From Rhodocollybia butyracea (taxonomy: Eukaryota > Basidiomycota > Agaricomycetes > Agaricales > Omphalotaceae), in the NCBI GenBank assembly GCA_015501585.1, contig JADNRY010000023.1, positions 62,001 to 126,000 on the forward strand: DNA of 64,000 bases. The letters run 5' to 3'. The notes beneath the pieces are model-generated. The model had not been told where the DNA came from. It was given only the letters and a program-made list of their open reading frames with translations, and did no database searches. Positions 1 through 64,000 of the stretch are shown here, piece by piece. Within the stretch, counting starts at the first letter, position 1. Each line of letters begins with the position of its first letter. Both the position numbers and the translations under genes were made by a program.

Positions 1-2209
1 CCGTACGACTGAGTTCTACAAGTGGAGGATTCTGTGATTGTGTGACAAGATCAAACCGAAGAGGATTATTGACTATAGTCAGCCAACCAAATGGAGTGGT
101 GGGGGAAGTTGGGTCCAGGATTGATACAGCGAAGCTAGAACGCGTAAGCCATGTAGAGAATGGCGTGTTGTAGGCATTGACGCGGGAGAACTGGTTATGG
201 AGCTCAAATCGAACCTCAGTTAGATCTGTTGCTTCATCAATACGGAACTCGGTGCAGCCAGGAACATCCGTTGTCGTATCGATAGGCACAGCGGCAACAT
301 AATCTTCTTCAAGGTAGAAGAGTCTGACTCTGTCTCTCCATCGATCTCTAGTGACTGTAGGTTCCAAATATCCCAGATAATAGATAATTTCTTCTATATT
401 CAGTGCCCAAGGATCAGTGACAAAGATTCGTCTTATAGAATTGTCGTTACGACTAAACGCTGCGGCCATGATGGCGGCAATCACTGTTGGATTAGGATGA
501 TTGTGTTTTAGCCTGTTGGCAGAAATAACATAGTTCCGTGCACTAAAGTGAATAGCTGTAGTAAGCCAGACAATCATATCAAACGTGGACTTACTCAAAA
601 CGTTCATAGAATTGTACAATCTTGGAAACCAGTTGCAAAAGTGTAAACGGGTCATAGTTAAGACTATTCATGGAATTATCCACTAGGGACCACGGCACAC
701 CGTAAACATAGGGCCCATGCGCTCCAGCCGTCTGCTTGACCTGATTTACCAAAAACTTCCTTCCAGACGGTGAAGTAAGCTGTGAGACGTAGCCGGTTGG
801 AAATGTTGGGTTTCCATCACGGATGGATTGCTCGATTGTACGGAAACGGTCCAGGAGAAGGTTCGTGAACGTGATCCAATCGCCCCAGTTCGCACCATTG
901 AGTGCAAGGTTAAGGGGTGGATAACGAAAACTATACACCTCAAGGTAGCTCTGAAAAATTTCGAATGCCGAATCCATAGCAGGCCCAAAAGCAGGGGTAT
1001 CGACTTTTCCTGGATCCGAAACCGCTACCCAGTCCCACACACGGGAAAGATAAACACGGTCGCGAAACTGAGCAAGGACAGGATCAACTGGTCTGTTCAT
1101 TCTGTGAGCAAAGTCCTCGCTACCCAAATACCACGCCGAAAGGGCGAGGAAAAAGAATTCTACTTTTTCAGTCCCCCGATCATTAATGGAAAATCTATCG
1201 ACAGCATGACTGTTGCGCTGTGACCCATGATGAGGGACCTTGAAGATGGATAGGGTGGCCACTGGCTTCTGAGGGTCAGTTGAGATAGAACGAAGCTGCG
1301 CAAGAACGTGTTCTCCAGTTGTGTCGCCGGTGGTGACAATCGGCCAATTCATATCGCTTGGTGGTCGGTAAGATGTAATGATACTACGTAGATTCAGACT
1401 GTCATTCACTTCTCTCCATCTTCAACATTTTACTTGCGCACCTTGATATATTTGCCGCACTAGTATCCACGTTGACACTAAAAGTCGATTGAGTGCTAGA
1501 CTTGGCCACCATCTTGTACAACTGATGTCCGGGGGGAGTTCCATGTACGAGTCCTGGAACCGAAGGGACATTGTCCCATACTAGACGCTCGAACTCCTTG
1601 TCTTCTTCAAGCATGTTTTCGAAGATATCCCTCTGGTCGACTTTCGTCGTTCAAAAATAGGTCATTGAGGATGATGGGGCCTTTGAACAGAAGTGGCTTA
1701 TCCTTGCTAGGATCATCGGACGCTTTGGGCAGCCAGTCGGAGAGAAGTTGAATGATACCTTGTAGTAAGTCGTTACTACTTACATTGAAATTACAGCGAA
1801 ACAGAAAACCCACCATCCATATGATCTTGATGAGGATGAGTAACGACAATTCCATCGAGGAGATCGATTACTCGAAAGCCGAACTTGTGGTCCTGAGTTT
1901 CAGAGCAACAAAACCGAAGGAGAGCTTGCTTCAGGAATTGATAATATGAGTTGTTCTGGTTTCTTCGTTCCGCCTCGTCCGAAATGTCACTACCTGGCCG
2001 TTTTCTAGTTGTATCGGTCGAGACATAATAAGTGACGGGGCCACCGTCAATTAACCAAAAACCTAGCAGAGCAGACTTGGAATGAGAATCATGGAACGAA
2101 CGAGGGAATATCACGAACGAGGCTTGTCGGTAACATTAGCTGTCGCGAGCTGTAGTAGCAGAGTATCACCGTAGCCTGCGTAAACAGCGATGAGCTTTGG
2201 ATCAGACAT
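1..2209 (-). CDS. Metallo-beta-lactamase-fold protein, 3' end off the left edge
   Basis: A multi-exon gene starting at the ATG at 2209 (MSDPKLIAVYAGYGDTLLLQ) and still open at base 1. The exon at about 1795-2090 carries THPHQDHMDGG, the HxHxDH metal-binding motif of the metallo-beta-lactamase fold. A later exon has TTGDTTGEHV and VPHHGSQRNSH, the downstream His motif of this family. Introns of about 43-59 nt can be placed near 2090-2145, 1755-1805, 1395-1440 and 540-592, and the last exon reads without a stop from 541 to the edge. The ComEC/RNase Z-like relatives are hydrolases, but no substrate can be read from the sequence. The frame breaks at about 1628-1635, between DESRPE and DIFENM, with no intron available, so there may be an indel there. 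The family call is firm and the function unknown. Confidence 0.8.
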
Positions 2210-3522
2210 TGGATTCAAGACAAATAAAGAGGCCGGCAGGGGTACTCCTGGCTTGAAACCGATACGACGAGGTTTATAGGCAACGGAGACGGTATGATTT
2301 GAAAACACGTTGCGACATGAATTTCATCGATAAGGCTTCTTGTAAAGCTTCCATGCATTCTGTCTGCGATGTGCCTATCATCTGTCGGAGCTGGTGTATC
2401 AAATTTTCCCAGATAGCAGTGGATTTATGAAATAAAAATCCCAATCGAGCAAGGGGAAAGCAGGGCAAAGCTCGACCGGGTATGTGGCTGTATATGGGAC
2501 GCTTAGGTCCATACAAAACAACCACCAAACCGTAAGGTACATCAGGGTACATTCTATATCACTCCACCTCCTGTAAACTATTAAAAATCAAGGGAAAACT
2601 ATGTTCAGTGTAGGGCTCGCCTTGGAATACCTCGACCTCAGCTTGCCAGCCTGAGAGTCTTGACGAAGGCAAATTTAATGGGAGTTCCAACAAAGACCTC
2701 GAAAAAACGTATTATTCTGGCAACTTGAAGTCCTTCACCTCCTGTCCTCAAAGCCTAATCTTTGATGGATCTATAATAGCAGTTATCAATAGGGTTCAAC
2801 AGGTTAGTGGAGCACCATTCGCTCATTCATTGTAGGTCATTGTTCGTGAATATGTTTGCCCAGTGACGGCGGTGAATTGGAAAGTCGGTGAAGGTCACTC
2901 TCCGACCTGTAGTCGCCGTGCGTTCCTGGGCGCGACGCGCTAAGCTCCCGAAAATAAAGCTCTGAGCACATAGATGATAGGGATCAATGCCGCGATGTCT
3001 GGATAGACAAATAAAATAACTCGAGACCATATAGGACCATATGAATGCAAAAACTTCACCTCCGGTGATATCAGCTGAGTGATAAGAATCAGTACCAGGG
3101 CCTGAGGCGACAACTTCGTTTCAAATCAGTAACTGGAGTACGAAGAATCGAAGAATCGAATCCATCGATGTACCCATGTGATACGTTACATTTGATTGGA
3201 TACAGTCGGGCACAGCATAAAGCCTACTGCTATCGTGTAATGCGCCTGCTAGACCTCCAACCCTTCCGTGGTATTTACCCCAACAAAGTTCGAACGCTTC
3301 CCAGCAGCGTCGAGACAATAAAATTCACTTTCGACGCAAAGAGAGTATACAGAACCACTTTCACCACAAAAAGTTATGAATCAACAATGCAAGGACTGGA
3401 CGGAAGGCTAGAGGCGCGCGCGCAGGAAAAGTCTTCTTTCCATCTTCTCTGCATTCTCATCTGCTCGTGGAAGAGACTATCTTGATATCAAGATGGGACC
3501 GCCATGTACCCAAGGTCAATTT
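2210..3522. other. Intergenic, no supported gene
   Basis: Upstream of the metallo-beta-lactamase-fold gene and downstream of the PCD-zinc-knuckle gene. A short open frame lies on the minus strand at about 2274-2552 and may be leader. Otherwise I see no conserved protein, RNA gene or repeat. Confidence 0.5.
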
Positions 3523-4596
3523 CTACAAACTACAATCTACATCCCAGTGGCCAGTTTTCCCACAACGGTAGCATCCTTTCCTATCTTGCGGAGGATGATC
3601 GTTCCTCTCCGGACATTGTTGTAACTCATGATTCGAACCACAACATGGGCAGAAACCACGTCGAAATACGGACTGAACCAAATTTATACGATCTTCAGCT
3701 GTTATAGGATGGCGAACGCTGGACTGTATGCCGCTTTCCGAAAGATCATCGGAGGTTGAGGAGTTGGGAAAGAATATATCGCGGAACATTTTGTCGACGA
3801 GTAATACGAAGCGGATGTCGCGCTTAGTGAGACCTGGAATAATTAGGGTCTCGGGGAAATCTTTAAGGACAGAAAGAGTTAATGATAAAACGAGGAAGAC
3901 TGAGTTGAAACTTGCATATGCGACGTTTAGCAGTAAGATGACGAGGCCTCATATCCAGTATTGATTGCGGGATGAACGCTTCGCGAGTGATGCTTCGGAT
4001 AAGGACAGCGTAATGAACATCGACTTTGGGGTTATTATTTCGGAGATACAGGCGAAGGAAAAGCGGGTCATGCTAGATGAACAAGAGAGAGCATAAGCAA
4101 CATATCAAGTTGCTATTTCGTCACTTACTTGTTCTTCTTCGCTAATCCTCTGAACTTCGTCCATAAAATGGGCTGCTGCTGGTTGAGTCCTAAACTTATA
4201 AGTTGCTGTGAGAACTAGCCCATTCCCTAAAGTCTTGTCGTAGTTAACATCGCTTGAAACATGTATGAAGTTTGCTTGGATGCCAGTCTGGGCATTGCTT
4301 GGTAGTAATCGTGGACGAAAAGTCCAAGGAGTCAAGTATGGCAAGGAGTATAGCATTTCGAGTTCCTCGCGTTCAAGCCATGGCGTTGGATTGGTTTGCG
4401 GGAAAGGAGGAAGCGGTGGTAATGCAGTTATCTGTTCAAAGTATTGTGGAATTTGAGCTACGCCGCGCGTCACTGTAATATCAAGAGTCGATAAGCTATT
4501 TTGGAGAACAAAGGCGAGTATACCTCCGGTGCTTTTAAATCGCTGCGACTTCAGCGTTGTCTGCAGCGTGCGTAAAACTGAACTTCGAAAGAGCAT
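3523..4596 (-). CDS. Mitochondrial pterin-4a-carbinolamine dehydratase-like domain fused to CCHC zinc knuckles
   Basis: Three exons (4129-4596, 3916-4072, 3523-3860) total 963 nt and encode 320 aa. The N-terminus (MLFRSSVLRTLQTTLKSQRF) looks like a mitochondrial presequence. The middle follows the PCD/DCoH layout: PWLEREELEML, then YKFRTQPAAAHFMDEV, then EEEQHDP in place of the usual HHP, then PGLTKRDIRFVLLVDKMF, which matches the family's GLT-x-kD helix. The C-terminus adds a variant knuckle (CPCCGSNHELQQC) and a canonical CX2CX4HX4C knuckle (CYRCGKTGHWDVDC). PCD enzymes recycle 4a-hydroxy-tetrahydrobiopterin or act as dimerisation cofactors; zinc knuckles bind single-stranded nucleic acid. 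Intron 2 appears to use a GC donor (GCAAGT). The second His of the catalytic pair is Asp here, so catalysis is doubtful. The fusion is read directly from the spliced frame. Confidence 0.72.
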
Positions 4597-5079
4597 GATG
4601 AGTCCTCGACCGTAGACGCTCGATGACTACTCTCGCACGTGCCGCCGAACTTGCCGTACGCCGGCCCGTATTCTCTTCGATTTTGTCTATGTAGATGAAA
4701 AACTGAAATAAATGAAAAACAGAAATAACAATGTAAAAAGAAATACTAGATAGATAGATAGATAGATAGAAATACATGGCCCAGACAGTACACAACTGGC
4801 TGCGGTCCTATAAAGGAAACGACCGGTCCTTAGAGAAATACAGATGCCTAAAAGTGGGAACTATTCAATCGTAGTAGATCATAGGAAACCTGTCGACAGA
4901 CCCGCCGCCTTCAGGAGTAAGAGGAACATCGGAATCACATTCTTTGTACTTCAAGGTATTCGCAGAATCCACCTTCTCAGACCCTTCCAGACTCGCCGTG
5001 GGATACTCAACAAGTTCGAGGGCAGAGCTACTCCTTCCCCACTCGCTCCTTGATAACCCGGGGGGAATTATCGGAGCTC
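4597..5079. other. Promoter region of the PCD-like gene
   Basis: This stretch holds the start-proximal region of the PCD-like gene and the 3' end of the neighbouring minus-strand gene. It includes a GATA-type microsatellite. I see no gene. Confidence 0.4.
4748..4772. repeat. (TAGA)n microsatellite
   Basis: About six perfect copies of a TAGA tetranucleotide, roughly 150 bp upstream of the PCD-like start codon. It is a simple repeat, potentially length-polymorphic. Confidence 0.9.
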
Positions 5080-5877
5080 CTACCAAACTTTTCTTGAATT
5101 CTTCTTCATCTTTTGCTTCCACTCCAACCGTTCCGGAGAGAGAATATCTACAGCAATCATCTGCTCTTCGGTAGGCCATACGGGGGCATCCAATATTTCG
5201 TAGGCGTTATCCCGGGACATGTACACCTGACTGGTGTAGAAGGGATAACAGCACACTTGTCCCTCGAGATCATGGCAGGCAAGATGGCCTTCGAGCTCAA
5301 AGCCGATACGGGTAGGGGCCGGAGGTGGAGGCGGAATGGGAAGAAAAAGAGGCAAGGAAGGTGGAGTAATGGTTAACGGACGGTGGCTTCGGGGCTGACT
5401 TTCGTGAGGGTAGTCCCTAGGCAAGACCCGCTGATTGGAAAGATCATGAGCATATTCGAAGCGTCCAAAGGCTTCAGCCTCAGGGAAGTATGCATTCCCG
5501 CGAAAATAGTGCGAATACACCAGTGAGTCGACGTTCATCACTTGTCCGTGACGATTTCGGATCTGATAAATTGGCACAGGGGCCAAAGAGTCGAGTCCAA
5601 ACCCAAATGGAGGTTTTGATTGGGAAATATAAGGCTGAGTGCCAAATAGATTATAATAATTATGCGGAAGGAAAGTGTTGCAGTTGGAATAATCATTGAT
5701 ATTGTTCTGGAAAATGGGATAAGGATAGTGGTTTCCGGAACCCATGAGGGAGGATACAGCATGTTGTTCTAAACCAAGAGGGCCAGAAACGGTGTCGAAC
5801 GAGTCTTGGTTGCGCTTCGCGGGTCCGACCAGCGGAAGGTCCAAGTGAGGATGAAGCTCGGAAAGAAAGAAAGACAT
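5080..5877 (-). CDS. Uncharacterised proline-rich protein
   Basis: A single long open frame of 265 aa beginning MSFFLSELHPHLDLPLVGP. It contains aromatic/Asn-rich stretches, a proline tract (about residues 170-190, LPIPPPPPAPTRIGFELEG) and a Lys-rich tail. There is no signal peptide or membrane segment, and I recognise no domain. A TATA-like stretch (TATATAAAG on the minus strand) lies about 125 bp upstream of the start, near 6002-6010. A spliced extension into the open frame at 4865-5060 is possible but not needed. The uninterrupted frame and non-random composition support a gene. Confidence 0.5.
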   Translation of the reverse strand: MSFFLSELHPHLDLPLVGPAKRNQDSFDTVSGPLGLEQHAVSSLMGSGNHYPYPIFQNNINDYSNCNTFLPHNYYNLFGTQPYISQSKPPFGFGLDSLAPVPIYQIRNRHGQVMNVDSLVYSHYFRGNAYFPEAEAFGRFEYAHDLSNQRVLPRDYPHESQPRSHRPLTITPPSLPLFLPIPPPPPAPTRIGFELEGHLACHDLEGQVCCYPFYTSQVYMSRDNAYEILDAPVWPTEEQMIAVDILSPERLEWKQKMKKNSRKVW

Positions 5878-6237
5878 TGTAGGAGGGGGCGGGTGGCAGG
5901 CTCGAGAGTCGTAAATATATCAAGCAGGAAGGCTCCGTGTCAAACGTCGGTTCCAGGGCAGTTGACTGCAAGTTGGGGAGCAAAATGAAGAGCAACTAGG
6001 CTTTATATACGGGCCACTGTTAGCCAAATTTGGATACGATAGACAAAACTGTTTAAAATTGACAGATTTGTTTGACAATGGGATAGGCCACCGGCCATAG
6101 TTTTTCAAAAGGCATTGTTCGCGTCGAATTCCCAGCGCGTTCCCACACGTGCATATCACATGTCCCTTATGCGTTGTCTCAAACCATCACGAACTCTTTG
6201 ACCATTAGGTCTTTTGAACCGCCAGAAATCCGAGAAA
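5878..6237. other. Divergent promoter region
   Basis: Separates the minus-strand proline-rich gene from plus-strand HUS1. A TATA-like stretch near 6002-6010 faces the minus-strand gene. Nothing else is recognised. Confidence 0.4.
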
Positions 6238-7409
6238 ATGCGATTTCGTGCTGCAATAGACAATGTAAACACCTTCTTTCGTGCGTTTTCTCTCCATGCA
6301 AAATCTCTTCAACTAACCGCCACTATGACATTCAAGGGATCATGCAATCTTTAGAAAAGCTACAGAAGAAATGCATAGTCAAGTTTACTGAAGATAACAT
6401 GCATGTTATCTGTAACAACGATGCTAACGAAGGAGGAATCCAAGTATGGTCGTAAGCCCGTAATATCTCGTGTATGCAAAATTATTCAAGTCTCTGTCCA
6501 TCCAGCCAGATCAAGAAAGACTCCATATTCAGCAACTACAAAATACAATCCAACTCAAACAACGAAATAACCGTCACTGTGTCTTGCGAGGCACTAATGG
6601 GCGCGCTTCGATCTACATCGTCCGTCTCGTCAAATACTTCAGGTTCATCCTACGAAACAGACGAAGTTGTCGTAAAACTCGCGAAGAAGAATGACCAGGC
6701 CGTACTCAACTTCGAAATCAGCGCGACTACGCGTGCTGGTAGAAAGGTCCGAACAGGACATGATGTGAAGATCGAAGTTATGAAGCCTGTGGATGTTGCG
6801 AAACTCACAGAACCAATGTGTCCGAACCTGATGTACGGTTTACTCTATATCTTTGCGCCATTTTTCTGATCTCCTCTGTAGATCCATGTTCTGTTGCCAT
6901 CTTTGCACAAATTGCGAACCATCACCGAGAGATTACGCCCGATGACGGATATTCTGGCCGTCCGAGCAAATCACAATGGCTGTCTTCAGCTTTCCATCAA
7001 CACGGAGAGCGTCAAGGTCGACACGGAATGGAAGAACTGCACCATTCCCCAGATGAGTTTGTGTATTATCCGTCTTGCCCTGTTATCGGTTATAACGACT
7101 TTTTTTTCCTGCAGTGAAAGAAGGTGCCTCACAAGAGACAGACGACCCACCGCCTGATCCCGAGGATATGTTTTCTGTTTTGGTCTCGGTTAAGAGTTTC
7201 ATCAAGTTCTTAAGCAGCCATGTCGTATCAACGACTACCATAGCTTGTGCGTTTTTCGACCCCATCGCCAGGATCTGGATGCTTGACTTGTTCGTTCCAC
7301 AGGCGTATGTCAAAACCACTGCTTGATCCTCTATGTTTATATAGGTGATGTGGCAGACGCAGGAGGTGTTTTGACCTTTTATATACCTGCTATCATCGAC
7401 GATGAGTAA
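6238..7409 (+). CDS. HUS1: HUS1, 9-1-1 checkpoint clamp subunit, with an apparent one-base frame break
   Basis: Six exons: 6238-6280, 6337-6451, 6506-6832, 6882-7056, 7115-7246, 7303-7409. The start MRFRAAIDNVNTFFR and the following LEKLQKKCIVKFTEDNMHV and DANEGGIQVWSQI are diagnostic of Hus1. The end reads KSFIKFLSSHVVSTTTIAC, then GDVADAGGVLTFYIPAIIDD. Hus1 forms the Rad9-Rad1-Hus1 sliding clamp loaded at damaged DNA to activate the ATR-type checkpoint. The exons sum to 899 nt, one short of a whole number of codons. The frame slips at about 6819-6824, inside the conserved LTEPMCP-EPDI segment, where one C seems missing after TGTCC. No intron choice repairs it. With one base more the protein would be 299 aa, normal for the family. 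Confidence 0.9.
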
Positions 7410-7750
7410 CTTCTACTACTAGACTTCATCTGCTTCATTTTACTTGTACCTTAAGGTGGTTCTGTATCGCTTAGTTCTATTGTGTCTAGTCTGGACATGT
7501 TATGGCATTGACGATCTCTTAAATTCACATCCCATGTCAAATCATTGGAGACGGTTTTATTCTGCTTCTACAAGGCTTTCTATTGACCTTCTGCTCTGTA
7601 CACAGAGCTCATACTTGCGAGCTAAATCCCGACTGAAAAGGAAAATATCATGCTGACTAATTCGGTGAGCTTCATAATACCCACTTTCCTCCGGGAAATG
7701 GGTTATATTAAACCTAAAGAAGTGTATGTATATCCCGAATAAACCTCGAC
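7410..7750. other. Intergenic between HUS1 and the Gal80-like gene
   Basis: This is the HUS1 3' flank and the promoter of the next plus-strand gene. No gene or repeat is seen. Confidence 0.4.
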
Positions 7751-9064
7751 ATGTCAACAGTAGCAAAACCAACCAAGCCAGTCCGCTTAGGCTTTATCGG
7801 TCTATCCACTACAGGCTGGGCAGCCATGGCGTTGGCACCTCCACTCTTCAAAGCCCCGCTATCGTCCGAGTTCTCTCTCGTTGCTGTTTCGACAACAAAC
7901 ACAGATTCAGCACAAGCTACTGCCCAAAAGTACTCTGAGCTTGTATCGTCTCAAGCAGATGGCGGGCCCAAGGTCACTATCAAGCCGTATCATGGCTCGG
8001 CAGAGCATATTGCAGCAGATAGGGGTATTGACATGCTTGTTGTATCTGTGAGAGCGACACACCATAAGGAAGTCGCGCTGAAGGTGATTGAAGGAGGGAA
8101 GGACCTCTTTATCGAGTGGCCCATTGGCAGGAATCTAGCGGAAACAAGGGAGATTTACGAGGCTGCATTAAAGAAGGGGATCAAGACGGTGGTTGGACTC
8201 CAAAGTACGTTGCTTAACTTACTTCCAGTAATGCTATGATGTTTTCATGCTAATAAGAGTCTTGGAACAGCAAGATTTACCGGGTATGCGTCGAAGGTAT
8301 GTATTAGCCTCCTCGTCATCTTCAAGGATGATTGACGATTCTTTGGACAGGTTAAGTCTATTGTCGATAGTGGCGAGATTGGAAAGACGATCGCTTCGTC
8401 GTTCGTGAGTTTTGTCCGTAGCTCATATACCACCACGATAATGACTTCAGTCTAGATCGTTTCGATGGGACCTTTCGCATCATACGGGCCCACCACAACC
8501 CAAAAATACAAATACATCTTCGACTCCTCCAACGGGGTTACACTGGTTGACGTTATCGGAGGCCACTTATTCGATCTCCTCACTTACATCCTCGGGCCCA
8601 TCGCCTCGTTATCCGCCATCCTCGAAAACCAAATCCCGTTAATTACAATAATCGACGATCACGGAAAACCTACAGATGAGGTCATACCATTTGACGGCCC
8701 CCACCAAATTTGCGTGAGCGGAGTGCTGGTTTCCGGTGCGGTGTTCAACGTGCATGTCCAAACTGGAGCCAAAGAGACTGATTTCAACTGGGTTATTCAT
8801 GGAGAAAAGGGGACTCTAAGGATTAGAGATGATGATAGAACCCCCGGGCGGTTCGGCTTCGTCGATGCTACTCCGAAGGTATATTTGAATGGAAATAAGA
8901 TTGAGGTGGAGAATGTCGATACTACTACCACTGGACTCGCTTGGAAAGCGTTTGCAGATGGAAAAGCTGGTACTTATGCCACCTTGGAGCAAGGACTAAA
9001 GGTGAAGGAGATTGTATTCGCTATAAAGAAAAGCTCTGATGGGGGGGAAAGGGTCTATCTCTAA
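7751..9064 (+). CDS. Gal80-like Gfo/Idh/MocA-family NAD(P)-binding oxidoreductase
   Basis: Four exons (7751-8204, 8271-8296, 8351-8404, 8456-9064) give 380 aa. The N-terminus has a Rossmann start (VRLGFIGLSTTGWAAMALAP). It is followed by ATHHKEVALKVIEGGKDLF and IEWPIGRNLAETREI, where the family's EKP dinucleotide-site motif is EWP, as in Gal80-type members. GLQTRFTGYASKVK and GGHLFDLLTYILGP begin the C-terminal domain. Enzymatic relatives oxidise or reduce sugars and their derivatives. Gal80 itself is a transcriptional co-repressor that binds NAD(P) without known catalysis. Without a GAL4-type partner in the window, a metabolic enzyme is as likely as a regulator. Confidence 0.85.
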
Positions 9065-9989
9065 TTCTATAGAAATCACGGTTCAGGGAGTTGTAATTAG
9101 TTAGCAAATGAAGGTCTTACTTAGGGTAGACACTTTGAATACCAGCAATGCCTATACGGGCATGGCTCAATGGCAGAGGCTCACTTTTCAAGGAGCGGGC
9201 GGAATTGCCAGGAGAGTGGGTTTCCCGCTCCGGAGGAATCCAAGTCTCCATCGGTCCCTGGTCAAAGCCAGTTCTAGTTTGAGACTTGTCACAGAGGTTG
9301 AGAAGTTGAACTACGACCGGTACAAGTCAGCAAGAGTCAGCATAGGTCGATAGTGGATGATACATGTCACATTCTATAAGTTATACATTTCGTTCTCATT
9401 AACAACGCACGTCGATGTGTCGTTCTACATACATTGTGAGAAATATTCTCTGGCGACAAGAATTGAGGATCATGTATATTTACAAATTTACAACTTTTAA
9501 CGCCAAGATGCGAAAAAGTCGGCTAAAATTTGTTTCGATGGGCAATTGCAAGCTGTTGTGTATAGTTCCTTCGAGTTTTCATAAGCCGACCAGCGATCGA
9601 CGGCGGGAAGTCCTTTTCGCGCCCTCTCATGTTAATTTGTGTCAATGAATGATGAAGAAAAGACCGCTTTAAAACCGACTAAAACTCCGCAACAGCCATC
9701 GCAAATTAATGGAGAATGGTAAACCTAGTCGCTCGCAGAAAGGACAGATTAAGGGCAAACCACACAATCCTTGGATTGGATGCCCATACATCTCCGAACC
9801 ACTCACGTCCGGATGACTATTCTCCTGAAAAAACATACAGCGAGTTCCCCGAGCCAAATCACGAGTTGAAGCTAATCCAAGCAACCCCTGTAATGCTTGA
9901 GGATGAGACTTAAACCATGTTTATGTTGAACGAAAATGCTGGCTGATTTGAACCAGTCTGCTTATTAGAGTATAGCAGCGTGTATAAAG
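9065..9989. other. Intergenic, no supported gene
   Basis: Lies between the convergent Gal80-like and SDHC genes. Small open frames exist on both strands, but none has recognisable sequence or splice support. Confidence 0.4.
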
Positions 9990-10735
9990 TTACATGAATG
10001 CCAAATAAGCCGAGGAGAGTGCAGTAGCTCCCAGAACTGCGTATCCAGTTGAATATGCTCCCTTAACAGTCAAAACTACAGGAGGGCGTGAGTTGAACCA
10101 GGATAAAAACTTGTTGTCGACACGTACATTTCCCAGCGTCCCATGCTAAATGTCTAAGACCATTGAACGAATGGTAACTGAACGGAAGCGCGAGGAGGAA
10201 CTTTCCAGTATACTTGACTGCGTCAGGCAAGCCGGAAACGAATTCGATAACATGCACGCTATCAAATGTGCCCGGAGCCACGAGATACGACAAAGAGAAT
10301 CCATACAGTACTGGGATCGCATATGGCATTAGCCTTGAGATTACGCGAGAAAAGCGGTTACGCACAGGCGCCAAGGGCTACACCAGTAGCACGATTAAAG
10401 ATAGAACCAATCCAGGTGAGTTGTGGCTGATAAATGGTAAAGTGTGGGCTGGATGGTCGCAGCAAACGCTGGTTATTCAAGATTGTCGTTCCATCTTCAG
10501 GTTTCAGCGATTGAGTCTGAACAGAGCTATACAGAGAGTTATGGATTGAAAAAATTCCGTTTTACAGGAAACATACCGCCTTGCGATGCTCGAGCGAATA
10601 ACGGTCTTTAGAACCTGGTTTCTGGCTGCAAATAATGTTTGGATTTACAACTTTGTAAATATGAGGAAATCTACCTGGAGCAAAGGCAGCCTGTCTTAGA
10701 GATGGTGCCAGACCGAGAACGCGAGTGGAGAGCAT
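9990..10735 (-). CDS. SDHC: Succinate dehydrogenase cytochrome b560 subunit
   Basis: Five exons (10675-10735, 10577-10625, 10366-10526, 10128-10310, 9990-10075) sum to 540 nt and encode 179 aa. The leader [18 protein letters not shown] fits a mitochondrial presequence. Family motifs are clear: [34 protein letters not shown], and [15 protein letters not shown], which contains the haem-ligand His region. Three hydrophobic helices follow the expected order, the last near the C-terminus ([21 protein letters not shown]). SDHC anchors complex II in the inner mitochondrial membrane and forms the ubiquinone site with SDHD. All intron boundaries keep frame. Confidence 0.93.
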
Positions 10736-10952
10736 GATGGTTAATGAATTTGAGGAGTCAACCGGAAAGCGCCGGAACCTGGTGCATAGGCGCTCATAGA
10801 TATCGATTGCTCCCGAAGCCTGAGTTCGCAGGTACTATAGCTGGCGGCAGAGAAGTGACGTGGTTATTAAAAGAGTGTAAATACACATATCACTGCAGTA
10901 CAAATATGTAAAATATTGGCGGTAAAGTAGACTAATTCCCATTATAAGTCAA

Positions 10953-12701
10953 TCAAAGAACTCGCTTTTCCTCACGAACAAGAGTCTGCCTCCCACCCGA
11001 AACGCTCGTCAATTCCTCGCTACGACTAGCAATATCTGAACTTTCTGTACCATCCTCTCCTTCAAGCTCATACGCAGGCGGAAGCACATATGTAGACATC
11101 AACCTCTCATTCTCCTTCGTCAACTGTTCAATTCTCGCTTGTAACTCATCAACAGGAATTGCTTTTCCCGACCCGGAAGCTGAAGTTTGCGTTTCCACTT
11201 GCTGCATGAGTCCAGAGATCTCGTCCATGCGTCTTCGGAGCTCCGCTTGCTTTTCGGCGATAGTCATTTTAGAAACGTCTGCGGTAGACGAGGGATGCCC
11301 GGAAGTAGACGCATATCCGGACGAGGACTCATAATCGCTTCCGGGTGCTCTGTGGATGTGTCGCATAGGATACATGACGTCTGTGGTACGATGATTAAAA
11401 AAACATCATCGACTTCATCAAAAAACTCACTGTGCTCCATCATTGGGGGAGAAATGAGCTTATCACTTGAGCTCGAGTCTAACAAGACATCAGTCTTGCG
11501 CAGAGCCTCGGAATACCGCGGTTGATCAAGGCGATTTCTTCTCCGACGGTAGACGAGAATTGCTATCAGGACTGCAGCGATGGCTAACACACCGCCCACC
11601 GCGCCCCCAGCAATAGCTCCTATGTGCGTCTTTGTAGATGAGGCCGAAGACGATGATGTTGCTGGGCCGGATCCAGAACTAGATCCCGAGCTTGATGAAC
11701 CACTGCCAGTCCCAGTCTGGCCGGTAAATTGAGGTTTAGAGTTAACGTTGTCGAAATTGGGATGGTAGGTTAGATAGTCGATGATAAAAGGCAGATTTCC
11801 CGACACGGTTGTAACATTCACTGTAAGAGTATGGTTTCCTGAAGAAAGAGTGGTGTTGGAAAACAATGGATAGTTGGTCGAGTTGGTCAAGCCATTGCTG
11901 GAGGTTGTGTTGGCCGCTGTAAATGTAAGGGAAGTAGAATAACCATCGACGCTGAATAATGCGCCAATGGTGCCACTCGAACCCCACGACATGATTCCAT
12001 ATACATTAATGGTCGTTCCTACGAACAACAAAATCAGGCGAAAAGCCAATCATCAGAACAAATAAAGGACGGCTAACCAGCAAATAGGAAAGTAAAAGAA
12101 TCTCCCATAGACGTAGATGTATGAGAACCATTTCCTGCTGGAGCAATATCGTATGCTCCAGTTGGCACATTATAATCATTGGCAGTCCACCAATCCCCGG
12201 ACCAAGTAATCTCCTCGTTGCTATCGTCAACGAAAATCGTCTGACCAGTAAGATTGGTATGGGATCCTGCCGTGATCAAAACGTAGTCCGCAATAGTCTG
12301 ATCTATACCAAAAAAGGTCAACTGGTGGAAAGTCACCTCGTCGGCAACTTGAGGCGAAGTATACCATATACCTCCGACCGCATATGAAGGATAGGTCGCA
12401 GTGTAGTTGGCATTCGAGTCCATTGCAACGATAAAGGACGTAGAGTCGCTCGAAGGTGGGGATACACCAACGAAAGAAATCGATGTGCCTATTTAGAAAC
12501 ACGGTATAAGAAATTCAACTGTAGAAACCGATTAGCCCGAAACTTGCCTTGAAAAGTAGCATGCAGGTTGCCGCTCATTTCTGCACTGGCCTTGGAAGCA
12601 TATAATGCGCTTCCGTTGTACCATGTACCCGCCGGAGAGGTCGTATACACTTCACCACTATCACCAAGGAAAAAGCTATCCTGAATTAATACCACCGACA
12701 T
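10953..12701 (-). CDS. Single-pass membrane protein with Ser/Thr-rich ectodomain
   Basis: Four exons (12548-12701, 12078-12488, 11431-12018, 10953-11380) sum to 1581 nt and encode 526 aa. The first 300 or so residues are rich in N-glycosylation sequons and contain the VDDSNEEITWSGDWW type motif typical of an Agaricomycete surface-protein family. A Ser-rich stalk leads to one membrane helix (IGAIAGGAVGGVLAIAAVLI) followed by RRRRNR, which places the C-terminus in the cytosol. The tail ends in a short coiled coil (about EKQAELRRRMDEISGLMQQV). Intron 1 uses a GC donor (CAAG then GCAAGT). There is no clear cleaved signal peptide. A cell-surface or wall-sensing role is inference only. Confidence 0.75.
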
Positions 12702-13514
12702 AAAAAAACAAAAATTAGGGATGGAGGGAAGGAAGAAAAAAGAGTGAGTGTTGCGAAAGACAATTCAAAGTCTTGCAACAACTTAAATGAGTTGCTCGAT
12801 GCTATCTTGGGAACAGTGGGCGTTAACCTGTAGCGTTGAAACTTGAATGGAACCTATGCACATGTCAACTAAAGTCCTGAAGAACGATCCATATGCTTCT
12901 GGGCCTGACTTGACAATTCTCAAGGGACTTCAAGGACGACTATCCAGAAGAGTTCACCCGCCGCTGAGAAAGAACAACTCCGCCACTTTCTACTCCCTAG
13001 CAGATTCTTTCATAATCGAAGGAAAACTTGCGGCGCCAATCTCAGGCTGCTGTCAATCATTTCTCTGTATTTGTTGGCCTCCTGAATGTAAGTTTTAGAC
13101 CGGCTTCTTTAGACAAGGCAGAAACATACTGTACACTCGCTTGATATCCGCCGTGGAGGGCGAGACTCCTATGTGTTTTCTGGCTAGTTCCCTAAGCACT
13201 TTCAAGCTTGAAGCCCAGACGCTGCACGAAAAGATACATCAATTTGCTCATCCGAATATCCCCTACTCTCGCACACAACTCCCGCAATTTTGCAGTTAGC
13301 GTTTTACTTTGACTTCGCTCATCAAGGTCCCATTCCAAGCGGAACCAGCAACCTTAGGCAAACAATACCGACATGGTACTAACGTTAAACCTATAGCCAA
13401 TGGCTCATTTTACGCCAGCTGAATATTCCAACACATCGTATACAACAGAAAATAGAAATATAAGCGAAGTCTCGAAACATGGAACGATCCTCAACTTTCT
13501 GTAATAATCACCGT
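12702..13514. other. Intergenic, no supported gene
   Basis: Upstream of the membrane-protein gene and downstream of ERV41. An 83-codon open frame at 12847-13098 has no recognisable features. Confidence 0.4.
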
Positions 13515-15411
13515 TTAATCATCCTTTTTAGCACCAGCACCATCAGACGGGACTCTCCTAGGCGGAGGACCTGTCGGGAACCCAGCTCCATTCCCAGTCG
13601 CAGGATTGGGCGTAGGCGGGAAATTGGAAAACGCAGGTGTCCCAGGTATGGACGGCGAGCTCATCGCGGCAGCATTAGAGAAGGCAATACTGCTAAGCGA
13701 CCCACCCGGGGTCCGAGGGTGATATAGAGAAGAAGGACGAGAGCTCGGTGGTGAAAAGGACGCGCTAGGATTGGGCGATCCAGGGTTGGACGAGGGAATC
13801 ACCGGAGAGCTGAACGACGGAGAACTGAACGATGGCGATGAGAGATATGGAGAAGCCGCCGGAGAGAACGTCTGGGAGAGGGGTGTATTGGCGTAGCTTC
13901 CATAGCCGCCACCGAGGGCTGGAGAGCCTGGATTGGATTCCATAGTCCATCCTGAGCCTTGGCGAATCATCTTGCCTCTGGAACGGAGTTCGCCACCTCC
14001 CCATTTAGAGCGTAGGCCAGCTTTGGCACCACTAGAGCTGGCGACTGCAATGACCTCATCCTCGCCTCCGGTAACTACCTTGACGGCGTGGCTAGTGATT
14101 CGTATGGCATAACTCATGCACACGAAGACTCCGCCAATTACACCAACACAACTATAAGAACAGTCAGCTACATAGTGAGATTCAACCATTTTAGCCTCAC
14201 CGGATCAACAACTGCGTAAAAGTTGTCGTTCTTTGGTGTATAGTCAAGCTCATTGGGTCTAAATCGAACTTGAAGAATATACCGGGTGTTCCTTGGTTGT
14301 GCTCCATGACTCTAGTGTAATGGGTAACACTATACTGGTGGGTGTGTAACGGGTCAGAACGAGGAGCAATGTATGTTGTGGGGACAACATGAAGGAAGTA
14401 CTGGTAGGCGATAAATGCTGTTTCGATATTGAGCTGGCTTCAGATAACGAGAACTACGATACTCACGATCTGTAGCAAGTTCGAACGAGTAGTCGAGAGG
14501 CTGGGCGATCTCGGGGAAGAACGGTCCAAACGAAAACTCGGTGATAACGTGTGAGAGATTCATCACTGTCAGAGCATTCATTGAGTTGGGAACAAAGGAT
14601 GAAGGAGTGAAAAAAGCTCACAGTTATGGTTTACATGCTCGCGGCTGGCGTAGCCATGGCCCAGGGTCGTTATATGCAGGTTAGCGGTGACCTTCTTCAC
14701 TTCGATCGTTCCGTATACTCGGCATGCACTGGGGTGAGGCGGGTGAGAGTACGTGGGTGCTATTTCGGCTCTACTGGTTCGTCGAAGAAGAGTATCGAAG
14801 AGTCCGCGGATCTCCGAGATTGCGCTATGGCCTGAGTCGCAGAAAGCATGGCTGAGTGTTCTCTAGGAAACTCGGTAAGTAACAGAAAAAAGAGATTCTG
14901 AGTGCAGTATATACTTGAGTTTGGTAGCCTGACCAATATCGAAGCGAGTCTGAACGCCAAATTCAGGCCATACCCGGGTGAAAGTAACGGAAAGCGTACC
15001 CCGTCCCGTCTCAATCCACTTCCACTCAAGAATAACCGGTCGCCTATAGCGTCTCTCAGGTCGACACTGATATCTAACAACACAAATTATAAGTCAACCA
15101 GCGAGATCATTGAATATCAGCCTACATCTACAAGGCATGTTCACGACTAAATCGACATTTATGTTCATAAAGCTGGAGGTGTCCTTGTCGACATTGAATT
15201 CATAGTCTGGCCATCCCCAAATAAACTCGCCGATGTCATTTAGCATTAATAAAAATGCCAAAAGACAGACAAAAACAGTCATAAATCCTCGAGACTCTGA
15301 ACGCGACTTGTATGTTGAAGGTATCTTGGGAAATGCATCAAATTGAGCGAGAGGTGCAGGGACTACTGAGTCCAGCTTCTCCATAAGCGAGGTTTCCTCT
15401 TCGGTCGCCAT
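13515..15411 (-). CDS. ERV41: ERV41/ERGIC2-type COPII vesicle protein
   Basis: Seven exons: 15126-15411, 15000-15073, 14915-14949, 14622-14862, 14467-14565, 14201-14417, 13515-14151. The N-terminus has DAFPKIPSTYKSRSESRG followed by the first membrane helix (VFVCLLAFLLMLNDIGEFIW) and FMNINVDLVVNMPCRY. The lumenal domain has ACRVYGTIEVKKVTANLHIT, NLSHVITEFSFGPFFPEI and HQYSVTHYTRVMEH. The second helix (CVGVIGGVFVCMSYA) precedes a long Ser/Pro/Gly-rich cytosolic tail. Erv41 pairs with Erv46 to recycle cargo between ER and Golgi. The seven exons sum to 1589 nt, one base short. Either a C is missing near 14803-14808, or exon 4 starts two bases later at a CTAGAG acceptor. The tail is longer than in animal ERGIC2. 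Confidence 0.88.
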
Positions 15412-15882
15412 GCCCTAGAAATCAAGACAACGAACAAGTAGAAGAAGGGAGAAAGTAATTGCCAGCAACTATTTTCTCGCCGACGTGTCCATAATGCGTC
15501 ACGTGAATTATGTCTCATCAAAGGCGCTTAACGAGTAGTAGCGCTCGCAGATCTTATCATTGACAGTGGACACCGACTTGACTGACATGGACATGTTATG
15601 TATCTAAAAGGTGTGATGCATTTACGCACTAAGGACTCGGTCTATATATACATGTACATCTGCAAAGATCATCCATAATATTAACAAGTCTGCCCAAAGA
15701 TAGCTTGCGTATATTTGTACATCATTCTGCACCACATACATACTTCAATGTTAATCGGTGGAAAAAACATTAGCATTGCCCAGGATTTTGGGTATTGCGA
15801 AGCCCATGCTTCTAGTCTTTAGAACTTCCCATGAGACCTGTGATGATACAATTGAACATACGGATATACAATCGATCCCAGT
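15412..15882. other. Intergenic between ERV41 and the glutaredoxin gene
   Basis: This is the ERV41 promoter side and the 3' flank of the minus-strand glutaredoxin gene. No gene or repeat is seen. Confidence 0.4.
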
Positions 15883-16754
15883 CTACGCCGCCAAAATCTG
15901 AGCGAATTCGCCGTTTTGGACCATCTCCTGTACGATATCTAGACCTCCGACGAATTCTCCGTTCATAATGAGCTGAGGGAACGTTGGCCAATCATTTCGC
16001 TTTTTGAGACCTTACAGCCATAAAATGAGCCAGCCAAACCGCCAAACATAAACATTAGAGCTCACCTTGTCTAAGATTCTCATCTGTAAGGATATCAAAG
16101 TGGGCGAAGGCGACCTTCTGGTCCTGTAAAAGTCCGCACATCCGCCGCGAAAATCCACATCGGGGAGCGTCCGGCGATCCCTTCATGAACAAAACTACTT
16201 TGCTCTGGTTCATCAATTTGTTCATTCGGTCTTCCAGATCTTCTGTCTTTTCATTCATGTCGACATCTAACGCTTTGGCTGGAGGAAGGTTCGTCTTGGA
16301 CTGTGGGGTCACCGAGGAAGGATTCGCATGTTTGCCAACCGCCATGGTTAAAGCAGGTGCATCTGCACCTGATATACGTTCCAAAAGCGTATGTCCCTAG
16401 GTTTTTTGTTAAGATATTTCAAGTAGCTGCATATGCATCTGAGCCTTACCCGGAGTAATATAAGAGATGGAACTGCTTCTATATCAAAAGACTCTGCAAT
16501 ATCTGCTTGTTCCTCAGCTTCAATCTACGCGCAAAAAGAAAGGTTCAGCAGCGGATTCGGATAGACTAGAGACAACATGCCTGCAAAAACAAAATCGAAG
16601 GGTACTTTTTTGCCAGTTCGTTAGTTACATCGTTCATCTGCTTGCACGGTTCTGCCCATGCTGCCCAGAAATTGAGTACAGAAACACGGTTTAGATCCGC
16701 AGACAAGAGCTGCTGGAAATGAGAAGGAGAAGAGACTTGGTGGAGGTTAGACAT
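15883..16754 (-). CDS. GRX4: Monothiol CGFS glutaredoxin with N-terminal thioredoxin domain (Grx3/Grx4 type)
   Basis: Four exons (16581-16754, 16450-16524, 16066-16396, 15883-16010) sum to 708 nt and encode 235 aa. The thioredoxin-like domain has [12 protein letters not shown] with a single Cys, as in cytosolic Grx3/4, then [19 protein letters not shown]. The glutaredoxin domain has [15 protein letters not shown] with the CGFS active site and [20 protein letters not shown]. Grx3/4 proteins carry a bridging Fe-S cluster with glutathione, and in fungi they signal iron status to transcription factors. The start at 16754 gives the usual MSNLH-type N-terminus; an upstream in-frame ATG would add 36 residues. 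Intron 1 uses a GC donor (GCATGT). Confidence 0.92.
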
Positions 16755-17376
16755 CAGTGAAGAGTGAAGATCGGCAGGAGTTCGGGGTTTGTCATTATCG
16801 GATAAGCTGATGATGGCGCAATCAACGCCCATAGTCCCGTGCAAAGCTTTTGAATGCCTCAATCAGATGACTCAATCATTCTATCGCCCTGTAGCCCGAA
16901 GGAATACGGGATGCAAATTCTGAACGCCGGATCCCGCAGCGTGGTACCTCTTGAAAACACTCGATAACCGACGAGCTCTCACTGGAGCTGCGTAGATCCT
17001 TGCTACACGCTGATATACTCCAAGGTAAGGCCTAAAGTCCTAAAGTGCGGAGGCAGTTTTATGTACCGCACTGGTAGCACACAGGATATACTTCTCTGCA
17101 TAATCACCGAAAGCGGGTCAAGGATAAGTACAACCGCCAAATATTGATCTTGCAGTATACATTTCCGCTTCTTGTGCTACTCCATTACATCCCAGATACT
17201 CATCGATGCAACTGGGTTTTGAATACACACAGCGACATCGACGTCGTTGTTAGTTTCCAGAATCCAAGATCCGGAGAGAACGATTGTCCGGTTCCTCAAG
17301 CTTCAGAAATTAAAACCCCGCCGCATTTCTACAAGTATCTCCCCTTCTCTCTCTTCAACTTCCAAGGCCTAGCATC
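16755..17376. other. Divergent promoter region
   Basis: Separates the minus-strand glutaredoxin gene from the plus-strand F-box-like gene. No further feature is recognised. Confidence 0.4.
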
Positions 17377-18771
17377 ATGGTGTGTCCATTTACTCTTAAT
17401 AGCGGTCGTTTCATGATCCCTTCCCAGCTCGAAGTGATATCCCCGAGCATCTGTCTTCCTTCGGAACTACAATACTTGATAATCGAAAGTATGATAGATA
17501 TCGACAGAGGATGTCTTTGGGCCACCAGTTTCGTCTGTAAAGACTGGAGAGTCTGCAGCTACCAACGAGCTTTCACTACAGTTTTCTTGAGCCGCCGCTC
17601 GATCCCAGCTTTGGCCTCATTCTTGGAAAATACCTTTTCACGTCTCGCCATATTCTCCGGAATTCGTCGGATTCACATCCTTGGGGACGGTGAAACTTTT
17701 CACTCAAGCCAAGGTCAAAGAAACGGTCTCTTAAAAATCCTGCGATACTTAGCACAAATAGGGAACATTTCGGACTTAGTGGTCGAGAACTTTGATTGGG
17801 CTGTACTAGATCCCGCGATAGCGGTTTCCCTGGAATTATTGAAACCAATAGGCCGCCTTTCGATACATCGTGCATTCTTCACAAACTTTTTCCAGTTCTC
17901 CGACTTTGTCGCAAGGTTTTATTCACTCCGCGCATTTGACTTTCAAAGTATCGAGTGTTCCGCTCCGCATTGGGATACCGGGCTGTCAGGAAAATCATGC
18001 GCACGGGACGACTCTGGACAATGCAGTGTATCCTTTTATGGAGCCAGCCGGATGCTCGACAAGAAGCTGACCTGGGTGTACTCTAAATACGCTTCGCAGG
18101 AAGCAAAACAGATGCTATCGTTCTATGGGGCCCAAACATCCTGCAATTCCACCGACGCCTCTGGTCTCTTAAGGACACTGGGTCCTCTTCTTAGACGATT
18201 GGAAATCGTTTCCCCAGGTGATTCGGTGCTAGGAAGGTTCCATATGTCCGACACTAATCTACTTCTTCCAGAAAACGCAGTCGCCGACGCTATCATTGCC
18301 TCTCTTGATGTCTCCATGAACTCGTCCCTCCAGTATCTCCATCTATCCTCTCCAAATCGAGTAATAACCCTGATCTCATGGCTTCCCTCCATTCTTCTCA
18401 AAATCACCAGCTCAAACCTAAAAAGACTTCATATATCCTTTTCACAAACGCGTCAAATCCATTTGGACCGGCCATTCCTCAAAGAGGTAGCTAAGATCCT
18501 AGAACGACCTCAGTTCCAGGAACTTGAGCTGATCGAATTCAACATCACCGGCAGTGGAAGAGTTAACCTTGAAGGCGTCGCGAAAGGTAAAATTATTGAC
18601 TGCATACGTTCCTGTTTACCGTCCTGGGACAAACGTGGTATCCTTGCCTTTGCTTTCCCGAGCGTAAACCGTGAGTTGCAACCGTTATTCAATAAAATTT
18701 ATTCAATCGTACTCTGGCAGCTCGAAGCCCATCTGCGTGTACTGATTGGTATCACGATATCGGCAATATAG
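17377..18771 (+). CDS. F-box-like protein
   Basis: An intronless frame of 464 aa. Near residues 22-65 the pattern ICLPSELQYLIIESM, then CLWATSFVCKDWR, fits a degenerate F-box of the kind amplified in Agaricomycetes. The rest has hydrophobic periodic segments resembling leucine-rich substrate-binding regions (ISDLVVENFDWAVLDP, LKRLHISFSQT). F-box proteins couple targets to SCF ubiquitin ligases, but no substrate can be inferred. The start could instead be the in-frame ATG at 17413. The lack of introns is usual in this expanded family. Confidence 0.7.
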   Translation: MVCPFTLNSGRFMIPSQLEVISPSICLPSELQYLIIESMIDIDRGCLWATSFVCKDWRVCSYQRAFTTVFLSRRSIPALASFLENTFSRLAIFSGIRRIHILGDGETFHSSQGQRNGLLKILRYLAQIGNISDLVVENFDWAVLDPAIAVSLELLKPIGRLSIHRAFFTNFFQFSDFVARFYSLRAFDFQSIECSAPHWDTGLSGKSCARDDSGQCSVSFYGASRMLDKKLTWVYSKYASQEAKQMLSFYGAQTSCNSTDASGLLRTLGPLLRRLEIVSPGDSVLGRFHMSDTNLLLPENAVADAIIASLDVSMNSSLQYLHLSSPNRVITLISWLPSILLKITSSNLKRLHISFSQTRQIHLDRPFLKEVAKILERPQFQELELIEFNITGSGRVNLEGVAKGKIIDCIRSCLPSWDKRGILAFAFPSVNRELQPLFNKIYSIVLWQLEAHLRVLIGITISAI

Positions 18772-19127
18772 GATAGGATGTATCACCGTACCTTTCAAGT
18801 TCCGAGTCGCCCATCGTGGGATGGATTTGGGAGCACCGACTCGAACGTACTTATGCAGAATCGTAGTATCCTTGTCAAAAATTCATGTCGTAAATTATCC
18901 AGACAATAGAACCCATTGAAAAAACGCATACTTCATACAGGCGTCCCGCCGCTTGTGCAGCTCAAAGTTCCGTTAAAGATTGTCGTTAGGATGGAATTCC
19001 ACAATCGTCGATCATCTGGGGATATTAATTATCAATCTACAACCGACAACGCTGATGTAGAAAACACATAGAAGGTTCGCAAAATTATACGACTCATAAC
19101 AGTAAATGCAGAGATGATCCAAAAAGC
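18772..19127. other. Intergenic between convergent genes
   Basis: Lies between the 3' ends of the F-box-like gene and KU70. Nothing is recognised. Confidence 0.4.
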
Positions 19128-22052
19128 TCATTTCCGTTTATTCTTCTCGCACCATCCCTCCACTCGTTCAATTAAGTCTGCTTTCTTACCAGTAGTCCCA
19201 AGACCAACACCTCTGCAAAATGCCTATATTTTCATCGAAACGCGTCAATATCTCTTCCAGCTTTGCGAGGAACACGTCTTACCTTGAGTTCGTCGACCTT
19301 GTACTGAAAGGGGGAAAAAGGAGCCGCGTCAAAAGAATGACCAAGGAAGTGAAAAAATCTAGGTTCTTACTTTCGCAAGAGTACCAGAATTGAACTTGGC
19401 TAGAACCTCGTCTTTGTCCATCTGGCCAGCGCCATCCTAATGCAGGGAGAGATGAGAATTCTGCACACCAAATCCCTGGAGTTCACACTCACTCCCTTGC
19501 GTTTGGAGCCAGTAGTTGCGACCACAAAATTCGCGCTTTCATCGTTTGCTAGTTCGGTTTTCCACTCTTTTAATAACTTTCCTGCCGCCTGTCCCAATAA
19601 CGACGGTGAAAATCGACGTTGTCAGAGTAGGTGACACCATGCTCACCTTGTGAATGAGGTCCAGTTTAGGTTCGGTGTGGTCTTCAAAGGCGGCTGCGTT
19701 GAACTCTTCCTGGAAGGCACTTGCTTCGAGCTGCTCATAGTGATATGCCAAAGCTGAAGCATATACTCAGGACCCAGTCGGAAACTATAAAAAAGAATAA
19801 GCGAACCTGGATTGGGATACGCGTCTGGGATATAACCAGATTTAATAGTCATTTTATTTATCCATGCTCGAGCTGCGTCTTTGAGATTATCCGGCGCTGC
19901 GACTACGTCAGAACTTTCCGAAACTTTCTGACGGAATGTGCTTGCCTATATAACCCTCTTCGATAGGTGCTGAACGGATGTCGTCGGCAAAGGGAAGCGG
20001 GATGAGATGAAACCCAGCAGGGTCCATCTCCTCAACATTTTCTTCCTGTAGATACGAGTAACGTTGAGAATGGAGGAAATGACAGGTGTGATGTTTGTTA
20101 CCTGGGGTAAGACGGCATAGAACGTAGGATTTGCGTTGCGTCGAATGACACCCAACGCGAGACCGATAACTTTCTTTTTTACCATCGACTTTAGCAGTGC
20201 GGTAAAGGTTCGCTTTGAGCCTGCGTATGTCTGGACAAAAGTCAGCCTCAGTTTGGTACTCAGATGTCGGGTAAACACATACATTCTCGTCAGGATATAT
20301 AAAAAGAGAATGTTTGACGTTGTCTTCAAACTTAAGGGTATCGCGTGGTTTGAATCCGAGAAGTTTGAACCCTGAAAGTGACAAATAGTGAGGATACATA
20401 ATGCAAAGCCAGAAGTTCCAAGCTCACCTGGCTCCAGCCCCAACGTCCTAAAAGACCTCATCTCATCCGGAGTGTAGAATGGCTTGAAAAGTTATTAAAG
20501 CTAGCCGGGAGGGGCGCTACGTTTGGCCTACTTACTCGTTGCCCAGATTTAACAACTTTGGTAGCGGTGAGGTTATCCTCTTCGCCGTCGTTTTCATTAC
20601 TTGGTGCTGCACCGACCACAGCCATCCCATAAACAACACTGGATTTATTCACTTCCGCTTGCCGATCCTGGAAGAAGATTAAGCTTATTTGGACGAGAAA
20701 CAGAAGCAGATAGCTCAACTTCGTCTAGTAGACCGGTTTTAGGTAAAGCCACTTCTAAGCGGTCTCCAAGGTCGACAAAGTACTTGTAGTCACCACGCTT
20801 TTGTTCGGTGACAAGGCCATAGCTTCAGGGCAAACAGTTAGATACGGGTGACATCCAGAGGGATTGGTATGGTACCCTTTGACTCCAATGGTGAACCCTT
20901 GGGCCAATTCCAGTGGAATGCTGAAAAGAGCTCGTTTTGCTACCTCACGAAATTTCATTTGAGACAGAAGGTCTTCGATTCTTGAGATAGATATAGATTG
21001 TTTAAGCACGTTTGCGTCTTCTTCTTCGTCGTCTTCCTCAGATATTTGGTTTTGCAGCACATGCTAAAGCAAAGTCAGATTGAGTCGTATGTGATGCCCA
21101 AAGGACGTACGGAATAGAAGGTATTCATGTTGAAGCGTTTTTCTTCGGTTTCGATGAAAAACGGTTCTACACCGACACCAGCTTGCAGTAGGTCCTAATG
21201 AATCACGAATATGAGGTGCACTGCAACAGATGCTCCAGGATTACTTACGTGCAGTGTTGTCTCCGCGGATGTTCTGAGCTGTTTAGCACCATGTCCGGGA
21301 TGAGGGTTATCTTCGTCCGTGATCAGGAAGACACGCTTGGTGGCAGTTTTTGGAGCGCTGGAAAAACAGTTTTAGTCTTTTGATTTGTAAGAACGACTTG
21401 CGACATACCCATCGCGGAAAACCCAGTTACACGAGGTGAAAAGATCTCCAATAGCGACTTGAGTTCCGGAAGGAGGAAATTCCTTTTGTAGATCTCCGGG
21501 ATCTGGTGGGACAGCTTCCCTTGAGTGATAGGATGCTGTAGAATATAAAATAGCGCACCACTAAGTAGCTGAATGAGCTCTTGAATCGCAGGTGCAGAAA
21601 TGGGGGCGATTGGCTGAAATAGCACCATGTTTTTCTTAATTTCTGAGCCTTGCTTGCGACTTGTTTCCGGTTTTCTTGACTTCAGTTACATATCAATGGG
21701 ACAGATTTATGCAATGTTCAAACGATACAAACCGTATTAAACAAGAGAATACCAAAAGAGTCATTAGGATTTGTTACAACTTTTCGCTTTTGTAATTGCA
21801 TGGCCACTGTTAGAGCCGTATATAGATGGCTTGTTTTGAGATTTGGATCCTCAGACTCTGGGTCAGGCCGCAGCTCCAGCATTGAAGGCGAGCAGTCAAT
21901 ACAGAACAAGATCACGTCCTTTTTGGAGTCGAAAAACTAAAGCCAGAGATAAATCCATCTACGACAGAAGTGGCGACAGAACTCACAGAATTATCCTGCA
22001 GCTCATCATCATCGTCATCTTCAATTTTGTTCCATTCGTCGTAAGGTGCCAT
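19128..22052 (-). CDS. KU70: Ku70, non-homologous end-joining DNA end-binding subunit
   Basis: About 19 exons with introns of 43-70 nt. The start is MAPYDEWNKIEDDDDDELQD. The vWA-like N-domain has DVILFCIDCSPSMLELRPD and VFLITDEDNPHPGHGAKQL. The beta-barrel core has KRGDYKYFVDLGDRLEV, GFKLLGFKPRDTLKFEDN and AGSKRTFTALLKSMVKKK. The end is a SAP domain (YKVDELKAFCRGVGLGTTGK, then ADLIERVEGWCEKN). Ku70 pairs with Ku80 to encircle broken DNA ends. One intron (19903-19945, 43 nt) uses a GC donor (GCAAGC). The N-domain exon after LIQLL needs an AAG acceptor to keep frame with VPPDPGDLQKEF. The gene is divergent from PTPA, with only 107 bp between start codons. Confidence 0.95.
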
Positions 22053-22159
22053 CGCTGTTCAAAGTTGAGAATAGAAGAACGATGAGTCAACCAAAGCGCG
22101 TGTGCTTGCGTGTGGCGTGCAATGACTCATGGCGCTTAGCCTCTTGAACCTAAACGCTC
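22053..22159. promoter_or_regulatory. Compact bidirectional promoter, KU70 / PTPA
   Basis: The two divergent start codons are only 107 bp apart, so the core promoters must share or overlap this segment. No TATA box is evident. Confidence 0.55.
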
Positions 22160-23498
22160 ATGCCCGATTTACCACCCTTACGAAACGTTCCTCTCTCCGA
22201 AGTTCCAAAACTTGAGCTGCCTACAAACAAAATTCACACTGAAGAAGATGTCGGAAACTGGCGACGGACGCAATCTTTCCAAGATCTCTCAATATTTCTA
22301 AGGCGATTGAACGAAGCTGCTGTCGGGATCTCACTACCTTGGAGCTCTGAGACACCAAGTCAGGTAGGTTGGGCTCGCCAAAATCCCCGATTATCATTCA
22401 CCTAGCTCGTTGTATAATTCAAGGCCATTTTGAGCATGATCGCCTTACTCGATAATTTAGATAGCTGGATAGATGAAATTCCGCCTCTAGAATCTCCACA
22501 AAGATTCGGAAACCTGGCTTTCCGCACTTGGGGAAAAAGACTGGAAGAGGTTTGTGAAACCTGGTTCTGGTATACCAAGAATTTTTATACTTTGTTTAGC
22601 GCGCAGAAAGTCTGCTGGAACGGCTTCTTCCTTCTGAATTTACCCCCCTTGTTCCGCGAATCAAGCCATATTTTCTAACATCCTTCGGGTCTTTTGTTCG
22701 AATAGACTACGGTACTGGCCATGAAGCCTCATTTGCGCTGTTTCTTCTGTGTTTGACCCTTACACGTTTCTTTGTGCCCATCGTCGACGAAGAACGTGAA
22801 TTGGTTTTCAGAGTGTTTTTGCGGTATCTCCGACTTTGCTGGAGGCTTCAAGATGTTTACCGATTGGAGCCTGCAGGTAGCCATGGTGTCTGGGGCCTCG
22901 ATGATTCTCACTTTCTTGGATATATTTTTGGTAGCGCTCAATTGCGAGGTACTGGCTTTTCTTTCTATGAAAGCTTACAATAGTTAACTTTGGTGTGCAT
23001 CTAGACCAAAGTGATATTGCAGTGACGGCTGTCCTTTACCCCCCTCTTCCACCTACTAATTTATACTTTTTGTCAATTATGCGTATCCACGAGGTCAAGC
23101 ACGGTCCCTTTCATGAGCACTCGTCTCAGCTTCATTCAATCGCTGTCGGCGTACCAAACTGGGGGAAAGTGAATTCCGGCCTGTTCAAAATGTATGAGGT
23201 GATTGTTATTTCACCTTCTATGGGGTTGATTTAGAATTAATTTTCTTCATAGGCGGAAGTTTTAGGTAAAAGGGTAGTAGTGCAACACATTCCAATTGGA
23301 GGTCTACTGCCTTGGATCGATGAAATCACAAGTTCCACACAAAAGCAAAGCAGTACTGCGATTTCCCGTGTTCCCCCCAGTTTCGGTTCTGCGACACAAG
23401 CTCCGTGGTCCCAAGGGGCCATGAGCCGCCTCGACTCTGGTGTTCCAGGAATAAACGATACAACCTTACCGCCTTGGTCTGTACCGACTACGCGGTAG
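22160..23498 (+). CDS. PP2A activator PTPA (peptidyl-prolyl isomerase, RRD/Ypa family)
   Basis: Five exons, starting MPDLPPLRNVPLSEVPKLEL and ending at the TAG at 23496-23498. Diagnostic family segments are SFGSFVRIDYGTGHEASFAL, GVWGLDDSHFLGYIFGSAQL, IMRIHEVKHGPFHEHSSQL, VPNWGKVNSGLFKMYEAEVL and ATQAPWSQGAM. PTPA binds the PP2A catalytic subunit with ATP and Mg and helps form the active phosphatase; yeast Rrd1/Rrd2 are the orthologues. Acceptor choice matters at exon 3: the AG before CGCGCAGAAAGTCTG keeps the frame (RAESLLERLLPSEF). I cannot decide which of the two yeast paralogues it corresponds to. Confidence 0.93.
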
Positions 23499-25959
23499 CG
23501 GACGGCAGAATCTTGACATTCATCCCAGGCTCTCGGTACCAAATCCATACAACTTCAACTACCAGGGGCCAAAGCAGAGAAGCAGAGAAGTAGGTGCTTA
23601 ATTCCATCATGCAGCTGGGAGCGCTGACTCCTTCTCGAGTAGTGTGTGCTGTAGTGCTGTGAACGCCGCGTGAATCACGGGAAGTGGATGTATGCTAAAC
23701 TCTTGTGCATATAGTACTGTGTTCCGTGTAATAATATCCCTCCTTCCCAATCCACTTCAGAATTCCATTCGTAAGAAGCAACTGTACAACTAGCGTACCT
23801 CGTACTTGATTTCTTTTTACCCTCGTTCCCGCGATGTGTCAGTTCTCGACCTCTTCGCTCCGCCTGTTAAGTTAGTATAAGGTTGTAATGCAAGTCGCTG
23901 TTTGTATTCCGCTACGTACTATAATATCTGCGTCGACTACAGTGGATGTTGACATCTCCTCAGTCACTCAGCCTCCGATTGTCTCGACGGATTTAAGAGG
24001 GTCTGATTGACTGATTGACTTGGACTCCCGACCACTCTTGAGTGCTTGAGTACTTGAGTCTTTACCTTAATGCTTCTTTACCAAACTCTGTACAGGTTGA
24101 AAGGATTCAAATTTTGCAAATTTTGTTGAATTCTTATCCACCCTCGATGGGTCTTTTCACTTGTATATGTAACTATGCGCATGAATTGTGCCGGGTTTTC
24201 GGGCCAGTTGATCAACCAAGAGAACATCATACTTTCTTAGATATTAGAGCTTCGAAGACAATACGCAGCCCTCGAGGAAAGATTCTTGGAGCATCATTTC
24301 GAAGCTCTCATCGACGCGTGCTGATTGAGCTTAGAGGCTACTTCGAGGTTCATTTACAGCTCCGAGGTTTGTATGGTCCATCCTGTCAGTTTTTTGCCCT
24401 CACTAGGCAATTATTTTCTTGTGCTCTTGCGTGATACATCAATGACTATATTGTCTCCAACGTCAAAATTAGGAGGCTTCACCAAATTGAGCCCCTAAGT
24501 TCTGCGAGCTGTCGGTAAACCTTCACCAAATAGATCCAGAGGTTTGGCAGACAATTGATTCTTGATGCATCTGCGAAACATTCGCCGCATTGAGTTACTT
24601 ACGACCTGTATTTCGAGTCTCCCTGAGTAAGTTAGGTTCAAGCTTGGAGACCAAGAGTTTCAGAATCTTATCTCATCGCTGCGGTGGAAATAAAAACGCA
24701 GGGAGAAGTTGGGGGTGCTTTTCGGCATGTTCTATATTCATACTTCGAGGCAAGTGCTACATTGCCGGAAGATAGAAAGCCGTGACATACCAACAATTCC
24801 GTGCCCGCACATATCAACGGAAAATTCAACTGAATGGAGTATCATCTCAGTTTGGGCCCAGTGAACTCTGGCCGGCCTGGCCAGTCTTGGCTATTATTAT
24901 GCATCCTCGGCACGCCGTGAACACGGATTTCAGACCGTTGGTCGGAAGTGCTCGTTGTCGGAGAGCGAACAAAGAGGTCTAGTCAGCTCAGCATAGCTCA
25001 GCATGCGAAACTATCCAGCTCCGACACGTGTTATCTTTCGCGCCGTACGGGAGAAGGAACGACCATAAAAGGTTCACCGTTCAAGATAGCGAAGACCGGA
25101 AAGTAGATAGTTGTGTAAGGAGTCTATGCATCAAAAAACCTTGCGGAAGATAACGAAAGGGGATTTGACTGTACTTGCCAAAATCACAAAGCCCTTTGAG
25201 CATTTCCGGATACTAGCAGCACATATGCCTCGCGTCCTTTCGCTATTGGGAGAGTTTAAAATTAGCATGTTGTGTTGCACGTGACCATATGCCGGTCCGG
25301 CACTATCATAATCATCGATGAAATTTTTTGTTCCAGCTTGGGACCTGCTGGAGCTTTATCTTTCTGACGTTCTTATCTCTCTGACGACATCGGATTTCTC
25401 ACTGCAGTCGTCTCAAGTGCACGACTCCAGGAGACCCTCTACTTCACCATTTCTGACCAGGAAAGAAATAGCGATCTTCGCCTGTTAACCCTTGAGTGAG
25501 TTTGGCCCGCTTTCAACACGCGAAAACTGACGTTTTTACGTAGGTGGGTCTCTGTCCGAGGTGTGTGATGCTTTCAGCGTATGCATTTCGGCTCTAATAC
25601 GTTAATTTTTGGCCTAAAGGTGAACCTCCATAACCGGACCAAAAGCTCCAGCAGTTCGATTACTCTTTCTTTGTCACCCACCTTTCCTTTGCCACATTTC
25701 TCTCTCCCTTCAAGCTATTTCCTCGCTGTACAGGGAGCGAGGAACCCGCATCTACTGACTATCTCTTGAATATACCGTCCCATCCCGCCCGGATCGTCAC
25801 TGACCGTGGCGGACAAGGTTCGGTAGGTAACTCGGAGTAAACGAATCCAATATTGCTTTCCGAAATCCCCCACTTGAACACAAGACCTTTCCAGTTCCAT
25901 TAGACTCAATCATAGATACTTCACTTATTTCCTCTTCCCCCGCTCAAAACCAAGTTGGA
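23499..25959. other. Long intergenic and ODC leader region
   Basis: About 2.4 kb with no supported protein or RNA gene. The last 600 bp are pyrimidine-rich (25660-25720) and contain GT...AG pairs, such as about 25494-25544, that could be a leader intron of the ornithine decarboxylase gene. Confidence 0.4.
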
Positions 25960-27568
25960 ATGTCGCAAGTAGAAATACTTCACACGACTTTCTGTCCTAT
26001 CGATCATGATATTTCCCGTTCTGAAAATCCGGCGTATCTCCATGACCTTGAAAACGTGACTCTTGGCAATACAAACGCCCTGGTTCACGATATTTTATCC
26101 TCTTCTTCCCCTTTGCGGCTCACCGCTGATCACGTCGGGTCCGATTCTCATCACGAAGAAAATCTGTTTCCCTCGTTGCCATCTCTATGCTTCGGTCATC
26201 CCGAAATTCATCTCAGAAATGGAATTATAAATGCTACTCTCATGGGCAATGGCGATGAACTTGACGCCGAAAAAGCCTTTTTCGTGGCTGATTTGAGTCA
26301 GGTCTACCTCCAGCACCAACGCTGGGTGACCAGTCTTCCCAAGATCACTCCTTACTATGGTTTGTTGTCCAAATTTAATTTTCTCCACGTTTGCTAAACT
26401 TGGCGCCTTCAGCTGTCAAATGCAACCCAGACCCATATGTATTGCGTCTTCTAGCTTCATTGGGCGCTGGGTTTGATTGTGCGTCCAACGGCGAAATTTC
26501 TCAAGTCCTCAACATTGGCGGCATCGACCCTAGTCGCATTATATTCGCCAATCCTTGCAAGGCGAATTCGTTTATTCGCAATGCGGGCAAGGTTGGAGTC
26601 GACACGATGACCTTCGATAACATCGATGAGCTCTATAAGGTTGCTCGCACACACCCTCTCGCCAAACTTGTGGTTCGTATTCTTACAGACGATACCAAGA
26701 GCCTGTGCCAACTAGGCCTCAAATATGGAGCTCCTCTCGTGACTGTTCCGGGGCTTCTTGCCAAAGCCAAAGAACTCAATCTTGATGTCATCGGTGTGAG
26801 CTTTCACGTTGGCAGTGGGTGTTATGATCCTTCAGTCTACTCGGATGCTATTGGTCGCGCGCGCGCAGTGTTTGACATGGGTAAAGATGCCGGTTTCCTG
26901 TTTAATCTCCTCGACGTTGGTGGAGGGTTCGAAGATTCATTGTTCGAGCAAGCCGCGTCTGTTTTGACGGATGCTATTGAACAGCATTTCCCCGATCGAC
27001 GAAACATCAAAGTTATAGCGGAACCGGGAAGGTTTTATGTGTCCAAAGCCTTCAGTTTGGCAGCCAACATTATCGCACGTAGAGCTCCCTTTTCCGACTC
27101 TTCCTCCGAAACCCCTACTGAATCTAATCATCCGTCTGTTATGTGTGAGTTCATTTCTTGTCGTTGGAATATACTCTGACGTTACTATATTTGGCAGACT
27201 ACATCAACGACGGCGTATATGGGGCATTCAACTGCATACTTTTTGATCACCAGGTCGTCCATCCCTATGTATTATCGATGAACGGTTCGTTCCACGTTCC
27301 TGCTTCGGAGCCGGTGAGCACGAGTAGTGTATGGGGCCCAACCTGCGACTCTATTGACTGCGTATGTCCGAAAACTGAGCTTCCCTCGGGGCTTCGTGTT
27401 GGAGACTGGCTCGGGTTCGACAACATGGGGGCGTATACTCTCTGTGCGGCTAGCCAGTTCAATGGATTCGAAGTCAGCAAGGTTGTCTATACGTTGGGTA
27501 GTGGTGCTGCTGCCGCCGAGGTGAGGAGCAAGCTGACTGCCTTTGCTGTTGAAGCGCATGGACTATAG
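25960..27568 (+). CDS. SPE1: Ornithine decarboxylase
   Basis: Three exons (25960-26359, 26413-27144, 27198-27568) sum to 1503 nt and encode 500 aa. The PLP lysine lies in YYAVKCNPDP, formed across intron 1. Other fold-III decarboxylase motifs are GAGFDCASNGEI, SFHVGSGCYDP, LDVGGGFEDS, AEPGRFYVSKAF, INDGVYGAFNC and WGPTCDSIDC, which carries the catalytic Cys. ODC makes putrescine, the first step of polyamine synthesis, in the cytosol. The N-terminal extension of about 100 residues before PYYAVKCN is normal for fungal ODC. The long 5' flank fits translational control by polyamines, but that is inference. Confidence 0.95.
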
Positions 27569-28789
27569 TATAGTATCACTGTACGCAATCTGTTCCCAAC
27601 AAGTATATTGATAAACGCGTAAATAGATCTGCTAACTGAATATATTAAAGTTAGGTTTATCAGCGCATGGAATGGAGAGCTTTCGGAGCCGGGAATGCGA
27701 TTAACACGGGTTGCTTAGGCTTGTTTTTAGCGAACGAAACACAAAATAAGTTATGCGATTTTCGGGTTGTTCTCAGGATACGTACAGCTTTTATATGCTC
27801 AAGGGGCATTGAACAAACTTCTCAGGAACAGCTACCCAAACACTGGTCATGATCGAGGACTGATAATCTCGTATGTATTTCATGAACATACTTATGTAGA
27901 CTTATGTACATAGTTATGTACAGAGTAAGTAGTACAGTCCCTGACCGTGAAATTGTGCTCTTTGTCTTGGCACGCTGGGGTGGAGGAGAAGAGGCTCTGG
28001 TCCTCTAACATCGAGCGGGTAAGTATGTAGTATGCCGAAGAAACTAGGCCAACTCCCTTCCACAGATTGATGAGGCTCAAAGGTTTTTCCATATAACAAC
28101 AGGTCATGATCCTATTTAAGAGTGATCTCGTTCAAGATCCGAACTGAGGAGATGCTACATTGCTTTGACGGAGCGGTCGGAACGATACCCCAAAATCTGC
28201 ATGCCGCTGGTGACTTGTCTATGACGAAAACAAGGAGACCCGGGGAAAAACAAACAGGAAGGGTTGTTCCATATTACATTGAGGAACGGCGGCTGATTCC
28301 GACAGCTCGCCCGAAAATGGAAACAAAATTCAGTCCTCGCAATTCTAGAGATGAGATCTCGAGGGGCGAAAGTGCTGTTTCAGGCAATCGTGTTAGCCGG
28401 GGCCGAGAGGCCGTCCATTTGCAAAATCTGTTAGCGAACTTATCTGCTTTCCTAAAACAGGTCGCCTGGCGACCTGCAGGCGTGGTGTGACTAGATTGGG
28501 ACTTTCCCGATTATTATATGTACCAATTGCTGGTATATCATAACATCAACTCCCGTTTATAACTAGCGCTGAACACTCTTTGCACGACTCTTTCCCTCCA
28601 GCCCGACAATCACTATTTTGTTTTAGGGCTCGCGGTTCCGGAAGCCACTCTTCGTCCGAATAATACATTGTGGACCTAGTTTCCCTCTGTATCTCTTCTT
28701 TCCCCTGAAATGACTACCGGAATGCTACATGTATGTTTGCTTGAACCTCTGTCCGTTGCGGAGGATAATGCGTCTCGCTTTAGGACAAC
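27569..28789. other. Intergenic, no supported gene
   Basis: Lies between the ODC and APSES genes. A 122-codon frame at 28122-28490 has no recognisable sequence. It contains a perfect inverted repeat at 28459-28477. Confidence 0.4.
28459..28477. repeat. Perfect short inverted repeat
   Basis: Two 9-bp arms (CAGGTCGCC and GGCGACCTG) around a single central base. The role is unknown; it could be a dimeric protein site or a chance palindrome. Confidence 0.7.
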
Positions 28790-30547
28790 ATGTCTGATAC
28801 ACCTTCCACAATGAGTCCAAAGTTTCGTCCTTACGCAAGCCCGAATCATCAGGTCACGAAAGGGAGGTATATCACTAGCAACGACCACAGAGGATATATG
28901 TGAGCATTTTTTGCTATTTGTTTTGGGAAAGGTATGACCGACATTGCTACAGACCAGTATACGAATACCCCTTGAATGGGCAGTGGATTATGATGGACAT
29001 CGATGATGGGTACATCCTTTGGACTGGTATTTGGAAAGGTGATTATTGTTTGCCATCGAAAAGGGTTCGACTAACCTGACGATGATTTTACAGCGCTGGG
29101 AAACTCGAAAGGTATAGTGTAAATTGGGTGGGGTATATTGATCAAGTTCTCACATAACGCTCTTCAAGCCGACATCGTGAAAATGCTTGACTCTCAGCCG
29201 GATCTTGCCCCCCTTATACGGAGAGTCAGAGGTGGTTATCTCAAGATTCAAGGGACTTGGATGCCCTATGAGGTAGGTAACAACTTACCTCTAGTTCTTC
29301 ATATTCTCATCTTCCTACTTCAAAGGTTGCTCTACGACTAGCTCGAAGGTAATGTCATTTTCTCTTTGCTCTCCCTAATAATGTTCTCATCAGTTTGTTT
29401 TAAACAGGGTTGCCTGGCCTATTCGTGAAGAGCTGGTGCCCTTGTTTGGGTAAGTCGAAGAGTGCTTCTGTCGTTTAGCTTGCCAACTCAAGCTCGATAT
29501 GTAACTACAGCCCGACGTTTCCTGGTACATGCCTCTCTCCCACCCAGCCTGGATATGGACAGGTGGTCCCCTCTGTACCTGGACGACGACGCGCCCCACG
29601 AAAGTCGAGTCTACCCAATGTTCCAACGAATACTCACACTTCCTGGTCGATTGTAACCTCTCACCCAAACGATGGTATACATGAGCCTCGCACAGGTGTT
29701 CTACCAGCTTCTGCTTACACTTCTTACCCCCCACAACATCCTGCCTTTAATGTTTCTACTGAAAGTCATCAACGAGAGTCGTCGGATAGATCTTTACCGC
29801 CTCCCATGCCGCGAGATCGCGCGTACTCTCGCTTTACTCCGTATCCGAACTACTCCCCTCCCATGCCGACGAAACAGCCAGCTGAAGGAATTTCTCTCTC
29901 TCTCCACATACCATCAGCGGAGCACGCGAAAAATCACCCGCCACATGATAATATTACCTTGCCTCCAATAAGCCCAGCGACTTCTAGCCGTAATGGCAAC
30001 GGTTCCTCGTACGCTCTACCCCCAATCTCTGCCCTGGAAGACTTGAGGGGCATTAATATCAACGACTCCGCGGCTGTCCTTCGCCGTTTGTCGCAGGACG
30101 ATGAAGCGGATACTTGGCCTGTGCGGACATTTTCCAAGTAAGCAATTTTTTTGGTCCCATTCTCATCATACCTAATGTCCTACACTCAGATCTCCGTCGT
30201 CTTGGTCTGCTCCGCCTTCGACCCTTTCTTCTCTTACGCACAGACTATCAGAACCTTCAATGAGACATCCTCGAGATCGTCCGTCGAGAGACCGACTGAG
30301 TGTCTCTTCAGAAGAGAGTTTTTCTTCGCATCCCTCTCCTATATCTCCATCCTCCCCCTCCACCCCACTTACACCCCAGTCTCTCCAGTCGGGGAAAGAC
30401 GTTTTCCTGCCCAATTTCGGCCAGCTCCCCGTGTTACAAGAGCATGGAGAAAGACTGGACGGATGTGGGTCCATTACCTCTAAGCGATATTGCGATTCAG
30501 ACTACGGACGAGACGTCGATAGTCTCAAGCCATATCGGCCTTGGTGA
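28790..30547 (+). CDS. APSES-type DNA-binding transcription factor
   Basis: Eight exons; the start MSDTPSTMSPKFRPYASPNH is within a plausible leader. Residues about 35-130 form a KilA-N/APSES domain: YIPVYEYPLNGQWIMMDIDD, GYILWTGIWKALGNSKADIV, RRVRGGYLKIQGTWMPYEVA and WPIREELVPLFG. The GG-x-x-KIQGTWMP core is the family hallmark. The rest is Ser/Pro-rich and disordered, with no ankyrin repeats, so it is closer to the StuA/Xbp1 side than to Swi4/Mbp1. APSES proteins control morphogenesis and cell-cycle genes. All eight exons join in frame; the last 30 codons depend on the chosen frame of exon 8. Confidence 0.85.
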
Positions 30548-30863
30548 TGAATGTTTTTGGTTTCGTTCTTCGTTCTTATTCTCCTTTTGCTTTCACGACG
30601 CTGTATTGTTATTTTGTACTTTATTGATTGTTATTCTAATGTTCTAAAAATTCACTATAGCACCTACTATAGTACTTACTATACGTACATTATCGTTGTA
30701 TCTCAATCAATGTCAAGAACTGGATATTTTCCTAAAGATAATCAGGCACTTTAACGATAGTTGAACTTAACCAAAGAGACTGCAATGCAGGTTACATTGG
30801 CATAGACTAAGTACCAACAAGTAGTAGCAGATTGATTTGATACTAACAAGAGAGCAAGGAGCG
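30548..30863. other. Intergenic between convergent genes
   Basis: An AT-rich spacer with short imperfect repeats (CTATAG-type) near 30650-30685. No gene is seen. Confidence 0.4.
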
Positions 30864-33800
30864 TCACAGCCTATCGAAAGGTTCAGCGATAAGATATACA
30901 TAATCTTAATATGGACACACATACCCGATAGCTCTCATCAGTAGATAACCCACGGTGGAGACAACCTAGACAGGCATGAGTAAAACTTCTACTAACATAT
31001 TCTTGGTACTGACGAGGGTTGCGATAACACTGGCTGGTATTCCATTCTTTAAGAAATCAACATTGGACAAGTACAGTTTTCCGAGGTCGTCTTCTTGCGT
31101 AGCCCTAAACATACGGCATCGGTTCAGTCTCACAATAAAATCCATAAGCGTAATCCATACGCAGTTTGATTGGGAAACCCAGAAACTGGCATGCCCATGC
31201 CAGTGGAACATATCAATGCGGTAACGAAAATCAATAAATTTTGGTCACCGGGGTTAACTGCGACTGCCTTGGCGATGGGCACGAGAAGCACACTCGCGAT
31301 CGTGTGGCTGATGAAAGTGGAGACAACCTACGCAAGCTAAGTTAGTGCAACATTGGTATAAAATGACTGAATAGCACATACGAGAACGATCGGGGACAGG
31401 ATCAAAACAATGGCGTACAGGCTGAAACCTTCCACGAGTTTTCTGATGAGGTCTCCCAAGATATCAAGCAGACCACTGGATGTTACGCCCTTCCCGAGAG
31501 CGATACCTCCCATAGCAAGGAAGACAATGGTCCATGCGAATTGTTCGAAATCGTCCTGAAGAGATGTCGGGAGAGATGGTCAGCCGACCGTCAAGCACGA
31601 CTAGTTAATTTTGGAGAAACGTACCTTCTTTAATATTCCTGTCGAGAAGAACGCGATGATGGGAATAATTGCAATGACTCCCATGTCGCCTACATAGTCT
31701 TCAATCGAATGGGCAACACACCATAACCCAATGGTAACCAAGCAGACGAAGGAAACCCAATATTGCTCGAGAGTGAAAGGTTCCCTGGTCGGTCGAATCG
31801 GCCGAATCTCAAGTGCACTTTCGCCATCAGGAGATCGAGCCGGGCGATACGACGCCAATAGAAGAGCCCATATCAGAAGGATCGAGATGGCAGAGACAGG
31901 AAGGGCCACAGCGAACCACTTGCCCCAGTCTAACGGAACGTCCATGTGTTGGATCGCAATTAAATTTTGGGGAGACGAGATTGGAGAGCTTTGACCGCCA
32001 ATGTTTGCCGCCAGTGCGATACCAAGCTACGAATAACTGAAATGAATTCCTACTTTGGTTTGGAAAAAGTGTAACTCACGATTAATGCAGGTGCGAATGA
32101 GGTATGAGGAGGAAGTGTCCGCAAAATAGGCTACACGATGACTTAGTTAAATTACAAAAAAAGGAACGAAGACGACAGACGTACCCGAATCAACGTAAAG
32201 CATAAAGTCGGGGCGGCGACATTACTGATCCACATACTCGCGAAGCACGAAACACCCATGAATGCCAATAAGACCATTGATGGTCTTGTACCAGCCATGC
32301 TCAGAACGCGAGTGATGAGGATACGGTCTATACTAGTCTTGCTAAGCGCTGAGGATATAGTGAAGCCTCCAATGAGGAGCATGATTGTTGGGGAGAACAT
32401 CGAAGAAAAAATCAACCTAGATAAAACAATAAGGTGAACACGGAAGATAGATGGAGAATGCTTGCAGACGTACTTTGTGGCATCCGGAGCACTCAAATGC
32501 TCGTTTTGCGGCTCCGGGCCCCTTATCACTTGTAGAAAGACAAGTAGCAGGGGTACCAGGATCGACGTAACAAACAGGGGTATTGCCTATTTGTGGTCTG
32601 AGTATGGTATTCAGCGGTAGCGACAGCAGAAGCATTAATCACCTCAGAAGCCCAGAGAAGCGTAGAGAACACCAGTATTGCGAGGCAACGGTTCGCTTCG
32701 CCGCCATCAACAATCTTGACATTCAACAGTACCACGAAGACCACAAGGGCTATGATTAGATATAGGGCTTTACGCGTAAAAGGTATCCTTCCAAAGGGTG
32801 ATGGAATGGCGAACATTCCCGGTTCAGATTCTCTCACTAAACTGGCGCCAAGGGTGTTTGGGACGCCGCCTTCACCCCGTCGTTCACGACCAATCATTTG
32901 TCGCCATACTGTGTCTCGCTCCCAAGCGATCTTTTCCCTTTGATGAAGCTTGAGTTGCTGTTTGGCCATGCTCCTGTTCCCTCTGGAGACACATTTGGTA
33001 TAGATATCAACCAACTGGTCAACCGCGTGATTGAGCCGGTCTTTGGCGTCATTTCGGAACGGGGCACTCTGTTCTACAATATCGTGAATATAATGATCTT
33101 TAAGCTACATGGACCGAATCAGAATAGAAGTGACGGAAGAAATGAGATAGGAATACTTCGCTGTAGGTCACTTTGTCATACCTTCAACACATGATTAGTA
33201 CGAAGTCAAGGTGCATCAATTCGCGATTTTGAACTCACTTCTTCAGTATCTTACGAAATCCTGAATAATTGACCTCAACATAAGAGCGCAGCGAGGTAAA
33301 AGAGATAAAGAGGTTGGTTATCCGCCGTTTGAAGAGAAGTCGTGTATCATATGCGTAGTTGGTACGAGCGGTCCAGATGGTATCAGGAAATAGCACTGAA
33401 GACGTTACGCTGTCCTTCATTGTGACTGAGTCTCTCATGCGGGAGAATGTATTCGCTAGCCTGCGCATCGTTCCGTGAGGAGACACGGGAGATGTTGGGA
33501 CATCTTCCCCTTCACTAGAAGAAATGCTGTATCTATGGCGGGAGGCTCCAGGGGCATAAGAATCTCCTCCTAAACAAAGTTAACGATTGAGTTATGAGGA
33601 AAGTTCAACGTGACTCACCAACTGACATATTTCGGTTGTGAGTAGCGCTACTCGATAAACGACGTCGACGCTGACGTTCAGGGCTCCGAGAGATACTGTC
33701 GTCGTCGTCTTCATCGTATTCATCGTCATCAGCATAATGGTCCCCTTCCAGCCCAAGCTCTTCTTGTGTTAGAACGAGAGCCTCCAACTCTTGAAGCTCC

Positions 33801-34177
33801 TCAAACAGCTCTTTCTCCTGGTTCTCATAAAACAATGTAATTTTTGTCAATTCCTTGTCAAGCAAAGGTATGAAAATTGTGTCCGTGGCAATGTCAGCGG
33901 GACGTCCGACGAGAGACGCTCGTTCACTGGATTCCAAATCATGATACGAAGATGTTAAATTCTGTTGCTGCTTCTCCAGTTGATATATATACTTCTTGAG
34001 ATTATCATAGCTATAAAGCGATGAGTTATTTGGTGCGGAATTCGAAAATGATATCGACTTACTCGATGTATTCTTCCCACCACTCAGAAACTGCGTTGAA
34101 CTTTAGCGCGGAGCTGAAAGAGTCGGTGAGCTTGATACGGCGTGAGTTTGGGGCATATAAAAATACCTGAACTTCAT
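30864..34177 (-). CDS. SPX-domain low-affinity phosphate transporter (Pho87/Pho90/Pho91 type)
   Basis: A many-exon gene. The start MKFSSALKFNAVSEWWEEYI, then YDNLKKYIYQLEKQQQN, is a classic SPX domain split by two early introns. An acidic low-complexity linker (DDDEYDEDDDDS) follows, then the SPX end (NYSGFRKILKKYDK). The SLC13/DASS permease part begins near ALYLIIALVVFVVLL, with AIPLFVTSILVPLLLVFLQV and FSPTIMLLIGGFTI, and ends GIPASVIATLVVSTVGYLLM. A tiny last exon gives the terminal GL if the final intron (about 30868-30921) is removed; otherwise the frame ends near 30916. SPX domains sense inositol pyrophosphates. Plasma-membrane versus vacuolar location cannot be told. Confidence 0.9.
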
Positions 34178-36168
34178 CGTTACTCGAAACAGCGCCGAAG
34201 ACTACAAGGTATGCGTCGTGTTTGTGTTTGCGGCGTGGTAAGCGCTTAATCGATTATAAACTAGACGCCGGCCCACTGACATTGCCATATAAAGGTCGAT
34301 AATGAAAACATTGTTACGATTAGCTTCAGCAAAATTTCGTGGCTTCATGGGCGAATAAATACATGAACCCCGAATATAAATCACAATTGCATGTAATCAT
34401 TCTCGGAGACTCCAGAGTCCAACTCTTGGACCAGCTAGCTACATTTTATTACTTATCCCTAATTATGGTAGTGACTTGGACCCTTGAAGAGACGGATATA
34501 TGTCACCGCCGCGCGTTGTAGTTTCAACTTTTTCGATCTTTCGGAGAAAGTATAGCAAATAACATCTGATAAAGAAAAACGATTAAGTCCAGTCCGAGTC
34601 CAGGTAAATATGGACACTATAAGCTTTACGTATGTATGTTCTGCTGTATGTATTGATAGCGTATTTCCACTCCCCTGCGGGCCCCCGCGCGTTCAGTCTT
34701 TAGAATTGGACTGTGACACTGGCAGACACTGGTTGTAAATTGGGAGGGAGAAAAATTCTGGCTCTCGTCTGTAAGCCTGCCGTGGCTCACGCACTTGAAC
34801 TGCCAAGTTTATACAATGCAGAGCCTAAGCTTGTGTTTATACCTTGGTTTATACTGCAGTTTTGGCGTAAAGGTCAAAGATGCGGTAGACCCACTTACAT
34901 TCATAGTACCAGTGCTTGAAACTAGCGAATAATACCTGCTATGTACTTTCGATCCAACCGCATCAACTCTCTCGAAGCAGAAGGCTCTCGCTGGGAGCCG
35001 GACAGCTTCGGGTAGTCGCATTCTTCCTGAGGCTCGGTTTTCGAAAACGATCCTCCATCCTGACCATCCTGACCATCCTGACCGACCAGACTCCCCGAAC
35101 TCATCAAGGTTGCATCATGGCTACATTCGCTGTAAGTATAAGCTATAGAAACTCATAGAAACTGCGAATGACCAGCTGTGACCCCGCTCTCCCCGTTTCC
35201 GTATGTCGTAATTGCATCAATTCTCATATGCACATGGACCAGAAGTCTTGCCTCGTTTGGACAGTTCCACAACATATTCCACAGACTGGGTGAATCGTAC
35301 TACTTAGATCGTACTCTATCATATACTTAGTGCTTCATTAGTACTTCCTCACGATCAATTGGAGTGATCAAATCTTCGCGGCCGCATCCATCTCCAGTAG
35401 GTACATACAGGTACATACTTACGGCCGCTGGAACCAAGGTCAAAATCAGTATCACAAATTACGTAGTCTTCCCGATGAGGCAACACTCGATATTTACCGC
35501 ACTCTGGTCTGCCCTTAAGGCAGCCAAGAGGTGACCGGGTGCAGTCTTAGTGTGAATTTCCCTGACTTTCCAGGACTTTCCCCGTTTCTGTTTCGAGTCC
35601 TTCTTTCCTGATAGCGAGCAAATTTAAAAATTCAAGCCCTGACCTCAGAGGCATTCTTTGTCCTGTGTACACCCCCATCTACCCCCATACGCGACAACTA
35701 CGGAACAACAGACAACAGTCGGTACCGACTCCCGGTGAATTCACTTCAGAAGCTGGTTGGTCGAGATTTGAGATCTAAAGTTCGTAGCCGGGGAGCTCCA
35801 GATTGCCACCGAATTCGATCAACCAAGACTCCGAAGCTTCTCCATTGTCAACTTGCCGCGCGGGAGCTAGGAAGAGCTAAGCAAGCCTGGCAAGGCAACT
35901 AGCCATCTGCTCTACAGCCGAACTGACATGTCGACAACAGAAGAATTGCGCCTTCCCCATCCGAAACGGGAGCACTGAGCACAAACGCCATTAAGCCTGC
36001 AGGATCCTCGAGGCCCATCTCCTAATCTCCTTCAAAGTGTAACGGAGATTTTCGAAATCGCCAAGGCTGTAAGGCTGTAGCGAGCCAAGTGACGCTTCTT
36101 ACTCCTTTTCGATAGACGAGTGTATTGTTGATTTGCAGTGCTTTACAAGATATGGGCTGTTGTCGTAT
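34178..36168. other. Long intergenic, no supported gene
   Basis: About 2 kb between the SPX transporter promoter and the 3' end of the TPR gene. It holds a short 9-bp tandem repeat at about 35057-35083. No conserved coding or RNA feature is seen. Confidence 0.4.
35057..35083. repeat. 9-bp tandem repeat, three copies
   Basis: ATCCTGACC is repeated three times head to tail, followed by a partial copy. Confidence 0.85.
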
Positions 36169-37704
36169 TTATTTCTCGATATCTAATCGACTGAGAGCTC
36201 GGGATGCTTCCACGATACCTTCAGACATCCCGATCGACCTCGCTTGCTCCAACCCATCCCGGTATAGTTCGCGTGCAACTTTTTTATCTCCGGCCATCTA
36301 TTAAGCAAGTCAAAACAACTCAGAACTCCGGTGAAGCGATAGACAGAAGGACACACTCACATCCCGGAAAGTGGCGAGGTTGAATAAAGCGGCGGCATAG
36401 ACTTCTTCGCATTTCTCAATTGGTTTGCGAGTTTCTTGACGGGCTTTTTTTGTGTTAGCCAATGCTTGGGAGGCCCAAGCTTCGGCTTGATGAAGAATTT
36501 CTGGAGTAGGCGGATTGCGCATGATAAGCTCAGAGAGGTTGCCCATCAGTTGTGCACCTGATAAGAGGTTAACAAAAGCGAAGAATGTTGGGGTTGGGAT
36601 CTAACCTCGGCAACGATCTTCCGGACTAGTTTTTTTTGGAGCAGGGGGAATGAGAAGCGACACGGCTTGAAGGTAAAGAGGCATAGCATAACTACACAGT
36701 CACAGAGTTGAGCTTTGTGACACGATATGAAGATAAAACTTACTCAAGACGTCCTTCCTCCGCATAGAAGGAGCCTAAGGCTTCTAAAGGCGCACCAATA
36801 TCAGTTTTGGTCATCCAGGGAGGTAACGGGACCATAGGAAGATTCTGAGACCCCGGATGATGATAATCCACATCGTCATTTGAAGGATCCTTGACAATTC
36901 TGAGTAGCTCTTCGACTGCCCAGACCAGCCATTTTTGTTCCTCGGCTCGGGGACGCTTCAATCGTTTAGCAAGTTCACCCAATTTTGAAGAGATTGCCAC
37001 CCCTCGTAATCGCTCGGGTCCCGTTAATGTTTCCTTTACTTCAGTTTGCTGCAAGCACTCCAGTGCATGTGTGTACACTTCGTACGCGCGTTCGTACTTG
37101 TTTGACATCTCCAGTACCTCTGCGAAAGCAACTGCCACTCCGGTAAGTTTAAGGTATGGCTCAGAGCCCAAAGTTTCAAGTGGAAGAGTTTGTATCGTGT
37201 TCCATGCTCTACGGGCTATCACATATCAGTTTTGGGGATATATTAAGATTTAAAGCGCACCTGTGGAAATACTGTTCACTCTTTACGAGGTCTCCTTCGT
37301 GCTTTGCGCCGATTGCTTCTCTCAAGTCACCACGGATTTCGGGAGGGAAAAGCGTCAAAGCTTTATATAAAAGATACCTAGTTCAAAATTATCAGCTAGA
37401 GTAAAGGAAAACAGGTTGGATCTCACATTAAAGAACCTGATGTTGCGACCCCGACGACCAAAACAGGAATAACCCATGGTTCACGACGAAAAATTGATCT
37501 TGTTCGTTCGGAAAGAAAGCTGTTGAGAGTGCTATAGGGCCTGCAGGTAGCTATTCTCGGCCGCAGAATACTTTGATTCAAGCTGGTTCTTGTCAAGAGC
37601 TTGGTACCATTTCGCCGTAGCAAGTACATTTGTGAACAAGGAGCCGTAGCCGGCCCGGGTAGTTTGCGCGCGCGTAAGGCGCGACGCGTAAGCGATAATG
37701 TCAT
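36169..37704 (-). CDS. Mitochondrial inner-membrane TPR protein, MGR3-like
   Basis: About six exons. The N-terminus is Arg-rich and acid-free (MTLSLTRRALRARKLPGPAT), as for a presequence. One hydrophobic segment (WVIPVLVVGVATSG) follows, then LFPPEIRGDLREAIGAKHEG. TPR-like helical repeats run to the end: EGDLVKSEQYFHRA, ERAYEVYTHALECLQ, RLEYAMPLYLQAVSLL and KKVARELYRDGLEQARSIG. The layout (presequence, one membrane helix, YPPE-like motif, TPRs) matches Mgr3, the adaptor that helps deliver substrates to the mitochondrial i-AAA protease. The assignment to Mgr3 is from memory of the layout; a general mitochondrial TPR protein is certain. Confidence 0.75.
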
Positions 37705-38020
37705 TCACTAAGGCGTGTTAACGGTCCGGAGCAACTTGTCAGAGAGCAGTCAACTTTCCGCTACTATCGAAAGACAATTGCACCCCTGCGTACTGGGATT
37801 ATCATTCGTTTCAACTAGAGCGGTTTGCGAATCTTCAGCCCGAGAAACTTTGCAGGCCACTTCGAAGAGTCACCTCCGACTCACCTTTGCATCTAGATCT
37901 GCACCTTTAGTAAAGCATACAATGCTCGGAAACATCCAGTTACCGCACCACAGTACAGTGACCACACCATATAATTGATTCGTATAAATACCTTGCAATC
38001 TTACCATCTCCATCCAAACG
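37705..38020. other. Divergent promoter region, TPR gene / FAD oxidase
   Basis: The 316 bp between divergent start codons. A TATAAA lies 33-38 bp upstream of the oxidase ATG. Confidence 0.5.
37983..37988 (+). promoter_or_regulatory. TATA box of the FAD oxidase gene
   Basis: TATAAA 33-38 bp before the ATG at 38021. A TATA box with a short leader is typical of strongly regulated secreted-enzyme genes. Confidence 0.5.
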
Positions 38021-39932
38021 ATGTTTATCATCCTTCTTCTGGCGGCTGCCTTTACGCTCTCTGCAGCACAGAATGTTACGCTTCTGAGAGAACAATTAGC
38101 CAGGCAGAACATCACAGCATTGTTTCCGAATGATGCTGGTTATGCGGCGGCAAGTTTGGCTTGTAAGTGCATCTCTCGTCTTTTCCAGAGCTTTCTGTTA
38201 AGCCCGTGTACATAGACAATCTTCGGTTCACTGTCAACCCAATCGCCATTGCCTACCCGATCAATGTAGACCAGATCTCTGATGTGGTTAAAGCAGGCGC
38301 TGACCAAAGGCTCCGGGTCGTTGCGCGCAGTGGCGGGGTACGCTCTTTCACACTATGTTGGTATTCATGTCCTTTGACTGATTATATTGTAGCACTCTTA
38401 CATTGCGAACGGCCTTGGAGGTAAAAATGGATCGCTAGTTGTGGATTTGAGTCAAATGACGAACATCGTTGTGGATCCCGTCACGAACAATGCTATCATC
38501 GAACCCGGGAACCGACTAGGAGATATTGCTTTGGTGCTGAATGAGGTGGGAAGAGGACTTCCCCACGGCCGATGCACATACATCGGTCTTGGTGGACACT
38601 CTGGTGAGTACGATCTCGATTATATGCATCTCAAAGTATTATATCCTTTTGCTTCAGGATTTGGTGGCTGGGGTTTCCCTTCTCGTATGTGGGGTCTCAC
38701 ACTCGACAACATTTTGTCTGCTACGGTTGTTCTTGCAAACGGAGACATCGTCACTGCTTCTGAGGATTCGAATCCCGAGTTGTATTGGGTATGGTTGTTT
38801 TTTTTTGTCTTACTATTCTCCAATCTCAATTCCAATTTAGGGAATTCGAGGATCTTCATCGTCATTTGGTATCGTTGCCTCGATAGAATTCCGCACACAT
38901 CCCGTCCCTCCCCAGGCGACGGCCTTTCAATATCTCTGGGAAATGGATATCCCCACCGCATCGAATGCTTTTATCGAATTTCAATCATGGGTCTTGAGCG
39001 GTCTCTTGCCCATAGAATTTGGTGGCGAACTTATCATGTTAAAAGGATCGGCCTATGGACAGATTGAACTTGGTTTCTTCGGGGATTACTTTGGATCTTG
39101 GGACTCTTTCAATGATACTGTCAATCCGTACCTAAGTCAATTGCCCACTCCTGAGTCTACCAACATCACTCAAGGCAGTTGGATCGAGATCCTCGCTGCC
39201 ACAGCTGTCGGTAACCTGAACACTACAACCCAGCCAGATGCCAGCGATACCTTCTATGCCAAGTCGCTCATGGCACCTGAAGACGTTCCTTTAACCAATG
39301 CCTCGATGGTTGCGTTGGTGACTTACCTTGCTGAAGTTGGATTCAACAACTCCGATGTATGTATCCTGTATCTCTGTGTATATTGTGATGCTAACCCTTG
39401 CTAGGATTGGGATGTGGAAGTCGAGATATACGGGGGGCAGGGGTCGGTAATCAATCAAGTACCGCTTGATGCCACTGCCTTTGCCCACCGGGACACGTTA
39501 TTCACCTTCCAGCCCAAGGCATCATCCGCAAACCTACTCCCCCCTTTTCCTAGCAGTAGTTTCGGTTTCCTCGATGGTAAGAGTTAGTATACTTGTATCA
39601 AAGCCTCAATATCTAATGGTTTTGCGACAGGACTGGTCTCCAGCTTGACATCGAATATGCCAAGCGATTGGAACTGGGGGTGAGCCAAAGCTGATCGTTG
39701 CTCTGCTGTTGTTTACGCCTATCAATTTTTTAGTGCTTACCCCAACTACATTGACGATGAATTGCCGGACTGTGAGTGATTATCTGCTGTAACGTTAAGT
39801 ATTGATGATGAAAACGATTGTTTAGGGCAAGAACGCTACTACGGTGTCCACTATGAGCGTTTGCAGCAACTGAAATCGTCGGTGGATCCTCAGGACACGT
39901 TCCATTTTCCTACCTCGATACAAGAGTTGTAA
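38021..39932 (+). CDS. Secreted FAD-linked oxidase, berberine-bridge-enzyme type
   Basis: About nine exons. The signal peptide is MFIILLLAAAFTLSAAQ. The PCMH-type FAD domain has IAIAYPINVDQISDVVKAGA, then RLRVVARSGGHSYIANG, where the His is the usual 8-alpha FAD anchor. HGRCTYIGLGGHSGFGGWGF places a Cys where glucooligosaccharide-oxidase-type enzymes make a second, 6-S-cysteinyl link. The C-terminal BBE motif is WNWGAYPNYIDDELPDWQ, then YYGVHYERLQQLKSSVDPQD and TFHFPTSI. Several N-glycosylation sites are present. Such enzymes oxidise carbohydrates or alkaloids with O2 to give H2O2. The substrate is not readable. The gene is divergent from the mitochondrial TPR gene. Confidence 0.9.
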
Positions 39933-41161
39933 ATAGGAAATAGCTAAGATCTCTTTGAAACTGATAATAGTAATAGTAACGTGTCTTTCTCAATGTCTTT
40001 CTCAACAAAGCGTACTATGTAGGTCGCTAGTATGGATGGCACACTCCCGATGTATCTACATATATAAAATTGGCCGTTGCTGGGGCGGGGATGGATATAC
40101 ATGGCAATGGATTGTTCAGCTTCGCCCTCTCAGCGCAGACTCGGCCCCAGTGGAAGATCGTGAACGTACCGGCACCGGAATTAAACTTTGGATCGAGCGT
40201 TCAACTCTTGACAAATCGTGGACTATGCATAATCTTCTTTCATTCTACTTTCTGGTATCGTCGATTGAGGCAATTCAGAGATAGAACCTTGATAATTCTG
40301 TAGAGGCCAGGCGTGTTTGTCGCCCTCGGTCGTTCTTCTTTCTTCCACTCCTGCCACTCGGAGGGTTGCTGGTTGGTTGGCATGCCGTTCATACATCAGC
40401 CCCCTTCTGTTTGCTGACCCCGTAGTAACAGCTGCACCGAGCAACTCCAATCTCACTGCCGTGACCGTCTCACCTCGAAAACTTCACTCCCATTCTAGCT
40501 GGATTTGTGGGACAAACGCTTGAGAATGATTCGTTAAGCTGCCTTTCACACTGCAATATTTTTGCTTAGTTTGCGTCCTAACCATCGTGTGTAAATTTAT
40601 ATGTGCCCAATGCCTCTGTGCAAGACTATACTCTTAAGTATTCTTGATATCAACCTCTGGCGCCGGTAGTATTTGTAGAGCGTGAATACTGTGAACAGCC
40701 ACGTGTCGTAGTAGCGCTGTTGCCCCGCCACAACATTTTGCATTGGTTTGGATGCGTCCTCTTAATATCCGTCGTCGCGTTATACTGGGTATCTCCATTC
40801 CAACAATAAGAGAATAAATGGAGTGAAAGGGAAAAAAGAAACAATGTAAGGAGTGTGCTATAAAGAGCGTGGCTAGAGGCGTGCTGAACGAGCTCTGAGT
40901 CTGAAGAAACTAGAATGACGATGGCGTAACTATGCAAGAGTAGGCGTAGACTGTCAATACGAATGATATGAGCGTAAGTATGTCCTAAAGATATAAAGCA
41001 TGAAGGCAGACAACGAAAAAAGACTCACGAAGTCGGGTATTCAAAGTGATATGTAGTGCGAAGGCGAAATCCAGATGCGACAAGAAACATTAAGAAAGAG
41101 GGGCGTAAAAATTGTACCAGTAGTTTTATAAAAACGCGATTGAACGAGCTCGAGGATGAAG
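39933..41161. other. Intergenic, no supported gene
   Basis: The 3' flank of the oxidase and the 3' flank of the minus-strand Ser-rich gene. Short open frames only. Confidence 0.4.
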
Positions 41162-42427
41162 TCACCTCATGCTGGGTGACTTGATAAGCTTCTGCACTTT
41201 CCTGAGCTTGGAAACAGCTCGGCGCCACCAGTGAACTCTATGGACATCACGCATAGCCTTGGGCTCAAAAGGAACCACTCTGGGAGGTGGAGCCTCAGCG
41301 GTAGTGCTCCCAGAGTGATCATCCTCAGATAAGTGCTGTTCCTGTCGGTGCTGGTGTTCCTTGTACTCTGATGACGATTGCTCCCGCTCTTTTTCAGGAA
41401 GGGCAGGCTGGTTGTTTGATTTCTCGACAGAAGGTGACCGTGTTGGTTCGGGACTCTCTGGAGCCAAAGAATAAACTGAAGGTGTATCCCTCCCAGAATT
41501 AGGGATCAAATCTAAATCAAAAAAGTTCATGCCCTTTCCCAAACCGAGACCTAAATCAAGGGCAGAGTTGAGTCCCAAGACGATATCGAAACCGTTAGGA
41601 TGGGCAGGAAGACCGGGGATAGGGCCCCGGCTATTTCGTCGACTAGAAGTCTCCCCATCTGACGGACGATTATTGGAGGAAGACGCGATTCCGGAGGAGC
41701 CCAACACGGTCTTCATTACTGACTCCCATTCAGCTGGATCTGAGTCGACTTGTATCTGGATTTTCGAAGACTCGGGTAAGGGTTCAAGAAAATTCGGAAC
41801 ATGGTTTTCGAGAGCGGAGTCTATGTCCATATGAAGAGGCGACAGTGTTCGGGGACCAGGAACAGTATTCCATTCGGATGACAGCGAGCGGCGGGAAGGA
41901 TAGGTATGAGCGTCAAGTGATCGAGCACGCTCCTCAGGAAAAAGCATTCCATCTTCAGTGGCATCCTCGCTCATCCTACCTCCCCATTGTGACCTACGAC
42001 CAGGATCAATGGGTGTCCCTCTCCCGATGTATTTCATGCCTGGTAAAGACATGCGCATCATGGACGTCGCTCTGTTGATAGTGGATAATTGGGTAGACGA
42101 CGATTCCATAATTGGGCTGCTACTGCGAGAGTGACTCTGCTCTTGCACAGGTAAAAGGGGGTATGACGGCGAAGGCGTAGGCAGAACATTCAATTCATGA
42201 TCGGAGTCAAGTGGAGTGGAGATATCACTAGCTGGAGAGGAGGTATTCGACAAGCAACTCAAATCCAAGGTGAAATCACTAAAACCATCGTTTTTGAACG
42301 ACAGTACGTCGATAGCGGCGGCATTTGAGCGGCTACGAGTGTTACTGCTACCAGCACCAGCGCTGCTGTAGTCAAACAGGGGTCGCGTCGAAGCCTCTGT
42401 CACTACGGAGTCAAAACTGAAATCCAT
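41162..42427 (-). CDS. Uncharacterised Ser/Pro-rich protein
   Basis: A single long open frame. The likely start is the ATG at 42427 (MDFSFDSVVTEASTRPLFDY), giving 421 aa; a longer frame upstream to 42586 looks like leader. The protein is Ser/Pro-rich and mostly disordered. It has one ordered-looking stretch, GFDIVLGLNSALDLGLGLGK, and a basic, aromatic C-terminus (VHWWRRAVSKLRKVQKLIKS). There is no signal peptide, membrane helix or recognised domain. It could be a regulatory protein; no function can be assigned. GT/AG signals around 42480-42530 suggest a leader intron. Confidence 0.6.
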   Translation of the reverse strand: MDFSFDSVVTEASTRPLFDYSSAGAGSSNTRSRSNAAAIDVLSFKNDGFSDFTLDLSCLSNTSSPASDISTPLDSDHELNVLPTPSPSYPLLPVQEQSHSRSSSPIMESSSTQLSTINRATSMMRMSLPGMKYIGRGTPIDPGRRSQWGGRMSEDATEDGMLFPEERARSLDAHTYPSRRSLSSEWNTVPGPRTLSPLHMDIDSALENHVPNFLEPLPESSKIQIQVDSDPAEWESVMKTVLGSSGIASSSNNRPSDGETSSRRNSRGPIPGLPAHPNGFDIVLGLNSALDLGLGLGKGMNFFDLDLIPNSGRDTPSVYSLAPESPEPTRSPSVEKSNNQPALPEKEREQSSSEYKEHQHRQEQHLSEDDHSGSTTAEAPPPRVVPFEPKAMRDVHRVHWWRRAVSKLRKVQKLIKSPSMR

Positions 42428-45400
42428 ATAGAAAAAAGGAGATTCAAGCCTGTGGCGCGCAGATACATCAGTATTTTTGGGGGAAAAAAAACGAGGAAAA
42501 ATCAAATGTAATACAGCGAAGAAGGACCTACGTGTTCTATTTCTGTGTGGAACCTTTGCTTGAAATGTAAAAAGAATATCCCGCAAAATGAGAGCGCACG
42601 AGAGTGTACAACGAGCTCGGGCGGGTAATGGTCAAGACAGAAGAGGCGAAGTGGCCAAAAGGCTGGAATTGACGTACCCCAATAATACTGCATACATGTA
42701 AAGCTCAGCCACTTGGTGAGTTCGAATTCCAGAAAGCATGCTTTAAGTTCCGTGGAGTTGCATTACGTCGTACTGGCTTGTTCCTTGACAAAGTCACCCT
42801 TGAAACGCGTTTTCAAGGTCATAAAGGAGGAGTACACCTTGAGCTCGTGCAGGAAACTGGAAACACTCCGCCCATCCAAGTTGGACGAGGGTGCAGAGGC
42901 ATGCAAGCATAGATCGCCAGCAATTTAGGGTCTAAACCCACTGTGTCCTCGGACGACGACTTAAAGTCTCCAGTAAGAAACCTGGCTTGAATGATCGGAT
43001 CAAGAAGGTCAGGAAGGTAGTAATTTTAGTGGACTAGCCAGGCAACTACCGACGAATATTTCGCCTCGTCGCGTTGTTGAAATTTGTCTATTGTTTCGCA
43101 AGACGAGCTATGTCTCTTAGTACAACCACAAACCAAGCTGTTGTGCGATCTGGCGAAACTGCTGAGTTACAGTCAGTTCCAGTTCTACAGGGAAAGTTCC
43201 ATTTGACGTACTGCAAACTTTTGATTCATATCCGTGTCTAAGGGCGAGTATCCTTACGCCAATAACGCCACAGAAGCATCCCAAGAAGTGGATAGTTCTT
43301 CGGTACATCATCAAGCATCTAAGTACCTACATCTTCCACGGCGAGTCAGCATACTTGAGCTCTGGGCTGAGTTATTCAAGGACGAGGTACAAGTAACAAA
43401 GGCCGCCTGAGACCAATATTCAGCTCACTGGTGAGCACATAAAAGAAAAGGGGGGAGATTCGAGAAGAGATTTTGAGCTTGATCAGAGGATTTAGTAGGC
43501 CAACTTATAGCACTAGTTGGAATACTCCTTAGAAAGAGTCGAAGACAAGAGATCGAGATCACGCTATGTCACAGGGCGGGCGATTGCGATACCGTGATAT
43601 GAGGTGATATGACATGTCACACTCAAGCCACGATCGTTATGGGGTACACTGCTCAGAGGAAATGGGCTTTCTGAAATTGTTCGCAGCTTGACACTCAAGG
43701 CTGTTCCGACAGGAATTACATGTGAAGACCTGTGAAGACTGTCTGTTGGCTTATCCAGCCACTCGGATAAGTTGATTTAGGTTGTGGACGCTTGGACGGT
43801 CTCCGACTCACTAGGTGCGTTAATCTGACTGCAAAACCGAGTCTATGATTCATTCCTTGCAACCAACAAACCTGGATCTCACTTCGCTCATTGGTGGGAC
43901 ACATCTGGTTATTATTTTCTACACTGATCATCAAATCGAGGAAGATTATCCTGCAAGTTTTGATCAGCCCAACTTGTGAGTGTGGGCCATCGCGTCGAGC
44001 GCGTGGCAGGTACGAGTCCTGCGAGTGACTTGTCATGGAGTCAGACATCTACATTTCTTCCTCCACGCCAGGGATTTACCCAGTGTACACTCTTGTTTGG
44101 TTACATTGTCAGAATTTATACTTCTTCCAGTTTGCTTCCTTGTAATAAAATCCTCCCTCCTTTGACAGCTCACCTATCAGAATCTTTCGGGGCTCTTGAT
44201 AGCTCAAAGAGTTTTCTGCAATGACATTTCAAGAAATCAATCATCAGTCCATTTTGGAAAGCAGCAACTAGATTGGGTTATATATGTGGTATTTAAAGCT
44301 TGTACACATTGTTGGAGCACATGTATGTGAGAAGATAAAGAGCAAACCTCTAGTAAGAGTGTGAGCATGGAGGTGATACTCTGAGATGACAAAAGACAAG
44401 GGTGATGGTAAAAGCCAGGATTAGATTGTGTTAAACTAGACAGGCTGAACAGCAAACAGCAAAAATAGAAGCCACAGAAGGAAGAGCAATAGCTGAAAGT
44501 GAAGGCGCCTAGATCAAAAGCTCTAAGAGTATTGGGAGCTCTTTTCCTTCGGGGGATGGTGTCATGCCCTAGGCATATACAGACTGCCGACGTTTCCTGC
44601 TTACCATTACATAACCCGCTTCCGCCGCATTTCCGGTTCCGATACACTTCCACTTTGCTTCCGTTTTACTTTTTCCTTCACTGTACACTTTCTATGATCC
44701 CGTCGATCCATTCTCCATCATTCTTACAATCATACATATGCTTTATGCTCATCCCGCCGCTTCCGCTTATGTTCATTGTTGTCTTTCATCCCTTGTACTT
44801 CTTTTGGCTATTCTTGTCTTTTCTACTCTCAGATTATTACCTATCGCTACTCCGGTCCTCGAGTACCCTTTATATAGTTCTGTACCATGTCAAGTACAGT
44901 AGATTGGAAATATTGCTTAACCCCTTGACTCGTGTGCTCTTGTGTGTTCTGGTTTCTCGCTTTATCTGTTTCTTTAACTCTGTTTCTTCACTCCATCATT
45001 TTCACAACCTCTGCAATCTACTATCATCTATTTGGTTCCGCTCTGTTTGCGTCGCATCAGGTCAGCTACCGCTTGACCTTCCGCTTCCGCTCATATCGCT
45101 ATCAAAGCCGCTTGCACTTAGTGGGTCCTACCCTTTGAGTTGGAAACTCATCTACTCTTAGGCTTACTTGCCGAGTTCATTCTATCGCCTGTACGGACCT
45201 GCCGTCCTTACATTAGTCCCTTGGACAATCCCGACACGAGTCTTACATCCCATAGGCACTTCGGAACCGTTCTACACTCACATCCTTTCACATCTCAAAC
45301 CAACTTTCCCAGTTTGGCTGAACGACGGCAGTATGGAGCGTATCCGCACTTTGGTTTCCAGGTTTGTAACCCGCGCTCGAAGGATTCCGCCTAGATCCTT

Positions 45401-47686
45401 ACAGATGGGATGGTGAATTGGAGGAAGAGGTGGTAGTATCTGGATCTGAGGCTGCAGAAAGCATCGTGATAGACAACAGCATTGGCAAACTCAAATGCCG
45501 GTAGCCGCTCAAAGAGTGTGAGGGAGCTCTAATTCAACTTGGCGTTGAGACTGTGAATCAGAGGAAGGATGAGGACGTACCTGGAGCAGATGCCTTGTAA
45601 GACCCTCTGATAAACGACGGCAATTAGAGAATCAGCAACTGTTGGTAAAGTGGGAGTAGTGCTCTTGCACATTCGGAAAGAGGAAATCAAAGACTCCGAG
45701 CTCTATCATGCCATAAGTTGATTGAGCTATTGAGCAACCTGTACTGGTTGCCGACCATCACTTCACTGGGAATACAGTAAAAGCTCTTAGCAAATCCAAG
45801 GAACCTTGAGACATAGAAACCTGTCGAACATGTCCAGCGGTGCTTTGATGTTCAACGTTTCAACCCTGGACACTTCAAGAGCTGAGAAACAGATGTGAGT
45901 TATTGGATGTTGGGCTGACGAATGCCACGAGGAAGATGGACAGGAACAAGAGTTCCTCATGCATGCGTGTAGTGGGATTGGGTCTAGCAACAGTTGCAAA
46001 AGAGATGAGAATGGGTTCAGGAACAGCAGTCATCAAGTTTCAAAAAGAACTCCAAGCCACGGGTAATGTCTTTGGCGATGCAAAGTTCATCCATCCTGAT
46101 CTGAGCTGGTACATCTCCTGAAGACAAATCCAGAACAGGAAAATCCCGAGAACAAACGGAGGCCATCCAGAGAGAAGATAGGGTGAAACTCGCACTGCAA
46201 CCGCTGCTGGTAGAAGATAAAAAACCGAACAGGTAAAGAGTGGTTGAAAATAGGAAAAGAATTCATGCATTAGATGTTCACAGCCTACAACAGAAATAGT
46301 GTTTAGTACAAGAAGTTCAAAGGAAGAAAAAAGAATACCAGCGAAAGCAGTAGTGTGAGAAGTAGAACACAAAAAGGAGATAACATTCAACTCAAAAATA
46401 AAAATAAAGCAGAGCCCCATCCCTGAGCTATATAAGTGTAGGATAAAAAATTGTGACACAAGGCTAAATAGCAGCGAGAAACCAAGAAACCAAGCTGATG
46501 AAGACAAACAGAAAAGGAATGACAAGCCGCTTGCACAACAGAATAGAACGGAATTGACTGAGCAACCAGGAAGTCACATGGCAAGCGCTTTGACATCCCA
46601 AATATATCGAAACTAATCTCCTTATTAGGTCAACCCGATTTAGACAAGAAGAAGCTTAATTTGGACAAATTCTCACGCAAAACCCGCCATAAGGACGAGC
46701 CTTCATTTCATTCAGGACTCGTAATAACAAGCTAACCTTTGGTGTGTAAAATTTTACTCCATTGTCTGCCTAAATTTGTGCGTTATATGAAGGTGGAGTG
46801 GATAAACCAGACTGTTTCAACTGCTGAATCTGACGCGGAGGCCAATCTAGGCCAATGCCACTGAAAATCGTTCGAAGGGAATAGTCGATGCATCCTTTGA
46901 GATTACTCTTTCTCCATGGAAGTATCCCAAACACATTCAAATCTCCAGTGGTACTACCCTCAATATGCTCGGATCCGAATTGTTTGCACAGTATATCAAG
47001 TAAGGTGGCATGTACGATTCCGACGATTCTAACACCAATCTGTACCAAGCACTCCGAGATATCGAGTGGCCCTTCTATAATATTTCGGAGGAATAAGTAG
47101 ATTTGGCGCAGGCCAAATGCTCATCCCTTGCCTAAGATTAAAGATAGATCTCACTCTGACAAAAGAATATAGTCCCGCCGGTTGAACGCGTATCGGAAGA
47201 GATCCTACTAACACCTATACCTGACCTATACCTCATTACTCAGGATGTCCGCATGTATCTCAGCATTATTCGGTATCCACGTTTGACGAACCTGAGCAGA
47301 ACCATTTTCATGTATAGACTTTGCTTATCAACGGTTTCGCTTTCCTTGAGATTCGGGGACCAACTGACGTGAACCAAGGCTAGCATTATTATAGGTATTG
47401 TTTTCTTTTTTTTTGTTTTGCGCGTAAGACACTTCGTAGATTAGTGCTCCCTGACTAAACAAACACCTAAAGTCCGGAGAACGATCTATGCCTAACTACA
47501 AACTCTAGCTGCCTTACGTTGTTCGTATTTTATTATGGGCTGTTGTGGGGGGCATGCTGAGGGCTGGTACTCTAGTAGACTCTAGTATCCGAGAGTAGGT
47601 CCAGCCGAAGTGTGGCGAGCGGACGCGTTATTCCATGCATATTTCACCTGATGGTTTAAACCTGCCGATTTTGGGACTCAGAGTCA
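42428..47686. other. Gene-poor 5.2 kb region
   Basis: No recognisable protein, tRNA or snRNA. The plus strand is strongly pyrimidine-rich from about 44560 to 45420, and turns purine-rich from about 45420 to 46620. Open frames there (for example 44499-45161 plus and 46040-46525 minus) consist mainly of Leu/Ser/Phe from T-rich codons and look incidental. At 46770-47214 the minus strand has overlapping short frames with mixed composition that could be gene relics. Confidence 0.4.
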
Positions 47687-47992
47687 ATGAGATCTCGGTC
47701 CGCAGTGGTATCGAGATATTTAAGAGATATCTGTGAGGATTTTATTCCTTTTGAGACAACTCGCGATCGTGTATTTTCCGAACTTCATAATCTTTGCGGT
47801 GGCGCTGGACCCTGGTACATGAGGGAACTGATCATGATGAGAATCGGCTGGCTATTGTACAATTTCGGCGCATGCTCCTGGAACGCGCAACCTCCGAGTT
47901 CTGACAACTTACTCGGAGCTCGTTACGAATGGGAAAACCTTTGGAACTCTCAGACACCACATTTTTGGCCCTTTTTGGCCCCACTGGTGTGA
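47687..47992 (+). CDS. Short hypothetical ORF
   Basis: An open frame of 101 codons upstream of the Zn2Cys6 gene (contains ELIMMRIGWLLYNFGACSWN). It has no known domain and no clear promoter. It could be a relic or chance frame; I list it because its composition is protein-like. Confidence 0.2.
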   Translation: MRSRSAVVSRYLRDICEDFIPFETTRDRVFSELHNLCGGAGPWYMRELIMMRIGWLLYNFGACSWNAQPPSSDNLLGARYEWENLWNSQTPHFWPFLAPLV

Positions 47993-48093
47993 GTCTATGC
48001 GTAACGCGTTCCGACCGAGCGTGATCAGCGATGAATGCATAATATAAGCGCTCAGCGCACGGGCGCTAACTTATTTACCACTTGAAGACCACA

Positions 48094-51020
48094 ATGACAC
48101 AAGCCGACGATGCTCCTCTTAAAAAATCCAGAACATCTAATGCCTGCGACACTTGTCGAAAGAGGAAAGGCAAGGGCACTCCTTCATCGTCGATTCTAGT
48201 TCTTTAATGACACGATTCCAGTGAAATGTAAGCTCACAGTGCACAGGTGCATTCCGACATTATACATTTAATCCTTGGCAAGGTGATAGCGCGAATATGC
48301 CTGAAAACATCTGTTCAGAATGTATAAAATGGAAGACGGAATGTACACATGTTATGGGGAAGAGGGTGTGTTTCACGAACTTAAACCGTGTCTGAAATAC
48401 TGACATATTTCTTAGAAACGCGGTCCCAAAGCGGCAGGGCAAGTAGCCTCATTAAAACCAAATATACTCGAATGAACTTCCTCATACAGATTATTCCGAA
48501 AGCCCATCGCGCACAAGGCAAATTTAAATGACCTGGTTTCTTCTATCGTCGACTCCGTAGATGCTTACACGCTTCCTGAGGATATGCGATTTGTTAAAGC
48601 TTTAGTCATTGATCTTGCTCTTCACGTTCGCTGTTTGGAGGTGGAACTAAAACAAATCCGTGGATCCACTTCGTCTTCTAGTTCCTCAAATCACAGCGAT
48701 ACTCCCAGGTACCCCAATTCCGTCGATATCGCAGATCAAGGCGGGGGGCATTCCCAAGAAGTTGATGACCTGGGCGATCCGGTGGACCCTCTTGCCTTGA
48801 ATCAAAAACACTATGGCGGCTCTAGTACATTCCAATTGGTCCAGAATGCGCTCAATGTCAAAGGTGAACTCATTGGAGTCCATAACCCAACACTTGCGAT
48901 CTCGAAGCGACCTGAGTTCTGGGAAGTACCCAAGGTATATAATCCGTCTTTGGTTCGGACAAGAAGCTGATAATCTCTCAGTGGCAAGCTTACCCTCAGC
49001 CTGAGTCCCCGCCTTACTCCTTTCCGGATCCAGATCTTCTTGCGTTACTGGTTAGATTATTTTTTGAGAAAATACATCCTTATTTCCCTATGTTACATCG
49101 CCCAAGTTTCGAGAAATCAGTCTCTGAAGGTCTACATATGACCGATAAAGGCTTCGGAGCAGTCTTGCTGATGGTCTGTAGTCTGGCTTCTCAGCAGTCG
49201 AACGATCTGCGAACTCTGTCGGAAGGAACTGACTCGGAACACAGTCAAGGCTGGAGGTATTATCGACAAATTCAAGTTGTTCATCAACCGTTCGAAGATG
49301 TACATTCCATATATGAATTTCAGCTCTATCCGGTGAGTTATGTTTGGGTCAGATGCAGGTCACAAGGGTGGTGCTCACTGTCTGTATTATAGCTATCTAC
49401 TCTTTACCTCCATACATCGAATGTTGCTGGTGCACCGTTCTTCTTTATTGCATTGGGAATGCGTGCTGCTCAGCAGAAAGGTGTTCACGAACCACAATTT
49501 GTGGTTCTGGATAATCCCCTTGAAACCGAATTGTGGAAACGCGCATTCTGGTGCCTCGTAGTTCTTGATGTATACGGCAGCACTTCGTTGGGTAGACCAC
49601 GGGCAACGGTTGCTGAAGAGTTAGTTTCACTCGTTGCTCCTTCCCGTTGAATCTCATCGTCTGCTAGTTTTGACGTAGCATTCCCTCAAGAGTGCCATGA
49701 TGAATATCGGGAGGTCTCCGATTCGCTCTTTTCCCGAAAACCATCGATCATGTCATTTTGGACCCACTATCTCAAAATCATTAATATTATTGGCTTTGCG
49801 CACAAGATCCTCTACTCAGTTAGAAAGTCGGAACTGTGGAGCGGCACGGATATCGCTCCTTCTGACTGGATTCGAAAAGCCGTAATTGAACTGGACTCAA
49901 TGCTTAATACGTGGGTTGATTCGGTCCCAGCGCATTGTGAGTATCATCGTACCGCAGTTGGACACATGTCCTTATTCGCTGTTTAGTGATATGGAACCCG
50001 CAAGTTCTTCATACCGATGAGATTTTCTTGAACCAATCGGCTATGCTTTACGCTACGTACTGTTGGGCTCAGTTTCAAGGTACGGCGTTTAACTACTTTT
50101 GCTTCAGCATCTTGATGTAGTTCATAGTACACAAATCATTCATCTCTCAATCTGAAAGCTTTCCGACATTCCCGTCTCTTACCATCGTTGCCAACGCGGC
50201 CCGCGTATGCGTTAATGTACTTGAGGTACAACACCTTCGACAACCTTTTGTTCCTCTACCCCTTATCATCGTAAATACCACTCGATTCATTCGCAAATTA
50301 CAGCTGACAAGCTTCTAGGGACCTCTCTTCGATTCCGCTATCGTTCTGTTGATGAACCTCTGGAGAGGCTTACGAAACATGGTTGCACTGGACTCAAAGA
50401 AAGAAATGGATGGTGTGTACAAGTGTATCGACATGCTGAGCATGTTTGAGAAACGGTGCGTACGGCCGTCTTTACGATCTCAATTGAACTGACCGGCCTT
50501 GAAATTAGATTCCAAGTCGGTGGCCGTTTATGGTACGTACTTACGATAGATGCTGTCTCCTCAACCTGACATTTTTTGTAGCGACATTTTAAATAGTATC
50601 ATCATCTCAGTAGGCAAGCTACCGCCGATGCCTGAACGGCGTTCGATGAAGCGCACAGAAAGCTCTTCACCTGAAGATCAACCATCTCCTTGGGAGGGAA
50701 CTAGCTCATCTGCGCAAATGCATCTGGGCTCTCAAGATCATACCTTCCACTCCACTCATCTTGACAGTGTTATACTGCCTTGCCACTCACACGAGCTTGG
50801 CACACTACCCTTGCACAGCTCATGGGATCCCGCACCCAACCCATCACTTTACACCGAAGGAGCGTTGCCATCACATTTGGCTGTCAGTAACGACTGGGCA
50901 ACCGCTCTTGAACCATACCAGGAAGATTGGGATTCATTTATGGAAGGAGTGGACCACCTTCTACATTCGATACAAGCAAGCAATTTTGCAGGAGAACCCA
51001 ATACCATTCCAAGTATCTAA
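48094..51020 (+). CDS. Zn2Cys6 transcription factor with fungal-specific TF domain
   Basis: A multi-exon gene, start MTQADDAPLKKSRTSNACDT. After splicing the zinc cluster reads ACDTCRKRKVKC, then DSANMPENICSECIKWKTEC, an exact CX2CX6CX9CX2CX6C. The third Cys comes from a 6-nt microexon (48222-48227) between a GC-AG intron (48170-48221) and a 55-nt intron (48228-48282). A basic stretch (GKRKRGPKAAGQ) follows. The fungal_trans domain runs from FFEKIHPYFPMLHRPSFEKS through YLHTSNVAGAPFFFIALGMR, LGRPRATVAEDFDVAFPQEC and WTHYLKIINIIGFAHKILYS. The C-terminus is acidic/Ser-rich and could activate transcription. Target genes are unknown. Its 3' end is convergent with the snoRNA host gene. Confidence 0.9.
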
Positions 51021-51105
51021 GCACATAACTCGTTGAAGCTTGATATTTAATTCTAATACTGAGAACCGAATAATTAGCACAAGTTTTTTTACAAATGAAA
51101 GCTAG

Positions 51106-51194
51106 AATTTCAGTAGATGTAGAATTCAATCAATGCATGGATAGCTCAGAAACAGCTTCTAGTTGATAATTTTTTTTACATATTCATCAAGGAA
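51106..51194 (-). ncRNA. Candidate C/D box snoRNA, 25S target
   Basis: C box TTGATGA at 51184-51190, D' CTGA at 51146-51149, D box CTGA at 51110-51113. The sequence before D, ATTCTACATC, pairs with the conserved 25S segment GGUGUAGAAU with one G-U pair, pointing at the first U. That could correspond to a known domain IV methylated U, but I am unsure of the number. It lies in a 173-nt intron (51059-51231) with the same D-to-splice-site spacing as the other four, which supports the call. Confidence 0.62.
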
Positions 51195-51311
51195 AAATGT
51201 AGGGGGAAAATATAGCTACAACCACACTTACCGATATTCGAACCTTGTTGATGACGATGGGGTCTAAAAGAATAGGTAAGTAAAGACTAGAAATAGGCCA
51301 GAAAGGTAATT

Positions 51312-51403
51312 GATATCAGAGGGGGTTGCCCGAAGAAATTGAGCTGTGGCGGGCACTTTCGGCAGTAATAGTACGAAGACCGTCGTGATAAAACATCATG
51401 GAA
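51312..51403 (-). ncRNA. C/D box snoRNA, 25S A2946/C2948 region guide (snR71/snR69-like)
   Basis: C box ATGATGT at 51393-51399 and D box CTGA at 51316-51319. Just after the C box, TCACGACGGTCT (51377-51388) is a 12-nt antisense match to the conserved 25S segment AGACCGUCGUGA. The D' box is degenerate, so the exact target is A2946 or C2948 (yeast numbers), depending on where D' is placed. The D-box guide, GGGCAACCCCC, is unassigned. It lies in the 166-nt intron 51264-51429. Confidence 0.8.
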
Positions 51404-51540
51404 GAGACAAGGAACGGGCAAAAACTCACCAAAGCGATAACCATGTCCAGCGTATAGCTCAGGAACAAAGCCGATAAAATCAAGCTAACACCTATTGAAA
51501 AGCAATGAGCAAAATAGTACGAGATGCGTATTATGATGAC

Positions 51541-51636
51541 AGGCTCAGTGTTTATAAAAACAGCCTTGGAATTGTCGTCAACAACAAAACTCGAAAGTAT
51601 GTCTCAGGCGGTAACTCCATTTATATCATCAAAGGA
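51541..51636 (-). ncRNA. C/D box snoRNA, 18S U578 guide (snR77-like)
   Basis: C box TTGATGA at 51626-51632, internal D' box CTGA at 51604-51607, D box CTGA at 51545-51548. The guide before D', TGGAGTTACCGC, pairs with the 18S 530-loop segment GCGGUAAUUCCA over 12 bp with one G-U pair. The D'+5 position pairs with the U after GG, U578 in yeast, the snR77 site. The second guide, before the D box (CTGTTTTTATAAACA), has no target I recognise. It lies in the 172-nt intron 51492-51663. Confidence 0.85.
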
Positions 51637-51756
51637 AGAGGAAGGTAGAGAAAAGATGCTGACCATGGTCGATAATAGGCGAAGTCGGCTTGAGGGGGAA
51701 ACATATCTGTGGAACGCAAGTAAATAACCATACGAAGACAACAATGCAAGGACGAA

Positions 51757-51846
51757 AGGTTCAGTGGATTGACAGATATGTTGAAAGCATTGGGCCTAAA
51801 AGGCGCTCATATACTCTAGTTTGAATGATTTTGAATCATCATTTGA
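51757..51846 (-). ncRNA. C/D box snoRNA, 18S U1269 guide (snR55-like)
   Basis: A perfect C box ATGATGA at 51836-51842 and D box CTGA at 51761-51764. The sequence before the D box, ATCTGTCAATCC, is a 12-nt perfect antisense match to the universal 18S segment GGAUUGACAGAU. The D+5 position pairs with the first U, which is U1269 in yeast, methylated there by snR55. It lies in the 188-nt intron 51707-51894. Confidence 0.88.
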
Positions 51847-51991
51847 AAGGGAGATATGGGATGGGAAAGGGAAAAAAGGACAGCATAGACTCACCGCAAA
51901 CAATATGTCCACAGCATACTACCCAGCCCGGTGAGAGAGCCAAAACTTCCTGGAAAAGTATTAGCGTTATGGAAAGCATAAAAAAGCAGAA

Positions 51992-52086
51992 CCGATCAGT
52001 GTAACTATGACAAAAAAGTACACATCGTGTCAAAAAATAGGTAGCTCTCGACACTCGATAGGAAATGGAAAATTTTCATCGTTTCG
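51992..52086 (-). ncRNA. C/D box snoRNA, 25S A2256 guide (snR63-like)
   Basis: C box ACGATGA at 52076-52082 (minus) and D box CTGA at 51996-51999. A 3-bp CGA/TCG stem flanks the boxes. The element upstream of the D box, GTCATAGTTAC, is antisense to the universal 25S segment GUAACUAUGAC. The fifth nucleotide before the D box pairs with the second A of GUAAC, which is A2256 in yeast numbering, a known 2'-O-methyl site. It lies in the 166-nt intron 51950-52115. Confidence 0.85.
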
Positions 52087-52300
52087 AGTTGGTAAACAGG
52101 GCATCATGTACTCACAATTCATTCTTCTAGTCAGCAAAGAAAAACATTAGAGACGCAGGAAACAACGTGAAGCAATGGAATAAGAAGAGCAAAGAGATTT
52201 TTTTTTTCGTTTTGTAACGTGACTTTAGGGCAGGTTTTTCTCACCACATTTAGACGCCGAACACTGGGCGTTTCGCGTCACATGTCCTATCGAGACATTC

Positions 52301-54168
52301 CTCGTTCCTTTCATCCCCCCCGTTCCTCACCTTGATTCCCTCGTAAATTCTGCCAAAAGGAAATGCAACATACGAGCTACCTTCTCGTAACCTCTTGAGC
52401 CAGCCGCCCCAAGCTCTGGCCTGGACGTAGAAGCATGATCTCAGATCTCCAAACCATATTATTATTAACGCATAAGTATAACTCCCCAAATGAGTCCTTT
52501 CGATCAATAAAAGTAAACGCAGTCTTGACCTCCCTGGAGAGGAAAAGACTCCGACTCCCTGCTGACTTTGTCCGCGTACTCGAAATAATTGGGGAGACCT
52601 TCATTTGTGAGCAGAATCGTCGGGGTGTTCGTATTTTTGTGCCCAAACTCCTGCAAGTTGATAACATGTCCATTATATACAGGTCGGGCCAAAGACGAAG
52701 AAACAAACCCTCTTTAGGGTACTTACTAGTTACTACAGCTTCGCCAAAACGCCACGCGATCCCTTGAGTCGTTAACATCTTTTCTGAGCTCAGTTCCGTG
52801 CTTCGAGTGGCGCGGGATGACTTTCAAGCCGAGGCCTCTGATTCAATCATGCGGTTTACCAGATCCAAGCAGCACGACTTTGGGCATATATTGTCCGCAG
52901 GAAGCGATTCTTGAGGAAGTCCATTTGTTCATCCCCATGAGACACGCACCTCCGTATCGTCTCCTGGTGTCAAGGCTGGAGGAAATAAAGATGACGACTC
53001 CATGATTGTGGGAGAAACATATATCATATCAGAGGAGAGTGGTAGTCCGGGGATTCTACCTCTTCCAACTCACCTGGCGGCAACAGCTGTTGAAGGGGTC
53101 GAGGGCTCTCTTGTTCCATTGGTTCAACATTCCAAAGGCTCACCTCACATCGGAATGGATGATCGCAGTGTTGATATTCATTCAGCTCCCGTCGAATCGC
53201 CAAACTCCAACGACACAGGCGATACCTATACCTATACCGGACCACATTGTATCACTTTGACGAATTCAGCTCTGCCGCTAGTATTTTTGGACCGGATTTC
53301 TGGACCGGTCTCTCCAGGCGTTACTTTACCACTTCTTCCGTCAAGGCACCAGTTTGGTGTGTCCACAAGCTCGGAATTTGTTCATGATTTTGAATCCTCC
53401 AGTTGTCCACCGCTATCTTCTTTCGATATTCAGGACAAAGCGCTAGCACTAGTAATAGTTGCCTTGGCTCCAATGTCACTTCTCACATAGCCGAAAATAT
53501 GGACCATAAACCATAGACGTTCGAGGAATCCCCGCGTTTGATGAGCACCGTCATCCTGTGAGAATTACCAGCTATCGAAGAGCTTTCTTTCGAATTGACT
53601 ACTGCTAGTGACATGTGCTTGTCCGCCTAGTAAATCCCCCTTCAGGATACAGACTTACAGGACCCTCGACTTACGAATAGAATGCCGCTTGCCACATAAA
53701 CGATGTGGTGCCAGGGGCAAAGGTAAGGTTGCGCCAACGTACTGGCGTCGAGAGAAGTTCGGATGGACAAAGATAGCAAAAGGAGGAGTGAAAAAGGCAT
53801 ACACAGCAGATCTTACCGAGATGAATCAAAGAACTGGAGAGCCGGCCCCCGATAGGAAGGCCTCTCCAGCACATCGTTCTTTCTTTACCAGTATTCTTCC
53901 ATTTGCTATGGAACAAGCACAATCAAATGACTGTTTGTCTTCTGACCGGATTGCTGTACGCGCCACACCATTCCGCTCGATGTTCATGAACACGAAGTGA
54001 ATAGAAATAAAAGTAAAAGGACATCAAGAGGATATAGGCATATATATGCGAAGGAAAAGCATGTGCTAAACCGACGCGGGAATTGAATCGTTCAGGAAAA
54101 GAAGAAGCAAGTTAAGTATAGTACAGAGTTCATCAAGATTCGTCATGTATCTTTTGTTTCATTAACGT
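52301..54168. other. Region with uncertain open frames
   Basis: Contains the likely promoter of the minus-strand snoRNA host gene and the 3' flank of the oxalate decarboxylase. Plus-strand open frames at 52435-52767, 53002-53490 and 53608-54000 have no recognised domain. The middle one continues upstream in frame (GSPFVHPHETRTSVSSPG) beyond a TGA near 52912, to RVARDDFQAEASDSIMRFTR, suggesting a decayed gene. Confidence 0.4.
52780..53490 (+). pseudogene. Possible decayed ORF with in-frame stop
   Basis: One reading frame runs from about 52780 through SKQHDFGHILSAGSDS, a TGA near 52912, then on to residues including MIVGETYIISEESGSPG, ending at 53490. Composition on both sides of the stop is alike (Ser/Gly/Asp-rich). 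No homologue is recognised. An intron across the stop is possible, but I see no good pair of sites. Confidence 0.25.
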
Positions 54169-56489
54169 TCATCCAATAACAACTGGTTTGGTCTTCGACA
54201 ACTTCGAAATGGTCTCGTCATCTAGGTTGAGATGGGCTTTGACCAAAGACGGTGGCGTCAGTGCCAACCACTGGGCGAACAAGAATCAATGGCGCATTCA
54301 ACAAAAACGCTCGAAAGTGACCCACCTGGTTCAAACTGATATCCTGGAATTTATCTATCGCGATATCGTTAAGCAAGTAAAACATTATTGACACAAAGTC
54401 TCTAACCTGTACTGAAGATCTCAAGGTAGCGCAACGTTGTGTTCCCGGTGTTTTCCACGTAATGACCTAAGAGGTATGTATTCAGAATTTAAGAAAAGTT
54501 GGTCGGGGTTGTGGGTACGTACCCATTGCAGTAGGGATGTATCCTATTTGTGAGGGTTTATACATCACTGGGCATTCCCCGAAGGCACTAAACACATACC
54601 TATGTCTCCAGCCTGATAGTTGAACGTCCTTGCGTTGCTACTAGAAGCAAAAACGGTAACGCGCGCAGTTCCTTCCCTGTTATGAAATCATGAGTATGTT
54701 GGTGGTTGAGAGTGGTTTTACACACAGGAAGTAGTCCCATTCATCCATGGCCATTGTGGGGTGCCACTTCAGATGCTAGTTAATCAAAATCCTAGACGGT
54801 GAGCATAACACTTACGTGGAGTTCTCTGTAAATATTCCGAGTAAGTAGAGGTGGAAAAATGACCGTATAATTTGGCCTACCGCATCGCTCCTGGCTCAAC
54901 CGTCACTTCTGCTACCGCGATAGTAGTTGCGATAGGGAAGATCGTCGAATCAACAACCTTCACAGATCCTCCAGACAACTGAGTTGCGTTATAGGTGGAC
55001 AGGGGGAATGTATATGACTGAGGTGCTGTTCCCTGAGGGCTGACAGGCACCTGTTGATCATCAGAAGGAACAACTGAGAGAATCCTCGTCAGTCGACAGA
55101 ATCGGATGAGCAGACGGAACATACGACTGGGGAAAATGTATAGCTCTTTGCCGGGGATATGTGCAAATGCTGACGGATCAACTTGGAAATTCTTGGCAAT
55201 AACTTCGGCTGGAACGTGATCCAACCAATCGGTTAGCTAGATTTTGTGCACATGAGTTCTCCGTAGACCAGAAATGAATGCAAGATCTTACCAGGAACGT
55301 AGAATCCTCGCTAAAGGCACCATCATCGAAGACCTATACAGAATTATGTTGCGTGTACAAGTTCAGTCCGCAAATAACTCACAAGAAGAAATTCAGAACC
55401 GTCGGGGTCATCTCCCGTAGCTTGAAGAGAATGGGGGATGCCAGGTGGCATATACCTGATCTCTTATAAACGACGTGTCCGACGATTGATACATTGATAT
55501 ACATACCATATGTCGCCAGCTTTCTGCAGTATAGCATAAGATGAAGTATATGGAAGGATACTTAGAAGACGGAAACGTACCACACTGCCTATAAAGTTTC
55601 TGCCTTCACCATCGACAGTAGTAATCTGGGTTGTGCCCTAGTAAACACTTAGCTCACAACAGTACGCAAGATCATTATGCTCAAAACGAACTTTCAAAAC
55701 GTAGGCCCACTAGATATACGTTCGGTATTAATAAGACCATTGCGAGAGTTAATAGCTGTCCTACCTCTGCTGTCGAATGCCAATGGAGTTCTCTGGCCGA
55801 TCCAACGCGATAAGTTTGAGGCTAACGAAAGAGAGAAATACTAACCGGATGGCACCAGCTTCTAAACGCATATTGACGCCGGCCATTGCTAAACATATAA
55901 CATTAGTATTCGCCTTGCCACGTCGATAATTAAAGACTACCTGTTGCTATTGGTAGGCTTGCGACATTCTGTTGCCTAGCCCAACCACCTGTTTGAAGAC
56001 GATTGGGACTTAGCGAAAATGACCATTTTGAGTTACCCCTTTATAACCGATGTGTTAGAGGGGAAGCACTTCGCATCAAGTTTTCACTTACGTGGCACCA
56101 TTATCGGTAGTCGGTGGGGCAAACATATCGGGATTCTCGAGTTCCAGGGGTATGTTTTCGGGTCCTAGCAAGGGGGCTCCAAGAGATCCTCTCATTGGGC
56201 TCGGGGCCGAATCAGGGCTGGTAAGATTCCATAGGATGTCGTTGGGATTTGTGCTAGCGAAGCCAGCAGTGGTCACTGAAAGAGCAGCAGAGCCTGCGGA
56301 TGAAGGAGCTGCCGATGTGGCCTTGGTAACACTAGAGTTGGATGGTGCGGCAGTGGTTACTGGGAGAGTAGCAGAGCTGGATGAATGAGCTGCCGAAGCA
56401 CTCTCAGTAACATTGATGTTGGATGGTGCGGGTGCTGAGGTAGCGAGTCTAAGTGCGATGAGGACAATGAGGAAGGTGAGTTTCGCCAT
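54169..56489 (-). CDS. Secreted bicupin oxalate decarboxylase
   Basis: A gene of many small exons, start MAKLTFLIVLIALRLATSAP (signal peptide). An Ser/Thr/Ala-rich linker of about 80 residues precedes the enzyme. Cupin 1 has KWSFSLSPNRLQTGGWARQQ, ELHWHSTAEWAYVLKGTTQI and YMPPGIPHSLQATGDDPDG. Cupin 2 has VEPGAMRELHWHP, then DEWDYFLEGTARVTVFA and GHYVENTGNTTLRYLEIF. Each cupin keeps the His-His-Glu and distal His metal ligands. The end is DISLNQWLALTPPSLVKAHL. The enzyme converts oxalate to formate and CO2 with Mn, and in wood- and litter-decay fungi it limits extracellular oxalate. HPTMAMDEW is slightly longer than the usual cupin-2 motif. A TATA-like box lies about 35-40 bp upstream. Confidence 0.93.
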
Positions 56490-57969
56490 GTTGTTGCTCT
56501 TTTGCTCAAAAAATCCAAGTCCTTATATATGAGGAGGTTGGGCTACTGCGCTGGTTCTTGACTGGTTCGCCCGGTTCATTTTGAATCGAGATCTATGACA
56601 AAAAGCCTAAGCGAGGTATCTATCTTTGGCACAGAGATTCGAGCTGATAGTAACAGAGATGATTGGGATGAGCTCACGGGTCCTAGGGCATAATGGCCGG
56701 CGGCATTGAAGCATGCCGGTAAACAATTATCCCACGCCTCAAAGCTGATGCTCTCCGCGTCGCATAGATCTGCGCTTAACATTATACAGCGACGATCTCC
56801 AAGTCTGTGCGGTAATGTATATCATAAGAGATCTCCCAGTCTCCCGAGTTACTCGAAACTTAAGCTGAGGGTCGAATTTTGGTGTTTTTGGGCGGTACAT
56901 TCGTAATCTTTAAAGCTTTACTTCGTGCCCTCGCCAACAGAGCTTAAGTAGTTACGGAAACTTCTTTCAGCGCTCTCCTGTAACTACGCGGTGAGCCTTT
57001 TTGACGGTGATCTTCCTGTTCAGTGGTAACTCTATCTATCCAGGGGCTGCGCAGCCATAGATTTTTAAAAAAGCGGAGGGGTAAGTATAGGCTTGCATTG
57101 CTCTATAAATCGACAGGAGGGACGTATACTCCATTGTGGTGCACACTTATGTCCGAGTGCTGAATGGAAATGTCCACAAACTCCGTGATAGACGGGCGAC
57201 ATGGAGATTCGTCTCCGCCGGCTCTCCAGCCTCGAGTCCATTTTTTCCCTTGATATTCATGAGACAGAAATAGCGCATCGGTAACTGAAGCTCTAGAGTA
57301 TTCCGAAATGCTAAGTAACTATTTTTTTAAATTTAAATTTTCAGTTGCTTAGGGAAAATGGAAAAATTGAGCTGCGAGAATGAAGTCTCAATTAAACTAT
57401 TTCCTGTGGTTTGGCGAAAGTCGCGGGGCTCATAAAGACTCCTACTTCATGAAACTCACCTCGGGGTTCACTCCTTCGAGCTCCTGTGGCAGCCCAGGAT
57501 AACCAATAATTCTTTCATATTGCGCATGCATATAGCACCAATTCTCAATGGTAGCTTCTATCAGCTTTGCTTCGTGTCTCCATCGATATTTCACTCTTTT
57601 TTGCGTTTATCTCAAGTCTTGATCAGAAAGTTTTCATTTTTCACCCAACAACCTCATTCATAGCTATCGATGCTCCCATATTTAGCGAGCAAGTTATTGA
57701 CTTCCTGTACACTGTGAGTAAACTTATGTGCCCAAAATCTGTAGTTAGTGGTTTGTTTCCTCGATTCGTTGCTGAAAGTTCTAAATATGGGCGGACAAGT
57801 TTATTATTGACAATGGTTGTGGCAGCAATCGAACGACTCGAGAGAGACATCGAAAAACGGAAATGAAAACAGAAATAGCCATATCGTAGATGAAAATAAC
57901 GCGTGATCATTCTCAGACGAGATATTTGATAGCAGCCTCTATTTTGGTGTATGGTTTGGTTTGCATCGA
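56490..57969. other. Intergenic, no supported gene
   Basis: Promoter side of the oxalate decarboxylase gene, then about 1.3 kb with short frames only. It includes an A/T tract at 57324-57343. Confidence 0.4.
56522..56529 (-). promoter_or_regulatory. TATA-like box of the oxalate decarboxylase gene
   Basis: TATATAAG on the minus strand, 33-40 bp before the ATG at 56489. The short distance implies a very short leader. Confidence 0.45.
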
Positions 57970-58857
57970 AAGGCGTAAGGGAGACTTCGGGAGGACTCCT
58001 TCTGCATCTACTGGCAGTCGAAGTAAATCCGTCCGACTGTCCGAACTTTTCCGACTGTTGGAAGTTCACTGTACCAGGTGATGACCTCGTCGACCGGACA
58101 AGGCGAGTGCACATGGATCCAGAGGCGTTCTGTTGTGAATGGGATGGCATGCTATTCCGAATTCGCTGCAAGCTAGCTGATCCAAAATGGGCAAGGAACA
58201 CGATACTTTGCGGAGATTTCAGGCTCCAGATCACGGTTCTGAAACGGTCCGCAAAGGCGGCCACAGATTTGGAGGCAAGTATACATCGTATACATCTCCA
58301 AAGACAACACTCAGCTTGAACCATGGAGTATTACCTTCGTTTTCGATTAAGAGTATTCCCGTCCCCAGCCGATTTTTCCCGAGAGATAGGTGATAACAAA
58401 AGAATCAGCGGCAGTTAAAGAAAATAAGATAAGTATAAGCGTCCACAAATTTATAGAGCATAGTGGGCCATGATGCGAGCACCTTTGTCTACATTGAAGG
58501 AATGCTACAGGGACTACCCCGGTCTTGAATATGTATATGCAAGAGCGTCGTAAACCATGAACACGGCAACCTTGGTCTAGCAGCCATAGTACCTTGAATG
58601 AATAAAAAACCTCCGTCCTGCTATAAGGAATATCGGTCCTGAAAAATACGCATCGTCATGACGTAGATTCTCCGAATCGACGTCGAACAAATATTAGTAA
58701 CAGGGTGTGCCGGTCTTTCTCAGTACGCTTGTTGCTAAATTAGTTCCTTACTAAGTATAACGACGCAACTGTGGAAGACAAACTGGCCCCTGAGGTGACT
58801 CGGCGGTTCTATTAAGTCCATCCGAAAATCAACGAGAATCAGACGAGAATCAACCTT
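57970..58857 (+). repeat. Duplicated segment, copy A, with a coding-like frame
   Basis: Matches 61365-62190 in the same orientation with many substitutions and small gaps. Shared landmarks are GGTACCAGGTGATGACCTC-like and GGAGATTTCAGGCT blocks, GAAACGGTCCGCA, CCCCAGCCGATTT, CTAAGTATAACG, and a GAGGTGACTCGGC-like end. Within it the plus strand is open to 58319 (contains VPGDDLVDRTRRVHMDPEAF, WDGMLFRIRCKLADPKW). I recognise no domain. The frame is broken in copy B. Confidence 0.7.
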
Positions 58858-61364
58858 GCGGCTTGAAGAGTACTCGGAGAAAGGCCAGTAGCTCAGAGTC
58901 GCAGTTCGTACCGGTGCCGAGGTCCTAGTGTTAATAAGGGAACTTGGATGTGATTTAAGCGCCCTTGGTGACTGGAGCGCCTATGACACGTGGTCATTCC
59001 ATGAGTAGTACTCACACTCACAGTCCTACTAGCTCTGCGCGCGTGGACAAGGCTTATACGAGTGCCCTATATTCTTACAGATATTTTTGCTGTCGCTGCA
59101 CCCCGGAATGCCTCATCCAGCTCAGGATTCGATTGCAGATCCGACATCGGCGATATCGCTCACTAAGTACTAGGCAGGCCTCGGCGAGAGCTACATTCAT
59201 ACGGCACCAACATGCCGCTCTTGCTACTATTCTTCGAGTCCGGTTTCGAGCGCATCATGAAGATAATTTTATTCATTCACGCTCCAAATTCTATATTTAC
59301 GCCTTCTTGCATGGCTAGAAACCTGGCAGAAGATGTGAAAATATAAAATTTTACACCATAAGGATGTTTCTCAATTGATTTATATTTTGGGAAAAACTTT
59401 GCATGCTTCGCCCATATCTGATCTTCTCCCTAAGATCACTTCCGTGATTTGAATGCGTCCTTTTGTATTCAATGCGGCTAATGAATATTAATAGATGCTG
59501 CACTCGAATCCTTAGACGATTTCATCTGACGTTGAATTCTGCCTCCTGCAAGTGGTTTGAGTGTTAGCCATCATGACGCATTTACTTTTCCTAGAACGAA
59601 GGGAAAGCATAGAAGTCACCCCTCTAGTGGAGACGGAAACTAGGGGACTGAAAATATCTCTCCGAGCTCGAGTCCCAGTATCATGAATGAATGCCCATCT
59701 GCTTGCTTTAGGGAAAAAGCAGGGGATGGTAGTTAGGATACTTTCCCCTAGTGTTACTTTCTTTTCATCCTGTTTACGTTGCACAAACCATCGGATGCTG
59801 CGTGCAACAACAATTAGCCTGAGACCCAAGGGTAACAAAGGGTCTGCACAAAATGTGACCCCTGGGATTCAAAGTCAGTTCTGGTTCTACTACGTCTTCT
59901 CTCTTCTTCTTCACTAAAACTTGCTATGACTCTCGACGCCCCGGGCGCCTACACCAATGTTTATCTTAGTCGGATGATATTCTCGTGGTATGTCGAGCTA
60001 GAGCTTGATACATGTTCCAGGAGCGTCGGGGTACGTCAGGTTCGTATCACAATTACTTGAGCGATGCGGGCGAAGATAAGCTGTTTAGAAAAGCGAAAAA
60101 AAAATGCTGCTCCCCTCAGATAGAAGTTGGATTCATCCTGATTCACCCTGTGTGTTGGGTTCAATCTTACCACGGCGCGAAAGATTCCAGAAAACATATC
60201 TAGACCTACTGCCTAAATCCTCCTTTCCCCACCCTAAGTTCGAATTTCTACACCAGGAATGTGTACAATCTGAACATATATAACAAGTTTCACATATGCA
60301 AAGATACTTCCTACCGCAGGGATATGAATCTATACATATATAACGAGGTTTACATCTTGATGAAATATACTTGAATCATATAGCCCTCAACGTACCCCTA
60401 CGTACCCCTCCACATTCAAATTTGCAGTGGAGACCACACGAACAAGACTCTTGTTTGAGGGTGAGTGGCAGATGGGGAGGGGGTGGAGAAAAAGGTGGCG
60501 AAGGAGAAGGAAAAGAGTGAGGCGAGGTGAATTCATTGATTCACCACCTCCCTACCTTTCACCCGATTCGAGGTGCACATCTTACCCCCGTGAGCCAAGC
60601 CATCTCCCATCTCAGAAAGCTCAGCCTTTAATCTCGTCTTTCTCCATTTGAAGCGCTTCAGGCCTTCATTCGATGATAGATTGACATTGACTCCAATTTC
60701 ATACCAGAGGGCGACCACATAGACTTTTGGTCAGATTTAGCCTCACGGAGTCTGACGTGGGGATGTGGGAAGAGCATAACTTAGTAAGAATAGGAGCTTT
60801 TGGTAACTGGTTCGCCCCAAAATCCCGCTGCAGGAACAGCAGGAGGCACGGAACGATTGAGTGGGACTCGGAGTGGGGTTTACGAAAACGTACTGGAAGG
60901 GGAGTTTATTCCCCACGTTGGAATCGAGTATGCTAAACAAGTGGTCAAAGTCCTACGAAATTTCAATGAATCCGTGGTTCGTCTGAACCTTCAGGATTCA
61001 ACTTGCCTTTTCAGAAAATTGGGGCATAATTGTTCTTCTAGAAACTGTGGATCGGCCACCAGATAGTAGGCAAAATCTAAACGCCATGATAAATTCATGG
61101 GCTTCGTCATGAAACTGGTACGTTCAATTGTATTCTCCAGTTGTCCTGAAAAGAAGATTAAATCAAGCTCGTTGGATTTCCTATTGAATTTTCAAATGAA
61201 GAAGCTTTTTTGCCGTGCTCGAATCATCGAGGTTTTATCGACTGTTCCGCCACAGGAAATAAACTCCCCTTCCAGTTAAAAATACTGAGCGAGTGGTGCT
61301 TTCCGGGCTTTTCGGGTGAGCTGCAGAGCGGAGGAGTGATTTGTATGAATAAAGAGCCAATAAA
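58858..61364. other. Intergenic, no supported gene
   Basis: About 2.5 kb between the two duplicated segments. A roughly 25-bp motif (ACATATATAAC followed by AGTTTCACAT or GAGGTTTACAT) occurs twice near 60275 and 60335. No gene is recognised. Confidence 0.4.
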
Positions 61365-62190
61365 GACGTAAACGGAGACCTCACCAGGTCGTCCTTCGCG
61401 TTTCCACCAGCAGGCGAGGTGGATACGGGCGGTTTTCCGAAATTCTAAAGGTACCAGGTGATGACCTCACCAATCCCGCAAGGCTAATATTACATGGATA
61501 CAGAGGTGCTAGTATGAATTAAATATGGTATTCCGAATTTGCTACACGGTATGTTTTACCGATCGATATCAGCAGTGAGCGCGATAGCTTGCGGAGATTT
61601 CAGGCTTCAATACCAAAGGGTGGTTCCGAAACGGTCCGCACACGCAGCCACAGATTGCGATGGTCTACAAAGACGATAGTTGGTGAATTATCTATCGATC
61701 TTCAGCTAGGATAAATGGACTATTCCTTTCCCCAGCCGATTTCCCCCGAGCTAGTAGGGAGCTACGCACTTGTGTAGCAGAGGCAATCAAAGTAAGTATA
61801 GGTCTCCACAAATTTAACAAGCATGGTGAACCATGACGTGCCAGCGGTCACCTTTATCCGGGCTGAAAAGATGAAAAACACCTGTTGAACCGTTCTTCTA
61901 CAGGGAATACCCATGAATTTGCACAAATGGCATCATCAACCATGACGGCTGCCTTCATGTTCCACGTCCAGCCTACGTCAATGAGTGTAAAAGGGCCCCC
62001 ATTCAATCTATAATGGATATGCTGGTCCTTCTGAATATGTGTTATTAAATTAGTACTCGAATGTGCTAAGTATAACGCCGCAACCTCAACCCGAGTGCAA
62101 GTATAACATCGCACCTCGAGCCAAAAACAAGCCCCTGAGGTTACTCGGCTGTTCTAAGTACATCCGAAATCTAGATGAGATTCAACCTAG
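61365..62190 (+). repeat. Duplicated segment, copy B, degenerate
   Basis: A diverged copy of 57970-58857. The frame that is open in copy A is interrupted here (for example stops after the ATGAATTAAAT stretch near 61514). The similarity extends past the coding part into the 3' flank, so whole DNA was duplicated, not an mRNA copy. Confidence 0.7.
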
Positions 62191-62575
62191 TATGAGGGGA
62201 GGAGAGGCCTAATAAGTACTGGATCTTCCTCCCCGCACTTCCTGCGGAGTGTTATGGATATGGAAACAAGAAATAGACTATGGTACGTAAGTTATGTCAG
62301 TCGTAGCTCAGGTACTATTGTACAGTGCACAAGACCCCGGGAGGTCCATGTACTATAATTATCATAATAAGATAAGGAAGAGTATCGAAAAAGCTTTGAG
62401 GCTGAGGAAAGATTAAGAGGAGAGGTAGCGTAGACTCCAGTAAATACGTGAGAGTTGACTCGACGGCAGTCAATCGAGTTTACCCTCGTTCGCTGTTGGT
62501 CATACCCGTCCCGCCAGTCAGATTAACCATCGTATGTCGATTCGCGAGAGCCAGAAGACGGACTCGATGCGCCTT
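62191..62575. other. Intergenic
   Basis: No gene or repeat is recognised. Confidence 0.35.
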
Positions 62576-63319
62576 CTACGATTTTTGAAACCCCGGAGTC
62601 TCGACATTGAGATACCACACCCAAATAAAATTGCATCGACCGACCATGAATCGGCGTCCTGTAAGAGGATCACAGTGCGTTGTGTGAAAAAATCCGATTA
62701 GTGTGCTCTCAGTGAGGCCAAGCAAGCTGCTAACGGCCCTCCTGAAGTTCGGTGTATGGCATGCTTCAGCCTGAGCTTTTGAAGCCGGAGTGTGGTCCAG
62801 CTGGATGGGATCGATGTCGTCATATTGGACTAGACATCGTACAAAGACGTAGCCTTGCGGACTCTCCAGGTCTGGACGAGAGAGCAACGTACTGTACAGC
62901 CCCCGAAATGAACGAACCGAGTGAGAGTGAAGCGCACGCCCAACGATAGTGGACGAGCGTGCGGATGAATAGGCTGATGATGGCGGATATATAGGTAATG
63001 GCAGTTCCAAAATGTTATGGAACGGAAAGGCAAAGGTTAGGAATAGCAGTCGGAAAGCAGGATCGGTGATTTGTTGGGTAACGAGGGCGGACGTGGTGTA
63101 GGAGGCACATTCGACCTGGTATGCGAGGTCCAGGAGGCACCAGGCTGAGTGCAGTACAAACTCGTGGGCAGGGGAGTAGCGAGCAGCGAATGATGGGATT
63201 TTGACCGTCAAGCCATGACCTCTGTAAAGTAGTTTTTTGGCGACTGGCTGTCTGTGGATGCTATGTGGGTAGGTGTATATAGGGACTAGAAAGAGAAAGG
63301 GATCGCGATAGAACATCAA
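62576..63319 (-). CDS. Hypothetical ORF, 247 codons
   Basis: The longest open frame at the right end (contains LLSRPDLESPQGYVFVRCLV and HTTHCDPLTGRRFMVGRC). It has no domain, signal peptide or splice evidence. The N-terminal third is hydrophobic. It may be a real lineage-specific gene or chance. Confidence 0.3.
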   Translation of the reverse strand: MMFYRDPFLFLVPIYTYPHSIHRQPVAKKLLYRGHGLTVKIPSFAARYSPAHEFVLHSAWCLLDLAYQVECASYTTSALVTQQITDPAFRLLFLTFAFPFHNILELPLPIYPPSSAYSSARSSTIVGRALHSHSVRSFRGLYSTLLSRPDLESPQGYVFVRCLVQYDDIDPIQLDHTPASKAQAEACHTPNFRRAVSSLLGLTESTLIGFFHTTHCDPLTGRRFMVGRCNFIWVWYLNVETPGFQKS

Positions 63320-64000
63320 GCAGCGGACGACGAAGGAACGAGTGGGTAACGAGGAACAATGAGGAAGCGGAGGAGCAAGGAGGGCATCGATAACGAGGCG
63401 GGATGAGCTCTTGGGGTCAATATATATATATGATAGAGTGTAGAAAGAGAGAGCGATGAGGAGATGGTAGGAATGTAGTGACTAGGCTTTATGTGAGGCC
63501 AGAGTAGGAGAGAAAAGGAGGATGACCTGAACCGCGAGGCCAAAAAAAAGCACAGCTGGATGTTGTTCGAAGAGTCGCGAGGTGGAAGAGACAGAAGAGT
63601 ATAGAAAAGCAGCTTGTGTAGGTAATTATGGTAAATGTAGTAAATTCGGGAGAAAAAGAAGTGAGGAATACAATTATTTCCGACAATATCTCAACATCGC
63701 CGGACTCCCCAGCGTCCGGCCTTGGGGTGTTTGTTTAACCATAGTAGGCCATCCACAAGACCATCTAAAATACAGAAATCGATCCATTTCCGCTACACAA
63801 CGGAGCAAGTTGTAGGTAGTGATGCGCGACATGAGTTGCCCAGGTCATCATGCAGCACCGAATGAAATGATTCTGGAAATAGCCAGAATCTAGGACCCAA
63901 TTCCTGGTTCATGAGAGGTGCACAGCGCCAACTACATTCACGAAATGAGATCTTTGTAGAGGTGGGAGCGTTGGAGCGAGAGGGTTAGGTGGTTTGGTGT
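63320..64000. other. Right-end sequence, no supported gene
   Basis: Purine-rich on the plus strand with a TA dinucleotide run near 63420-63431. Nothing else is recognised. Confidence 0.35.

Follow-up and report, generated by a model that had tools for sequence, protein, structure and literature searches.

A putative non-coding host gene with five intronic box C/D snoRNAs in Rhodocollybia butyracea, most likely a modified fungal snoRNA cluster I

Organization of the locus

The 64,000-nucleotide stretch of Rhodocollybia butyracea DNA analyzed here (hereafter referred to as the window) contains a putative multi-intron gene on its minus strand, whose six consecutive GT-AG introns can be read in the sequence between positions 52244 and 51059:

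52127..52244, minus strand: intron 1, 118 nt, GTGAG...CTGACTAG, CTAAT branch motif 21 nt from its end
51950..52115, minus strand: intron 2, host of sno1, 166 nt, GTGAGT...TTCCAG, branch motif CTAAT
51707..51894, minus strand: intron 3, host of sno2, 188 nt, GTGAGT...CCACAG, branch motif TTTAC
51492..51663, minus strand: intron 4, host of sno3, 172 nt, GTCAGC...AATAG, branch motif CTCAT
51264..51429, minus strand: intron 5, host of sno4, 166 nt, GTGAGT...TTTTAG, branch motif TTTAC/CTTAC
51059..51231, minus strand: intron 6, host of sno5, 173 nt, GTAAGT...TCTCAG, branch motif CTAAT

The exons between these introns measure 11, 55, 43, 62 and 32 nt. A first-pass annotation of the same DNA had described six consecutive introns separated by exons of 11-62 nt, the last five of them 166-188 nt long, and this description holds. 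No snoRNA was detected in intron 1, whose 5' splice site is the least certain of all.

The adjacent plus-strand gene (49090-51020 in the window) encodes a fungal transcription factor, identified by a Fungal_trans match (PF04082, E 2.6e-10). Its script-made, 5'-incomplete gene model includes seven introns; six measure 47-60 nt and the remaining one 87 nt, and it is against the mostly 47-60 nt introns of this single neighbor that the introns of the snoRNA host are judged to be long. A homolog search with one exon of this gene as query returned no match. The transcription factor gene is convergent with the snoRNA host, with 38 nt between its stop codon (ending at 51020) and the end of intron 6 (51059), so that the host's final exon may overlap with the 3' end of the transcription factor gene.

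Box C/D elements and Rfam support

Introns 2 to 6 each contain a predicted box C/D snoRNA with a C box, a D box and at least one guide, as previously claimed. The coordinates below run from C box to D box, followed by those of the guides.

51996..52082, minus strand: sno1, snR63/U46-like; D guide 52011-52001 to 25S A2256, 11 bp
51761..51842, minus strand: sno2, double guide; D' guide 51824-51813 to 25S U2421 (snR78/U52), 12 bp, no G-U
51777-51766, minus strand: second guide of sno2, D guide to 18S U1231, 12 bp, no G-U
51545..51632, minus strand: sno3, snR77/HBII-135-like; D' guide 51619-51608 to 18S U578, 12 bp, one G-U
51316..51399, minus strand: sno4, snR73/U35-like; guide 51388-51377 to 25S C2959, 12 bp, D' box CGTA
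51110..51190, minus strand: sno5, U95/snoR33/Neurospora crassa CD28-like; D' guide 51169-51150 to 25S A1867

The D box is an exact CTGA in all five RNAs. The C boxes of introns 2 to 6 read ACGATGA, ATGATGA, TTGATGA, ATGATGT and TTGATGA; measured against RUGAUGA, one of them is exact and the other four carry one mismatch, with the UGAUGA core exact in three of the five. From the start of the C box to the end of the D box the five RNAs span 81-88 nt, within the 60-100 nt range expected for this class. The D' box of sno4 (CGTA) is degenerate and departs from the consensus. A terminal stem adjoining the C and D boxes is found only in sno1 (-3.7 kcal/mol); the best pairing in sno4 (-4.2 kcal/mol) involves sequence at a distance from the boxes, and there is hardly any terminal stem in sno2, sno3 and sno5.

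The spacing of the D box relative to the end of the intron is narrowly distributed, at 46, 54, 53, 52 and 51 nt for sno1 to sno5, in agreement with the 46-54 nt originally reported. The corresponding distances to the likely branch-point adenosine are 34, 39, 38, 34 or 38, and 35 nt; these are conditional values, because several adenosines close to the 3' splice site were candidates and the choice between them followed the motif.

A cmscan search of positions 50500-53200 with E values up to 5 returned six matches in all, five of which lie on the minus strand and belong to C/D snoRNA families, each of introns 2 to 6 containing one; the sixth is a miRNA family on the opposite strand, outside the introns. 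The individual scores are low: snR63 for sno1 (24.9 bits, E 5.9e-4, gathering score 50), snR78 for the 5' part of sno2 (21.3 bits, E 4.3, gathering 48), Afu_300 as best match for sno3 (19.5 bits, E 1.3, gathering 40), SNORD35 for sno4 (16.6 bits, E 3.8, gathering 36) and snR78 as best match for sno5 (28.3 bits, E 0.13, gathering 48). None of the five snoRNAs thus reaches its gathering score (16.6-28.3 bits versus 36-50), and no Rfam match at cut-off was obtained anywhere in the window. These sub-threshold scores lower the certainty of the family names, but not that of the C/D class. For sno5, the snR78 label conflicts with the predicted pairing to A1867, and we trusted the pairing over the label.

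Guide elements and rRNA targets

Guide pairing was evaluated against rRNA sequences of S. cerevisiae (1800 nt for 18S, 3396 nt for 25S), used in place of the rRNA of the species itself. In the portion of the published yeast methylation table that was compared (PMC8307265), the sequences used carry the listed methyl nucleotide at all 19 positions checked, with seven further 25S positions (805-908) lying outside the comparison. The rRNA segments around 18S U1231 and 25S C2959 match both the Rfam rRNA consensus and two contigs; among five pattern scans for eukaryotic rRNA in viral_contigs, two gave one match each (L001 and L002), comprising a partial 18S and a partial 25S. Patterns for the 18S U1231 and 25S A1867 regions had no exact match in the R. 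butyracea genome (95.6 Mb, 1381 contigs), so rDNA seems to be absent from this assembly or different in it.

The five RNAs carry six predicted rRNA guides, and all six place a listed 2'-O-methyl site at the fifth nucleotide from box D or D' within an antisense element of at least 10 nt. The first-pass annotation had counted four guides, three of them at known sites. The guides it recognized are confirmed in the sequence, and the revised count adds those to U2421 (intron 3) and A1867 (intron 6), which it had overlooked. Its assignments to 18S U578 and 25S A2256 stand, the latter site being present in both the yeast and the N. crassa methylation tables (PMC8307265; PMC2780460). Its other two named targets have to be replaced: the guide attributed to 18S U1269 pairs with GGATTGACAGAT and points to U1231, and that attributed to 25S A2946/C2948 pairs with AGACCGTCGTGA and points to C2959. 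Two pattern matches that might have encoded a U1269 guide (L008 and L009) were set aside as chance occurrences, since neither matched an Rfam family at E up to 1 and the upstream sequence examined contained no exact C-box core.

The sno5-A1867 duplex is the most extensive: of its 20 positions, 17 are Watson-Crick pairs, two are terminal G-U pairs and one is a mismatch relative to yeast. Neither U1231 nor A1867 appears in the examined parts of the yeast methyl-site table (PMC8307265). Both sites can be equated with N. crassa positions by a mapping of our own, based on the offset of the shared neighbors U1269/Um1265 and U1888/Um1866. On this mapping U1231 corresponds to Um1227, the target of CD44, with snR82 in S. 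pombe and HBII-55 in human, and A1867 corresponds to Am1845, the target of CD28, with U95 in human and snoR33 in plants; no S. cerevisiae homolog is listed for either in the part of the N. crassa table consulted (PMC2780460). No convincing rRNA target was found for a second guide on the D side of sno3, sno4 or sno5, or on the D' side of sno1; the best rRNA match on the D side of sno5 was 25S U2453, with two G-U pairs and a score of 10.

Chance controls

When every [AC]TGA box in the window, on either strand, was scored against 57 sites (55 from the yeast list plus U1231 and A1867, both taken from the N. crassa table once they had emerged as best duplexes), a score of at least 11 with the site at D+5 was obtained at six places, five of them in the locus, and a score of 10 at one further place outside it (50290). 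When rRNA positions drawn at random took the place of the 57 sites, in 1000 separate lists of 57, matches in the locus averaged 0.064 and never exceeded 2, compared with the 5 observed. Removing U1231 and A1867 reduces the [AC]TGA count in the locus to 3. The sixth guide, that of sno4 to C2959, entered the set by post hoc acceptance of the degenerate CGTA D' box. Leaving out U1231, A1867 and CGTA together, the three remaining guides (U2421, U578 and A2256) still exceed the random-list maximum.

A second control used 1000 dinucleotide shuffles of the locus, 39 sites and a threshold of at least 11 nt, with a box list that included CGTA and a site list that included U1231; the shuffles yielded a mean of 0.004 matches and a maximum of 1, compared with 5 in the real sequence. 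In this 39-site scan all five matches of at least 11 nt fell in the locus, with two 10-nt matches outside it. Duplex strength alone does not discriminate, as other scores of 12-15 arise by chance when the 1161 boxes of the window are compared with all rRNA positions; the A1867 guide of sno5 has the top duplex score (15.5) among these 1161 boxes.

The one place outside the locus that scored 11 or more in the 57-site scan, a snR41-type guide to 18S A541 at 55064 on the minus strand (score 11.5), has no C box in the upstream stretch examined and was dismissed as a chance match. Its complementarity adjoins a CTGA/ATGA-type box inside a 119-aa frame with no Pfam match, a frame that we take, from the way it reads, to be part of a cupin (oxalate decarboxylase) gene.

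Relationship to fungal cluster I

Fungal cluster I has been described as snR78-snR77-snR76-snR75-snR74-snR73-snR72 (Luo et al., 2013; PMC3596301). Because its snR78-, snR77- and snR73-type RNAs follow one another in cluster-I order, the R. butyracea locus is most likely a remnant of this cluster, apparently shortened, and with snR63 added on its 5' side and U95 on its 3' side. Of the remaining members, snR75 was located on another contig (L004 1486-1597, corresponding to C494 ~800083-800194, plus strand) with an Rfam RF01185 score of 66.5 bits against a cut-off of 40. It sits in a probable intron (L004 1463-1659), closely followed by the ATG of a PDCD2/TSR4-like reading frame, both pieces of which give a PDCD2_C match below cut-off. 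The position of snR75 outside cluster I parallels what is reported for some Basidiomycota, in which the introns of snR78, snR75 and snR72 now lie outside the cluster, and those of snR73, snR74, snR76 and snR77 have in some cases been lost (PMC3596301). Neither of the other two places that fit the snR75 pattern (L005 and L006) matched an Rfam family at E up to 1. No match in the genome was obtained with exact snR76 and snR72 patterns, and the sole match to the snR74 pattern (L007) scored 28.6 bits for SNORD27 against a cut-off of 52 in an alignment without a C box, and was rejected as fortuitous.

An alternative origin is that the snoRNAs are genuine but the locus is a fresh assembly of unrelated snoRNA introns. 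Two of the five members (snR63 and U95) are foreign to cluster I, snoRNA introns reportedly relocate from one fungal gene to another (PMC3596301), and three items would fall in the yeast order by chance once in six. Against these points, snR78, snR77 and snR73 share a single host and keep the published order, and we regard a fresh assembly as unlikely.

Coding potential of the host

Five of the six introns carry one snoRNA each, and the exons show no recognizable coding content. After splicing, exons 3-7 share an open minus-strand frame (51949 to ~50950) of 90 codons that is still open where the translated stretch stops. Such a frame could belong to a protein-coding host gene, with a short protein specified by exons 3-7 and the snoRNAs carried as passengers in the introns, as in ribosomal-protein genes. 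Several features argue against it: the ATG of exon 2 is stopped at the third codon (ATG AAT TGA), the open frame has no methionine before exon 5, exons 2-6 measure 11-62 nt, and the longest spliced frame has no Pfam match. Short open reading frames of 159-267 bp are, moreover, present in published N. crassa hosts (PMC2780460). Ten single frames around the locus had no Pfam match. A protein-coding host is accordingly very improbable. The early stop after the exon 2 ATG, together with the lack of a methionine before exon 5 and of a Pfam match in the 90-codon frame, makes the host exons look like throw-away RNA, and the reading of the locus as a multi-intron gene that makes no protein and hosts five box C/D snoRNAs, put forward in the first-pass annotation, is well supported by the sequence.

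Proposed processing and function

We consider it very probable that the locus is a spliced, non-coding pol II host carrying five intronic box C/D methylation guides; most likely it represents a shortened and extended cluster I. RNA polymerase II would transcribe the non-protein-coding host, the transcript would be spliced, and each of the last five introns would release one box C/D snoRNA from its lariat. Assembly of the snoRNP may be coupled to splicing as in animals, followed by debranching and trimming. This coupling is suggested by the fixed position of the D box, which precedes the likely branch-point adenosine by 34-39 nt, and the weak terminal stems are consistent with it. A search for Aquarius/IBP160 returned no match in the R. 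butyracea genome, and none in the control genomes either, so that its negative outcome carries no information. The mature snoRNAs would then direct fibrillarin-type 2'-O-methylation of 25S A1867, A2256, U2421 and C2959 and of 18S U578 and U1231. The contrary idea, that the introns carry decayed copies of snoRNAs whose working versions lie elsewhere, would fit the weak Rfam scores, the weak terminal stems and the off-consensus boxes, but it is highly implausible, given that all six guides keep at least 11 paired nucleotides in register with D or D' and that a whole-genome DNA search with the region, sensitive to close copies only, recovered the region itself and nothing else.

Beyond a guide function for the individual RNAs, cluster I might have been rebuilt here as a co-expressed set, with the snR63 and U95 introns recruited, the snR78 RNA gaining its U1231 guide and the methylations being set jointly through a single spliced transcript; we hold this to be rather doubtful. 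Among the sites, published tables assign U578 to the decoding center, A2256 to helix 69, U2421 to the E site and C2959 to the peptidyl transferase center (PMC8307265). If the locus were indeed such a co-expressed set, alternative splicing of the host, as seen for clusters I and II of N. crassa (PMC2780460), could tune these sites as a group.

The locus adds a well-defined intronic cluster in a fungal group in some species of which cluster I is reported to be partly scattered or lost (PMC3596301), and it combines a presumably retained snR78-snR77-snR73 core with a snR75 located elsewhere and a double guide. Its short introns, in which 34-39 nt separate the C/D snoRNA from the likely branch point, may also make it a useful case for the study of splicing-coupled assembly. 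The general picture of snoRNA organization is unchanged by it, since the arrangement is known in fungi and it is the mix of guides that is unusual.

Comparison with known snoRNA host genes

Vertebrate host genes of the UHG/GAS5 type have non-coding exons, one C/D snoRNA per intron and a preferred distance between snoRNA and branch point. In animals the optimal distance is ~50 nt and assembly involves Aquarius/IBP160 (PMC8162545), whereas the D boxes of the R. butyracea locus lie 34-39 nt from the likely branch-point adenosine.

The first-pass annotation had regarded a one-per-intron non-coding host as a distinct organization. This view is not supported, as the literature already describes such hosts in N. 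crassa, in Basidiomycota and in further fungi (Liu et al., 2009, PMC2780460; Luo et al., 2013, PMC3596301). Luo et al. (2013) describe clusters I, II and III as intronic, in non-protein-coding hosts, in the Euascomycetes, the Basidiomycota and the zygomycete Rhizopus that they studied, and take the unspliced yeast arrangement to be derived (PMC3596301), and Liu et al. (2009) report RT-PCR confirmation of non-coding hosts in N. crassa (PMC2780460). The exact composition of the R. butyracea locus and its U2421/U1231 double guide, for which no counterpart was seen among the open-licence papers and titles consulted, may be its only new points.

With cluster I as described (PMC3596301), the locus shares a non-coding host whose snoRNA-bearing introns hold a single C/D snoRNA each, and three of the seven members, snR78, snR77 and snR73, in identical order. 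It differs in that snR76, snR75, snR74 and snR72 are missing and snR63 and U95 have been added, and in that its snR78-type RNA also bears a U1231 guide. The UHG/gas5-like hosts of N. crassa (PMC2780460) resemble it in being spliced, non-coding hosts (splicing being predicted in our case) and in including double-guide RNAs. In N. crassa, the snR78 guide is combined with a snR72 guide in the double-guide RNA CD5, for which the authors suggest a recombination of guide halves (PMC2780460); in R. butyracea it is combined with a CD44-type U1231 guide. Likewise, snR63, CD44 and CD28 lie on N. crassa chromosomes III, IV and II, apart from the cluster-I members on chromosome VI (PMC2780460), whereas in R. 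butyracea their counterparts are found together with the snR78-snR77-snR73 core in a single putative host.
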